Positions 1 to 64,000 of a stretch of DNA of 64,000 nucleotides are shown here, in pieces. Below the pieces are notes generated by a model that searched no databases, was not told the DNA's origin, and saw nothing but the letters and a program-made list of their open reading frames with translations. The stretch is from Zymoseptoria tritici IPO323 (Eukaryota; Ascomycota; Dothideomycetes; Mycosphaerellales; Mycosphaerellaceae). The stretch lies in the NCBI RefSeq assembly GCF_000219625.1, contig NC_018210.1, positions 620,001-684,000 of the forward strand. Direction: 5' to 3'. A program made the translations under genes and the position numbers. How positions within the stretch are numbered: the first letter of the stretch is position 1; each line of letters starts with the position of its first letter.

Positions 1-3000
1 GTAACTAGTAATCGATTATTCTCTACCGTTAAGCCGATAACGTCGGTTTATCTAGCTTATCGTCCGGATCTATTTGTTCCGGTCCGCGCTTCTAAGCTTA
101 ATTAAAAGGGAAGAGTTAATTGTCCGTATACTTAATGCCTTAGACACCGACAAACGTTTTTATAATGTCCTCTCGTATCTCTTTAGGTCGGTTATAGGGG
201 ATTATATATTTAATATTACTATCGTCCTAAATTAGAGTACCTCTTCGGAAGGATTCCGGAATTTCGACCTTATTACCTTATCTAGCGATGTAGCTTATGT
301 ATATAGCCTCTTATAGGTTATAAAATTAATATACTTCTATAGCGTAGTCTAGTTCGACATTAATCGTAAGATTAAGTAGCACTACTATGTTTAGATCGAA
401 GTCGTAGAGTCCTTCGTACTTTATCTTCTTATTAAATACTATATCTCTAGTCCTAATTACTCTGTCTAGGCTTAGGATCTAGATCCGAAAGATGTTATAT
501 CCCTCGAAGCCGACTAGGTATCCGATTCTTACTCGCTCTATTATCTTCTCCCTTTTAGGGACGTCTTTTAGATTAGTTTTATATATATACGCTCTCGACC
601 CGAACTTATAGATGTAGGCGATATCTAGCTTCTAGTTTGTCGCTATCTCTTATATAGATTTATAACCTAATGCTTACGTTAGGGCCCTATTTATAATATA
701 GGCTACTATTACGTAGGCTTTATTCTAGAGATCCTTTAGGAGCCTCGATTCGATAATTAGTGTCCTTGCTATCTCGACAATAACGCCGCCGGCTCGTTCT
801 ACTAGGTCCTATACTTACGTATACGGTGCTAAGGGCTTCTACATTACTAATCCCTTACGGAGTACGGATTAAAACGTTAATCCGTACTTAGGGTCTACGT
901 CCGATCTAAGGGCGAATATTTTACGACCTATACTCTTTATAAAGGTCTAAAGTTCCTCGAAGTATCGTACTAGGCTCGCTTAATTAGCATTCGGCATCGT
1001 CTAAACGAAGTATAGGTATGTCGTTAAATCTACGGCGTAAAACATATATTTATCTCCGTTCTTTACTATATTAAATTCTACGATATTAGACGCAACGTCG
1101 GAAAAAGGTGCTAGCATCCTAATCTTAACCGGTTTTCTTTAAGAAACGACTCTTTTCGACTTACTCTAGGTATATAAGTAGCATTCGTACATTTTAGGGG
1201 CCGCATCTCTATCTTTTAGATACTCTACGCCTTTAGCGGCTCGATAGAGTTCTAATATACGATTACCTCCGATGTAGCCTATAACTCGGTACTATTAGGC
1301 CTAAGAGAGGACTCTAGGTCGTCTCGTAGCCCTACTATCCGTCGCGAAGGCGACGAGCTATTTGTCGGCTAGTTAATCCCTTTTTAACGCTATCTCGACG
1401 CTTAGGGGTTAACTGTCCTCGTTAAGTAGCTAGTTAATAATTTTAATCCTTACTTTCGGCGTAGTCGCTAGGTTTAGGTATAGTAGGCCGCTATATCGCT
1501 TAATCTTAGTAACAACTGCTCCGGACTTATCTATCTAGTTGTCGGTCCTCTCGTCTAAGAAGAGGCCGAAGTCTCTATATAGCCTAGTCGATACGATGTT
1601 AACGTAAAATCCGGGTATATATAGGACGTCCCTTAGTAATAGCGTAATCGGCTTACCTAAGGGTAATAGGAACTACACTTTTGCCGTACCTCTTATAGTA
1701 GCCTTTATCTATTAGTTCCCGGTGTAAATCGATACGTTATATAGTATATTAACGACCTCGAATCCCGCTATAGTTAGATTGTTTACGATATAAACGTTTA
1801 AGCTACTATCTAGAAGCTATCGATTCTTCTCGTCGTAAGCTTCGGTCGATATTACTCTAAACTAAGTTACCGCTCTAATAGCGTAACTGCTATACTACGT
1901 CTTCGGTTCGTTAGAGACGATTATCCTACTTAAACTAGGTGTTCCGGACCTAGTCTATTCCTTTAGTACCTTAGTAACCTTATAGTAATCCTTTAGTCCT
2001 ATAGTAATAGGGTCTCTAAATTTTATCTACTAGAGGCACTTAGCCTTGTCCTTCTTAAGGATATTCCGGTAGTTGTCGAGGAATTTCTTATCCTCTTTTG
2101 TTATATCGGCTTTATTAGGTCGAAGACGATAGTTAACGATAGGACAATCTCCTAGTTTTAGATACGCTTTGTCGGCGTCTTTACCTATATACGGTTAATA
2201 GGTCCTGTCCTTATTATTAGGCCTGTTCCCTCTATTTTAATTACCTAAATTAGTCGTTACGTTAAATATTACCTAACCTATTCCGGTAATTTAAGCCTCT
2301 TTAGACCTAAACGTAGCGTTTGTACGGAACTACTTAGCTAAGTTGCTAGGGTCTCTATTAATAAACGTAGTTACGTCGTAAACGTATTAACTAAGATTAT
2401 TCTTGCTTGCTAATAGTCTTCTTATAGTAATATTAATCTTATCTTCTACTATCTGTACGAAGTCGTCTTTTAGGATACTAGCGGCCGGATAGTATCCTCT
2501 AACTATCTTCTTTTTAAGCTTAATCTACTTCTATAGGTGTATAAGGATGTTAGATAACTTAGGTCTAGACAACAGGTCGTTATATTATTTAGAAAGTATT
2601 CTACGCCTCGTTGCGTCGTCCGGCGCGAATATCTTAGTTACGAAGTCTATCTAGCTTACTAGTGTCCTAGACTAATCGTTAAGGTCGTCTAGGTACGTTA
2701 ACGGAATAGTCCGGCTAAAGTATTTTTTAAAATCTTCTTTCTTCTTCCTAAACATCTCGTAGATAACGGATTCTCTAGTATAGTTCTTTATTTTAGAGTC
2801 GAAAATAGCTTTATTTTGTTGCTACTTTATAAAGTTCTCGCCTTCTAGAAGTTAAGTGTCTATAAGGCCTAAATCCGTCTTATTCGGTATATTTAGGACC
2901 TTTAGTTCTAGAGTTCGGTCTACGGCTATACCGTTTATAACTATTAGGGTTGTCTCTCGTATATATTACTATATATAGTTATTAATTGCCGCCGACTTAG

Positions 3001-3156
3001 TGTTTAGGTACTATTCGTCGTACTTAGTTTAATCGGTGTAGACGATTTCTCGACGCTTTAGTCCTATTACGGTTAGAAAACCTAACGAGTCTAGCTTAAG
3101 ACCTTCTATTGTTGCTTGTTAATGCGAATTTGTCTTTAATCTTGTTGTTTAAGTCG

Positions 3157-3172
3157 AAACCGGGCTTATAAC
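3157..3172 (-). other. Primer-binding site (half initiator tRNA-Met type)
   Basis: On the minus strand the bases next to the LTR read GTTATAAGCCCGGTTT. This is the anticodon-arm complement of initiator tRNA-Met used by Copia elements, with one G-to-A change. The second Copia in this window has the same type of site at 56439-56454. Confidence 0.6.
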
Positions 3173-3402
3173 TGTTAATTAAGTAGTGCAATGTAGGGGT
3201 AAACTTTAAGATTAAGAAAACCTATATGTTTCTTAAGGTTATCGACCTAAAGACTATATAGACGCCGTGATTCTAAATACCTAAAAGGGGTTGGGGTCTT
3301 ATCGCTAATATCCTATAATATCATATAGGATACTAACTACGTAATCAGGTTGTTAGAGTTAATATCCCTAGTCTTACCCTGTTTCATGAATTAACGCTAA
3401 CA
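3173..3402 (-). repeat. 5' LTR of the left Copia relic
   Basis: The segment begins TGTTA and ends TAACA, the expected inverted LTR termini, and lies directly beside a primer-binding site. It is about 230 bp and holds a short hairpin near 3311-3332 (TCCTATA...ATAGGA type). The rightmost 50 bases keep CA and TG dinucleotides, so the outer edge is less RIP-mutated than the interior. The partner LTR is not in the window, so the boundaries rest on termini and the primer site only. Confidence 0.65.
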
Positions 3403-4086
3403 GATCGACACTTGTCTTGAAACCCACACGGATCTGGGTCCTCCCGGAAGACTCGCTCAAGGCTCCCCTGCTCTCTCAAACCGCCTTATTTCTGAATTTG
3501 AACCTCGGCCTCGCACTGTCGCCAACGCACCAATCACCCCTCCATTCAATATCCTGCGCTCAAGCATCCCGAGCGTTGAACCACCTGATGTCTGGCAGTA
3601 CGGTGACCACTCCGATGCGTTCAGCCACTGTGAGCTTTACCTAAGTCGACTGTTGTCAACGATCTGGCCTTGTCCTCCCGGGAGTGCTGTCAAAGGACGA
3701 ATTGGTACTTTATCTTGAACCCAGTCTCGCCGATGTCATCGAATCGGAGCAGGGATATAGTCGTGGAAAGAGTCTGGGCCACTCTTGTATACACGAAACA
3801 AGATGAGCCTGGAACATCCTGATCCGGTGCTGTCCAACCAACTTGTGCAAAAGCGGACAAATCAGGAAAACAGTGGAAATCGTGAGCATCCGCGAGGAAC
3901 AAGACAGCAGGTGGTCAACACCACAGCTCACCGCACTCGCGACAAGGATGGATGGCTGGATGGACTGACGATGTCATTTGATGACGCAGAACAGCTGGTC
4001 ACTCTCGCATATACTACGTGAACTCGATCGCCCATTTCCCAACACTACACTCGACCAATCCAACTCAGCTGTGGTCGTACAACATC
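3403..4086. other. Intergenic, no convincing gene
   Basis: Base composition returns to the host level immediately right of the LTR. Short open frames on both strands show no recognisable domain, signal peptide or codon pattern, and I see no gene here. Confidence 0.5.
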
Positions 4087-4488
4087 ATGACTTCAATCAA
4101 CGTCTGCAAGAACCGAAGCCGCTCAAACTCAACCATGGAAGTGCCAGACGACGAGCGACGCCAATCCACCGACAATCTGCGCCGCTCGACAACCACTGCC
4201 AAAACAACCACTGCCAAAACCATCGATCCCGCCGAGAACGCAAAGTACTGCTCCTTCTACAGGCGCCTCAGCCGGGAAGTCAACGAGAAGATTCAAGAAG
4301 CCGCGTACAACGACGATGTCACAGTGGAGCAAGTGAAGCAAGAGTCGAAGAGGAAGACCCCTCCGCCGGTCTTGGATGGACCGGAATTGCACGATTTCAG
4401 AAAGTTCAGGAAGGAGGACTTTGAGAAGTTCAAGGCTTCGAAGCAGGTGTATAAGGGCGCGGAGGTCGTGACCAAGAAATGGGAGTAG
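4087..4488 (+). CDS. Small hypothetical protein, 133 aa
   Basis: A single-exon frame starts at ATG 4087 (MTSINVCKN) and stops at 4486-4488; a second ATG at 4135 is also possible. The product is charged and mostly soluble: a Ser/Thr/Lys-rich first third, then a helical charged region with SFYRRLSREVNEKIQEA and a C-terminal run rich in Phe, Lys and Asp. No signal peptide or membrane segment is visible. I do not recognise a family. Codon use looks coding and the frame is the longest locally. It is the first host gene beside the Copia relic. Confidence 0.5.
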   Translation: MTSINVCKNRSRSNSTMEVPDDERRQSTDNLRRSTTTAKTTTAKTIDPAENAKYCSFYRRLSREVNEKIQEAAYNDDVTVEQVKQESKRKTPPPVLDGPELHDFRKFRKEDFEKFKASKQVYKGAEVVTKKWE

Positions 4489-4650
4489 GATGCGATTTGT
4501 TCTGATCATGCGCCATCCGGACAACCGCGTGCGTTCCAATATGATTCCGGACGAGAAACTCCGCGATGTACATTGAGCTCAAGACCGATCGGCCGCCGCA
4601 CCCCTCGACATGCTGGAGAATGAGCCCGACCGTCAGACACCGAACCTGCT

Positions 4651-6231
4651 TCAGCCAGCACCACGACTCTTCTTCGCAGCCCGTTTCCTCATGGGATGAG
4701 GCGGCTGCTTCCAAGCAGGCTGATCAGGATCCAATCCAACAAGACAGTTCACGGTCTCCGCTCCCTCTCCTGCATCATTGATCTGAGTGCCGATCGGCGA
4801 GCGCCAGTGTCCCGTCATCTTGATCTCAAGATCAAGCATCTCAGCTAGTGTTTGGCCGGCGGAAAGAGCGTCCGCTGCACGAGCGTGGTAGAAGGACGTC
4901 AATATTTGCTTAGCGGCTTCTCGGTCACCGGTGGTGATGAGAGCAGCGGCGGCTTTTTCGTAAACCTCAATGTCACTCCGCGAAGCGTTTTCCACTCCTC
5001 TCAGTATATTTTGCACTCTTGTTAGATAGTTCTCCGGGTCCGAGCAAGTGTAATATAGTACGCGCTTGAACACACGCCCAGCGAACAGACTCGCCTCCTG
5101 TAATTCGAAATCAGGATTCAAGAAAGAGGACGAAGCACCTGTTGTAAGATATCGATGTTGACCGTACTCCGGCGGCACCGAAGTCACCCCAAGCCAAGTC
5201 GGAATGAAAGGAGCAGTAACGGAGCCAATTGGAGCGTTCCACATGCGCAGAAGATCGCAATCAGTCCCAGCTCGAAGGCTCACAATCTGGCCATATCCAG
5301 CTTCGTCGTCGGAGATGCGGTAGTCTCGCACACGTTCCATGAGTTTCTCTTCCGTCAGAGGTACCATGGCGAGAGTCGCTTCTTCTAGCGCTGCTTGCGA
5401 CATGTATTTGAAGCCTCCGTCGCGGGCAGTGTAGTTGCCTTGGACTCCGTAGACTTTGAAGATGTTGAATGGCTCGGAGCCTTTCGGGTCCCACCATCCC
5501 TGCTCCACAGCGAATGAGACCAGATTCGGAGAACCCATGTAGTCGGTGTTGTTGGTCATGTAGTCAGTCGGAAAGTCCTCGATATATCCCGGGTAGAGGA
5601 CTCGCACAGTGTTCTCGCCCAATCGTTCCGCGGCCCAGAGTCCTTTGCCTCCGGAAAATTGCAACATCACCCAGCCTTCGTTGTGGTCCGCCACAAGATG
5701 CGAATTGCCTCCATAATCGGCGTAGCCGTACTCCGCGATCAGATCGCCCATGATCTCGATGCCCTCCCGGGCTGTGCTGGCTCGTTCTAAGACTCTGCGG
5801 GCAAGATCACTGTACTGCAGTCCTCGTTGTGGATTCGGTGTCATATCGTAAAGTTCCGTCCTCGAGTCGGACCAGACATCTCGGACAGTGATACCTTTCT
5901 CGTTCAGTCCGCCATTAGTTAATGGTGCCGGGAAACCCTCAAAGTCCGAGTATTCCATTGACATGTACCGGAAGGTATGGGCCACTTGCGGTATCTGGAT
6001 CAATTCTCCTGGAAGTACAGCGTCCTCGGTAACACCAACCGTGATGGTCTCGTTCAAAGCATGGTCTTTCGCTGGGAAGATTTCGAGCCAATGGCTGCTC
6101 ACTTCCTCACCGGTGCCTCCGACAAGAACGGACCCATCTGCTGTGAGATTCTTGCCGACATAGAAGGCGTGGCTTGCGGAAGCCGCTCCCGTGAAAGCCA
6201 GCAGCGCTGAGGCGAGACTTATCGCAGTCAT
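4651..6231 (-). CDS. Secreted peptidase family C69 (PepD-type dipeptidase), 526 aa
   Basis: Family C69 enzymes are N-terminal-nucleophile peptidases that release dipeptides or act on small peptides. The start at 6231 gives a clean signal peptide of about 19 residues ending ASA; an upstream in-frame extension has no signal and is probably 5' UTR. The mature protein begins SHAFYVGKNLTADGSVL, the conserved C69 opening, followed by GGTGEEVSSHWLEIFP. Further family blocks are NGGLNEKGITVRDVW, the ADHNEGWVMLQFSGGKGLWAAER region and a long helical C-terminal half. Length fits fungal C69 proteins. The position of the usual nucleophile Cys is occupied by Ser, so activity is uncertain. Several N-x-S/T sites support secretion. 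It is transcribed divergently from SSCP1. Confidence 0.85.
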   Translation of the reverse strand: MTAISLASALLAFTGAASASHAFYVGKNLTADGSVLVGGTGEEVSSHWLEIFPAKDHALNETITVGVTEDAVLPGELIQIPQVAHTFRYMSMEYSDFEGFPAPLTNGGLNEKGITVRDVWSDSRTELYDMTPNPQRGLQYSDLARRVLERASTAREGIEIMGDLIAEYGYADYGGNSHLVADHNEGWVMLQFSGGKGLWAAERLGENTVRVLYPGYIEDFPTDYMTNNTDYMGSPNLVSFAVEQGWWDPKGSEPFNIFKVYGVQGNYTARDGGFKYMSQAALEEATLAMVPLTEEKLMERVRDYRISDDEAGYGQIVSLRAGTDCDLLRMWNAPIGSVTAPFIPTWLGVTSVPPEYGQHRYLTTGASSSFLNPDFELQEASLFAGRVFKRVLYYTCSDPENYLTRVQNILRGVENASRSDIEVYEKAAAALITTGDREAAKQILTSFYHARAADALSAGQTLAEMLDLEIKMTGHWRSPIGTQINDAGEGAETVNCLVGLDPDQPAWKQPPHPMRKRAAKKSRGAG

Positions 6232-6897
6232 GTTAGATGTACGCTTCGATCGAGGTGCGTATATTTCGATCTCTTGCCAGCGCTTTTCTTCGACGAAGTT
6301 CGTTTTGTGTCCCTCATGAATCGAAGAAGAAAATGGTACCAGGATCCTTGGCCGCTTGGCCGAAGCCCGATAGAGGCCGCATCTTTCGCAGGATAAGACG
6401 AGGAAAACTGACAGCTTTGAAGGCAGATCAGCCGCTGTCGTGGCGTGGACCACGGAGTTTCCTCAGGCCTCGATCCGACTCAAATGTCGGCGCCGATGTG
6501 ATGGACCTCACGTATCAAAAGCCGGGCGAAACCCAGGTCCTGTCTCCAAAACATGAGTGAATGCTCGTCCGTTTAGCCCTTCCCGAGCCAACGTGATCAT
6601 CAAGCTCGATCGTCTGTCGATGCCCGCCAAAAAGAGACATCGATTGAGTTTCCAACCTGTCTTTACCGGGAGGTCCGGGAACCCAGGTCGACACTCATGG
6701 CCCCCCCGCGGTACGAGACCGCCCTCTTCCGGTCATCCCGAGACGAACTGTTTAGAGCACATAAGCAGCTTGTCCCTCCCCGCCATTTTCAACTCCAACA
6801 TTGAATCCGACTTCAAGATTGACTTCCACGCCAACTTCTACGCCAACTTCCGAGGTCACACCGGAACTTCGAAACAACAAGAACGTCAACGACAACA
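6232..6897. other. Divergent intergenic region between peptidase and SSCP1
   Basis: This 666-bp stretch separates two genes for secreted proteins transcribed away from each other. The last 100 bases before SSCP1 are C/A-rich (CCAACTTC-like runs), typical of a fungal 5' leader. No gene or clear operator was recognised. Confidence 0.5.
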
Positions 6898-7286
6898 ATG
6901 CAGATCTTCCAGGTCTCCATCATCCTCGCGCTGACCTCTACGGTCACAGCAGTATGGGCAAGTCTGCCCTCAGACTTGCGCGTATACTTTCGCGTACTAA
7001 CACTGTCCAGCGATGCCAAACGTGCTCCGGCGACGTCGACTGTCAACAATTCCCTTACGGCCACTGTGTTGGAAACGGACCAGGAGAAACTGGTGTCTGG
7101 GACTGCAACTCCGTACGCATTTCTTTTTACCATCACGGGAGTGACAACTCCTTCTATCCCGTTGGCTGACGTTCGTTTTTCCCGAAGAATGCGCCCTGTC
7201 TTACTCATGACAACAACGACATCCCCAATCTCCATTGGTGCGTTCCTCTCACAGACCAGCCTGGTCAGACTGCGACTTGCACTTAG
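6898..7286 (+). CDS. SSCP1: small secreted cysteine-rich protein, 84 aa, 3 exons
   Basis: Exon 1 (6898-6951) encodes an 18-residue signal peptide, MQIFQVSIILALTSTVTA. Intron 1 (6952-7010) has GTATGG, a perfect TACTAAC branch box and CAG. Exon 2 (7011-7112) begins RCQTCSGDVDC. Intron 2 (7113-7187) has GTACGC, a GCTGAC branch and AAG. Exon 3 (7188-7286) encodes NAPCLTHDNN through a terminal Cys-Thr. Both introns are phase 0. The mature protein of about 66 residues has eight cysteines, enough for four disulfides. Such proteins are typical fungal effectors or antimicrobial proteins; no homologue is recognised and no function is assigned. The AAG acceptor is the weakest point of the model, but it keeps the frame and adds three cysteines. 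Confidence 0.72.
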
Positions 7287-7873
7287 CGCTCGTTTGCGCT
7301 TGAGGATGTTCGGAGGTGTTTCGAAAGCATGGCACCCTCCTTCAATGGCCGGCGCCGAGTCGAATCATTGCTTTCTGCTTGCAGTCCTTGGCCTTTGACG
7401 AAGAGGACACGACACTCGTTCGGGGAAAAGAAAGAGGAGGGCACCGTCACACATGATGGCGCTGGTGGCTACCTGGAAGCTTTGTACGTCAGCTCGAGAA
7501 AGGAATACAAGTCATCGACCGATACACCTTTTTCTCCCTGTCCTGTGTGTCCGGTACCCACAGTGATGTCCATCAGCAGACTGGACAAAAATGTCATGGT
7601 ATCTTGAGGATCGTATGAAGGACTTACTCGAGTTGATGCACTGTTATAACTCCCCTACTCGAAAGATTGCGGTTCTCCGCTTTGGGACGAGGAGAGATAG
7701 ATCTGTTGATGTTACCCCGATCAATGCTGTTCTCATTCATCAGTGCCTGTAACATTGGTGGTATACATGCTGACCCGTCTTCGTGCTGCAACGCGCCCTA
7801 TCAAAGTCCTGTTTTACTCTTTCTTGCCCGATGCCTTTCCGAGGGTCTGCATTTGCGAACCTTCTATCATGCC
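7287..7873. other. Intergenic, convergent gene ends
   Basis: This 587-bp region lies between the 3' ends of SSCP1 and the MFS transporter. Only short unconvincing frames are present; nothing recognised. Confidence 0.5.
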
Positions 7874-9412
7874 TCATCTGCCTCTTGCTCGAACCCACTT
7901 GTTTCTTACAAGTACCTCCGGCTTCCCGCCGATGAACGCAAAAGACAAAATGCAAGTAAAGAAGCAGATGGCTGCCAGCACAGCATTCATGTTGCCATAC
8001 CCAATCTTCTCCTTTAACTCTCCGGCGAGCTCAGGTCCGATGCCCAAACCGAGGTTGAACACCATGCTGCTCAGTCCATAAAGCTGTGCATAAGGTCCAT
8101 TCTGACCGAAAAGCTTTGGATTCGCTTCGTAGTATTTTTGCACGATTGCTCCAGCTTCCACAATACTGGGTGCTCCAATTCCAGCAAGACCGAGTCCACA
8201 ACCACAGAGTAGGACAACATAGATGGCAATCTGGTCGCTCCCTCCAGGCTGAACAAGTCGGAGGCAGATCAACACTGGTCCCAGAAAGCCATATGCGAAT
8301 ACAGCGACGACTTTGGTGCCATATCGATCTACGGCCCATCCGATGACCGGACCAAACACAAAGTCGAAAACGCCAAGCGGGATGAAGAGAAGGCCGGCCT
8401 TGAGAGGTGCAAATCCAAAGGCCTGCTTCGCAAAAGTTGGGATCGTGGAGTCGAATGACCCCAGAAGGAGTGCTTGGACCATGGAGATCAGCAGAGCAGT
8501 GAGTAGCATGGGGTCTGACAAGCAATTGAGAAGAGGAATCTTTCTAAACAGGCCGGACATCGAACCCGCTGGCGGCAGATGGTAGTATTCGTCCGGAGGT
8601 GGCACGCTGCCGAGCAATGGCGTTTGCTCGTGATCCTGGCCATTGTTGTTTCCGTTGGAGTCCTGCTGTTCCCCGTCGTTGTTGTCCTGCTCCTGCTGTC
8701 TGGCAGTGAGGTCGCCGACAGAATCCGGGTCTTCGGCATGGTACTTCATTGCAATCTTCTTCTCGATCACAAGCAATCGCATGATAAAGTCGATGACCAG
8801 CATCGCCGCGCTAATGCCAAAGACTCCAATGTAGCCCGTCTTCTCGTACAGAACGCCACCCAGAAGTGGCGCCGCAAAAGCGCCCACCGAGATGAATCCA
8901 AAGATGCTCCCGATGGTCTTGCCTAGGTTCTCCGGACCAACTGTCTCGAGGCACATAGCCAAGCCGACCGTCCAGACGACCGCCGCACTGATACCCTGCA
9001 AGACCCGCGCCAACGCCAAGATCACCACCGTCTGCCCAAGGAACAGCAACACAGTAGAAGCCAGCAAAGCCGCCAGTCCGAATAAGAACGGCGCCTGTCT
9101 CGTCGCCGTTTTGTCCGCGAAGTATCCAGCAATGGGCGAAGCAATCACCGATGACGCTGCATATCCGGCCAGCAAAGCGGAGACATAGCTTTGGACTTGG
9201 TCTTCAGGAACTCCGACTCGATCTTGGAGCATGAAAGGAAGCACCGGAACGATGATGCCGTAGAGGAAGAGATCCGTGAAGAGACCGACTGCCACTGTGG
9301 CTATGATGAACACTGTGTTGGAACGCCATTCGAGTCCGGCAGGGAGGACGGAGTAGTCATTTTGGACCTGGATTGTGTTCAACAGCTTTGTGAGGCCACG
9401 AGATTTGGGCAT
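7874..9412 (-). CDS. MFS transporter, DHA1 / vesicular amine transporter-like, 512 aa
   Basis: A single exon begins at ATG 9412 (MPKSRGLTKLL). About twelve membrane segments are visible: six in the first 230 residues, then a hydrophilic loop rich in Asn, Gln and Asp (around residues 232-270), then six more. The sequence FLYGIIVPVLPFMLQDRVGV matches the first segment and loop of drug/amine proton antiporters, and AGYFADKTATRQAPFLFG fits the MFS loop 2-3 motif (G-x3-D-x-T-x-R). A VLQGISAAVVWTVGLA block is the helix-4/5 antiporter region. It is probably a plasma- or vacuole-membrane exporter of small organic compounds. The substrate cannot be told from sequence. Confidence 0.88.
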   Translation of the reverse strand: MPKSRGLTKLLNTIQVQNDYSVLPAGLEWRSNTVFIIATVAVGLFTDLFLYGIIVPVLPFMLQDRVGVPEDQVQSYVSALLAGYAASSVIASPIAGYFADKTATRQAPFLFGLAALLASTVLLFLGQTVVILALARVLQGISAAVVWTVGLAMCLETVGPENLGKTIGSIFGFISVGAFAAPLLGGVLYEKTGYIGVFGISAAMLVIDFIMRLLVIEKKIAMKYHAEDPDSVGDLTARQQEQDNNDGEQQDSNGNNNGQDHEQTPLLGSVPPPDEYYHLPPAGSMSGLFRKIPLLNCLSDPMLLTALLISMVQALLLGSFDSTIPTFAKQAFGFAPLKAGLLFIPLGVFDFVFGPVIGWAVDRYGTKVVAVFAYGFLGPVLICLRLVQPGGSDQIAIYVVLLCGCGLGLAGIGAPSIVEAGAIVQKYYEANPKLFGQNGPYAQLYGLSSMVFNLGLGIGPELAGELKEKIGYGNMNAVLAAICFFTCILSFAFIGGKPEVLVRNKWVRARGR

Positions 9413-9706
9413 TGCATCCACACCGGCCTATCCTGAGGTCGGACAATGAAACAGACACGATTCCGCGAGAATGGAAAATGTTGTAATGGGCAGGAAAATG
9501 GTCGGAGATAATGCATGATGCAGATGTCGCGCAGACGTCATCTCCTGCCAGCTTGAAGTCTGTTTGAGCCGTGAAGGCTCGACCCACCTCACCTCATCCT
9601 CAACATCGACACTTTCATAATGTTACAGAAGTTCTCATACTGTAGCCGCTGGCAAAGCGACAACATACACGCCGCCTCGAAGAAGAGCGGGTGTCGTTCC
9701 ATGTTG

Positions 9707-11152
9707 CTACTTGAACGACGCACTACCAGCTTGAATTATCCCATCCTCACGCTGGGCATCCACATCCGCCAACACTTTATTTGCCTTTGCATATACTCTT
9801 TGTCGTTCTATTTCCACCTCGATCCATTCAGAATTCATCAGCTCCGAGCCACAGACTCGCTTAGACAGCAGAAACGTCAGCATTTTAACGATATTGAACA
9901 CGGTCGATACTCTGGAACTCACCCCTCTTCTTTCCCGAAAGTCACGATGTAGACCTTCCCATATCTCTCTTTCTGCACACCCGAGCTCAGCTTCCGCAAC
10001 ACCACCTCCGCAACTCGGCCGGTATTGTTCCCAAGCTGGCTTCGACATCGGCTGCCAGGGCTTTGGTAGCGGCCAGTCACTGAAATGCACGTACTTCGTC
10101 TCTCGTAAAATCTTCTTCGCGTCCCAGACCTCACCTGCGTTCGCGAGGTATCCGGAGTGGTTCGATTCGCGGAATTCGCCAGTAAGCAGAATGTTGCCGC
10201 GATGTGGCAGGACGAGAGCAGAGTCTCCGTACAGCTTGTTCAAGATCTCCATGTCGAAGTCCTCCTTTCCGCGGGTAAGTAGCGCAGCTTGAATGCTAGC
10301 GAAAGCTTCGCTGGAAGGGGTGAGGAGTGTAACCGCAGAGGTGAGTTCGATCTGGCGGCCATCGGAGGTGAGAGGCTTCCAGTATGCGCGCGGCATTGCG
10401 ACCGGAGCCTCGGCGAGATGAAAAAGCTCGTCGAGAGGCTGTAGTAGAGTGGAATCAGAGTCCAAGGCGAGGATACGCGAGAACTGAGTCTGATTGAACG
10501 CAAGCAACTTAGTAGGAGAATGCATCCAGGTCGAAGCCGCTGAAATTGACGACACCTCTTGTAGGTCGATGGGCTGGAGAACCGCTGAGTACAGATCACG
10601 GGCTTGCACGAGTAGTCGAGATTCGATGCTGTCGGTTGGTAAAGATTCCCAAGTTCGCGGATATAGTAGCAGTCGCTCGGGCTGCGAACCAAGGCGATGG
10701 AGAGTTTCGAGGAGCATGAGAGAATTGCAGAGATAGTCTGAGTCTGTGGCGTAGGTCGCGTACGCAAACTCATTCCAAGTCTTGCCTGGCGGTGGCGGTG
10801 TGTTGCTGTGGTGCTTGGTCCTGATCGACCAAGGGTGGCGAGGGAAATGAATGTTACGCCGATACAGGAGACTGCTCCTACTCAGTGCGAACCACAGCAT
10901 GAGGAGTAACAGTGCCACAGCTAGGGCGAATCTTTCATGTACCTTGCTCCATCGCTTGATCATTGGCGTTGAAGAAGGAGAGAGGCGGTTCCACAGTACT
11001 TTCTTCGGCGAGTCGGATGGCCAGCTATCGTATCGTCCTCGCGTGCTGCTGTGTACTGGCGAAGCCCACGTGGAGCCGATTCTGCTCTTATGCTGAGCCG
11101 GTGATGGCATCCATACTTTGCCGAGAGACTTCGTCGAGTACAACGACGACAT
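9707..11152 (-). CDS. GNT1: Glucose N-acetyltransferase (GNT1-like, GT8), about 460 aa, one in-frame intron
   Basis: A Golgi type II membrane protein: a basic cytosolic tail, one membrane anchor at about residues 75-92 and a lumenal catalytic domain. The domain has NEFAYATYATDSDYLCNSL near its start and the metal-binding DSD motif at about residues 231-233 (RILALDSDST). The family adds terminal GlcNAc to glycans in yeasts. The contiguous frame of 481 codons contains a likely intron at 9860-9922: 63 bp, GTGAGT donor, GCTGAC branch, TAAG acceptor, no stop and no frame change. Removing it joins RERRG to RVCGSELMNSEW, giving 460 residues and deleting a spurious hydrophobic stretch. The start at 11152 is the first ATG; an ATG just before the anchor is an alternative. 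Confidence 0.82.
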   Translation of the reverse strand: MSSLYSTKSLGKVWMPSPAQHKSRIGSTWASPVHSSTRGRYDSWPSDSPKKVLWNRLSPSSTPMIKRWSKVHERFALAVALLLLMLWFALSRSSLLYRRNIHFPRHPWSIRTKHHSNTPPPPGKTWNEFAYATYATDSDYLCNSLMLLETLHRLGSQPERLLLYPRTWESLPTDSIESRLLVQARDLYSAVLQPIDLQEVSSISAASTWMHSPTKLLAFNQTQFSRILALDSDSTLLQPLDELFHLAEAPVAMPRAYWKPLTSDGRQIELTSAVTLLTPSSEAFASIQAALLTRGKEDFDMEILNKLYGDSALVLPHRGNILLTGEFRESNHSGYLANAGEVWDAKKILRETKYVHFSDWPLPKPWQPMSKPAWEQYRPSCGGGVAEAELGCAEREIWEGLHRDFRERRGVSSRVSTVFNIVKMLTFLLSKRVCGSELMNSEWIEVEIERQRVYAKANKVLADVDAQREDGIIQAGSASFK

Positions 11153-11375
11153 CGCCGATCAAGCCTGAGGTGCACTGCGTCTAGTAAGCAGGAACGCCTT
11201 GAGCGAAATTTCCCGATCGAAGTGAAGTGTTTCGTGAGAGCATAAACTGATGCGCGCGTTCCCGTCGCGCAAGGTGTTAAAAGCGCGCAATCTGGAATGT
11301 AGATCGTAATTCTTTCGACTTGGGTCTCCCCTGTCTTCTCCCACCACAACCCGGTCGTACCCCAGGAACACTACT

Positions 11376-12866
11376 CTACTTCTTTCCAAAGAATGACATA
11401 ATGTTTCCTTGTCCGGGCTTTCCGCCCTTCTTGACAGCCTTGGTGCTCGCGGCCACCTGCACCTTAGCCTTCTTGGGTGCCGGCTCATCCTCAGAGAACG
11501 ACTCCCATACAGCCTCTTCCCTGGTGACTGCGAAAGTTAGCGACCGATCATGGGACATGTAAGCAGAAAACATACCAAGATATCCATCCTCGTCCTTGAC
11601 GGTCTTTTTCTTCATGACCCTCCTGCGACCTCTTCTCCGTCCATTCTCGACTGTCAACGTCTCTGTCGGCTCTTCCTTTGCCTGTGAGGTAGCTCCATCA
11701 ATCGCGCCATCGTCATGCTGACTATGTTCGACCTCGGTGGGCGTTGCTGTACCTGGCGTCGCCCTACGGTCTTCCATCTCCTCATCCTCAGCGTCCATCA
11801 TAGCCTCGAGCCTGGCTTTCCGATCGTTCTTCGACTCTCCCGTGGGTTCTTTGACTTCTGCTAGCTCTTCAGGAAGGCCGGAGCCTGCATCGTCGTCATC
11901 ATCATCGGAAAAGCCGCCCATTGCTACGTCTTCTTTCTCCGCAGCCGCGGCTGCCTCTTGGGACTCCTCCGCCTTTCGTTTAGCATTGGCGGTTCCTTTG
12001 GCGAACGACTTGAAGATGCTGGAGTCGTTCTTCTTTGCAGGCTTCCTGGTCGTATCGAACTTGCTGGCGGGCACAATCTTCTCGGCGGGTTTGGCCTCTG
12101 CGGAGGGCGTGGCTGCTCTGGACGATGCAGCTGGCGCTGCGGCTTTCGCAGAGGCGGGTTTCGCGGCCGCAGGCTTCGCAGGAGCAACGACTTTCGGTGG
12201 CACACCGCCCTTTGCCCTTCTCCTAACCTCCTTGTTCTGTATAACACCGTACTGCTTCCACTCCTTCATCGGATCTTCTCCAGCATGCTCGGCGGCGACC
12301 CGTCTGTTGCAGTCTGTCAAGACTTGTATATCTCCGACAGTGCTTGGCTGTAGACTGTAGATGTGTATTCCGGAAATGCTTTCAAACCGCTTCCGTGCTT
12401 CTTCGAGATGCTCCTCCCGTACCAACATCACAGAGTGCATGCGAACGATAGCCTCCGACTCGTGGTCTTGCGGCTGCATCGAGCTGCTCGGTAGCAGCGG
12501 ACTGCTCTGCAGGATACTGTCGTCCCCATCCTGCTGACTCTGGCTTTGCACCGGGCTCGTTTGGGCGATCGTTTTCGTGCCGCTGAGAATGTAGGTTGCG
12601 TGGACGCTGCCGGGCTTCTTGCTGTTCTGCTTGCGGTGAAAGTCGAACAGCATCCTAAACATGATCAGAAGCTTGGCATGCTTTTATGCGCATAGGTGCG
12701 TACTGTTTCGCGAGATTACTGTGGACTTTCAATGCTCTGCTCAAGTTGCGGTAGCTGATCTATACATTGTCAGTCGTCGCTTGGATGAGAATAGATGAAG
12801 AAGACTTACGAACTGCTGCTCGTTGAGCACTTGCACAGCAAGGTACTCATTGTAGTCTTGCGCCAT
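11376..12866 (-). CDS. POL32: DNA polymerase delta subunit 3 (Cdc27/Pol32), 447 aa, 4 exons
   Basis: Exons on the minus strand are 12810-12866, 12704-12759, 11576-12654 and 11528-flanked 11376-11527, with introns of 50, 49 and 48 bp. Spliced exons 1-3 read MAQDYNEYLAVQVL...SRALKVHSNLAKQ...LFDFHRKQN, the N-terminal domain that binds the Pol delta B-subunit. The centre is a low-complexity Lys/Ala/Glu region. The last intron (11528-11575) has no stop and is in frame; removing it restores GYLVTREEAVWESFSEDE, the family's C-terminal block. The protein ends QGNIMSFFGKK, a canonical PCNA-interacting box (Q-x2-I-x2-FF). It tethers Pol delta to PCNA in the nucleus. Confidence 0.93.
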
Positions 12867-14241
12867 GCTTGAGTGAATTGAGATGTCAGAGATGTGCTTC
12901 CTGGACGGTGGCCTCGGAGGTAGACGTGTCGAAGCACGAACTCGACGCGAAACCTCAGGCATCAACTTTTCCCTCTAAGCGTTCCTTCGTTCACGGCGAC
13001 TTCACCTCTTTCACACCACCATCAGAATGTCGAATGTGCTCATCCTATGCATTGTGTCAACGACCGACGTCATTACCGTCGAAGATGATCAATGTTTTGC
13101 ATTGCGGGACTCCCCAAGACGTCGCCCCTGCAGGATATATGCATGATGTAGCCACCACACTCCGCGTTGAGGAACATCATTAGACGGAGAGCCCTGTATA
13201 ACGATATCACTGTGCAGAGGTTTGTGCTTTGACATTCCGGGCACGATGTCGAGCATATGACCGAGTGGCCATCAGTGGTGGGCAGCGGCTGCCTGCACGT
13301 ATCGGTATAACATTTGCCAATTCTCAATTGACTATTTGCAAGCTGAAATGAGACAGTGTTGGACTCCTGGGTCATGCGACTTGCGAAAGTCAGAAGTGGG
13401 GTTCCATTTGATCTCGCTCTCGATAGGAGGCGTTCGATTTCGTTCGAATACAATTGGGCATTGGCATACCGATGCCACGGTTGAAGATGCGACCAAGAAG
13501 ATCTGGGGCCGTACTGAGCTCCAAGGTCTGTGCAGAGCGCCGGAAGCCAGTATGGAGTGATGTTCACTCCGAGGCCATACTTGCGCAAGGAAGCCAGAGC
13601 CCGTCAAACAGTCGGAACACCATGAACCTTGTGCGTCACACCAACAGTCCTGAGAAAAGTCTGCCTGCTCATGTCCGGCCACAGATAGGTGAGAACAACA
13701 TGCAAAATTGGCGGACGTCTCTGGTAAAGCCACATCGTACTAGAAGGCCAGTGCACGATGCTCCATACGTTTCGTAGCCCGTCCGAAGGTCGCAGCGACA
13801 GTCCGCTCCTGCCGCTTTCGGCTAGCTCAAGGGCCAACTCCGGCACTCAAAAGGCAATCAACATATTGAACAAACGTTTGCCTCCGCCATCTTCGGTGAA
13901 ATGTCCTGGTGGGATTGTCCCAACTACCCGTTACTTCGTGCCCATCATCCGCAAGGTAGGTGTGAAAGGATGCAGTGTTCAAATCCTGCGGTACATTTCG
14001 ACCATCGCTGAAGTAACAATAAACGGTTCTGTACCCGACACCGGTGGTCTGGTGCGAGACAGCCATCAAAGCCTGAATGTCCCTTTCTTTTTGCCAATTA
14101 TCTTGGGTGGTGAGGGCCGCGTGGTCAAGTCCGCGTCGAAAGTTTTGTTTGCATCGTTATCGAAGAGCGAGGACGACCACCCACGAGCAGCCTCCTTTCC
14201 TGCTCATGTGATGTATCGCTGGTGGATATAGGCAAGACAAA
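12867..14241. other. 1.4-kb region without a confident gene
   Basis: Several overlapping frames of 70-170 codons exist on both strands, the longest on minus at about 13073-13588 with several cysteines. None has an obvious start context, signal peptide, splice-consistent extension or domain. It may hold a decayed gene, but I cannot support one. Confidence 0.45.
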
Positions 14242-16247
14242 TCAGGCCTTCTCTCGCGCACCTTGATCATGCTTGGTTTGCCCACCCTCCTCGTGAAAGC
14301 TCTTTTGCTTCGTGTCGTCCGAGGCGTCATCGGCCGACACATCGATCTCGCGTTGATAGACAACCACTTCATCTGACGCAGAAGGAAGTCAGCACACCCA
14401 CACGCACGGAGGAGTTTTCAAATTCTTGACATACCGACGTCTCCGAAAATGGCTGCGACTTCTTCGAGAGGCTTTCCCTTCGCTGGCCAGGGTGTCAGCT
14501 AAGCTCACTGTATTGAGAGACACAAACTCACTGTCCGGAAACCAGAACCAGATGATGACACTGCCGATCGTGCCAGGGATGATGAAAGCAAGATAAAACT
14601 TCCAGCCGATGTTTCTGAAAAATTTTAGTCTTGCCCAAGTGTCACGAGCGGCCGGAGAGACCTACTCGAATGCAGTTGGCGCTGCTTGAAGCCACATGAT
14701 GTTCATCAACGAGATCATCGCTACGCCTGCGGACATACCCTTGGCACGCAGGTGGGCCGGCCAGATCTCAGCGATGTATGTGAATTGCAGTCCTGCGTAA
14801 AGTCAGAGAACAGAATTCAAACCTCAATTGTTCAGTCGGACTCACCGTCGAGACACCAGTCGTACGGAATCTCGAAAATGAAGAGCATTGCAACGGCAGC
14901 TTGCAAAGCGGCCTCATTGCTCGAGTTGGCGAACTGAGCTAGCAATGCTGCTTCGATGATGAGTGTGACCATGCAGCCGAACACACCCACGGCGATGAAC
15001 CTGTTGCGAGAGAAGTGGTCGACCAAGAACGATGCCATCATGTTCAGGCCGACTGCCAGTGTCAACCACGCGGCTGGATAGAGCAGTTGCTTGGTTTCGG
15101 AGAAGCCAAGTCTTTTGTACAAGAGCGGGCCGTAGTCTAGATGTCGTCAGCATTCGGGATGTTATTGATATCAGTACTTCATGGTTCGTACTATTGATGA
15201 CGAGCACTCCCGAGCACTGAATGAAAGCCGTGGTGCCTAACGTAAGCCACAGCCTCTTCCTCAACGACGGCTTCCGGAAGATGTGCATCCAGCGATCATC
15301 AAGCGTACGATCAAGTGCCAGCTGTTTTTCAATCTGAACATACTCCGAGCGGGCGAACGAATGATGCGGATCGGAGGCATCGTCGTGGAGACGGAGAAGA
15401 ATAGCTCGTGCTTCTTCTGGTCGATCGTTCATGAGAAGCCAGCGAGGACTTTCGGGAACCCAGTACAATCCGCAGAGCAACATCAAAGGCCATAAGCACT
15501 GGAACATGATCGGTACACGCCATGTGTAGTTGCCGCCTTCACTCCACCAGTAGAAGCCGAAACCGATCCAAGCTTGTATCGCATAGCCGGTAACCAAGGA
15601 GATGGCATGGACGTTGACGAGAGCTCCACGGAGATGAGCCGGTACGACTTCGGACATCTGCAATTTTATTAGCACAGGGTCCGATGGGATCGAGTGATGG
15701 GACTGACCCAGATAGGCACGGCAGCCAGGATCATGAATGCGCTCGCTCCGGCGATGAAGCGAAAGACGAGGAAGACAACGATGTGAGTACTACCCGCCAG
15801 CGCTGCACCGGAGACCATGGCTATGAAGGCCGCCTGCGATGTATTAGAAGTGATGAGGTTGTTGGGGCCCGCAAAAGAACTCACGACGCCGATGCCAGCC
15901 TTACGTCCCCACTTATCCGTGAAGAGAGGCAGTGTGAGTGTCCCGATGACTCCACCGGCCTGGAATAGCCCATTCGTTGCAGCAATGAGCTGTGTGCCAT
16001 TCGGACGAGTCGCAAGAGCGAAGTATGAGACGAAAGTCGGTTGTCCTGTTCGGCATCGATCAGTACCACAGTCGACGATCGACGGTGATATTCAGCACAT
16101 ACCCAAGGTCGATCCAATAATGGAGGCAGTGTATCCATAGGACAGAGACCCGATCGAAACGAACAACAGCATCCACAAATTGTAGGCATTAAGTTTGCGA
16201 TCACTGCCTTCTTCTCCAGTAGCAAATATGCGCGAGAGGAGACCCAT
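14242..16247 (-). CDS. MFS sugar (hexose-type) transporter, 525 aa, 9 exons
   Basis: Spliced by eye into exons 16103-16247, 15885-16045, 15708-15833, 15192-15657, 14846-15136, 14666-14792, 14532-14614, 14435-14482 and 14242-14372; the total is an exact codon multiple. It shows the sugar-porter signatures: LFTDKWGRKAG (loop 2-3 D-x2-GR-[RK]), FRFIAGASAF, PAHLRGALVN, PESPRWLL after helix 6, AEIWPAHLRAKG in the second half, and PDTKGKPLEEVAAIFGD after helix 12. Twelve membrane segments are visible. Many introns carry GCTGAC or CTGAC branch boxes. A plasma-membrane monosaccharide or related polyol porter is likely; the substrate is unknown. The tail is Asp/Lys-rich and cytosolic. Confidence 0.9.
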
Positions 16248-16926
16248 CGCAACAATGGAATGATAGAGCAGGACAGGAACCAACGACAAGAAAAGCTTGA
16301 TGCTCGAGAAAGAACATACCCTACAACGATCCTCAGATCCTTATATTCACCCGCCGACCCGGTCGAGTCGCACCCGTCCATCCGGCAAACCTCACACCGT
16401 GCGGAGTCGTTTCGGCAACCGTGCTTGAGCCTGAAATGCTGGACGACACGAGGCCGAAGCTCGGCCTGGATACCATGCTCGTAGATAAGTGGTTGGCGCA
16501 CTTGCATGCATTCCTGGTAGCGATGCCCGAGAGCGGTGATATGAGAAGACCCCGCATGATGGGCTGACTCGGCGGGGACGACTTCGTTGAGAAGGGCTGT
16601 TACCAATCCGAAATTCTTTTGCAAATGTTGGTAGACTTCGATAGAGGCAGATTGTCCGCACATGAAGTGCAAGACCATGGTCGCAAGCTTGTAGAGTACT
16701 CGCAAGGCCAAACGGTCCGGAGCGAAAAGCGCTGGCAAGAAGACTGTCGTCAATATAAGCCTGATGTACAAGCGAGCTTGACCACGCGAGGTGGTTCGAG
16801 TTTCGGCTACGGAGAGCTTGCTGGCGACTACAGCTGGCGGATCCGGAATGCAAGCAGGTGTCCCGCTTCCTTAAGGCAGTTCAAAGATCTGCCAGAATCA
16901 TCCAAGCGTTTCTCTTCTCTGCGAAA
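16248..16926. other. Intergenic between transporter start and RING gene end
   Basis: This 679-bp stretch includes the promoter of the sugar transporter. Frames on the minus strand that overlap transporter exons extend into it but lack coding support. Confidence 0.5.
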
Positions 16927-19842
16927 TCAAGGCACAAACAACCTCGAGTACGCCGCAATACTCGTCCTGCAACAGATGCACTTCGTGTAGTTTCTCGCCG
17001 CCAGACCCACCCGGCAATCATCACACATGCTCAAGCATCCACACGGCCAGACCAGAACCGTGCGCGGCGTGCTTTGACACACGACGCACTGTGGTCCGCT
17101 TTCACCCATACCTTCGGCGCCGGTCTCCCATGTGCTTTGGCGCTTGGTGGCTGCTTTGGCTTTCGAGCGCATTTTGAGCAGGAATTCCTCGAGGTCACGC
17201 TCTTCCTCCTCATCTGATGTGGGCTGGGTCGTGGTGGGAGGACGCAGGCCGCTGAGTAGCTCGGCGCGGCTGCGCTCCGTGGTGCGCCGGTATTGACTGC
17301 GAGTCATGGGGTGGTTGAACTGCAGGCGGAAGGAAAGAAGATGAGCGTCTTCGCGGTCGGATTGTGTTTGGGGATTGAGTAATCGTGAGAGGGAGCCAAG
17401 ATCGAGGCCGGCGTCCGATGCTGGAGTGCCCTCCCGGTTGCGGGTCCCATATACGTCTGTTTGTGTCGGCGTTCTGCGGCCGCTTGATTCCTCCTCCCAT
17501 TCTTGTTGATCATCTGTCGTGCTGGCGTTGGTCGACATTGAAATCATGCTGGTAGTGTCATCGTTATCATCGTCCTGTTCCTGGTAGTCCCCACTTGCAT
17601 CGAGCTCTCCGAACCAGCCGCCGTTGCGGAACCATCTCCAAAGCTCGCCGTCCAGTTGCTCCTCGCCTTGGTATGTTCCAGCACGCTCAAGTCTCCGCCG
17701 AGATTCGGCCTCGACATCGATGTTGTCATCTCGCGCCAATGATAGCCTTCCGTCTCGTCCGATCATGTAGAATCCCAGAAAGTCCTTCTGAGCCTGTTCA
17801 GCTGGCATGGGGTTCGGCGAAGGTCGGTCGAGCAGACCGGCTACTTTCAATAGCCAATTCGGTCGATACCTCACACCAATCGTGCGCAGAAGATTAAGCA
17901 AGATATGCGCCTCCAAGCCGACCACCAGCCAGAAGATTCCGGCAACAAAGTCTCCCGTCAACTGCATGCGACTCCGGCGCTGCGCCAGCCCAAGCCCAGT
18001 CTCTCTATCTGCGTTGGGCTTGTCGGCTTGAGTTGTGCGTACAGCTTTGGATTTCCTCTCGCGCGCGTACGGCGACTGCCCGATGGCCGCATTTTGATGA
18101 TCGACAAAGCTAAGACCGCGAGCGATGTCTTCGCCGAGTAGCTCGGTCGGTATGGCCAATAATCTGCGCTTCTCCACACCTGCCGCTAACTCATCGACTC
18201 TCTTCTGCTCCAGCCATGTCATGTTCGCAATCTTGATCTGCCGACCCTCATTCAAGTATACGGCCTCGCTCGCAGCTGTAAGCACGTTGAAGCCAATCTT
18301 GAGCAGAGTCGTGTAGAAGTCTTCCGACATCTTGATTCGTATCGTTGATGACTGCGAGAACTGGACGTTCGCTTGAAGGTTGTGGTAGGCCCAGGCGAAG
18401 CGCCGTCGAATGGAGCCGCCTTCAGCAGCACCAGATGGAACAGACATCGCAGTGAAGATCATGGCCAGAAGGTAGATTCCCCCGCAAAGGAGGATACCGC
18501 ATACGATCAGGAAATGAGGTACGAAGCCGACGATGCAGACTGTTGGGAATCGGAGTACTCCAAGATCTGTGGCGAGATCGGTAGGTGCGAAGTAGATCTT
18601 GAGAAAGCTCCAGACGAAAGTAGTCATGTAACAGCAAGCCCAGATGCCGGTATTAACAAGCCTCGCCTTCTGTCTGATGCCAAAGACTGCCAGAGTTGCA
18701 CTGCTCAGGTGACTGAAGCATGATATCAGACACACCAGCAAAACCTCCGGAGGGACATTCAGACGTTGCAGTACATCTCCCCGAGTAAGAGCGATGCCCG
18801 ACGCCTGGATAGGTCCACTTTCTTTCGATCCAAAGAACCCGAATCCGAGAATACTGCTGATCATGGCTTCACACTCTGCAAAGGCGAGGGAGTGCTCGAA
18901 TAGAGTCATCCCGGTCTCAGGTACTGGTGCCTTGCCCTGCAGCGCGCAGGACAATGTCTCGAAGAATTGGCTTGTGCAAAGAGTGATGAAAAACCAGTAA
19001 AGTAGCGACATTGTACCGCGCAGCTCACTTTTGTCGTCTTCCATGCCAATCATTGACATGGATCGGGCGTTGCAGCAAGTTGCATCGTCCTGCCAGAAGA
19101 GAAGTGTGGAGCTTAGCCAGTAGATGAAACCGCCTTCACCACCGAAGTCGATCGCGAGCGTCTTCAGAGGATCGCCGTACCGAAGTTGCGAGTAATTCGG
19201 CGACGTTTGACATCGCAGACCCTGAAGGATCATGATCGTTTGCATAATGAGAGCCGAGATCGGGACGAGGTATATTGCCGCTCGCACGTGGAGTCGAAAT
19301 CGCAAATGTTCTCGTGAGGATGCATAGAATTGTGTGCGATTAAGCAAGATTGCCTGCGGCCGAATATCAGTACGTGTTGTCTGCATCCCCAACGACCGTC
19401 GATCTGCCTTACGATAGCGAAGGTTGTCAAAGCCCACTTCCTGCGATCCTGATCAGCTCCTGTGCTTATCACAGTTTATGCGGATCACCCAGACTTACGA
19501 AGATAAGTACGAGAAGATTCCTCCAATGTTCTTCATCTTCACGAATCCGTCCACCACACTCGTCCAGAACCATGACGACTGTTCCTCTCCAACGCGGCTC
19601 AGAGCCTCTCTGACCGAAGCCTCCAGTATCTCAGCCGTGCTTTGTGCGAACATTGAGCTCGTGATGGTGACCGTCGTGTTCATGGTTGTCCCAGTCGCGT
19701 CTGCAATCACACTGCCTCCACTCCACATCTTGTCAACCGCCTCCGGCATGTGGTCCCAGGCAAAAGATCCAGCTCGTTGGGCCAGGCGTGGAACGACCAG
19801 GAGAAGGTCCATTGCGGACGGAATGAGGGAGGAGTTGTCCAT
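16927..19842 (-). CDS. Multi-pass RING E3 ubiquitin ligase, Asi3-like, 932 aa, 3 exons
   Basis: Exons are 19499-19842, 19413-19440 (28 bp only) and 16927-19353; introns are 58 and 59 bp, and the frame closes exactly. The tiny exon joins GIFSYLSS to KWALTTFAI and then AILLNRTQFYASS, restoring the first membrane segment. Five or more membrane segments follow in the first half (for example AAIYLVPISALIMQTIMIL and WACCYMTTFVWSFLKIYF), then a long acidic, disordered cytosolic or nucleoplasmic region. The protein ends in a C3HC4 RING: CVVC, WPCGCLSMCDDC, CICC. Yeast Asi1/Asi3 are inner-nuclear-membrane ligases for mislocalised proteins and transcription factors; the same role here is inference. Confidence 0.87.
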
Positions 19843-20318
19843 GCCTCCTGCTTCAATTGCAGGTCCGCCGCGTATGGCGGATTTCGGGTGGAGATGTATA
19901 TGTGGTAGCTCTCATGCAGTGATTGCCTCTCCAGTCCGTTGACTGTTCACAAGTATGCTCGGTTTCGGTCGGACGACATGGCGCTTATGATAGCGCAGTT
20001 TTGAGGTAGGCGGGGGAAGGCGAAGGGACCGGTCGTCGATGTTTGGTGGTCGATTGTATGGATTCAAGGTTGGAATGAGGACAAGACGCGGGCAAGGTCG
20101 TTGGCTGACGTGACCGCGGCTTCCGACAGCGGACTTGGCTCCGTGCAGGTGAAACACCTTTTGACCTTCCATTCTTGCCTTCTCCTACATTTTCACTCCA
20201 CGACTTCGTGTGAACGGACAGTCTAACGTCGATATTCATGGCTTCCTCTGTCAGGGAATTATTCGCTACAATGCTTCAATCATGGCTATGACTACCATGC
20301 ACTTGACGACGGCCGCCT
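19843..20318. other. Intergenic upstream of the RING gene
   Basis: This 476-bp region lies between the RING gene start and the end of the two-TM gene. No feature recognised. Confidence 0.5.
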
Positions 20319-21512
20319 TCATCTATCTTCCCAAAATCGCTCCGGGACCTCCTGCGGACTCGCATTCAAGCTTGCCCTCAACGACGTCGAGCTATCGTCT
20401 CCGAAAAGCGCCACGATCGCAGCAAAGAAACCCGCGGCAGTGATGATCCAGCTTGCGATCGAGAAACCCGTCGAGAAGTCCTTATCAACAGCAAAGCCAT
20501 ACGCAAGGGCCACCGCCAGACTGAATAGGACAGCAAGCAACAATCCAACGCAAATCCTCTTCACATCAAAGGTCTCCAGCACTTCCATATCAATGACGGC
20601 GCCCGGTTCTATCAGCCCATCAAGACGACAGGTCCACTTCCGCGGAGCAGATTGTCGGCGTCCATCCCTCCCTCCTGCTCCTGCCCACCTACTCCGCAAA
20701 CTGGACAACTTCTGCAATTGATACATGAACCACACCTTGGCCTTCTCATCATCAAGGGCCGTGATAGGAATGAGCTTACTAACATTCCACTTGCCCTGAT
20801 TAAAGCGCCGAGACGGATATGCATGGTACTGCCGAAAGTACACGAAGTGAATCTTCGTATACGAAGCGATCGTCTCCTTAAAGCCAATCTTGGTCGCTTT
20901 GAGTATATGGTACTCTTCTTTCAGGCGGCGGGCGAATTGGACGTCGTCCCAGCTGGATTTGACATAGGGTATATCCCGTGACTTGTAGATCTCGCCATGC
21001 CGGGTCACAACGAGTCGGAGGTGGGCACTGAAAGGGGAGCCATCGGAGCTGGGACGTACGGCGCGAGTCCACAGGCCGCGGGCACGGTAGGAACGAGGAG
21101 GACGAGAGAGGTGCTCCGACTGACCGGTCACAGGTCGACCGTAGCTTTCACCGTACAACTGATTCACCGTAGGACGGGCGTAGTCATGGATGCGATAGTG
21201 GCTTGGTCGTGGAGGCCGAGGGCGGATTTCATGCTCGTCGTCTTCATCGTCCTCATCATCGCCGGAAGCACGCGAGTTCCCGCCGTAGAAGTCGTCCAGC
21301 ACATCGTCGGAGTCCTCGAAATCTGCCTCCGGCTCGCTTTCAACGACAATGTGTTTTCGGGGTCGTCGCCGACGGCTACGGCGCGGCGATGAAGACCGCC
21401 GTTCGTCGGTGACGTCTTTCTCTGGGGCACTCTGATATATGTGGTAGGATCGTGGTCTCCGCTCTTCGGAACGCGGAAGTGGGGTTCTGGAACTATCATC
21501 GCGATATGCCAT
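20319..21512 (-). CDS. Conserved-looking protein of unknown function with two C-terminal TM segments, 397 aa
   Basis: A single exon starts at ATG 21512 (MAYRDDSSRTPLPRSEE). The first third is disordered and highly charged, with RRSRRRRPRKH and an acidic DDEDDEDDEHE run. The middle has a folded-looking block (HLRLVVTRHGEIYKSRDIPYV, then KIHFVYFRQYHAYPSRRF). The end carries two hydrophobic segments, ICVGLLLAVLFSLAVALAYGF and SIASWIITAAGFFAAIVALFG, separated by a short loop, so it is probably a tail-anchored hairpin protein. I recognise the architecture as one seen in fungal hypotheticals but can give no function. Confidence 0.72.
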   Translation of the reverse strand: MAYRDDSSRTPLPRSEERRPRSYHIYQSAPEKDVTDERRSSSPRRSRRRRPRKHIVVESEPEADFEDSDDVLDDFYGGNSRASGDDEDDEDDEHEIRPRPPRPSHYRIHDYARPTVNQLYGESYGRPVTGQSEHLSRPPRSYRARGLWTRAVRPSSDGSPFSAHLRLVVTRHGEIYKSRDIPYVKSSWDDVQFARRLKEEYHILKATKIGFKETIASYTKIHFVYFRQYHAYPSRRFNQGKWNVSKLIPITALDDEKAKVWFMYQLQKLSSLRSRWAGAGGRDGRRQSAPRKWTCRLDGLIEPGAVIDMEVLETFDVKRICVGLLLAVLFSLAVALAYGFAVDKDFSTGFSIASWIITAAGFFAAIVALFGDDSSTSLRASLNASPQEVPERFWEDR

Positions 21513-22302
21513 GTTCTAATACGAGCAGTTCGAGGAAAAACAAAAAACATATACTGGGAGCTTCCTCGCTCGGCAGCAGGATCCGAGCTAATACACTCAT
21601 GGCGAGCGGGTCTAGAGCTCGGTATGGTGTGATGTGCGGATCTGCGGTCAGCCCCAGAACATGCAGCTAAATCGACCTGCTGTGCCAGATGCGGCTTGAA
21701 GTTCAGCCGCACCATGATGCAGAGTTGTCTGATCGCCAGCTTTCGCGAGTTAGCAAGTCCAGCCAGCATGACGCCCGGCTAGAGTTTGCCGAAGAGTCTT
21801 CAAGTGCGAGAATCCATTCGAATGGGTCATGGCGCATCACGTCTTACGACTATTGGTGTTCGTTGCGCTTTACGGAAGGAGCGACCACGACTTCTGTCAC
21901 CGTCTTGGCCATTCACTCATGTATGCCTACGCTAGCGTGCTAGATGCTCGAGCACATGATCGCTCGACTAGTGTATGACCCATGATCTAAACCGATACCT
22001 CATGATGCTTTCAGAAGCTTTGTGCGCAAAGTGCAGGCGTTTGAACGAACTTCTCGGACGTAAATTGACGAGGAGGCGGCATTTTGTGGAGAACGCTCAT
22101 TCACCTACAAGTACTAACCACGTCTCTCTGCGTGCATCACTAAATGCGCTAAAAAATCACATGCTTCCGTTCCTTCCGTTTGTAGACTGACGAATCCAGC
22201 TTAGCCGCCATCGCCTGCTCCGTTTGCTTGTGCTACCACTTCATCATCACTCCTCCACACTCAACTTTGCACCACTTCTCAACATCAACACCAACATCCG
22301 AC
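21513..22302. other. Divergent intergenic region, 790 bp
   Basis: It separates the two-TM gene from the Arb1 gene. The last 100 bases (CACTTCATCATCACTCCTCC and similar) are pyrimidine-rich 5' leader for Arb1. No other feature recognised. Confidence 0.5.
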
Positions 22303-24553
22303 ATGGAGACCAACATCCAATCGTCGCCAGCCATGCCAGCCACGTCAGCCTCCATCGCTGCAGAGAAGGCAATCGAGCCCACTTCACTGACCTCAAACAC
22401 TAACACCATCGATCAATCTTCAGACACAGTCCAGTCCCCGACCACCGCCATGACAGCGCCGCCGACATTTTCTGAAATGCCAGCGACCACTTCCACCGAT
22501 CTCGCAGTCCAAGAGCCTCCCAAAGTCCACCCTGATGCCGCCGAAATCATCCGTCAAATCGAGTTCTACCTCTCCGACGACAACCTTCCCGGTGACGCCC
22601 ATCTGCTTGCCCGCACAGGTCCCACCGGTGATGGCTGGGTCTCGATCAACGAGCTCTTCGGCTTCAAGAAGATGCGCAACTACAAACCGCGCACGCTCGC
22701 CAAACAAGCCCTCCTCATGAGCGACAAGCTCATCGTCAACGGCAAATTCATCCGCCGCAAGGATCCTCTCACCGTCCCGCTGCACGTCACGCCAGCGATC
22801 AACGATGATCGGGTGAAGTCTAAGCTGGTGATTGACAAGCCGTGGTTGACGAAGGGGATGTTGAAGCCGACGGGATTTGAAGAAGGTGCCACCGAGGGAC
22901 CTCTCAAGCCGGAGGAGTATGCCGCGCAGAGGAAGTTGTTTGATCCGGAGATGGACTTCACCATTCGGATTGAGTATGCGGTTACGAAGTACCTGTCCAA
23001 GCGGAAGATGCATCAGAAGACGGCGAACATTTTCATCAAGTTCTTGCTGTTTGGCGGGTTTGATGGAGGACAGAATATGTTTACTGGAGGGCTGGATGAG
23101 AAGGCAATGGAGGAGTACGATAAGGATGAGATTATGCAGATGAAGGTATGCTGGTGACTTATATTGTCTTGGAGGAACTCACTGACTGTGATACTCGCAG
23201 GCTCAATACGGTGTCGCTGATTGCGTGCTGGACGGTCTTCTCGAGCCTCCCAACAACCAAGGCGAGACTCCTTGGAGCGTCGACTTCGAGAGCATGGCCA
23301 AAGCCTTCCTTTCATCCGAGTTCTTCCAGCGCTTCGATTGGATGGAGGAGCAAGTCGTGATCGACACGACCAACGTCCTCAAGAACTTCTACAACTATCT
23401 CCTGTACCACGACGTCGCTCCGGAGTTTGAGGAAGACATCCTCAACGCCCGCGAGATTTGCAATGTTGCTGCAAAGGAGTTGCCCATCCTCACAGCAGTC
23501 AGTCGTGCCCTTCCTGGAAGCTTCAACCAAGCCTGCTCCACTCTCTTCGATGGCTACTATCGCAGTGTACGCGTCAACGAGCCGAATGCAGAATGGGTGC
23601 ATCCAGATGACGACCTGGGTTTGTCGGACAAGGTGGCCTGGAGAATGTTCAATTGTGGAGCCGGAGCACACTGCACCCAAGAGCAAATGGAGATGATCGC
23701 GGAGATCAAAGTGGCAGGCCTGAAAGAGCTTCCCGTGAAGACGTACGACACAGGTCTGGAAGTGACGGCAGTCGAGTTTGCGGACCAGGGAGCAATGGCG
23801 GTCTACGATGACCCAGATGTCAAGGGCACCGAACTCGACAAGCCGACTGGAGTCATGCACTGCAAGTTCTGGCAAGCTCCGAACCAGGCGCCAATGGATT
23901 TGACTGCGGCGAGGAAGGCGGAGCTCGATGCGCAGAAGCTGAAGACGTGAGTCTTCTCTCCATCAGGTCTTTGACCCAAGAAACTGACAAATTTTAGATA
24001 CGACTTCATCGTGGAGGAGGCTATCCTCCGCAACTGCTTCCCCGGCATGAAGCTCGTCGTCACCATCAAAGAGCTTGAAGGCCTGGGTCTCGTGTGGATC
24101 GACCACTTCGACAAGGTGTATCCGAGCTTCCATACTTACACGCGGAACGAGTTCTGGCGCGAGAGGAAAGTGCCAGGGCCGCCAGATTCGTGGATGATGC
24201 GGGCAAATGAGAAGGACGCCGAGCGGGCTGCTAGCGGTGGTGAGTTAGGTCCTTTCAGAGATGAGGACGAGGAGTGTGAGCTTGACCGATGTCGTGAAGG
24301 TCGCGATGTTAGCGGAGGTGGCGATGGCAATGGCGGCAGTGATGAAGGTGGCCCGGACGGCATCGACAGCGTGGCGAATGGCGAACGCGATAAGGGAGAT
24401 GGCCGTGCACGCGGAGAGGCCGACGGCGGCGAAATCGATGTCAACGGCGCTCACGTCGACACTGATGAGCTTCCGGCGCAAGCGAGCGACGTCGACCGCA
24501 TGCCGCAAGACGACGAGCCGCCCAGTCGAAGGGATGGCGAAGAATTGACTTGA
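22303..24553 (+). CDS. arb1: La-motif protein with Arb1 (Argonaute siRNA chaperone subunit) domain, 714 aa, 3 exons
   Basis: Exons are 22303-23145, 23201-23946 and 23998-24553, with introns of 55 and 51 bp (CTGAC branch boxes). Residues about 76-156 form a La motif: IIRQIEFYLSDDNLPGDAHL, GWVSINELFGFKKM, KLIVNGKFIRRKD. From about residue 210 the Arb1 family follows, with YLSKRKMHQKTANIFIKFLL, FDGGQNMFTGG, and EFFQRFDWMEEQVVIDTT. In fission yeast Arb1 is a subunit of the ARC complex that holds Argonaute with duplex siRNA and supports heterochromatin. The tail (last about 100 residues) is Gly/Asp-rich and disordered. ATG 22303 is the first ATG in frame. A role in transposon silencing here is inference. 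Confidence 0.85.
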
Positions 24554-24806
24554 GGTCGATGAAGTTGATGTGCTCCTGCCAAAAGCAGAGCGTGCAACAT
24601 CGGGCTAGCGGAAGCTTATTTATCCGCCGATGCCGGCCGGATGAGGGGTCCCCAATGGCAAGGATTCCGTCACAGGCGAGCTCCTCACCACAACAGACAA
24701 CTCAGGCGTCCGTCGGCTTACCAATACTTAGAAAGCGGCACTGTAAGGTACCTTGCTCTTGCAGCTTCCTCTTGTTGATTATACTCTTCCTCTTCAAACC
24801 TCGTTC

Positions 24807-25962
24807 ATGTCCCTCAGACTCGCCTCCAAACGCCTTCTCACTTCCACAGCGACCTCTAGAGCATCAGCCATAACCTCTCAGATCAGGAATCACATCCACA
24901 TCCGAACCATGGCGTCCATACCCTCCACCATGAAAGGCGTGATCATCGAGAAGAACGGCGGCAGCGACGTCCTGCAATACAAAACCGACCTGCCCGTTCC
25001 TGAACCAAAAGAAGGGCAGATCCTCGTGAAGAACGACTACATTGGCATCAACTACATCGACACGTGAGACACATCCGTACACTTCCTAAAGATTCGACCT
25101 GACCAGAGTGAACAGATACTTCCGCACTGGCCTATATCCCGCCCCTCGAATGCCTCTCATCCTCGGCCGCGAAGCCGAGGGCACAGTGGTATCCACCGGC
25201 TCCGGCGAGACCTACGGACTGAAGGAGGGTGACAAAGTCGTATGGATGGCGGAGGGAGCATACGCCGAATACACCGCCGCTCCGGCCGCGAAAGCCGTCA
25301 AGGTACCTTCAGGCGTGGAGCCGAAGATCGCGGCCGCGGCTCTGCTACAGGGAATCACAGCCTTGACGCTGGTGAGGGAAAGTCATGCTGTCAAGAAAGG
25401 GGATTGGGTATTGGTGCACGCGGCGGCAGGTGGAGTGGGACTGTGGTTGTGTCAGTTGTTGAAGGCGATTGGCGCGAACACAATCGGGACTGCGTCAACA
25501 CAGGCCAAAGTCGACTTGGCGACAAAAGCAGGAGCTACACACATGATCAACTACTCCGAGGAGAAAGATGTGAAGGGCAAAATCATGGAGCTCACAGGCG
25601 GGAAGGGCGTCATCGCTGTGTTCGACGGCGTCGGCAAGGATACCTTTGATCTCTCCCTCGACGTGCTCGCTCGGAAAGGCAGCATGGTCTCTTTCGGCAA
25701 CGCATCTGGCGCCGTGCCACCCGTCACGATTGCGAGGTTGTCGGCGAAGAACGCGAGGTTGATGCGTCCAACGCTATTCAACTACATTGTTGAGAGGGAG
25801 GAGTTCGAGCATTACGTCAAAGAGCTGTTCAAGTTCGTGGTGGAGGATAAGTTGGACGTGAGGATCCATGAGGTGTATCCGTTGAGTGAGGTGGCGAGAG
25901 CGCATGATGATATTGAGGGCAGGAGGACGACGGGGAAGCTGTTATTGGATCCAAGCAAGTAG
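24807..25962 (+). CDS. Mitochondrial quinone oxidoreductase (MDR, zeta-crystallin type), 370 aa
   Basis: Exon 1 is 24807-25063, the intron 25064-25106 (43 bp, short but with GTGAG, CTGAC and CAG), and exon 2 25107-25962. The first 33 residues (MSLRLASKRLLTSTATSRAS...) are basic, Ser/Thr-rich and lack acids, a typical mitochondrial presequence; an internal ATG (MASIPSTMKG) could give a cytosolic form. The MDR fold follows: VLQYKTDLPVPEPKEGQIL, GINYIDT, PLILGREAEGTV, and the NADPH-binding HAAAGGVGLWLCQLLKAIG. No catalytic zinc ligands are seen, as expected for quinone reductases. The reaction is likely NADPH-dependent reduction of quinones or enones. It lies between the Arb1 and SDR genes, same strand, without obvious functional link. 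Confidence 0.9.
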
Positions 25963-26248
25963 ACTAGGACAATGCGAGATCGAGTCCTGGAGCGCTCAGC
26001 ATATTCCATGCGATCGGCTCCTGTGTCGACAACTGATATGAAAGCCTCGAGACGAGCCACTCCATCTCGGCTGAATCGTCCCGATGACGGCGCTCTATCT
26101 TCCCCACTTGAAGCTCAATGGCTTCCATCAGCACGCAACAGCTCCAACGACACTCCGTCCCCTGCAGTGATCAATCAGGATCTTCTATCTCCCGCCATAC
26201 AAATTTCTGCAGTCTCGAAGTCCTCCCTCTCCTCCGATCAACCGCCCC

Positions 26249-27308
26249 ATGAGTCTCCTCAAGCCGACTCACTTCTTCCGAACACTCATCAGCACATCTC
26301 GACCAACTGCTTCCGCCCTGCACACCCCACTTGCACACCTCTCCCGCACTATGTCAACCGCAATGGGCAAGCGCCTCGAAGGCAAGACCATCGTCGTAAC
26401 TGGTGCCTCCTCAGGCATCGGCCGCAGCACCGTCATCGAATTCGCACGCACCTCGCCCAACAACCTCAAACTCGTCCTTACCGCCCGACGGATAGACACC
26501 CTCAAGCAGATCGCCGAAGAAATCACCAAAGAACTCGGATCCGGCGTAAAAGTCCTCCCCGTTCAGCTAGACGTCAGCCAACCCGACCAGGTCCGGTCAT
26601 TCGTCGAGAACCTCCCCAAAGAGTTCCAGAACATTGATGTCCTAGTCAACAACGCAGGTCTGGTAAAGGGCGTGGACAAAGCAGGCGACATCAAAGAGGA
26701 GGACATCGCCGTCATGCTCAACACAAATGTCACCGGCCTCATCAACATGACCCAAACCGTCCTCAAAGGCATGAAGTCCCGCGGCGAGTCCGGCCAGGGC
26801 GACATCATCAACGTCGGCTCCATCGCCGGTCGAGAACCCTACCCTGGCGGCTCAATTTACTGCGCATCAAAAGCCGCGGTGCGATCTTTCACAGACGCCA
26901 TGAGGAGGGAATTGATCGCCACAAGAATCCGTGTGATTGAAATCGACCCGGGTCAAGTCGAGACGGAGTTCAGCGTGGTCAGGTTTTATGGAGACAAGGC
27001 GAAAGCGGACGCGGTCTACGCGGGCTGCACACCGTTGACGCCCGAGGATATCGCGGAGACGATTGTATTTGCGGCGGGGAGGCCGGAAAATGTGGTTATG
27101 GCGGATACGCTTATTTTCCCGAATCATCAGGTATGTGTTGTCCCTTTTGTGCGGTTTGCTTTTTGTGGAGGTGAGGCTGATGATGCGGCAAGGCGGCGGC
27201 GACGGTCATGCACAAGAAGGGTTGAGCAAATGGTGTCTGACTACTGTGATGTAGGCCGGTGCGGGAGGAGCGCTGTACAAGAAACCGCAGCCGAATGCGA
27301 AGATTTAG
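26249..27308 (+). CDS. Short-chain dehydrogenase/reductase (YMR226C-type 3-hydroxy acid dehydrogenase), 311 aa
   Basis: Exon 1 is 26249-27130 and exon 2 27255-27308, joined over a 124-bp intron; exon 2 encodes AGAGGALYKKPQPNAKI. Classical SDR motifs are all present: TGASSGIGRS (cofactor), NNAG, and the catalytic Ser...Tyr-x3-Lys as NVGSIAGREPYPGGSIYCASK. ARR after the second strand favours NADP. The family acts on serine, threonine and 3-hydroxy acids. The first 34 residues before MSTAMGKRLEGK look like a mitochondrial presequence, as in the quinone reductase gene upstream, though the inner ATG is an alternative start. The long intron is unusual in this window. Confidence 0.9.
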
Positions 27309-27483
27309 ACGATGAAGTAGATTGGAGAGTCTCGAAAGAGTGTCATGTACAGTCGACATATGTCTCGCGCGCGCATGTAGCAGCAGACTGCGCTCCAATC
27401 ATCGCTTTCCTTTCCTCCCTTCCGTCCTCCCGAACACCTTTCCCATACCCGTCCTTCCGTGCTCCACAACATCTTTCCCTCGC

Positions 27484-27809
27484 TCACTTCCTATCCGGCT
27501 GAGGCTGAGGAGGCTTGGGAGTAATGCAAAACCCCTTGCAAACTCCCGAGTCATCATGCAACGTCTTCGGGTTCGCGGCGGCGCATCCACATTTCCCGGC
27601 CCTTGGGTGCCAGAAGCCCGCCACATTTTGACCTTGCTGCGAGGATACAGTCAGCAGCTGTTCGTGCAAGATGTGGTATTTAATGACTTGGGATGACTTA
27701 CGGAGTTCTTGGCGGTGCAGCAGTGGCAGTTTTGGTGGCATGTGGATGCTCCGAGGGTGAAAGGGAGGTTGGCGAGGAGGAAGAGCGCGGTGAGGATGGT
27801 GGAGCGCAT
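27484..27809 (-). CDS. SSCP2: small secreted cysteine-rich protein, 86 aa, 2 exons
   Basis: Exon 1 (27702-27809) encodes a signal peptide MRSTILTALFLLANLPFTLG and then STCHQNCHCCTAKNS. The intron (27637-27701, 65 bp) has GTAAGT, a CTGAC branch and CAG, phase 0. Exon 2 (27484-27636) reads QGQNVAGFWHPRAGKCGC through VCKGFCITPKPPQPQPDRK. The mature protein of about 66 residues has eight cysteines (four in each exon) and a Pro-rich tail. The paired Cys-Cys and even cysteine number suggest a disulfide-locked apoplastic protein. It sits 213 bp from a hAT transposon. No homologue recognised; an effector-like role is inference. Confidence 0.72.
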
Positions 27810-28022
27810 TTTGGTGAGTTGAGTTGGTGGTGGTCGTCTGGGTTTTCGAACGTGTTTGTAGTGGAAGGCTCGTTTGATGGGAAGAGAAGGAAAGAGGTCA
27901 TTGGAAAAGCTGTGAGCTATGTACGCATGCTGTCCCATGTAGCCATGGGCCAGGAGCCGACTGCTGGGCAGCATCAAGTTAGCCGATGCCTGGGTTGCGA
28001 ACCCGCAGTCCTCCATCTCAGC

Positions 28023-28033
28023 TAGAGGTGTTG
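28023..28033 (+). repeat. Left terminal inverted repeat of the hAT element
   Basis: TAGAGGTGTTG, an exact inverted match to 30757-30767; the preceding 8 bases are the target duplication. Confidence 0.9.
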
Positions 28034-28046
28034 CCCTTAATGCACG

Positions 28047-28085
28047 CACTGTGCACACAGTGCATTTTGCACTGTGTGCACAGTG
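28047..28085. repeat. Subterminal 16-bp inverted repeat (hairpin) in the left end of the hAT element
   Basis: CACTGTGCACACAGTG is followed by a 7-base spacer and its exact inverse CACTGTGTGCACAGTG. The GTGCAC core recurs many times at both ends of the element, and multiple short subterminal repeats are the usual transposase binding sites in hAT elements. Confidence 0.8.
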
Positions 28086-30688
28086 GTTTCTAAAAGGTCC
28101 GTTGTGCACACACCGGCTTGCTATAAATAGTAATCCGTAACCGATATAGAGCCCTTATAACCTCCTTTAATCTTATTGTTTATGCTCTTGCTATGCCCTT
28201 ACTATCCTGTGTATATCTCCTGCTCTGTAAATAGCAGCGTGCAATGTTGCGTCGTAGAAGAAGCTAGTAGATAAGGGCGGTGTCGGTAGATAAGTTGTTA
28301 GACCGGTAGAGGTATAAAGAGGTAAGGAATATACTATAAAAACGGTTAGTTAGTCCTTTATTGCATCCTTATTTATTAACTAACATAACGAGCTCTTACG
28401 CCTCTAGCTCTTAATCCACCGCCTTCGACGAGCTAATAGACCGTGTAGTGTTGCCGACTAAGAAGCGCAAGACTAATAAGGGTAACTACTAGAAGGAAGT
28501 CGTCCGAGACTTTACTGCTAGCAGCAGGAATTACCCTTAAGTAACATGCATCTATTGCTCGGATCGATAGCATTCCGGATCTGCTAGTCGTTATGTTACA
28601 TACCTTTAGAGGTGTTAGAGACTGCCGGCGAGGTTGTATCTAGTCTACTAACGCCACCTCTTAGATCCGGACGCGGTCGTGAACTCGGACTCTAAGGGTG
28701 AAGACTACAACGACAGTTAGCAAGACATAAGGGTGTTAGGGCTAGTAGACTCTATAAACGATCGTAACTACTATGCTGCTACTAAGGCCTGCGCAGAGTA
28801 GATATTCGCCGCCGGCTTGCTACTGCATACTGTTAACCATCCGGTGTTTAAGAAGTTTATAAAACTCGTCCGGCTAGCCTTCACACCGCTAACTCGATAG
28901 TAGCTTACTAAGACGATCCTACCGCGCTAATATAAGACTCTTAAGAGCCAGATTAACGAGGAGATTAGCAAGGCTAGAAGGATTACGTTGCTAAGTAACG
29001 GCTAGACCGACAGAGCGAGCAGGAGCGTTGTTAATTACCTCGCGGTTACTACTAAGGCTGCGTATTTCCTATCGTCGGAGTGGGTCGGTGCGGAGCGTAG
29101 CTCGGCGCAGAATTATGCGAGAAGTCTTATGCGTGTCGTCCAGAAGTTTCCGCGTAGCAAGGTAGTTGCAATAACCTTAGATAATGCGAGTGTAATAAAG
29201 GGTGCTTAATAGAAGGTTAGTTTAGAATCGAAGAAAATAAAGCTTAGCTTTAAAGTTTAGCGATCTGTAGATATCTACCTAAAGGGGCTAAGCGTCCGCT
29301 ACGGTCCGCAATTTCGGCTGCACCCCGCATGCTGTAAATTCTCTAATTAGCTCGCTAACAGCTTAGTTAGATATCCGAGTAGTATCCTTAAATTGTCGGA
29401 CTTAGCTGCTGCTCTTACTAACTTAACCTTCTTATAAACGACCTTTACGAGGAGTAGCTCGTTAAACTTACCTTCCGCGACGCTTAGGCGGTCGCCGAGT
29501 ACTTTAAGAACACCTTTATGCCTAAGGAGTTAATTATTAAGATTAGTAAGGGCCGTGCGAAGCGCTTCTAAGTGCAAGGTAGTGTGCGTTAGCAAGGCAG
29601 ACTAAACTGCGCAAAATCAGTCTAAGACAACCGCGTCTACATTAAGGAGCTAGTTAAGAGGCACTAGGATCGACTGCTTTATAGCGCCGACGCAAAGTAG
29701 AGGGCAGCATAGCGTAAGATCTTAAAGATCGTAGATAAGACCGCTAACTTCTAGCATAACCTTAAGCGTTACATTAACCTTATAAAGCCCTTCCTTAAGG
29801 TAACTATTGCTCTTAAGCACGACTACCCTCGCCTTAGCTATATATATAGCAACTTCCGGTAGCTATATAATTAGTCGTAGAACAACGGTCTGCTTACTAA
29901 CAACGAGATTAAGCCTATGATTAACATGCGATACGAGGCTCTTTATCACCTCCTTATGCTCGTCGCTTACCTCGCTAATGTTAAGGAGCGTAGCAAGGAC
30001 TGCAACGCGTTCGTCCTCGTTACTAACGACTAGCTTTACTCGATAACTAGCTTCCTTGTCGACTTCTGTGCTGCTTAACAACGCACTAGCACTCTTAAGG
30101 GATATAGCGGTTAGCTAGAGTCTACGGTCGAGATATACACTCGTGCTAGTGCCCTCTTAGCTGATCTACAGAGCCTTCGCAACCGTAATAGTGTCTTTAG
30201 CAACTTAGTTATATAGAAGTCCGGCTTAGCTAAGAATATGTTAACAACGCAGTAGTAGCATAACAACTTCCGGACGAGCTATCCAGAGCTTACCGCCCTC
30301 TGTTTATTCGCTCTAGCAGTATATCTAATAATAGGGCCGGCTAAATGCAATTAGTTAGCCTATAGCTTCATTTAGAGCCTCCGCCGCAATCGCCTTAGCT
30401 ATAAGGTCCTTAAGATGCTTATCTATATGTTCTAGAACCTTCGCATTAAGTATCGCGTTAACAATAGCATCCTTAAGGACATTAAACGTAATTCTGATAA
30501 TATAGCAGGCCCTGCAGAGATGCTAGAGCTATTAAGGGAGTTATAAGATAAGGAGCAGATAACAGCAACGTTTACAGAGGTTGTTAAAGAGGCGTTATTA
30601 ATAGATCTAGCACTAACAGAGCGATAGCAATAAACAACGAGCACTATTTACTAACATGCAACTTCCTATTAAGGTTAGCGTGGCCACT

Positions 30689-30708
30689 GTGTGCACCATG
30701 GTGCACAC
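30689..30708. repeat. 20-bp perfect palindrome in the right subterminal region of the hAT element
   Basis: GTGTGCACCATGGTGCACAC equals its own reverse complement and carries two GTGCAC cores like those at the left end. It retains CCA and TGG, which are almost absent in the RIP-mutated interior. Confidence 0.8.
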
Positions 30709-30756
30709 CAGTATGTACACGTGCACACCGCCATTTTGCTTACATGCACCGTGCAC

Positions 30757-30767
30757 CAACACCTCTA
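30757..30767 (-). repeat. Right terminal inverted repeat of the hAT element
   Basis: CAACACCTCTA on plus, the exact inverse of the left terminus, followed by the second copy of ATCTCAGC. Confidence 0.9.
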
Positions 30768-30775
30768 ATCTCAGC

Positions 30776-31290
30776 CGGATCTGATGTCGATCTTAGCCAT
30801 CGATGGCCTGTAGTCTCGCACCGTGGGCCTGCTCACGTGGTGGTTGCTCTCTCGTTCTTTGCTGGGAACAAGCTCGAATGAATGAAGACCATCTGGGCTC
30901 CCCTTGTCGACGTTCCGGCGAAGCCGCCTGGGCTCGTATCCGAGGATCTGGCTACGTCAGCTACGATGAATTGACAGTGCCCGATGCTCCAAGTCATGGT
31001 GGCTAGGAGCACTGGTCCACGCCTTTCAGAGTGTGTAGCTGTTTCGAGGCAGGCAACAGGAACAGTGCTGTATCGAGAGAGAGCCTGATCAGATCGCTTA
31101 TGTCAGCAGCTCGGGACGCTCCGTCTCCCGCGCTACTTAGATTTCATTTCACGACACAGTCCTCCTCCGCCCCTTGTTCACTCATACTCCCGCCGTTTCG
31201 AGCAATGGAGTTACAGGCTCCAGTCAGACGAAGCGCCAGCCGTCAGGTCATCAAATGATCGATTGAAGATACGCGCTCGGGCCACTTGAC
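30776..31290. other. Intergenic between hAT element and kinase
   Basis: Normal host composition resumes right after the target duplication. No gene recognised; the last 150 bases are the likely kinase leader. Confidence 0.5.
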
Positions 31291-32751
31291 ATGTCTGCAG
31301 CCGTCTTGCGGCATGCATTGTTTCGATCTTCACATCTCCGCACATCTTTCCCTGCACTTCAGCGCGGCCTCCTCTGGACGGTTTCTCATGCGAACATTCG
31401 AACGCCAGTAAGGATGTCGCACACCGCGAACTACGACAAACTAGAGCCTTCGGTGCCGCTCGAAGAAGAGACTCTGCGTCACTACAAGGCCGAACGATAC
31501 TATCCTATGAACATCGGTGATGTGTTTCAGGATAGATATAGCATCATTGGCAAGCTTGGATATGGCACAAGTTCCACTGTCTGGCTGTGCCACGACTTGC
31601 TCACACCCCAGAAGTACGTTGCGCTGAAGGTGTACGTCAACAGCGGCAAGCCTCTTCGCGAACTATCGATTTACGAGCACATCAATCGTGTGGAGTCTAA
31701 GCACGGTGGACGTGCTCGCATCCGCGCGCTTCTCGACTCATTCGTCGTTAGTGGGCCGCATGGCGAACACACTTGCCTTGTTCACGAGGCTCTCGGCATG
31801 AACATGGAAGAGCTGAAAGAGCTCCTCGGAGAGATTCCACCCGATTTCATTCAGCAGTGTCTGCGTGACATACTGCGTGCAATCCATTTCTTGCACCAAG
31901 AGGCTCATGTCATCCACACTGGTGAGATTCGCTTTCTGACCTCATATTTCCGCTATGCTGACCTTCGAGCGAACAGACGTACAACCAAAGAACATTCTGA
32001 TGGGAGTCCTCAAGACCGACACGGCTTTTGAGAGATACCAGCAAGACGAGGTCGAGAAGCCTTCGCCACGCAAAGAATTGCCCGATCGGACAATTTACGT
32101 GTCCCGACCAATGCGATATACGCTAGGCTTGCCGTCGCTGTCCGACTTCAGCGAAGCACGATTTGACGAGCCACAGAACAGCGGTCTCATAATGCCTGAT
32201 GTCTACCGCGCGCCCGAGGTGATCCTAGGCATGCCCTGGGGCCACTCCGTTGACCTATGGGGCTATGCTATGACGGTATTTCTGCCTGGTCAGCGCACTG
32301 GGGAATGTCGGCTAATCTGCGAACAGATTTGGGATCTTTTTGAGCCAAGGAAGCTCTTCAACACGCAAGATGTGGACGGGCGCTACTCTGAAGCCATTCA
32401 TTTGGCACAGATGGTGGCTATCATGGGACCCCCTCCGCTCGAATTCTTGAAGCGCTCGGAACGAAGCCGGCTGTTTTGGGATGCGCAAGGTTTGTCACTC
32501 ACTCGCGTTTGCGCACGCATGTGCTAACTTTGGGCGAAGGCAACTGGCAGTGTGATGTTCCAATTCCTGATATGACGCTCCACTCCAAGGAACAAAGATT
32601 GCACGGCGAAGAGCAAAAGTTCTTCCTCGAATTCATGATGAAAACACTTCGATGGGATCCGGATGATAGGAGCGCTCTCGAACACGTGTTCATGGACGAA
32701 TTTCTGCTGGCCGACCTGATTGCAAAGGGCGAGGTTGTGCACAAGGAATGA
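31291..32751 (+). CDS. SRPK-like serine/threonine protein kinase, 434 aa, 4 exons
   Basis: Exons are 31291-31921, 31977-32275, 32327-32489 and 32540-32751 (introns 55, 51 and 50 bp; the second is in frame and stop-free). Kinase motifs in order: GYGTSSTVWLCHD (glycine loop), VALKVY (lysine), HTDVQPKN (catalytic loop, split by intron 1), SDFSEARF where DFG is expected, and YRAPEVILG. The split lobes and HTD-x2-PKN loop are typical of SR-protein kinases and their expanded fungal relatives. The N-terminus (MSAAVLRHALFRSSHLRTSF) is basic and could be a mitochondrial presequence, which is common in predicted fungal SRPK-like proteins. Gly-to-Ser in the DFG motif may lower activity. Substrates are unknown. 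Confidence 0.86.
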
Positions 32752-33557
32752 CGAGTCGGGACTTCACAATCTCGCAGACTCCTGACGCTCATCACGGTAG
32801 GTCGGCGGCGCCACGTCCTGCGCCAGAACGGGCGACCTCGAAGAGTCCAGATTGTTGATTGACGTAGGCCATTCATCGGCGGGTGGACGACAAGACTCGC
32901 TTACGATACTAGTCCTGCCTGGCTCTGAACGGGGCTGTTTCCAGCACAACGGAACACCCACATCCACGCCACGATCTCTCTCCCTTTTCGGGAGAGATGA
33001 GGGTGACGTGTCTTGGACTCCTTCGGGACATTCCGTTGACCAGCCAGGCACTACAGGAGGCTGTTTGACCACGAGACTTGATCAATTGCGGACGAAACTG
33101 ACCCGCCAGCCAGATTCTTCGAGACTGGTATACCAGTCTGTGTGTCTCCCATGGCGAGATGACGCACCGTGCTCCTGCGTGACTACCGATGTCTCCGTGT
33201 CATATTAGCTGCGTTGAAGCAACGCACGATGCGCCACTTGGCTTTGCGCCAATCTCGACGCACGCATTTCCACCAGACCGGACGGGCCGTCTCGTTGGAC
33301 TTTGTTGAAGCGACATCAAAGCAGATAAGGAAGGTTTGAGTGACGGAGGAACCGCTCTGCTTTGCGACCCACATAACTACTCTCCAGTATCCTCAACCTC
33401 ACTTTCCTCGACCTCCAATTCAAATCTTCTCAGTCTCGACAAGCCATTGCGCTCCTGCGAAATATCAAACACGTCTATCCACTCCCGCACATCCCCTCCA
33501 ATCGCCCTCTCCTCTTCCTCCCTTCGCCGTCGTTTCGACTCGGCGTAGCTCTACCAT
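32752..33557. other. Intergenic, 806 bp
   Basis: Only short frames without domains or signal peptides are present between the kinase and SSCP3, whose 3' ends face each other. Nothing recognised. Confidence 0.5.
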
Positions 33558-33834
33558 CTAGGAAGAGCAAGTTTGCTGCAGAGAAGCGGTCAGTCTCGTG
33601 TCATCTACCATCTTGATCAGATCCTGATCTTACAGTACGGCCCGGGCAGCGTTCGCAGTACGCTCCAACTATCCTGTGTCCGCTGCAGCAGATAACCACA
33701 CGGTCGTCCGCCGGCTGGCCTTTCTCGTCGAGGCAACGTGGGTGTGCGTCGTTGGCTTTGGTGGGCTCGGAGTCCGCGGTGACCATGGTCGCGAGGACGC
33801 TGATGAGCGCGATGGTGATGGTGCGGAATTGCAT
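33558..33834 (-). CDS. SSCP3: small secreted cysteine-rich protein, 72 aa, 2 exons
   Basis: Exon 1 (33634-33834) encodes a 20-residue signal peptide, MQFRTITIALISVLATMVTA, then an acidic stretch and HPRCLDEKG, VVICCSGH, GAYCERCPGRT. The intron (33576-33633, 58 bp) has GTAAGA, an ACTGAC branch and CAG, phase 0. Exon 2 (33558-33575) is 18 bp and encodes QTCSS then stop. The mature protein of 52 residues has six cysteines. Without splicing the frame continues to a different tail that lacks the sixth cysteine, so the intron is favoured. Function unknown; effector-like by size, signal and cysteines. Confidence 0.68.
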
Positions 33835-34918
33835 GGTGGTAGGTGGATGGTGTTTGGGTGACTGTTGGTGTTATCGCTACGAGGAGTCAGTCTTGATCCA
33901 AAGAGGATTGACGAATGGAGCCATACCTTTCGATGTCCTTGATCGAAATTGTGAGACGAAGAGCTTGCAGAGAAGTGTTTGTTCTGCTCGAGGCGCAGCT
34001 CGAATATAACGTCTACTACTCCTCGACCGCACTGGCCATCTGTCGATGACAGTTCTAATTCAGGAGCAGAATCCTGTCATCAGATCATACGATCTGCTGA
34101 CCGCGTCCAAAATCAAACTATCGAAATCATACATCTACCATCTCCCGGTACAAAATGGGCCTCTGAGCCCCTGTTGATACCTGGCTGGTATGCCTCAGCG
34201 CCTTTGTCTTTGCCATTCTTGACGACTTTTGATCGCGATCCGTTGGAAAGAGCCACGGAGTAGAGGTCTGTCAGGTCATACCATGTGCTGACCACATCCT
34301 GGATAGAACTATCGAAACCGTATTTTGTGCCGTCTTCAAGCAGAGACCGAACGACTTCGAGCCCCTGTTGCTGCCTGTCCGGCATTCCTCACCGCCTTTG
34401 TGTCAGCAATATGCCCTATGTCAGCATGATCGTTCGAAGACCTCCCGGTGTATTCAACGAAATTGAGTTGCAAGTGAGAACTCACTTCTGACTTCCCGGG
34501 CTAATGTCCAAACTTGGAGAGGTCCAGACCTCGTGGGACGTCTTCACCGCTCGATATCGGCTGATGATGAGTGTACTTTGACAGACTACCTTGCCGAAAA
34601 GTGATCCGTTGCTCAGCGCCGGGATTGGGCGAATGAGTTCTTGCGAGGCTCCATGCGCCTTTCGGGTCGCGATCGATCACTACACTCTGAGCCATCCGCA
34701 CTGAGGGAGCAGTCATTTCGAGAAGCCTGTGTGCCACATCTGTTGCTTTGTACATGTTTCCCATGCATACCAATGCGTCACTACAAATCTGTATCGTCGT
34801 TTGTCTGAGAAGTTTCATTCCATAGTTCCGCAGTCCATATGGCCGGATGGTGATCTCTCCTCGGAGCCCAGTGAGCCGTATTGACCCCTGTTTGACTCCC
34901 CAGACCACTTGGCGATAT
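33835..34918. other. Intergenic, contains an imperfect direct repeat
   Basis: The 1.08-kb interval between SSCP3 and the M28 peptidase has no confident gene. A 90-codon and a 135-codon frame on minus are seen but lack domains, and the longer one has no ATG near its start. A diverged tandem duplication lies at 34080-34415 (separate entry). Confidence 0.5.
34080..34415. repeat. Imperfect tandem duplication, unit about 190-205 bp
   Basis: Segment 34083-34215 is repeated at about 34274-34413. Shared anchors in the same order are CATAC-ATCTGCTGACC, AACTATCGAAA, GAGCCCCTGTTG and GCCTTTGT. The offset is 191 at the first anchor and 204 at the third, so small indels have accumulated. Confidence 0.6.
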
Positions 34919-37056
34919 TTACGCCTTCAACACCTCTCCAGCAGCGACGATGACACCCGCCGTAATCTCCACCCATTCCATCGCCAATTTCAGATTCTTA
35001 TCCAAAACAATCGACTCCGTGATTCCCGGGAACGTGACCGGCGCGTATCCATCATCCCTCCCAGGAGCGAAGATTGCATGCCGATAGAACGTCCGATCGG
35101 GCAGACCAGGTGTATCGGCGAACCTTCGGTGGAAGCTTTGGTACTTCTTGTTTTGCGCGGTAATCAAATCCGTGTCTCTTGCTGCTACAGCATCCGCGGT
35201 CAAGGAGTCCGCTTGCTCGGCATGAACGCGGAATGTGTCGATTGCTGAGCGGAGGGCAGTGAGATCGAGCTCAACGCTTTGTGCAGCGATGTTTTTTGTA
35301 GCTGTGCGTAGTATATATCCATTTCCGTGGCGAAATTGGTGAGGTTGAAAGGCAGGGCGTCATCGCTAGCGAAGTTGTAGACCAGAAGAGAGACATATTG
35401 GGCAACGGCGGCGTGGACTTGGAAGCCTGGGTCGCCGAAGCGGCGCATCCATTCGTAGGTGTCGTAATTGCTGTGATACATGAAGATGGGACTCGTGGGG
35501 CTTGCGACCGAGCCGACGTCGAGCTGGGAGGAATGTTAGTTTCAATGGTCTGTTTGTGCAAGTGAGATGAGACCTACCGTTGGGAATCCGTTCTGCACAA
35601 AGGCAATGTAGTCACTGCCGGCACCAAGAACCTGCGGCTGTTTACTCCAAGCTTCGTACATGGTGCCGCTAGTCCTTGGCCATTGTACCTTCTTCATCGT
35701 CTCGATTGCAATCTGGTGCAGCTCAGGAGTGCCGGCAAAAGCAGGAACGGGCCCGATGGTAGCAGAGTCGAAGTTGATGTATGTCGCGGCGGACGCATTG
35801 AGCCAGGGAAGGTATTCCTCCACGAATTCTGTCGAGCCAACCATGCCGTACTCTTCAGCGTCCCAGGATGCAAAGATAATGGTGCGTTTGGGCTTCCAGC
35901 CAGTCTTTAGTAGACCCCCGAACGCTTTTGCGACTTCATTCAAGGCGGCTGTACCGCTATTCGGATCACCGGCTCCGCCGATCATCCATGCATCTCTGTG
36001 GTTCCCGATAATGATTGCACCCTCATTAGGGTCAGTCCCGTTGATGACCCCAATTGCGTTCCAGATATCGGTGTAAGTTTCGTTCATCAAGTTCGACAGA
36101 CCGAGCGTGACGCCTGGAGCAGGGCCAGAGTAGTAGCCAGTGTCGTAATCGCCGATCCACTTGCTACGGTTGACCTCTGCTCCCGAAGCTCCGAAGCCTT
36201 CGAGCGCGGCTAGAAGTGGACCGGCGTTGATATAGCTGATTGGTAGAGATGGAATGACTGGGGTAACATCGTCTCTTCCCGTTCTGGGTACGCCCGCTTT
36301 GGAAGGGTAGCCTGGAGTCGTCGGGTCTCCTGGACGAGTTGACAAAAAGAGGACGGTACCTCGCTGGACGTAAGTCGGATTACGAGCTGGACCGTCCGGG
36401 TAGGCCAAATATCCACCCGATACTTTGATTCTGTCATCGGCCAGGTCGTTGAACATGATGCAGCCGATCATGCCGTATGCTTGAGCGTTCTTGACCTTCA
36501 GTCCGCGGAACGGGCCTCCATATCGAGAGAGGGCAATTTTGCCTTTCAGCTCCACGCCCAATTCGAGGAGACGTTCGAAGTCGGGAATTTGTCCGATGCC
36601 GACGTAGACATATTCAGCTTCGACCGAGCCGCTGGCAGAGTAGGCATGAAAGGTGGGTACGCGGTTCGGGAAGCCAGTGACGGGATCCTCCTTGAGGACG
36701 GCCTCCTCTAGCTCTGGTTGGTAGACGCTGCCATTGGACCAAGTCGCGTTCAAGCTGTTGTCGAGAGGATAGTTCAAGAAGACGTTGTATACATCGAGTC
36801 GGCTGTCAAATCCTGCCTCAGCCCAGAGATCAGCGGTGTACTGAGCCTGGCTTTGGTTGGTTCCTGCGAGATGGAGGCCTTGCGTGTAGTAGAATGAGTA
36901 TTGCGAGATGCTGCTGTTGCTGATAGAGTTGGTCAACAGTCTCTCGTTGTCAGTGAGCCCTGGACTGGCCTGTCTCTTGGAGTGGACAGTGGAGGAAGAT
37001 GCAGAGACTCCAAGCACAAGCAAAGCTGTGCCCAGCTTGAGAAGATGAGATGCCAT
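34919..37056 (-). pseudogene. Secreted M28 metallopeptidase (glutamate carboxypeptidase II family), 1-nt frameshift
   Basis: Exon 1 is 35578-37056 and exon 2 34919-35523, with an intron of 54 bp (GTAGGT...CAG). ATG 37056 starts a signal peptide (MASHLLKLGTALLVLGVSA). The PA domain and M28 core are intact: NHRDAWMIGGAGDPNSG (zinc His and Asp), SWDAEEYGMVGSTEF (catalytic Glu and zinc Glu), YINFDSA, and YHSNYDTYEWMRRFGDPGF (zinc His). After YYAQLQ the frame is lost at a six-base homopolymer (35292-35297); one more base would restore a collinear C-terminal dimerisation domain ending ITAGVIVAAGEVLKA and a total of 694 residues. Either a sequencing error in a homopolymer or a recent null allele. 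The enzyme would trim peptides outside the cell. Confidence 0.85.
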
Positions 37057-37615
37057 GGCGAATTTGGACAATGCCTTTCGGACCTGCCTTGTTGGGGAAT
37101 GGCGAGGCGTTATATGTCGATCTGCAATGCACTACTCGTGAATCTCCCGAGTCTTCTCCGTGTAAATACCTGCTAGATCTCTCTTGTAGTTGACACCCAT
37201 CAGGACTCACAGGGACATGTTGTCGTGAGTCGCCAAGCTCCCGGGCTGGTGTCGGAGTCCGATCTCAACTTCAGCCTGCACCGACCGAAGTAGCTCTTCG
37301 GCCATCTTGATGGAGTAAAGCTCTTCTCGGCGTTACTTGGGGAGCACTGTCCCGGGCCTCGCCAGCAAGGCGCTTCCGCCCCATCGTGTAGCAATTGATA
37401 TGACACTCGTGGCGATCAATACCGCGGGCGCAATGTCAGAGATGCTGCTGCAAACTTCCGATGTCGTTATTCATCAGAGAGATGGCCTGCGACGATGAGG
37501 CGAAGACAACAGGAAGCCGCGGGTAAAGCTCGGGGAATTCTTTGCCAAGCACCTTCCTCCTTGCTAGCATGCATCCAGGTCTCACTTCGTCTCTTCGACC
37601 ATCGACGAACATCAA
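37057..37615. other. Divergent intergenic region, 559 bp
   Basis: Shared upstream region of the M28 peptidase (minus) and tubulin cofactor D (plus). No gene recognised. Confidence 0.5.
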
Positions 37616-40600
37616 ATGGAGCCGCAGGAAGAAGATGATGATCTCAAGCTCGCCAAAGCGTCAGCAGGTCTGCTCAACGATCTCGAGCGAGACCTGCCTA
37701 GAGTGCTGTGGAAGGCATCAAAACCTGGATCAGGTACCCGAAAGGCGCATACAAGAGTGAGAAAGCGCGATCTGCAGCGTATCACTTCCTACGTACGTAG
37801 GGACTTCACTCCAGGACATGCTAAAACTGCTTACTGACACCCGAAATAGATAGAGCCATTTCAAGGTGAACCGCAATTACTGGATGCCAAGCTGAAGACG
37901 ATTCTACCACCGATTGTAGACGCCTACCTCGAATTTTTGACTTCACAAAAGTCATTGGATGATACACAGTCCGATCATCTCGACTTTCAGACCGCAGTTT
38001 TTGCTTTGCTGTACACTCTGTGCAAGGTTCGTGGCCAGAAAATCATCGCTGGCTTTCTCAACAATGAGCCTCGCTTCCTGGAGCCGGTTCTCGAAGCTGT
38101 GGAACGGTGCACTTTCGATACCAATGATCGAGAAGTGCAATGGCAAGTACCATACGTTCTCTTGCTCTGGTTGTCTCATTTGCTCCTCACACCGTTTGAC
38201 TTGCAGTCCATTTCGACCAGCGTTGGTCCTGCAACTTCTGCCGACAATGACTCTGCTCTTCTTCAAGGACTCCCTCCTCTGATCTCGAGGATCCTACGAG
38301 TTGGGCTACACCATCTGCGCATGCCCACGAAAGCTCAAGATGCGGCCGCTGCCATGCTTGTGCGACTTTCAACACGACCCGATGTGCACAAGGTTCGCTT
38401 GGCAGACCGACTGGTCAACGATCGGCTGCCGAAGCTGGAAAGCAAGGCTACGGACATGCCCAATATGTACGAGATGCTGGGGTCGCTGCGCTTCGTCGCC
38501 GGCGTGGCATCGTCGGCCGAGTTGAGTCATCTCATCCCAAGCATCTATCGTACGTGCGAAAAGACCTTCGACGAGAGTGACGAGTCCACGTTATCATCCA
38601 ACGCGGTCGCCAAGAAGGTTATTGTCAAGATTTTTCGGAATGTCGCAATACTCTCGCTACGATCAGTCGCGACTCGAGGACCTCTTCTCAGCTTTCTTCA
38701 GACGACCAGCGTGCTCGAAAATGTGATCGATTATCTACTTCGCTCCCTTGGCGACAAAGACACGCCTGTGAGATATGCAGCTGCGAAGGCGATGAGTCTC
38801 ATTGTGCTCGAGTTGGAACCTGAGATGGCGCACGAAGTCATACAGGCGGTCTTGGATACTTTCAAAGAAGACATGCCGAAGACCATCCAAGCCGCGGACT
38901 TTTCCACTGCGAATCCTCTCAAATGGCACGGCTTGACTTTGGCGCTGGCGCATACCCTATTCAAACGTTCCGCATCACCAGCTCAACTCCCCGACATTCT
39001 CGATGCACTGATCTCGGCGCTTCAATTCCAACAGCGGACGGCGACGGGAAGCACACTTGGGACAAATGTCAGAGATGCAGCGAATTTTGGCATCTGGTCA
39101 TTGGCCCGGCGATACACCACTGCAGAGCTATTGCCAGTCAAAGCCAACATCTTGCATAGCAGCGATGATCAGCGATCAGATATGCCCGTGGTCCAGCTGC
39201 TTGCTATCCAGCTCATCCTCTCCGCATGCCTCGATCCGGCCGGCAACATCCGTCGTGGGTCATCAGCAGCATTCCAAGAGCTGGTGGGACGGCATCCCGA
39301 TCAGATTCACGAAGGTATTGCTCTCGTCCAGGTGGTCGACTACCAAGCTGTGAGTCTGCGACACCGAGCCATGGTCGATGTTGCGAGCAAAGCGGCCGCG
39401 ATGCACAACATGTACTGGTCCAATCTGCTCTCGGGGCTCCTAGGCTGGCGTGGTCTTGGTTCCGCAGATGTGTCTTCCCGAGCGGATGCAGCGGAATCGA
39501 TCTCGCAACTGTCAAGAATGTTGCATGTTTGCGAGCGGCTCGATGTGCTTGGAATGATTGGACGTCTGCTGTCTGACTGCTCGGCTAAGGACGTCGAACA
39601 ATTGCATGGCCTGACTCTTGCGGCGGCGTATATGCTTGAGCCCTCGCACTCCATCACTTCGGATCAAGAAGTCGAGCCGTTACAGCCCGACATTATCAGC
39701 ATGTGGAAGCATTTCGCCTCTCTGCAGGCTTCGATAAAAGAATTTCATCCGAGACTACTCAAGTCGGAGCTCCCGGCATCTCTTGGCCTTTATACCACAG
39801 CCCTGTGCAATGCCACGCAGAGAGTTCCCGGAGAGGCTCTTCAAGCAGAACAAGTGCCCTTCGACGTACTTGACATTGTCACCGATCGTTTGCTCGCGCG
39901 GCATGAGGAGTCGATACTGCACATCGTTCCCGGCTTGGCGCGGTCGGTTCATGGGCTTGTCAAGGCCGCCGGAACCTCTCTGCCATGTCTCGAGCCATAT
40001 CACCTGGCTCAAAAACTAGCAGCCGACAGTACAAAGAGCACCTTGACGAGCGCCGGCCGAGCAATGGCCTTTGGCGTTCTGTCATCATCCTACACAGATG
40101 ACGGCGCATTCGACAGGCAGAAAAACATGTTAGTCGTCAGCCTGTGTTCTCTAATGAGCAGCAAAACCGTCGACTGGCGTGTCATCTGCGCGCGAGCCCT
40201 CCAGCTAGCCGTGAATAGCGTCCCACATACTGCAACCCTCGATGCCGCTACCGCGCAGTCCATCTGCTCCGCTATCCACCAAGGCCTAAACGACTATACC
40301 ATCGACGAGCGCGGCGACATCGGCTCCCTGGTCCGCCTCCAGTCCATCACCTGCACATCCACAATCCTCTCCCACCCAGCATTCAAATTTCACCTCGACT
40401 CCCTCCAACTCCTTTCCAACGACATCCACCGCCTCTCCCTCGAAAAACTCGATCGCGTCCGCCTATCCGCCGCCCACTGCCGCGCCACCCACCTCGACCT
40501 CACCCTCCCCATCACGGACATCCCATCCGTCTCCTCAAAACCCTACTTCCGCGCCGCTCTGCACCCCCTCACAGACCCTTCCACGCCCTCAGCCACCACC

Positions 40601-41173
40601 CACGCCCTCCTCACCGGCATCATCTCCTCCGCCGGCTTCAGCGCCGAATCCCTCCTCCAATCCTCCCGGCACGTCCTCGCCACCCTCCTCTCCACCACCA
40701 AACCCCAGCACTTCGAATCCCTCCTAACATCCTACACCACCATCCTCGCCGACCTGCTCACCTCCCCTTCCGCCAGCATCTCCATCCACCCCGCCCTCTG
40801 CCTCCTGTCTTATATCCTCTCCACCCTCCTGCCTCACTTCCCACACCTCGCATCCCCAGTCTCGAAATTCAAGTGGCGAACTCTTCTGTCTACTGTGCAG
40901 AAGGCGCATCATAAGTCGACGGATATAACGAGGTTGATGGCTGCTGTGGGGGTGTATTGTGCGATGGCGGAGGTCGGGGTGGTGAGAGGGGAGGTGTTGA
41001 GGAAATTGGTCAGCATGCTCAAGACCAATCCTTTTCCACGAGTTAGGGTGGCGGTGGCGGAGGTATCGTGGATGGTGACGGGGGAGGAAACGCTGTTGCC
41101 GGTCGACTGGGCGAGACCGGTTAAGGAGAATGCTGGTGTGGTGCAGGGGTTGCAGAAGGTGCTGTTAGATTAG
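37616..41173 (+). CDS. Tubulin-specific chaperone D (cofactor D), 1166 aa, 2 exons
   Basis: Exon 1 is 37616-37792 (MEPQEEDDDLKLAKASAGLL), the intron 37793-37849 (GTACGT, CTTACTGAC branch, TAG), exon 2 37850-41173. The protein is a long HEAT/ARM-like helical solenoid. The family block WQVPYVLLLWLSHLLLTPFDL lies early, followed by repeated helices such as RYAAAKAMSLIVLELEPEM. Cofactor D (Alp1/Cin1 in yeasts, TBCD in animals) captures beta-tubulin and, with cofactors E and C, assembles the tubulin heterodimer. Length fits fungal orthologues. Codon third positions switch from mixed to C-rich at about 40200 and to G-rich at about 40880. Confidence 0.9.
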
Positions 41174-41332
41174 TAGGACGGAGAAGAGAAGAATTGAAGC
41201 GTCCGCTGGAAGTCATGCAAATTGGCTCTATCGTGGTATCTCTCTCTCTCTCGTCTTGACTGTAATTCACATCTCGTCCCGTCGCATCGCATCGTGTCAA
41301 AAATCATCCATGCCTTTCAAAACCCATCACCA

Positions 41333-42417
41333 TCACAAAAAGTAATCCCGAACCGGATCCCCACCACCCTGAGCCTGCTGCTGCGCCTGCTGCTCCACCC
41401 TCATAACCTCATTCTCCGGCGCCGCATCAAACACATTCCACTTCCTCTCCCCTCCCGGCCCGACCTCCAAGACACTCGCTAAATTCCCACACCGATAACA
41501 GTAATTGGGAGCACTCCAGACTGTACTCAGTCGGTCTTCAAACATGACCATGTATCCCTCATTACAGAGTTGATGCGCGCGGAGGATGTGCGTCATGCTA
41601 TTCACCGCCAGGAATTTCTTCACCACTTGTGCTCCGAATGTGTACCCCGCTCCTCTAGGCGAAAGAGAGAATTCATCCCTCTCAGCGTCCGGATCCGACC
41701 ATACCAAATCCGCCATCGGTCCTTCGTGGGGAATCTCCCGGAAGCGGTCGATGATTTTGATCTGGTCGATACTGTGAATCGAGGGAGACAAGCCGCCGTG
41801 TACGCAGAAGATTTTGTCATCGATGACGCAGGAGAGGGAGAGGTAGTCGAACATGTCGGTGAAGTGGTGCCAGACGGCGGGATTGCCGTATTTGCGGGAA
41901 CATTCGGTGTAGAAGCCGTAGGATTGCGTGACGCCGCGGGACTCGTGGTTGCCGCGGAGGAGGTGCACCCGGGAAGGGTAGCGGAGTTTGAGGCAGATGA
42001 GGAGGGAGATGGTTTCGATTGAGAAGAGGCCGCGGTCGACGTAGTCTCCTGTTGAGGGGAGGGGATTAGTGGGTGGAATTGTGGTATTGATCGCGTGACC
42101 TCGACATACCCAAGAAGAGATAGTTTGTGTCCGGACAGTATCCACCGATTTTGAAGATCTCAATCATGTCGAAGAATTGGCCGTGGATGTCGCCGACGAC
42201 GGTCACGGGGGCTTGGATGTGGACGACATTGCTCTCCTTCATCAACAGCTCTTTTGCTTTGGCGCAGACGGCTTCGATGACCGAGTCGGCGAGGAGTTCT
42301 TTGCGGTAGAGGCGGTCGATGCATTCGTCGAGATCTACGCTGGCTGATGTTGAGGTCAGTCATGGGTGAGATGTCAGTGTGAGGAGAGATCTCATGCTCA
42401 CCCGGCAGACCAGGCAT
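41333..42417 (-). CDS. PPG1: PP2A-like serine/threonine protein phosphatase PPG1, 318 aa, 3 exons
   Basis: Exons are 42402-42417 (16 bp), 42110-42334 and 41333-42048; introns are 67 and 61 bp, and the total is an exact codon multiple. The short first exon gives MPGLPDLDECIDRLYRKELL. Metal-binding motifs are GDIHGQ, GDYVDRG and RGNHES, followed by the catalytic-face motif WSDPDAERDEF and SAPNYCYRCGN. The end, DYFL, is the methylatable carboxy-terminus of PP2A-type phosphatases. GVTQSYGFYTECSRKYGNPAVWHHF points to PPG1 rather than PP2A, PP4 or SIT4. In yeast Ppg1 works with the Far complex and affects glycogen and mitophagy. It converges with cofactor D. Confidence 0.93.
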
Positions 42418-43249
42418 TTCTGTGGGAAGGCTCTCGCTCTCGAGCTGTGGTGGCCGTAGCTATGACCGGTCTTTGGTTCAGGTGCGGAAGCAAGTCCGGG
42501 CCGGTGCTGGCGAAACGAGCGGGATGCAGTCGGCTGTCACCATCATTGGGACATCAAGACTGAGATCGCTGGGGGAGGTGAGAGTCGTAGTAGAAGAGCA
42601 GGCGATCCGGCGACACAACGACAAAACCACGGCGGGAAGATGTCGTTCATTGCCTGTTGCTTCTGATGCGGCGAAGTCGGGAGTGCCGTGCTGGGTATCT
42701 CTCAGTCTGGATGAATATCTGATCCTGCCGTTTCCACCACCCAATTTCATTTCTCTCGACCAACGACGACAATTAATCTCCGACAACCAGGCACGACGAC
42801 CTCTTCTTCCTCTCAACAACAACATCGGATGCCCACCATGCCACCGCTCGCCTGCCTGGATCGCTAACCGGAGACTGACTTTGAGAGATTGTCCATACTA
42901 ATTGTGACTTCCAGTTGCTCGACGACGTGTTTGGCCGTACAACGTCTCCCTGCGAATCTTGGGACGGAAGAAAATCTACGATTCAACGCTCCGAATGAGC
43001 ATCGTCTGAGAACACATCTCACTACTCTTCTCTACCTCGTCAGAACACCACCAAAAGGACGGGATTTCAGCAGATTGTCTCCTTGCAACTCTCGAAAACA
43101 ATTCCAATTCTTCTCCCGATCAGCAGCACTCCTTAAATCAAACAAGACCGACCTCTCTCTTCTCCACGGTCAATCTTTCCCATCTCGACACATCTCTTCC
43201 CTCATCAGCACACATCTGAGAAAGATAGACTGTCTGCAACCTTTTCGTC
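42418..43249. other. Divergent intergenic region, 832 bp
   Basis: Upstream of PPG1 (minus) and the disordered protein (plus). The right half is strongly C/T/A-rich (CAACTCTCGAAAACAATTCC, CATCTCTTCCCTCATC), consistent with a long 5' leader of the plus-strand gene. No gene recognised. Confidence 0.5.
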
Positions 43250-45199
43250 ATGTACCCAAATCAGGGTGGCTACCAGCCGCATCAACCTCCACCATCATAC
43301 GGGCAGCCGTCACAATACAGCGGGTATGTTGGCAGATGTGGCAAACTTGTCTCAACACGAACGACTAACATCATGCCTAGACCGCCACCAGCGAAAAAGC
43401 CAAGAGGTAACCCTGTCATCACTCGCTATCCTCCACCCCCTGGCTACAGAGGACCGGCACAACCGCATCCTCAATTTCAGCCTCCACCTCAAACTGCCTG
43501 GCAGCAACCACCGCCACCGCAAGGCTTTGCGTACGGCGGCTATCCAGGATATCAGCAGCCACAATTCCAGCAGCCGCCTGCGCAGTATCCGGGCTATCCG
43601 TATCAGCAACCTCAACACCCTCTGCCAGCTTATCCTCCGCCACAAGCGTACCAAGCTCCTCAATGGCAAGCGCCGCCACAAATCTCTCCCAATGCTCAAG
43701 CCGGCGCATTCCAGCCTCCACAAGCTCGCAACCCACGTCGGACAGCCTCTCAATCTCAACACAGGAATGCCTCCGGAAGTCTACTCGATGGCAATGGCGA
43801 AGTCATGCCACCACTTGATGACAGCCTCGGAAGCGAGGAGAGCTTCGAGGAAGACTTCGACGGAGAATGCTACTTTGCGAGGTATCCTGAGGAGATCAAT
43901 CCGGATCTGAGTCTGGGTATCATCGAGTGGAAGGCGCCGTTGCCTACCAGGCGTGCTCTGCCGTCCACATTCGATGAAGCAGAATTAGAAGCTTTGGCAC
44001 CTCGCAAGCCGCCGCCGGTGGATGAACAGTCCGTATCGGATTACTTCACCATCGCACGACGAGAAGAGGCATTTCTCAGCGTGCGTCAGACCGATGGCTG
44101 GCACGAGATCAAAGACAGCCTTATCTTCAGAGAATTTCCAGCGGTCTGCAGAAACCTCATCACTTTGCAGGAACTGATCGCACAATACCGCAACCGTTTC
44201 GATGCAGCCTGGGCATCAGAAGATGAGGACATGTCCCGGTCGCCCACGCCCGACCTCTCACGCGGACCCACTCCATCGCGCACCGTCTCCGGCCATAGCA
44301 TGGAAGTGGACCACGAGCATGCCACGGCTGTGCCCAGTAAGGAGATGGCCGAAGCTCCGAGCCAGGATCCACACGGCTACCTCGATGGTCTGGAGCAGGC
44401 TTTGCACAACAACAGCCGCCGTAATGCGCACCAGAACCAACACAACAATCCTCGCCCGAACAACAAACGCTCTCACTCCCGCGCCAGCTCGGTCGCCAAC
44501 CACGGACGCAACGGCTCGATCTCTCATTTCCGCGCCAACTCCGTCTTCTCCAACCATTCTCGCGCCGGATCGGTCAACCATCACTCTCGCGCCAGCTCCG
44601 TCTCACACTCCCGCGCCCTGCCTAAAGTCCGCGACCAAGCTCAAGAAGACATCCTTGCCTCGCTCGGCGTCGAAGGCTCGCCCAGTCAAGTCTACGAGAC
44701 TCCCGGTCCAGCGTTCGGCCCACCGCCTACCACGGCGGAGAAGGAGAAGGAGAGGCATAGCCGTGCTAACTCAATCGGAAGTGGTCAAGTCGGAAGCGTC
44801 AAATCTGGGAGTGGTCATGCTCCGCCGTTTGCGATCCCGCCTCCACCGCCTGGTCGTCCACCCTTCCAGTCCCAATCGCAGTATTTCAACCAGCAACGCC
44901 GGGCTTCGCGAGATCCATGGGCTGGAAACGGACAATACGCATCTCACAATGGCAACCGCCCGACGTCCCGCCCGACTTCCGCTTCATCCCACCGTACAGC
45001 TGCGGGAAGTGACTTTGGCGACATCATGGAGGAGGAGAATGAGGCTACGCCGAAAGCGGCGGAGAAGAAAGTGGGTGTGATTGGACAGGGTAGGAAGAGG
45101 AGCTATTCGGATCTGAAGAAGGGTGGTGGGAGGGGTAGGAATGAGGATGGAGAGGAGACGCCGCGCGCGAGGAAGATGGGAAGAAAGGGCGGGAGATAG
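43250..45199 (+). CDS. Disordered Pro/Gln/Tyr-rich protein of unknown function, 630 aa, 2 exons
   Basis: Exon 1 is 43250-43323, the intron 43324-43380 (GTATGT, GACTAAC branch, TAG), exon 2 43381-45199. Residues 1 to about 165 are a low-complexity Pro/Gln/Tyr/Gly region (PQHPLPAYPPPQAYQAPQ type). A more ordered acidic block follows (ESFEEDFDGECYFARYPEEI, IIEWKAPLPTRRALPSTFDE, TIARREEAFLSVRQTDGWHE). Next is a Ser/Arg region in which NHSRASSV-like motifs repeat four to five times, then a basic tail with GRKRSYSDLKKGGGRGRN that looks like a nuclear signal. The design suggests a nuclear or RNA-associated protein, but no family is recognised. Confidence 0.75.
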   Translation: MYPNQGGYQPHQPPPSYGQPSQYSGYVGRCGKLVSTRTTNIMPRPPPAKKPRGNPVITRYPPPPGYRGPAQPHPQFQPPPQTAWQQPPPPQGFAYGGYPGYQQPQFQQPPAQYPGYPYQQPQHPLPAYPPPQAYQAPQWQAPPQISPNAQAGAFQPPQARNPRRTASQSQHRNASGSLLDGNGEVMPPLDDSLGSEESFEEDFDGECYFARYPEEINPDLSLGIIEWKAPLPTRRALPSTFDEAELEALAPRKPPPVDEQSVSDYFTIARREEAFLSVRQTDGWHEIKDSLIFREFPAVCRNLITLQELIAQYRNRFDAAWASEDEDMSRSPTPDLSRGPTPSRTVSGHSMEVDHEHATAVPSKEMAEAPSQDPHGYLDGLEQALHNNSRRNAHQNQHNNPRPNNKRSHSRASSVANHGRNGSISHFRANSVFSNHSRAGSVNHHSRASSVSHSRALPKVRDQAQEDILASLGVEGSPSQVYETPGPAFGPPPTTAEKEKERHSRANSIGSGQVGSVKSGSGHAPPFAIPPPPPGRPPFQSQSQYFNQQRRASRDPWAGNGQYASHNGNRPTSRPTSASSHRTAAGSDFGDIMEEENEATPKAAEKKVGVIGQGRKRSYSDLKKGGGRGRNEDGEETPRARKMGRKGGR

Positions 45200-45447
45200 T
45201 GAATGAGCGGAGAGGGCAGTAAGTATCTCCTTTCCTCACTGAGGTGAGAATATGCCTCGAAAGTATGAATTAATGCATAATATCTCTCTACTTTTGACCC
45301 TCTCTCTTCTTCGAGCTGACCGACTGAGCAAATGAGGTCGAGATTGGTACTTCAAAACGACAGAGCGCGAAAGAGATCAACCTGCTGGAGAGGGAAAACC
45401 TCGTGTTCGCTGCAGAACCGAGGCACCGCGGACGCGATCGTGGTTGA

Positions 45448-45532
45448 GCAGCAACAGCAACAACAACAACAACAACAACAGCAACAACACAGCACCAGCA
45501 CCAGCACCATCAGCAGCAGCATCAGCACCATG
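45448..45532 (+). repeat. CAR/CAN trinucleotide repeat
   Basis: Nearly uninterrupted CAA/CAG units followed by CAC-CAG-CAC and CAT-CAG units. In one frame it reads a run of Gln, in another Asn/Ser; neither frame is convincing as a gene. Confidence 0.8.
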
Positions 45533-46442
45533 GTTAGCGAGAGGATTAAGTCTTCGATCCCAAACGCTACTACTGATGCCCAACACTAACCATTCGTTCC
45601 TAGTAGCACCAGGCAAATACACACTGTGTACGATCGATGGGTATACTTTACTGCCCGCACGCCTTCTGACCTCCGCGCGAGGGAAGAGGCCAGACGCGTT
45701 GTGGTCCTCATTCGCAGAAGTCAGACCCGTTGTGCTGCTTCATCCGCAGCTTCGACGGCCTACCGTTGTCGCGCCGAGAATTCCATCGACTTCTGCGCGT
45801 ACTGGCGCCGCTGGGGAGTAGAGTTGCACGTGCAAATCTACCAGCACTAACCAAGGTCTGTCCCTGAAGGACGAAGAGATCATACGACGGTCGCATGTTG
45901 CGCTTCGGGGTGGCTTGGTGTAGCTGAGCCGCTTGTGGCGGATGTGTTCTTCCAAGAGGAGGCGATGCGGGAGAGGGTGGCTGATTTGGTTGGTGAAGGG
46001 TTTGTTCGCTGCTGAATGGAGTGAAGCCACGGTTGCATGTGGTGGGCCGGAGGAGGATACACTTACCTTGAGTGATAGGCGCGATCTAAAATCACCTCAG
46101 CAACCAAGACCACGGAGAGACCAGGACGAGGATCGCGGAGGAGATGCAGTCGAGGAAGAGGACGAGGACAAGACGGCGTCTTGCTCGCCTGGCTGGCCCA
46201 CGAACTCTGGCTCTTACTTTCCATTGCGATCGGTACGGCTGGTGTCTTCTCTTGATGCTGCTGAGCAGCTGAGCTGTTCCGGGCGCATGCGTTCGTTTCG
46301 AAGCGGGAATGGCAGGAGAGGGATACTTGGTCGGATGAGAAGTGGCGTGTTCGCTGCAGAAGTGATCGTCCGCACTATTGCGAGCCACCACGCGGGGGGA
46401 GTCGACACTTGTATCAGGCGGTTGAAGGGATCTGAACTACTT

Positions 46443-46469
46443 CAGCGACGATGGTGACGACGACGGCGA

Positions 46470-46500
<31 letters not shown>

Positions 46501-46515
46501 GACAGCGACAGTAGC
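46443..46515. repeat. GAC-rich trinucleotide tract
   Basis: Repeated CGACGA and CGACAG units over about 70 bases; low-complexity with no supported coding frame. Confidence 0.8.
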
Positions 46516-48999
46516 AGTGAGGGAAGAGAAGTTTGATCTTACGTCTCGGCTTATTGTTGGGAAGCTGAGTTGATCGAGCCAATGGTATTCCTTCCAGAAT
46601 GGGCGGCGTGGAGGAGAGGGATGGAGGTGAAGTCGGATGGCATGTTCGCTGCAGAGCTGAAGGGACGCATGATACTTTGAATGAGGAATGATTACCTATA
46701 ACTGCAGCAGTGGAAGACGTGTCTACCATGCAGACAACACGCACCGCCGCGCATTCATGGCGCCGTCCCTCCCTGGCTTCGAACGCTGCACCGAACAGAT
46801 GTTTGTGAAGGACACTTCATTCTTCATGTGAATCATCGATTACCAGAAGGTTGGATCTCTCCGTTGGAACATGAAGCTACCAAGCTCTTTCAATCCATGA
46901 TGTTTGCTTAAGATGTGGCAAAAGCACAGAAATGCCGTACGGTTCCATTCGCACCAGGGCCTCTGGTGGATGTACTTGTCACCATTTCAACTCAGACTTT
47001 TGGTCCAAACGAAGGAGCTCTGGCTGAACTTGCTCGATTCGACACCTCAGCTCGACGTCGTCGCTTGCGACGTGATCAGTGAATTGGATCGCAAGCCTCG
47101 GCTTCAAGTCCCAGTACTGACGACGCAGAGCTGTTCTTCCTGAAGTGCGGCGATGAGCGATGAACCACAGTCCTGGATACTATGCCGAGCAGTCCATACG
47201 CTGACCTGCTGCTGAGATGTTGTCAAGGTGAACTGTTCGCACTCGCTCCGGAAGGCGAGGAAAATCTGCTGGGCATGGCGAGAAACACTGAAGTTGGTAT
47301 GTATGCCTCGTTCGAGACGGCCTGCGATGCGAGCAACGAAGACGTGGGCGGGGCGTTTGAGTCGCGATGAAACTGACATCGCAACTTCCGACTCTCCTTT
47401 CACTTTGATCTAACAACTCTCTGATCTGCACTGTGCCTCCATGCATCTACGGTCGAGGCCATGGGATCAAAGTCTCGATATGGGTAGGAGGTCAGCGAGA
47501 TTGGTCTATCGGGCTTGTTCGCACCCAGGGGTAAGGACTCAAAAATCCGCGCGGTGGAGACCGCAATTCACCTGTATGCACATCGGCGAGGGACGCATCT
47601 GTGACCTGTCCACTCCGCCCTCCAAGCACGATCGTCTCGGCATCGCCGCCGCACCAACGCCGCTGCGCTCCGCTTCTCGCTAACTTTGGCTGGCAGCTTC
47701 TTCTTTTGAGATAACCTCCGTCTGCAACATGGGGTGAAGCACGTCGACGATACCGCGAGGTGATCGCGGGATACAGTGCGCGTCAAAACTGTCGATTAAC
47801 GGGGACTTGGGTTCAACAAGGGGTGCCAGCCAACACACGCATCGTGCGCTCCGGACACCTCTCACCTCTGGATACACAGCTGTGCCATTGGAAGGCCGCG
47901 AGTACGGCAAACGGGTACGCTTCGTCAAGATACTGGGCTTCTGCGCCATAGATTGCAAGACAAGTGCTCAAAGAGAAAAACGTCGAAGAGTAGAGCGCAC
48001 AATGCATGTTCGCACTGGAACCGTGAGGTGAGGCATGCTTGCGCGATTGCGGGAAGAAGGTGAAGTAGGACCCATCTCTCACTCAACAATGTCCATCGGG
48101 CAAGCGATTGCATGACCCTCAGCGCAGGAGTAGAGAAGCATTGGGACAATCGGATCCCGGTGCTGAGCGTCAGGCTATGGCCATTCCGTGCTGGACTGCC
48201 TCGGTGCAGCAGGTCATCGCACCTTTCGCCGTATGATCGAGGCCATCAGACAGGGAGAGCTGTTTGCCGTTCGCACCCGTTTGCACATGGGAAGATGTAT
48301 GCTCAAGATGCAGGCGACCGTGCTCGTGTGGGAGGCAGATGCGATCAAAGCCAAGCTGTCCAACGACAAGGCGTCCGGCCTCACGTTGCGGTCCTGATCA
48401 TGGACACCTGCGACGACGTCGTAAACGTCCCCGACAAGTGGCTTAAACCATCTCTGACGAAGAGACAAGCTTTGCGATTTTGCAAGCAGCTCGTCGAATG
48501 CCTCCTTGATGCCCAGACCTCGTTCGAGCAGTAGGCCGGTGCGCTCCCTTTAACCATCATACTTGGAGCACTGGTGCGTTCGTGCTATGTTCGGTATATA
48601 TCGTCGCTCCTTGATACTGAATACGGTAACAAAAAGGTGTAGTCGTGGTGTGATCCCAGGGAGGTTGCTACGGTGGCGTCAGTAGCGAGTTCCGTATTCT
48701 AGACCATTGAGCTCCCTCTCCAGCGCCACTTCTGCAGCTGCATCGGCTATATCATGCACCTCAGTGCTCGTGAGGATGCCATCTCAGCCGTCGGCTGTCA
48801 GCCTCGCGCAGAGCGTACGTGTGCAGCAGCCTCGTAGTCCGTCAGGCTAGGTATCTTGTTTCCTTCGTTCCGCAATGTCCTTTATGAAGCTGATATAGGA
48901 CTTCCCAACATCCACCAATCGTCCAACCGCACGAGTTGACCATCTCCGTCGTGCTGCGAGCCATAGTACGCGCGAGGATCGCTTCCGGCTCCAAGAACG

Positions 49000-50239
49000 A
49001 TGGCAAACCTCAGCCCGCCTCCTGCGACTCGCGACGACTTCGAGACCGCAATCATTTGCGCACTGCCAGAGGAACGCGACACCGTGGAGGCATTGATGAC
49101 AAGGGACTTCAAGAGTGAGGGAAAGATCTACGGCAAGTTGGAGAACGATGACAACACCTACACACTCGGCGTGCTGGGGAACAAGCCCGTGGTTCTGGTC
49201 GCGCCTCGCGACATGGGAACTACGAACACACGAGATCTCGCGCGAGGTCTGAAAATCAGCTTCAGTAAGGTAACTTGGGCTTTCGTGGTCGGTATCGCGG
49301 GCGGTGCACCTTTCGTTCCGGACGGCCCGGGTTGGAAAAAGTCGGGAATTCAGCTTGGAGATGTCGTGGTCAGCACGCAGGTGATTGAGTATGACTTCGG
49401 ACGGGAGTTTGAGAATGGCTTCAAGAGGAAGACTGAAGTGGAGAGTGTCCTTTCGCGCGCTCCTCAGAAGGTGGCCAATTTCATCAATCAGTTCAAGCTT
49501 GGAAGAAGCGCAGCATTCCGTCGCATCCTGGCAAAGACGAATGCTGACCTCACTGTAAGTGCACCCGAAAGAGCTCAGACTCCCATACCAAGCGAGAAGA
49601 ACTTGCTGACCCTTTGAAACTAGAGTCACAGTAACCTTCAGACAGGCAAGGGCGAGGATCACGAGCATCCTGGTGCAAACGCGGATCACGTATACGGCCT
49701 CGGGTATCGCCACAAGCACCAAGACCCTGAGGCCTGTACGAAATGCAGCCAATGCACGGAGTGGTATCATGAGGTATGCGCGACAGCTCTCACGGCCGAT
49801 TGCCTGACTCTCGGCTGCAAGCCGCATCACAGCAACAACGACATCAAGGAGGCCCAAATTCACTTCGGGAGATATGCCTCAGGCAACGCTGTGATGAAGA
49901 GTGGACATCGAAGAGATTTGTTGATCCGGGACGAAGGAGTCATCGCGTTCGAGATGGAAGGTGCTGGCGCATGGGAAGTGTTCGGCACTATCGTGGTCAA
50001 GGGTATTGTCGACTACGCGGACAGTCACAAGAACAAGAAGTGGCGTGGGTACCCGGCAGCACGGGCAGCGCTGTGTGCTGCGGCGATGATTGAAGAGATT
50101 GAGCTTCCGGAGAAGCCACGCCCAGGTCAGCGACTCGCTACTTTATTTCTACGACTTGACAACTTGACGGTCCATTTTTCCCCTGCCTATCTTGCTCCGT
50201 GCAGTGGCTGGTGACTTCCCTGCTCATTACGGTTATTCA
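49000..50239 (+). CDS. NLR part 1: nucleoside phosphorylase (PNP_UDP) domain with a Cys-rich insertion
   Basis: ATG 49000 starts exon 1 (49000-49554), which is followed by a 69-bp intron (GTAAGT, GCTGACC, TAG) and exon 2 (49624-50125); a further exon may run to about 50239. The sequence FETAIICALPEERDTVEALM opens the fold; PRDMGTTNTRDLA, GIAGGAP and later VIAFEMEGAGAWE and GIVDYADSHKNKKW are the purine/uridine phosphorylase landmarks found at the N-terminus of fungal NLRs. Between them sits CTKCSQCTEWYHEVC with further cysteines, resembling a zinc-binding PHD-like knuckle. The coding continuation (NB-ARC, TPR) lies beyond the Copia insertion at 50268-56625. In such receptors the N-terminal domain is the candidate effector of immunity or heterokaryon incompatibility. 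Confidence 0.85.
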
Positions 50240-50267
50240 ACTGTACCTGTCTGTCGTGGGTGGTACA

Positions 50268-50438
50268 TGTTGTGATTGGACTTAAGCTAAGTGGAAGAGG
50301 ACCTCTAATTAGCAGGTATATATTGTTATGCAGAGAGAATCTTAAGTGTGAGATTCTTACTTTAGCTATCTGTGTGTAGGAATGCCTTAGCACTAGTTAC
50401 GTGCACTTTACTAATAGTTAGTCTAATAATCTACAATA
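50268..50438 (-). repeat. 3' LTR of the Copia element in the NLR
   Basis: 171 bp, collinear with 56455-56625 without gaps. The two copies differ at 12 sites, all transitions of the CA-to-TA or TG-to-TA kind. The copy's left, host-facing end is the less mutated. Confidence 0.93.
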
Positions 50439-50449
50439 CTCCCCTATTA
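50439..50449 (-). other. Polypurine tract
   Basis: On minus the bases directly before the 3' LTR read AATAGGGGAG, the expected plus-strand primer of an LTR retrotransposon. Confidence 0.65.
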
Positions 50450-51510
50450 GCAGCTGCATTATTACGAGCTGTCTGTTACCTAAATATAGCAGGTATTTAC
50501 CTACTACGTAGCTAATGCTCAGCTTTAGCTTGTTAAAAAGTATCTTCTTCTAGCTTTTTTTTATTCCTCTACTTTATAATCTATACCTCTTATCTATTTA
50601 GCTAATTTATTAGCTAATCTATTATCTATCCCTTATAGCTATTAACAATATAATTTATATTACTAGCTATAGCTTCTAGAAGAAGAGCAGCTTTCTCTGT
50701 CCCTAGGAAAACCTTCTAGCAAGTTATCGATAAAGTAAGAGCTGTTAGTAGTAGAGATCTCCTATAGATCTACAAAGATAGTTCTGTAGTATATTAGACT
50801 ATATATTAATTTATTAGAGGAGAGATAAATAGATACTATAATAGAGTAAATGTTAGGGCTTTTAGTTCCTTCTCTTTTATAGCTTGCTTTAATAGGTTTA
50901 TAGCTAAGCTTAATAAAGATCTCCTTACTACAGACTTTATTAATATAGTAATAGAGGAGCTATATAACCTAAGGGAGTAGGCCTTCCTAGTAGAAAACTA
51001 CCCTAGTCTAACAACTCCTAATCCTTAGGGTTTTGTATTATACTATAACTAGACTCCTCTTAGCTAAATATTAAGCTCTAATAAGGCAGAGATAAAGTAG
51101 TAGTTAGTAGCATAGCATCCTATATATATTCTCCTTAAAATCCCTTCTTCCCTAATAGAAACTAATATTCTCTTAGGCTTTAAGTTAAGATTCTAGGGGA
51201 ATTAGCTTAGTCTTTTAGTAGTAATTTTAGGGGGGCAGGCTGCAGGTTCTAGGACATGCTCTAATGCTTTTAGGTTTTTATAGAAAAGTTTTCCTTTAGC
51301 TAGGTGTTTTTCTTATAGTTTCTTAGATACTTTTATAAAGGTGTATAGTTGCCTCCTTTCCTTTATACAGATAAGAATAAAATAAGTGTTCTAAGTATTA
51401 TGCTTCTTAGTTTTGTAACAAATAAAATAGTATAATTCTAGGGAGGGAATCCTTCTTAGGTAGGAATGCAGGTATTAAGGCATAAATTTAAGAGCGATTT
51501 CCCTCTTCTT
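50450..51510 (-). pseudogene. Extra segment between pol and 3' LTR of the Copia element, possible additional decayed frame
   Basis: Standard Copia elements have pol close to the 3' LTR. Here more than 1 kb intervenes. One minus-strand frame runs nearly its whole length interrupted only by TAG and TAA, and contains protein-like stretches such as KHLAKGKLFYKNLKALEH. Because RIP turns TGA into TAA, the lack of TGA is weak evidence; base pattern alone cannot prove coding. No family is recognised. Confidence 0.4.
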
Positions 51511-51516
51511 ATTAAG

Positions 51517-51587
51517 GGCTAGTTAGTCTAGTAGTATAATTTCTAACTACAAATTAGAAGGTTACAGGTTTAATTCCTATATTAGCC
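51517..51587 (+). pseudogene. RIP-mutated tRNA-Cys sequence inside the Copia element
   Basis: A 71-base cloverleaf can be drawn: acceptor GGCTAGT paired with ATTAGCC (one G-T), anticodon arm TCTAA / TTAGA around the loop CTACAAA, and a T-loop position reading TTTAATT. Reverting only C-to-T and G-to-A changes would give a GCA anticodon and the canonical TTCGATT, so it descends from a tRNA-Cys(GCA). In its present form the anticodon reads ACA, the D- and T-stems are weakened and the pol III B box is spoiled. It lies about 70 bases beyond the end of pol, antisense to the element. Not expected to be functional. Confidence 0.72.
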
Positions 51588-54500
51588 TCTCTTATGTGTC
51601 TATATTAGCTGCCTAATACGGACATATAAGTATCTTTTTGCTAGATTTATAGATCTATATATTAGAGGATAGTGTTTAGGGATTTTAGTTTTGTTAGACA
51701 GTCTACAAGCTGTATATCTGTCCTTACAAACTCTACCTTAATACTCCCCTTATTATGTTGCTCTCTGCAGTAATAGTTCCTAAGAGAGACATATCTTAAT
51801 CTTTTAGAGTTAGCATAGTTTTCTATAAGGCTAATAGCTAATTAATTGTCTACTTTAATAAGGATAGTAGAAATGCTTTTAGCCTAGGTAAAGGGCTAGA
51901 GCTTATTAATAAGATTCCTTACCTAATTTACTTCTCTTATTGCCTTAGTAAGGGAGAGGTACTCTGCCTTAGTACTAGATAGTACTACTTCTTTCTACAG
52001 TTAAGATCTTTAGATAACTAGGCCTCCTACAATTTTAAAGAGCATTCCTAAGGTAGACCTAGATATACTAGGATTACTAGCAAAGTTAGAGTCTAAGAAT
52101 GCTTTAATCTAAATTTGCTCCTTAGTTTTCCTATATATAAGGTACTTATTAATTATGCCTGCAACATATCTCTAGATGTGTTTAGCTACCTAAATATACA
52201 AAGGTCCTAGGTTCTAAAGGAACCTTGCATAGTAGTTAACAGCAAAACTAATATCTAGTCTAGTATAGTTTAACAGATGTTGCAGTTCCCTAATAATCTT
52301 ATTAAAGAGATTATAGTCCTCCTTTGTTCCCTTATCCTAGAGGGGTTTAAGGAGGGTGTTAAGAGGGTACTTAACACTCTTTGCATTACTAAGACTATAT
52401 CCTTAAAGTTTGTCTCTAGAATAGTGTTCCTAAGAGATAGATATAGAGCTATCTTTCCCTTCCTTTAGGTAAAGTCTAAGAAAGATATTAGTATTAATAA
52501 CCTTAATTATGTACTTCTGCTCTAATCCCTTAATTAGCTTGTTAATCTTATAGTCTAACTGTCTAAAGATCTAGAAGTTATCTATATAAAGGAGAACAAG
52601 GATGCCTTTCCCTTAAAAGAGGCAAGTATTACTAACAGTTCTTATTAGACTAAGCTTTTAGAGAGTATCTATAGTATCGTAGTGCTAGAGAGCAGCTGCC
52701 TACTTAAGCCTATACAGTCTTTTCTTAATATATATAATATACTTGTAGGCATCTTTCTTAAAGAGATAAGCTCCCTCTAGTAGCTTAATAAAGATCTGCT
52801 TATTTAGGTTTAGATTTAGGAATGCAGTCTTAATATTAACTTATCTCCTCTTCTAGCTAAAGTTAACTAAAAGGGACAGAAGTATTCTCCCTATTACAGC
52901 TCTTAGGGTAGGAGCAAAGGTATTAATATAGTTAAGTCCTTTCCTTTATGTAAATCCCCTAGCTATCTATCTAGCCTTATACTTCTCTATAGTTCTATCT
53001 AGGAGCACCTTAATCTTAAAGACCTATTTCCCTATAAGAGGGACTCTCCCCTTAGGGAGGGTGCTAATAAGTTTCTATTTAAGGCATTCTATAGACTTAA
53101 GTAACTTAGCTTCCTTAATAATAGCTTTCTCTTATTCCTTGTAGTTAGATCTAGAGAGAGCTTCCTTAACTGTCTTAGGATTAGACAGATTAGGATTTGT
53201 TGCTTTAAGTCCTATCTTCTAGATCTTGCTGTAGTCTTTTCTTATAACTAATCTTCTACTTCTTAAGAATCTAAATGTGCCTAAGCTTTTAGGACTTGCT
53301 TTATTACCTAATTTCTTAGGTCTCTTAGGGCTTCTCCCTACTTTCCTCTTTCCTATAATATAAATATCTAGGAAGGGAGTTATAGTATAATCTTAGAGGT
53401 CTTCCCTTTTAAGGTAATTCTCTGCTAATACTTAATATTATAGCTATGTTAATAAGGCATTAGCCTGCTCCTAGAATCCCTTAGGACTTCCTTAGAATCC
53501 CTTAGGACTTCCTGTTTCCTTAGAAATATGCTCTCCCTAAGCTAGCTAGGAGGCTTCTTTATACTTAGTAGCCTCTAGCTAATTAGGCTTAGACTACTTG
53601 TGTTAGTTATCCTAGGACTATATGTCCTAATCTAATATTTGCTCCCCCTAAGATATTAAAAGGGAGGCTTAGTTTCTCTCTCTCTACATAGTATTAAACA
53701 TATTCTCTACTTCTTAAAGATAAGAAGTAGTAAGAGGTTAGGCATCTTGCCCTTAGGCATCCTAGCCCTAATCTTAATTCTTAGTGTAGATAGTATAGAC
53801 TTCCTATTCTGTAGTAATAGGTTGCATTAGTCGCAGGAAACTCTCCCCCTAGAAGTCTAGGGCAGCAGGTATTATATTATATACCTTATCCTTATTATGT
53901 ATTATATAAGGAGAGGTTATAATCTTGTGCTAAAACCTAGCAAGGGCAGATAGTTTAAACTTCTAAACTATATAGTTAGTTAAAGTGTTCTCCTAGAATC
54001 CTAGATTCTAGTATTTCTCTACTCTAGGATAGAACTTCTATAAATTAGGTCTCCCCTAATTATGCAGATATGCTCTGTATCTAAATCTCCTAACCTTTGT
54101 TAAATTAATATATAGAGTTCTAGTATTAAGATCTTAATTAAATTCCTAAAGAGGAATCTTGTTAGTTAACAGGCATACTAGCCTATTAGTAAGGAAGATT
54201 GTATATATAACTACAAAACTCTAGAGAGGGAGAGGTAGGCTAGAGTTAATTATTATTACTCTTACCTTGTTAAGAATAACCTTATTAGATAATTCTGCAA
54301 TTCTATTCTACTTAGGAGTATAGGGAGCTAAGAAATCCTATCTTAGTCCCTTATTCTTTACAAATGTAATTAGATTATTATTGTTAAATTCTCCTCCTCT
54401 ATCTAAGAACTAGATCTTAACTATCTTTTTATACTAGTTAAATGTCTTAGTAGTCTATTTCTTAATAATTTATGCAGCTTATAATTTAAGCTTGCAGAAG

Positions 54501-56438
54501 ATAGCCTATCTCCTTCTTAACTTTGCATTAGTAATTATAAGGATGTACTTGTATCTAAAGATGTCTAGTAGAAAGATTAGTCCTATAATGTTAATATAGA
54601 CCTTATCTAATAAGGATTAAGGTATTAGTCTTAGAGTTCTTAATACTACTCTCTGTAACCTTGCAAGCTTGTATAGCTTATAGTGCTTAAGTGTAGATAT
54701 ATTAATCTGCTTAAGTCCTTAGACTTAAGCCTTTATTATACTAAGAATCTTGTTCCCTATATAGCCTAGTCTCTAGTGCTATCTTGTTATATTAGCCTTA
54801 GGCATAGCAAAGGCTAGATAGGACATGTTCCTATTAGTTATAGAAGCAACTTTAGTACTCCCTTTAGGGAGAGAGATAGTTACATTCTAGAGGATTAGAA
54901 TATTATAAGTAGACTAAACCTTGCCTATCTTCTTGTTATTCCTTAGAATACATAAAGATAGCTTGTCTAAGTAGACCTTATACTTTAGCTAGAGAGTCTC
55001 TGCTAAGATAAGGTTGTAATTAGAGTTAGGGGAGTATAACACATCTTGCAAGGTAATGTTTAACTTATTCCCCTTATACTTTATTATAATCCTTATACTT
55101 CCTAAGTATATAACTGTACTTTATCTAATAGCTTAAGAGAACCTAATTAGGGTTTCTAGGGGTTTAAGGTCTAAGAACTAGGACTTGTTATTAAAGAAGT
55201 AGTATAATATACTAGAATCCTAGATAATAGTGTTACTCCTTTATATTCTAGCGGCAGCAATTGCTGCTCCTGCAAATAAGCTGTCTAAATTAGAGCCTAA
55301 GCCTATATTAAAAGAGGAGATAGGCTTAATTGCTATAGCACCCTTTCCTCCCTTCTTGTTATATCTCTTACTCTTGTCTTAGGACTTCTTCTTGTCCTTA
55401 TTAGGTCCTCCTTTTCCTCTATATACCTAGGACTTTAGGGCCTTATTAGGGTGCTTCTTAAAGTAATCTATATTTATATAGATATAATAGGTATACTTAG
55501 TATACTAATTATTATCTACTACAGTACCTCTAAATCCTCCTGCTATCCTCTATGTCTATAGAGGAGGTTCCTTAATTAATAAGGTAATTAGCTCTTTAAG
55601 AGTTATATTCTTAATATAATAGGATTGTTTCTAGCTTCTTAGGTATTCTAGATAGTAGAGGCCCTAGATAAAGAATAGCCTAATCTACTTATTACTAAAG
55701 GTAAGCTTTAAGACTAGAATAGTCTTAGACCTAGAGTATTATTCTATTATAGAGATATACTTATAATGCTACTTCTAGAAGTCCTTATAGTACTTCTAAG
55801 TATTTATTCCTTAGATCTTAATATTACTAATTCTAAGAATCCTTAGGCTATTATAAATGTTTATAGTTATAATAGGCCTATAGGTAGCTGTAATAGTATT
55901 ATATAGTTCCTTAGCTGTCTTCTCTATATCCCTAAAGTTAGGCCTTAGAGATTAATTAATCCTTTTGCTAATAATCCCGTATACAATTAGGTTATACTTA
56001 TGCTAAACTTAAAGAGGAGTTAGTCTTAGTCTACTAGTTAGAATAGGTTCTGTTACTAGAGTATCCCCTCCTTCTTTTTAGGAAGGAGTTAGAGCCTAGG
56101 AGGATAAAGCAGTACTATTCTTAGTTAGTAAAGAGGGATATCTAACTTTAATTCCTAGCTTTAGTTAGGCAGGGCACTAGGGAATATTATAAAAGACATA
56201 GCCTAATACCTCCTTGTCTATAAGGGCTGCTTTAAGCATCCTTAACTAGTCTAAGAAGTTGCTTCCCTTTCTTAGGACTTTATTCTCCTTTGTAGTTTTA
56301 AACTTATTAGCCTATATTGTAGCTATTATTATAACTAGCTCTTTCTCGGCTCGCTAGTTAACTGTCTAAATAGTATATAGTAAGGTTCTAATAGCTGCGC
56401 TTAGAACAGACAATTCTTCCTTAAGTGTGCAGTAGTTA

Positions 56439-56454
56439 CGCCGGGCTTATAACC
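56439..56454 (-). other. Primer-binding site (half initiator tRNA-Met)
   Basis: On minus the bases after the LTR read GGTTATAAGCCCGGCG, the Copia-type complement to the initiator tRNA-Met anticodon arm with one G-to-A change. Confidence 0.75.
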
Positions 56455-56625
56455 TGTTATAATTAGACTTAAGCTAAGTAGAAGAGGACCTCTAATTAGC
56501 AGGTATATATTATTATGCAGAGAGAATCTTAAGTGTAAGATTCTTACTTTAGCTATCTGTGTGTAGGAATGCCTTGGCACTAGTCACGTGCACTTTACTA
56601 ATAGTTAGTCTGATGATCCACAACA
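56455..56625 (-). repeat. 5' LTR of the Copia element in the NLR
   Basis: 171 bp, begins TGTTATAATTAG and ends CCACAACA. The right, host-facing end keeps the unmutated bases that are changed in the other LTR. Confidence 0.93.
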
Positions 56626-56712
56626 GTACATTAATGCTGATGACCAGCACTGCTTTCAATGGCTAGAAAATCATTACGTTGCTACTGACAGAATTTCGAT
56701 CAATCAAGCTGA

Positions 56713-59700
56713 GTCTCCATCTGCCCAGCAAACATACTCCAGCGCGATACACCTCAGCAGCTTTGGCTGCCCCCCCGGCAGGCCAATCCACGCTACACTG
56801 GCTACACGGACGTCCTGGAACGACTGCAGAATTGCATGCTACCCCAGGACGATGGACGGGACTCTACCCAGGCTGTCTTTGTTCTTTCGGGCATGGGAGG
56901 CGTTGGCAAGAGTGAGACTGTGCTGCAATTTGTCAGCAAGAATGAAAAGGCACTCCGTCAAAAGTATGTATACATTACGCTTTACATGAATAACGGATGG
57001 CTTATGATTGAGCAGATTCTGGGCTGTGCTCTGGGTGGACAATAGCAGTGATATCTCCACTCGAGCCGATTTTAAAAGAATCGGCAATCTATGCGGCTGG
57101 CCCTTGGACGACACAGACGCGCTCTACGGCGTAAAGGATCGGCTCGCCAGCTTGACGACATCGACACTTCTTATCTTGGACAACTGCGACGATACCGAGA
57201 CGGATTATAGCCGTTACATACCAAACGGCACCCAGGTCAGTGTAATACTAACCACCAGATTGTCCGATGCCGGAAAGTACGCAACCGTCGGTTCGCAGGG
57301 ACAAGGGAGAAAGCTGTTCCACAGGTTACGAGGTCTGGACGAGGAATCTGCTGTCAAGCTACTGCTGGATGCGTCAGAAGTCCAAGAGCCAGGTCAAGAT
57401 GATCACGAGCAAGCGAAACAAATAGGCTTCGCCCTTGAGTTTCACCCTCTTGCGCTCACGATTGCGAGCTCGCTCATTCGGAGCCGTATGTATTCGCTGG
57501 AGGAGTACGCTAATGCTCTCGGAAGCCGGCTCACTCAGAAGGAGCTGCTGGATACAAAGTCCGAGCAAGCGAGATATCAAAAGCTGAGCGCTACGTTTGA
57601 GGTGTCCGCGGAATGCCTCCAGCGTATGGCTTCGACTGACCCATCGGCCAAAAGAGCGTTGGCCCTTCTGGATGTTCTCGGTTTTATGCATCATAAAGGC
57701 GTGGCTGAAGAGATCTTCGTGCAGGCGTGGACTTACGAGGAAGAGCTTCTTTCAAAGTGGATTGAAGACGACGGCGACGACGGCGACGTCCTTCTGTCCA
57801 GATACAATAACCGGGAATGGCATGACGATGACCCGTACGATCTTTCGCCCCGGCACATAGCTCACAGCCGATCAGTCTTCCCCTTGGCGCCACCCGGTGA
57901 ACGAAGGCAGTCATTCCTCGATCTCATCTAGAACGCCTGTCACTCGTGACTATCAATGCAGCCAGCAACTCCATCTCACTCCATCATACAGTCCACGCCT
58001 GGGCGAGAGAGCGCAACTCGCGCCCCGGCGAAACTTGGATCGCTGCTGCGTCAATTTTGGCGCTATCTACGCAGGAGGACGTGGATTGGTCATTATTCGA
58101 TGCCCGGCTTGCTCCGCACCTTGAGACAAGTTTCGCTGTGTTGCAAAATTTGGGCAGCCAGATCTCTAGCCAGCTGGATGTCTGCGCACTTTGCTACGTC
58201 TACGCATTGACGATGTACTGGGCGGACAGTGCACATACGGTGGGCGTCTCTGAGTATATTCTCGAGCTCAGTCTGAAGTGCAAGCTACCTCAAGCGAACA
58301 TTCTGAGAGCACAGCGCCTTTTGGGAACGGCGTATGGTGTCGACAGACGGTTCCCTGAAGCAATTGAGATTCTAGAGCGTGCCGAGAGGTCACACAAGGA
58401 AGCATGTCCAGAATATCATGAGGTTGGAGCGAGCATCCGGCACGCGCGTGGTCAGGCCTATCATGATCAGGGTCAGATCTCGAAAGCACTCGATAAGCTA
58501 GAGTATACCGTCAAGGCCCAGACAAAGCTGCAAAATCTGGACCTGCTTGCTATTCAGCACGAACTCGGAAGAGCGTACCTCGCCAACGGACAAACCTCAG
58601 CTGCTATTGAGACTCTGAAGCACGTAGTCAAGTCCGAAGAGATGCTGCCTGAGAGCGATCCGGATCGGCTATCCTCTCAGCATGCACTCGGGAGCGCTTT
58701 GTACGAGAAAGGACAGATTCCCGAAGCCATTGAGATTGGAGAGCACGTGGTGAACGTGCGAAGAGAGAGCTTGCCGGAGGACGATCAGACTCGGCTGGCA
58801 TCTGAACACTCCCTCGCCGTATATTACAGAGAGGACGGACAGACTTCGAGAGCTGTCGAAATGCTAGAACATGTGGTGAAAGTCCGAGACATGCTACCTG
58901 AGAGTCATCCGTGGCGGCTGGACTCTCGGCATGAACTTGCGAGGGCGTTCTTCAAGAATGGACAGATCTCGAGAGCTGTTGAAATGCTAGAACATGTGGT
59001 CAAGGTCCGAGAGATGCTTCCCGAGAGTCATTCAGATCGACTGCGCTCTCAGCATGAACTCGCGGTGGCTTATCTCGAAGACGGACAGATCTCGAAAGCT
59101 GTCGAGTTACTAGAACATGTGGTAAAACTCCGATCGATGCTACCCGAGAGTCATCTGGATCGGCTGAAGGCTCAGCACAGTCTCGCGGTGGCTCACCTCG
59201 ACAACGGACAGATCTCGAAAGCTGTCGAGATGCTAGAACACGTCGTAAAACTCCGAGAGATGCTACCGGAGCTTCACCCAGATCAGCTCAATTCTCAGCG
59301 CGAACTTGCACTTGCATACCAGAGCAACGGACAGATCAACGCAGCCATGGCCGTCTGGTATATGGTGTACACAGTGCTCGAAGCAGCTGTACCCACGAAT
59401 CATCTTGACCTCACCGCGGCCGAAGATCGCATGATTCGGACGGCACATATTCACGCCTCTACCGATGCAGAATCACATCACAGCGAGAAAATGGTCTGTC
59501 CTGGCATAGCATCGATGTTAGAGCGAGCGCGTGCTAGAATCATGTCAGCAGAAAGCACCTCGGGCCACGCTGGCAGCATGCCATCGAAAGACAGCCTCGT
59601 CGAGATGGCACTTAGGAAAGCATTGATGTTAGAGCAAGCACGCGCTGATTCCATGTCAGCAGAGGGGACCTCGGGGTACGCTAGCGGTATACTCTCCGAA

Positions 59701-60180
59701 GACAGCCTTGTCGAGGCATTGACGCGAGAACAAGTCTCTGCAGGAGCCGATTCTGATCCGGAGGCGCAGCGAGTCTCTTCTTCCTCCAATACCATCGGAG
59801 AGCAACCGTCTGCTAGATCGACCTCAGCAGAGCAACTCTTGGACCAAGCGCACGAGCAGCAGGAAGTCCAATCTTCCGAAATCTGGCTCGAAGATACTAA
59901 TCGGCACGAGGAACTCGATACAGAGCCGGGTTATGCTGGCCCGGCCTCGACGACACGACAGACTTCTACCGGACTTGAGCTAGCGGAACAAAGCGACCAG
60001 AATCGTGCCCCCCAGACCATGAAGCTGTCGGAAGAGCGGCTCAGAGACTTGGAGCTGAGCAGCGAATTCATCCCTCGACAAATTTTTGCCAGCTCTGCCA
60101 AGGGAAAGGAGGCCGCGGGTCGCAGTCCTGCTTTGTGGAGAAGAATGAAAACAGCTTTGCGGCCGCGGCAACGTGGCTGA
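56713..60180 (+). CDS. NLR part 2: NB-ARC ATPase and TPR repeats, with a frame break near 57.92 kb
   Basis: The P-loop frame is open from 56713; exon to 56963, intron 56964-57015, exon from 57016. The NB-ARC begins NPRYTGYTDVLERL, with Walker A GMGGVGKSETVLQF, Walker B TLLILDNCDD, an ILTTR sensor and a GLPL-like FHPLALTIAS. After a winged-helix region the frame ends at 57929-57931, while the next frame, open across the same place, continues ERLSLVTINAASNSISLHHTVHAWARER, the usual bridge to the repeats. A one-base deletion or a very short intron (35 bp, unlikely) explains this. Seven TPR units follow, then a Ser/Glu-rich tail. The 5' end and part 1 are separated by the Copia insertion; the receptor is probably inactive. 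Confidence 0.85.
58471..59328 (+). repeat. Seven TPR units of 39-42 codons (usual period 41), last four nearly identical
   Basis: Units start at each GQ-[IT]-[SP]-x-A. The last four, each 41 residues (123 bp), share AVEMLEHVVKVR-like helices and MLPESH turns with few changes, and the DNA is similarly alike. The first three units are more diverged (39, 41 and 42 residues). Confidence 0.85.
59515..59712 (+). repeat. Two-copy repeat in the NLR C-terminal tail
   Basis: Two units of about 40 codons share the order MLE-x-ARA, SMSAE-x-TSG-x-A and S-x-DSLVE. They lie after the TPR array in a Ser/Ala/Glu-rich tail. Confidence 0.65.
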
Positions 60181-60483
60181 GGTTGATGAGCAGGATTGTG
60201 TTGAGACACGAGGAGCTTCTAGCGACGAATTTTCAAGACATTGTCGGCATACGTCCGCGCGGGCGTGTCAGCTTTGTTTCCGGGGTATCTCAGCATCCGG
60301 CGTCACAATGGGAGGATGCAAACGTTCGCGAGCGGTGACAACGAGCCATGGGGTGTGAGTCTGGTGACCAGGGCAACGAGTGGCATGGACAGTCAAACCG
60401 AAGACCGCTGGAAGCCAGAGGATCATGTATGCGTGTGGGGATGTAAGTCGAAGCTGTATTCAACTTGCTTCGACTTCATGCTC
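60181..60483. other. Short intergenic region between convergent genes
   Basis: Lies between the 3' ends of the NLR and AP-3 beta; no gene recognised. Confidence 0.5.
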
Positions 60484-62965
60484 TCAAGCCACCAAACCCC
60501 TCCTCTCATCTCGCTCGTCCTCGCTATCTGTCTCAAACTCACTACCCGTCTCCTCATCGTCTTCTTCGCTCTCCGTCTCACCGCTGTCCTCATCGCTGCC
60601 TTCTTCCTCCTCGCTCTCATCCTCAGACTCGGTCTCCTCTTCACTATCATCCAACCACCTCTCCAAACTAACCACCTTCTTCGGCCCACCCTCTTGCCGC
60701 AACACATCATCCAACTTGCTCCCCGCAGCCACGGTCTCACTCCTCCTTCCATCGTTCCTGCCGCCGGCTTGGAATTCTTCTGCATCCCTGACTCCGACCG
60801 GCTCTTCTCCATCTTTCACCCAGTCTTCTATTGTCCAGTTGCCCTTCACTTGCTCCCCCACGACTAGCCCGGAGGTCCCCACCACGAAGCCGAGGTCTTT
60901 TCGACTTTGACCTGAAGATGGCATTTTCGGTATCGGTTTTGGTGCGAGAAGGAGTAGAGATGCGAGATCTGTGGATGTGGGGTTCGAGAGGAGCGCTTGG
61001 AGGAATCGGGTTCGCGAGCGCAGGGAGAAAGAAGGTGTGTAGCGGGAGAGGGTGAGGAGGTGAATGTAGAGGATTGTTATGGAGTGGGCTGTGTCGTCGT
61101 CGGGACGTGCACCGGAATCTTCGTCGCCAGGACTGTGATTCGAGTTGAGAGCTTCTCTCGCGGATCGCTTCTCGTTCTCGACGTTCAAGTGGTGGAGGTA
61201 GACTTTAGCGCCGAGAAGCACAATCTGCGCGCGGACTTCGTCTGTCTCGTCGGCATAACCCTTGACCAGAATTCGTAATACATCCGCTGCGATGCTTTTA
61301 CCCGAGTCCAATCCAGCGTCATATTCGCCGATCAACCACACAATGCTCGCGCGGGCAGTGGGGGAGGTCAAAGTATCCAGATTCTTCGCTAGTCGAACAA
61401 GCGTCTTCTGGTGAGACTCCGGATCCCGCTGAATGAGATGGCGTATGACTTCGATCGCTTCGCCGACGAGATGTTGATCCGCCGAATGGATCTGTTTGAG
61501 CAGAAGCGTAAGACAACGGCGGGATGTGGCTGGCGAGGAAGCTTGTGCGCAGCGGCCAAGTGCACGAACGGAGGCACGGGTGAGTGACGGATTGTAACTG
61601 ATGAGAGAGAAGTGTTCGAGTTCGGCGAGGAGCAGGGTCCGTTGAGATGCAGAGGTATGCGGGAAGATGAGGGTAAGGAGTTCCAGTTTGAGTGTTTGAA
61701 TTCGAGGCGGCTCGCTGGTGCGGAGGAGGAAGTGTCGAGTATACGGGACGAATAGAGTCGGAGAGTGGAGGCATATCTGCAGAATGTCGTGGAGGGCAAT
61801 TTGTTGGATATCGAGAGGTGATCGAAGAAGGGCGATGAGCGATCCAATGGCAGTAGGAAGGTATGATGTGGGCGAGAGGTAGAGGTACGCTCGAGTGACA
61901 GAGACGATGACGGCCGAGTTGCGGCTCGAGAGGAGCGGCGAAATGGATTTCAGGAATAGGTCGAGATCCGCATCGATGGAGTTCACTTCTTCGTAGTCGT
62001 CCACATTCTCTTCTTGCGGATCTAGGTCTTCGTAGAACTCTTTGGCTCGCTGTTCTTGGGTAGCAGCTCGTTTGACTCGCTTTGTCCGTTGCGGGAAGCA
62101 TCGTCGGGAGTAGTTCGTGAGGAGCTTGATCAGAGAAAGCTGTCCCCACTCGTCCATATCGACAGCCATCTTGCACAGACTTCGATATACCGGATGGATC
62201 ATATCCAATCGCTCCGGGCAGATTTCCATGAACGCTTGTACCGCAGCACCCGCCACATAGTATTGGTTGTCCGCAAGCAGAGTCGCGAGATATTCCTCCA
62301 CCTGCGGTCTTGTCGTGGGGTCCAGCTTCACACACTTCACACACGCCAATGCCGCCGCTTTGCGAACCAAAGGTGACAGATCACTCGCGCCTTTCTTGAT
62401 CGCCAGACTCACAATCTGCGAGATAACTGGCACACGTATCCCCGACATAGTCTTCAATGCCATCGCTCTTATCCGTGGATTGCTATCCGAAAGGGACTTC
62501 TGTATAGTGTTGATCGAGAGCAAGGCAGTATCGGGGTCTGCTTCGGCATGATAGATGAGATAGTTGTACACCAGCGGCCGAGTCGAAGGAAAGGGGGTTG
62601 ACAAAGTCTTGAGAACAGCCGGAAAGAAGGTTAAGGTAGGTTGAGGAGGTGTGGCATATTGCATCTATGGGCTTGTATCAACTCTTGCATGTCCATATCC
62701 CACGATGTATGCCTGATCAAACATACTGCGACCACTCTTCGCAGCCCTTCCAGCGTATCTCTTTCATTCCTGCTGTCCAGCAGCTTCTTGATCTGCGCCG
62801 CCGGGAGAGGACGAATCGTTTTCCGTGGACCAGCATCGCGAGCGGCTTCGAGGGTAAGGTCGCGTGCTTTGGGTGCTGTCAGTTCCCATCGAATGCTCTC
62901 CATTGTTGTGTTGTTGTGTACTGACCCTGCTCAAGCAGCCCGCTGAGACGTGATATCGATTCCAT
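60484..62965 (-). CDS. APL6: AP-3 adaptor complex beta subunit, 789 aa, 3 exons
   Basis: Exons are 62926-62965 (40 bp), 62727-62875 and 60484-62664, with introns of 50 and 62 bp. Spliced start is MESISRLSGLLEQAPKARDL, then KKLLDSRNERDTLEGLRRVVA and the adaptin core NYLIYHAEADPDTALLSINT, IRAMALKTMSGIRVPVISQI, VRKAAALACVKC. Helical HEAT-like repeats follow to about residue 680, then a highly acidic Ser/Glu/Asp hinge (EEETESEDESEEEEG) at the end. The large metazoan ear domain is absent, as in fungi. The AP-3 complex carries cargo from Golgi or endosomes to the vacuole. Confidence 0.92.
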
Positions 62966-63257
62966 CGTGGCACGACCAGGTAAGTGCGACCAGCACTCAA
63001 ATACTCAATGTCCAGTGCGATGCCAGTTGCCTGCGGACCACATCCCCATGTCCATCAGATGCTCTAGTGGGGCATGCGATGAAGTCGCTCGCCAAGACTT
63101 GCCCCGTGCACCTTTCCTCAATCTCAAAAAACTTCCGAACTTTTCTTCCTCAGCTCCGCACCATCACCAACAACACCAACATGAAAGTCGAGACGCCATC
63201 TGCCGATGAGCATCGCAATGACTCGAGACGCACAGTGCAGACCACGTGAATGCAGTA
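62966..63257. other. Divergent promoter region
   Basis: 292 bp shared by AP-3 beta and the next plus-strand gene; C/A-rich leader (CACCATCACCAACAACACC) just before the latter. Confidence 0.5.
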
Positions 63258-63857
63258 ATGGCTCCATCCACGCCCGTGGTGCTCCAAGTCGAGTCCGCAC
63301 ATGACTTTGTTCAGTACATCTTGGACAAGCATGCACCACCAACAACCCTGGTGGTCTGCTCGTCCAAGGCCGACTTTATCACCGCATTGCAGAGCACAGA
63401 ACTTGAGAGCAGCGTATGGCAAGTCTCAACACTGCGCATGCTTTCGACCTCTCGAACGGTCAAGCTCGCATTCTGCCCGGACATCACACATCTACGTGCC
63501 TATCTCGCGTCGCGCTCTACTGACAACAGTACCTCAACCGACACCGGACTTCGACAAAGCAATGCGATGCCGATGCTGGCCCTCCTCGATCCCATTCAGC
63601 TCCACCGTCCGACCTCTGCCTTCTCAGCTCAAGGTCTGAACAGGTCCTTCGCCATTGCTGTCGAAGCTGCACGGCACTTGGGCGTCAAGCTCGTGATGGC
63701 GGAGACCGACGCTACTGCTTGGGACGAAGAGCTGTCCATGCTGAACGTCACCACCAAGCGACTCGGTGAGCTGTCTGTCGGACGGACCGTCAAGGTGCGG
63801 GTCGTTGCAGAGCGATGGTGCACTTTTGAGCGACTGCACGACATGAATGACGAATGA
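63258..63857 (+). CDS. Conserved-looking hypothetical protein, 199 aa
   Basis: Single exon from ATG 63258 (MAPSTPVVLQV). It has alternating strands and helices: FVQYILDKHAPPTTLVVCSS, a central RTVKLAFCPDITHLRAYLAS, MPMLALLDPIQLHRPTSAFSAQGLNRSFAIAVEAARHLG, and KLVMAETD near the end. The pattern recalls a degenerate RecA-like fold seen in recombination accessory proteins, but the Walker motifs are not clear and I assign no function. No signal peptide or membrane segment is visible. Confidence 0.7.
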   Translation: MAPSTPVVLQVESAHDFVQYILDKHAPPTTLVVCSSKADFITALQSTELESSVWQVSTLRMLSTSRTVKLAFCPDITHLRAYLASRSTDNSTSTDTGLRQSNAMPMLALLDPIQLHRPTSAFSAQGLNRSFAIAVEAARHLGVKLVMAETDATAWDEELSMLNVTTKRLGELSVGRTVKVRVVAERWCTFERLHDMNDE

Positions 63858-64000
63858 GCGTCCACACGACGACTGCCTCACACAAAGACACGCCAACGGC
63901 GATTGGGACAAATGGTGAGTTCTGCCCAAATTTCCTTTCCCTCTCTTCATATGACGAAACAAATGTATTACACAGACCTGTTCTGAACACTCGTGTGGAA

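What the first reader, a model, noticed from the sequence alone, without database searches (positions are those of the whole stretch)
49000..60180. A PNP/NB-ARC/TPR receptor split by a RIP-mutated Copia element
An N-terminal nucleoside phosphorylase domain ends about 30-140 bp before the element, and a collinear NB-ARC plus TPR array starts within about 130 bp after it. The 5-bp duplication GTACA proves insertion into a formerly continuous locus. The insertion lies between the first two domains, either in or at the edge of an intron: donor-like GTCAGC (50126), GTACCT (about 50240) and the duplicated GTACAT itself are all candidates. The locus therefore either lost the receptor or must splice out more than 6.3 kb, and the PNP part may now be made alone.
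Basis: partly seen in the sequence, partly recalled or inferred. Interest (0 to 1): 0.82.

Follow-up and report, generated by a model that had tools for sequence, protein, structure and literature searches.

The report
Fungal NLR gene split by retrotransposon
In the reference strain of a wheat-infecting fungus, a self/non-self receptor-like gene carries a dead 6.4-kb retrotransposon in the intron between its first two domains and, separately, a frame break before its repeat domain, so it probably no longer makes a full receptor; this is an instructive but fairly ordinary case of gene decay.

Summary
The window is chromosome 9 of Zymoseptoria tritici IPO323. A 6,358-bp Copia element (two 171-bp LTRs, GTACA duplication, minus strand, 12 stops within its RT match) sits in an intron between a PNP exon and an NB-ARC exon. 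The junction can now be fixed: donor 50126, acceptor 56728, phase 1. Exons joined there give 735 residues that match the annotated protein of isolate ST99CH_3D1 at 734 of 735 positions. Isolate ST99CH_1E4 and other Dothideomycetes also have PNP and NB-ARC in one protein model, so the locus was most likely one gene. NB-ARC and TPR lie in different frames, and the 3D1 protein ends at the same stop codon. Full-length receptor was therefore probably lost through a frame break that the transposon did not cause, and splicing out the 6.6-kb intron would not by itself bring it back. The likeliest product in IPO323 is a 381-residue PNP protein ending at a stop in the host intron, before the element; if splicing works, a 735-residue PNP-NB-ARC protein. 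No RNA or isolate DNA was available, so the empty site in 3D1 is inferred from its protein model.

The parts
49000..49554 (+). exon 1 of the NLR gene (ATG at 49000), first half of the PNP_UDP_1 domain
   Evidence: PF01048 E 8.7e-07; joined exons match P0004
49555..49623 (+). intron 1 (69 nt, GTAAGT...CTAG)
49624..50125 (+). exon 2, second half of the PNP domain with a Cys/His-rich insert; ends in phase 1 at the donor
   Evidence: PF01048 0.00079, below cut-off on its own; junction residues as in P0004
50126..50267 (+). 5' part of intron 2 (donor GTCAGC at 50126), ending with the target-site copy GTACA 50263-50267
50212..50214 (+). TGA that would end PNP (381 aa) if intron 2 is retained; lies before the element
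50268..50438 (-). left LTR (3' LTR of the minus-strand Copia)
   Evidence: 40 scored LTR matches in the genome
50439..56454 (-). Copia internal region, RIP-mutated and dead
52361..53062 (-). Copia reverse transcriptase (RVT_2) with 12 in-frame stops
56455..56625 (-). right LTR (5' LTR of the minus-strand Copia)
56626..56728 (+). target-site copy GTACA (56626-56630) and 3' part of intron 2, acceptor AG at 56727-56728
56729..56963 (+). exon 3, start of NB-ARC with P-loop GMGGVGKS (codons from 56890); no in-frame ATG before 56836, in-frame stop at 56710
56964..57015 (+). intron 3 (52 nt, GTATGT...GCAG)
57016..57931 (+). exon 4, rest of NB-ARC, ending at the stop codon 57929-57931 that isolate 3D1 shares
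57901..60180 (+). TPR open frame (759 aa, another frame), no stop inside; carries the VHAWARER (MHD-like, name recalled) stretch and the TPR array

Best explanation
This is a decayed allele of a fungal NLR gene (PNP effector domain, NB-ARC switch, TPR repeats). Shown: the exons on both sides of the Copia join in phase and equal the annotated protein of another isolate at 734 of 735 residues; the Copia lies in intron 2, now 6,603 bp, which would be 240 bp without the element and one target copy; NB-ARC and TPR are in different frames, with the same stop as in isolate 3D1. Inferred: the frame break arose before or independently of the insertion and had already uncoupled TPR; the Copia landed in a tolerant intron and was mutated by RIP, which fades toward its outer edges and spared the exons; in IPO323 most transcripts keep the intron or end in it, giving PNP alone, while rare correct splicing would give PNP plus most of NB-ARC without the MHD-like stretch or TPR.
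For: Exon joining: 735 aa, 1 difference from P0004 of ST99CH_3D1, same end. ST99CH_1E4 (P0003, 1148 aa) has PNP, NB-ARC and TPR in one model. Junction at or within a few residues of the same place in models from Zasmidium (P0026), Cladosporium (P0006), Friedmanniomyces (P0008, P0033) and Elasticomyces (P0011, P0036). In the window the conserved LPRxxNxxYxGYxxVLERL-like stretch lies before the first in-frame ATG, so exon 3 needs an upstream exon. The IPO323 public model MYCGRDRAFT_95627 (P0001) starts only at the P-loop Met; its contig length 2,142,475 equals our C9. The 1A5 model P0002 starts at 58213, after the break. Copia, duplication and RIP. The flanking exons show no RIP signature.
Against: No RNA and no DNA of 3D1, 1A5 or 1E4 could be read: the 3D1 model could in principle have been drawn across a long intron, so its empty site is inferred. 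The TPR frame stays open for 759 codons without a stop, more than expected of a long-dead part. The public IPO323 model bypasses the break with an intron (P0001; candidate), which might be real. The 1E4 model itself lacks 77 residues around the MHD-like stretch, so whether any Z. tritici allele is fully intact is unknown. A whole-genome NB-ARC family search did not ring at this locus (2 matches elsewhere), so the NB-ARC is weak when read exon by exon. Some relatives have the two parts annotated as separate loci.
Confidence: 0.72

Rival explanations
1. The receptor is still made: the 6.6-kb intron is spliced and an extra intron (as drawn in the public IPO323 model) skips the frame break, giving a shortened PNP-NB-ARC-TPR protein.
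For: A candidate GT-AG intron exists across the break and fits P0001. The TPR frame has stayed open, and the GT and AG of intron 2 are present.
Against: The skipped stretch is coding in the 1E4 model and has counterparts in Cladosporium and Friedmanniomyces; the 3D1 model does not use that intron; introns above 6 kb are exceptional in filamentous ascomycetes (recalled).
Confidence: 0.12
2. PNP and NB-ARC/TPR are two neighbouring genes, and the fused models are merge errors of gene callers.
For: Elasticomyces LTS10 has them as consecutive locus numbers, and LTR15 has PNP two numbers from a HET-NB-ARC-TPR gene. PNP-only proteins of relatives end at the junction glycine or one residue later in 38 of the 57 best hits.
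Against: In the window exon 3 has no in-frame ATG before the conserved pre-P-loop motif. Fused models in five genera join at or near the same place. Related NB-ARC/TPR modules are fused to HET domains in models (P0012, P0016, P0056).
Confidence: 0.08
3. The insertion alone silenced an otherwise intact receptor; the frame break is an assembly or annotation error.
For: 1E4 reads through the break point in frame.
Against: The same stop ends the protein of 3D1, another isolate, and P0002 of 1A5 starts after it.
Confidence: 0.05

Closest known systems
Fungal PNP_UDP/NB-ARC/TPR NLRs (Dyrka et al. 2014, PMC4986451, passages seen; PMC12258605, passages seen)
   Same: N-terminal PNP_UDP_1, NB-ARC, TPR; variable repeat number between isolates
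   Different: this allele has a Copia in the effector/NB-ARC intron and a frame break before the MHD-like stretch and TPR; surveys such as PMC12258605 remove NLR candidates with frameshifts or premature stops
RLC_Deimos Copia of Z. tritici (PMC9970103, section 10 and passages seen)
   Same: high-copy Copia, most copies below 40% GC, some inside genes; that paper counts 38 copies inserted in IPO323 genes, three of these annotations being Copia-like themselves
hetA of Aspergillus fumigatus (PMC11138114, section 7 and part 1 of section 10 read)
   Same: both alleles have PNP_UDP, only one has a predicted NB-ARC; alleles differ in domain content
   Different: hetA was tested by expressing the alternate allele; nothing is known of incompatibility for the present gene; no transposon is mentioned in the parts read

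Membership tests
fungal NLR (PNP_UDP / NB-ARC / TPR) | N-terminal effector domain PF01048 | tested here: met
   two exon pieces, the second below cut-off; P0004, 734/735 identical: E 6.7e-11, above cut-off
fungal NLR (PNP_UDP / NB-ARC / TPR) | NB-ARC with P-loop in frame with the effector domain | tested here: met
   P0004 NB-ARC E 8.6e-11 and exon joining, provided intron 2 is spliced; piece by piece the match is below cut-off and a genome search missed it
fungal NLR (PNP_UDP / NB-ARC / TPR) | C-terminal repeats in the same frame | tested here: not met
   stop at 57929-57931 ends the NB-ARC frame; TPR lies in another frame. Met in the 1E4, Cladosporium and Zasmidium models. So the window holds a broken allele of this family
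MTA/SAH-type nucleosidase fold | profile match to solved nucleosidases; conserved FEMEG Glu and DYADSH Asp | tested here: inconclusive
   profile A1 matches 21 solved chains named nucleosidases, best E 3.1e-09, in two separate stretches (about 18-132 and 252-341 of 354); E295, M296, E297 and D318 invariant in 21 rows; their catalytic role is recalled; a single-sequence search found none
Copia LTR retrotransposon | LTR pair, 5-bp duplication, RVT_2 | tested here: met
Copia LTR retrotransposon | integrase upstream of reverse transcriptase | not tested
   open pieces too short: 7 pieces gave no Pfam match at E 1
RIP-mutated repeat | C-to-T transitions between copies, CpA preferred | tested here: met
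   LTR pair: 12 of 12 differences CpA/TpG. 30 copies: 397 of 404 variable columns are C/T or G/A; contexts CpA 190, CpT 139, CpC 50, CpG 18, so CpA leads but is not alone
RLC_Deimos | identity with the published consensus | not testable with these tools
   consensus not held
het (incompatibility) gene | allelic differences trigger rejection | not testable with these tools
   needs crosses or expression

The most novel reading that the evidence does not exclude
The split is not simple loss but an allelic state. The Copia fixes the gene in a PNP-only form that is also reachable by keeping the domain-boundary intron, and PNP-only, PNP-NB-ARC and PNP-NB-ARC-TPR forms segregate as different recognition alleles, as with hetA of A. 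fumigatus where only one of two active alleles has a predicted NB-ARC. In support, PNP-only proteins of relatives end at the junction glycine or one residue later in 38 of the 57 best hits, and the G and GQ endings were gained or lost at least 5 and 7 times on the tree. Against: only 8 of the 63 next-ranked hits end so, the hits are related to one another, a splice donor read as codons by itself favours such stops, and the window's own frame runs 28 residues past the glycine.
Probability: 0.09. Interest if true: 0.65.

Novelty: new member of a known kind. Interest (0 to 1): 0.36.

Why it matters
It shows an NLR allele of a plant-pathogenic fungus being taken apart between its modules, with related states in named isolates. 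That makes it testable whether broken NLR alleles are mere pseudogenes or working alternative alleles. It also warns that the public IPO323 model (MYCGRDRAFT_95627) is a fragment lacking PNP and the start of NB-ARC, so an NLR count for this species made from that model could miss a PNP-NB-ARC-TPR gene.

Tried and rejected
Donors at about 50240 and at the duplicated GTACAT: rejected, since either would add residues absent from the 3D1 protein. NB-ARC/TPR as an independent gene starting at 56836: rejected because the conserved pre-P-loop motif lies upstream of it. RIP damage of the exons as the cause of the frame break: rejected, exon composition is normal and the break is a frame change, not a C-to-T stop. 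Pfam on seven short open pieces of the element found nothing; a whole-genome family search settled it. A viral-contig scan for PNP relatives confirmed none (12 pattern matches, none by tblastn). The first copy alignment mixed strands and is not used; it was redone. The stop-by-stop count over copies failed and was not repeated; one search printed its table and then failed only at saving a file. Paper searches: the number 95627 with Zymoseptoria, 0 papers; Zymoseptoria tritici with NLR and NB-ARC, 21 papers, 15 listed; insertion, intron and incompatibility terms, 30 papers, 12 listed; Iso-Seq terms, 6 of 6 listed. None of those listed is about this gene by title or start of abstract; the unlisted ones were not seen.
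Full report
What the window is. The window is G000:C9:620001-684000 of a 39,686,251-base assembly in 21 contigs. A public protein of Zymoseptoria tritici IPO323, MYCGRDRAFT_95627, matches the window's NB-ARC/TPR part at 95% over 80% of the query, and its contig length (2,142,475) equals that of C9. The assembly is therefore IPO323, chromosome 9.

The element. LTRs of 171 bp lie at 50268-50438 and 56455-56625, with GTACA directly outside both. They differ at 12 of 171 positions, all CpA->TpA on one strand or the other; at positions 5-83 the left LTR keeps the unmutated base, at 122-170 the right LTR does, so RIP fades toward the outer edges. The reverse transcriptase matches RVT_2 at window 52361-53062 on the minus strand with 12 stops inside. 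The family is large: 40 scored LTR matches of 167 candidates and 40 scored internal matches of 87 candidates at 95-100%, our own copy included. In 30 of those 40 internal copies, 1,595 of 1,999 counted columns were invariant, 397 were C/T or G/A (CpA 190, CpT 139, CpC 50, CpG 18), and 7 were other. A published high-copy Copia of this species, RLC_Deimos, has most copies below 40% GC and 38 copies inside IPO323 genes (PMC9970103; passages and section 10). Our element may be that family; this was not tested, and the paper's burst copies seem unaffected by RIP, unlike ours.

The gene. PNP_UDP_1 lies in exons 1 and 2, NB-ARC after the element, TPR further on (the second PNP piece and the NB-ARC piece are below the curated cut-offs on their own). 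Joining 49000-49554, 49624-50125, 56729-56963 and 57016-57931 gives 735 residues and a stop; this differs from the annotated protein of isolate ST99CH_3D1 (P0004) at 1 of 735 positions, and P0004 passes both cut-offs. The element with one target copy is 6,363 bp of a 6,603-bp intron, leaving 240 bp. With that intron retained, the PNP frame ends at TGA 50212-50214 after 381 residues, before the element. In the own genome the TPR query matched only this locus (1 match, 5 candidates scored); the NB-ARC family search gave 2 matches elsewhere and missed this one.

Was it one gene? Fused PNP-NB-ARC models exist in ST99CH_3D1 and ST99CH_1E4, Zasmidium cellare, Cladosporium inversicolor, Friedmanniomyces endolithicus and Elasticomyces elasticus, joined at or within a few residues of the same place. 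In the window the conserved stretch before the P-loop is in frame but upstream of the first ATG. Against this, Elasticomyces LTS10 has the two parts under consecutive locus numbers, and LTR15 has PNP two numbers from a HET-NB-ARC-TPR gene. The weight of evidence is for one gene.

The second lesion. The NB-ARC frame stops at 57929-57931; the TPR frame (57901-60180) is another one. The 3D1 protein ends at the same place, and the public 1A5 protein P0002 starts only after it. In 1E4, Cladosporium and Friedmanniomyces models the stretch is coding and continuous. The public IPO323 model skips it with an intron (P0001). The 1E4 model lacks 77 residues just downstream, around the MHD-like VHAWARER stretch. 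So the models show damage or doubtful calls at the NB-ARC/TPR border in different ways, and no fully intact Z. tritici allele was shown.

Alleles. PNP-NB-ARC of 1E4 and 3D1/IPO323 differ at several residues in every full 60-residue block (51-57 identical, one block 56 of 58). The first 180 residues of the compared TPR part differ at 1 position. Beyond that 1E4 has 123 residues (3 x 41) fewer and diverged repeats; 1A5 lacks exactly 41 residues relative to IPO323. Mosaic alleles with variable repeat number fit recognition NLRs (positive selection on repeats of P. anserina NLRs: PMC4986451, passages).

PNP-only endings. One search listed 120 of 2,008 PNP hits. Of the best 57 (P0121-P0177), 19 end at the junction glycine, 17 at GQ and 2 at GE, 38 in all; 13 end elsewhere, and 6 (truncated, fused or without a clear tail) were left out of the tree. 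44 of the 51 classified come from sources labelled jgi, lgn or ena, where frames are presumably read without splicing. On a tree of 55 rows the G and GQ labels need 11 and 10 changes, at least 5 and 7 forced by well-supported branches; these are gains or losses against all other labels. Control: of the 63 next-ranked hits (P0178-P0240, none dropped) 4 end in G, 2 in GQ and 2 in GE, though several others end one codon after what looks like another donor. I take this as a sign of a widely kept phase-1 intron at the PNP/NB-ARC border, and only as a weak hint of a functional PNP-only product.

Function. A profile of 21 PNP rows matches nucleosidases of known structure (best E 3.1e-09). Reviews state that PNP domains of this kind hydrolyse ATP in immune systems (PMC11249213 and PMC12881547, passages); the primary paper (Rousset et al. 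2023) was seen only in their reference lists. In A. fumigatus both hetA alleles have PNP_UDP but only one a predicted NB-ARC, and hetA was validated by expression of the alternate allele; hetD (PNP_UDP alone) was mapped but not validated (PMC11138114, section 7 and part 1 of section 10).

Verdict. The interpretation needs amending: the frame break before TPR is shared with an isolate whose model is not interrupted between PNP and NB-ARC, so the Copia is probably not the cause of loss of the full receptor. Interest is moderate.

Noticed in passing
50439-56454 versus 1-3000 and 28001-31000: CpG is nearly absent in the Copia (observed/expected 0.09; mean 0.03 over a 2-kb piece of 30 copies) but elevated or normal in the other two RIP-affected stretches (1.67 and 1.12). 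One genome shows two mutation signatures, although mutation in a dim2-carrying isolate is reported to hit CpA, not CpG (PMC8016269, passages). The founder may already have been CpG-poor.
   Followed up: partly
51517-51589: ARAGORN calls a tRNA-Cys (anticodon aca) inside the Copia, outside the RT match.
   Followed up: no
1-2500: RIP-affected repeat with 19 further near-full-length copies at 88-94% in the genome; by my comparison of the two lists, 15 of the 19 lie about 0.3 kb from an RVT_2 match, so probably another Copia family.
   Followed up: partly
28300-30600: AT-richer, RIP-like stretch; one other full-length match (93%, contig C6) plus fragments.
   Followed up: partly
57901-60180: TPR length varies between isolates by multiples of 41 residues (1A5 minus 41, 1E4 minus 123), with a near-identical first part next to diverged PNP-NB-ARC: mosaic alleles.
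   Followed up: partly
exon 2, about 49711-49818: Cys/His-rich insert inside the PNP domain; H215, H217, C229, C237, C245 and C250 invariant in 21 rows, perhaps a metal site.
   Followed up: no
L026 (G000:C5, around 1873013-1873321, minus): Second PNP-containing NLR-like gene in IPO323: PNP followed by a P-loop-like stretch in an open frame of 1,362 codons.
   Followed up: no
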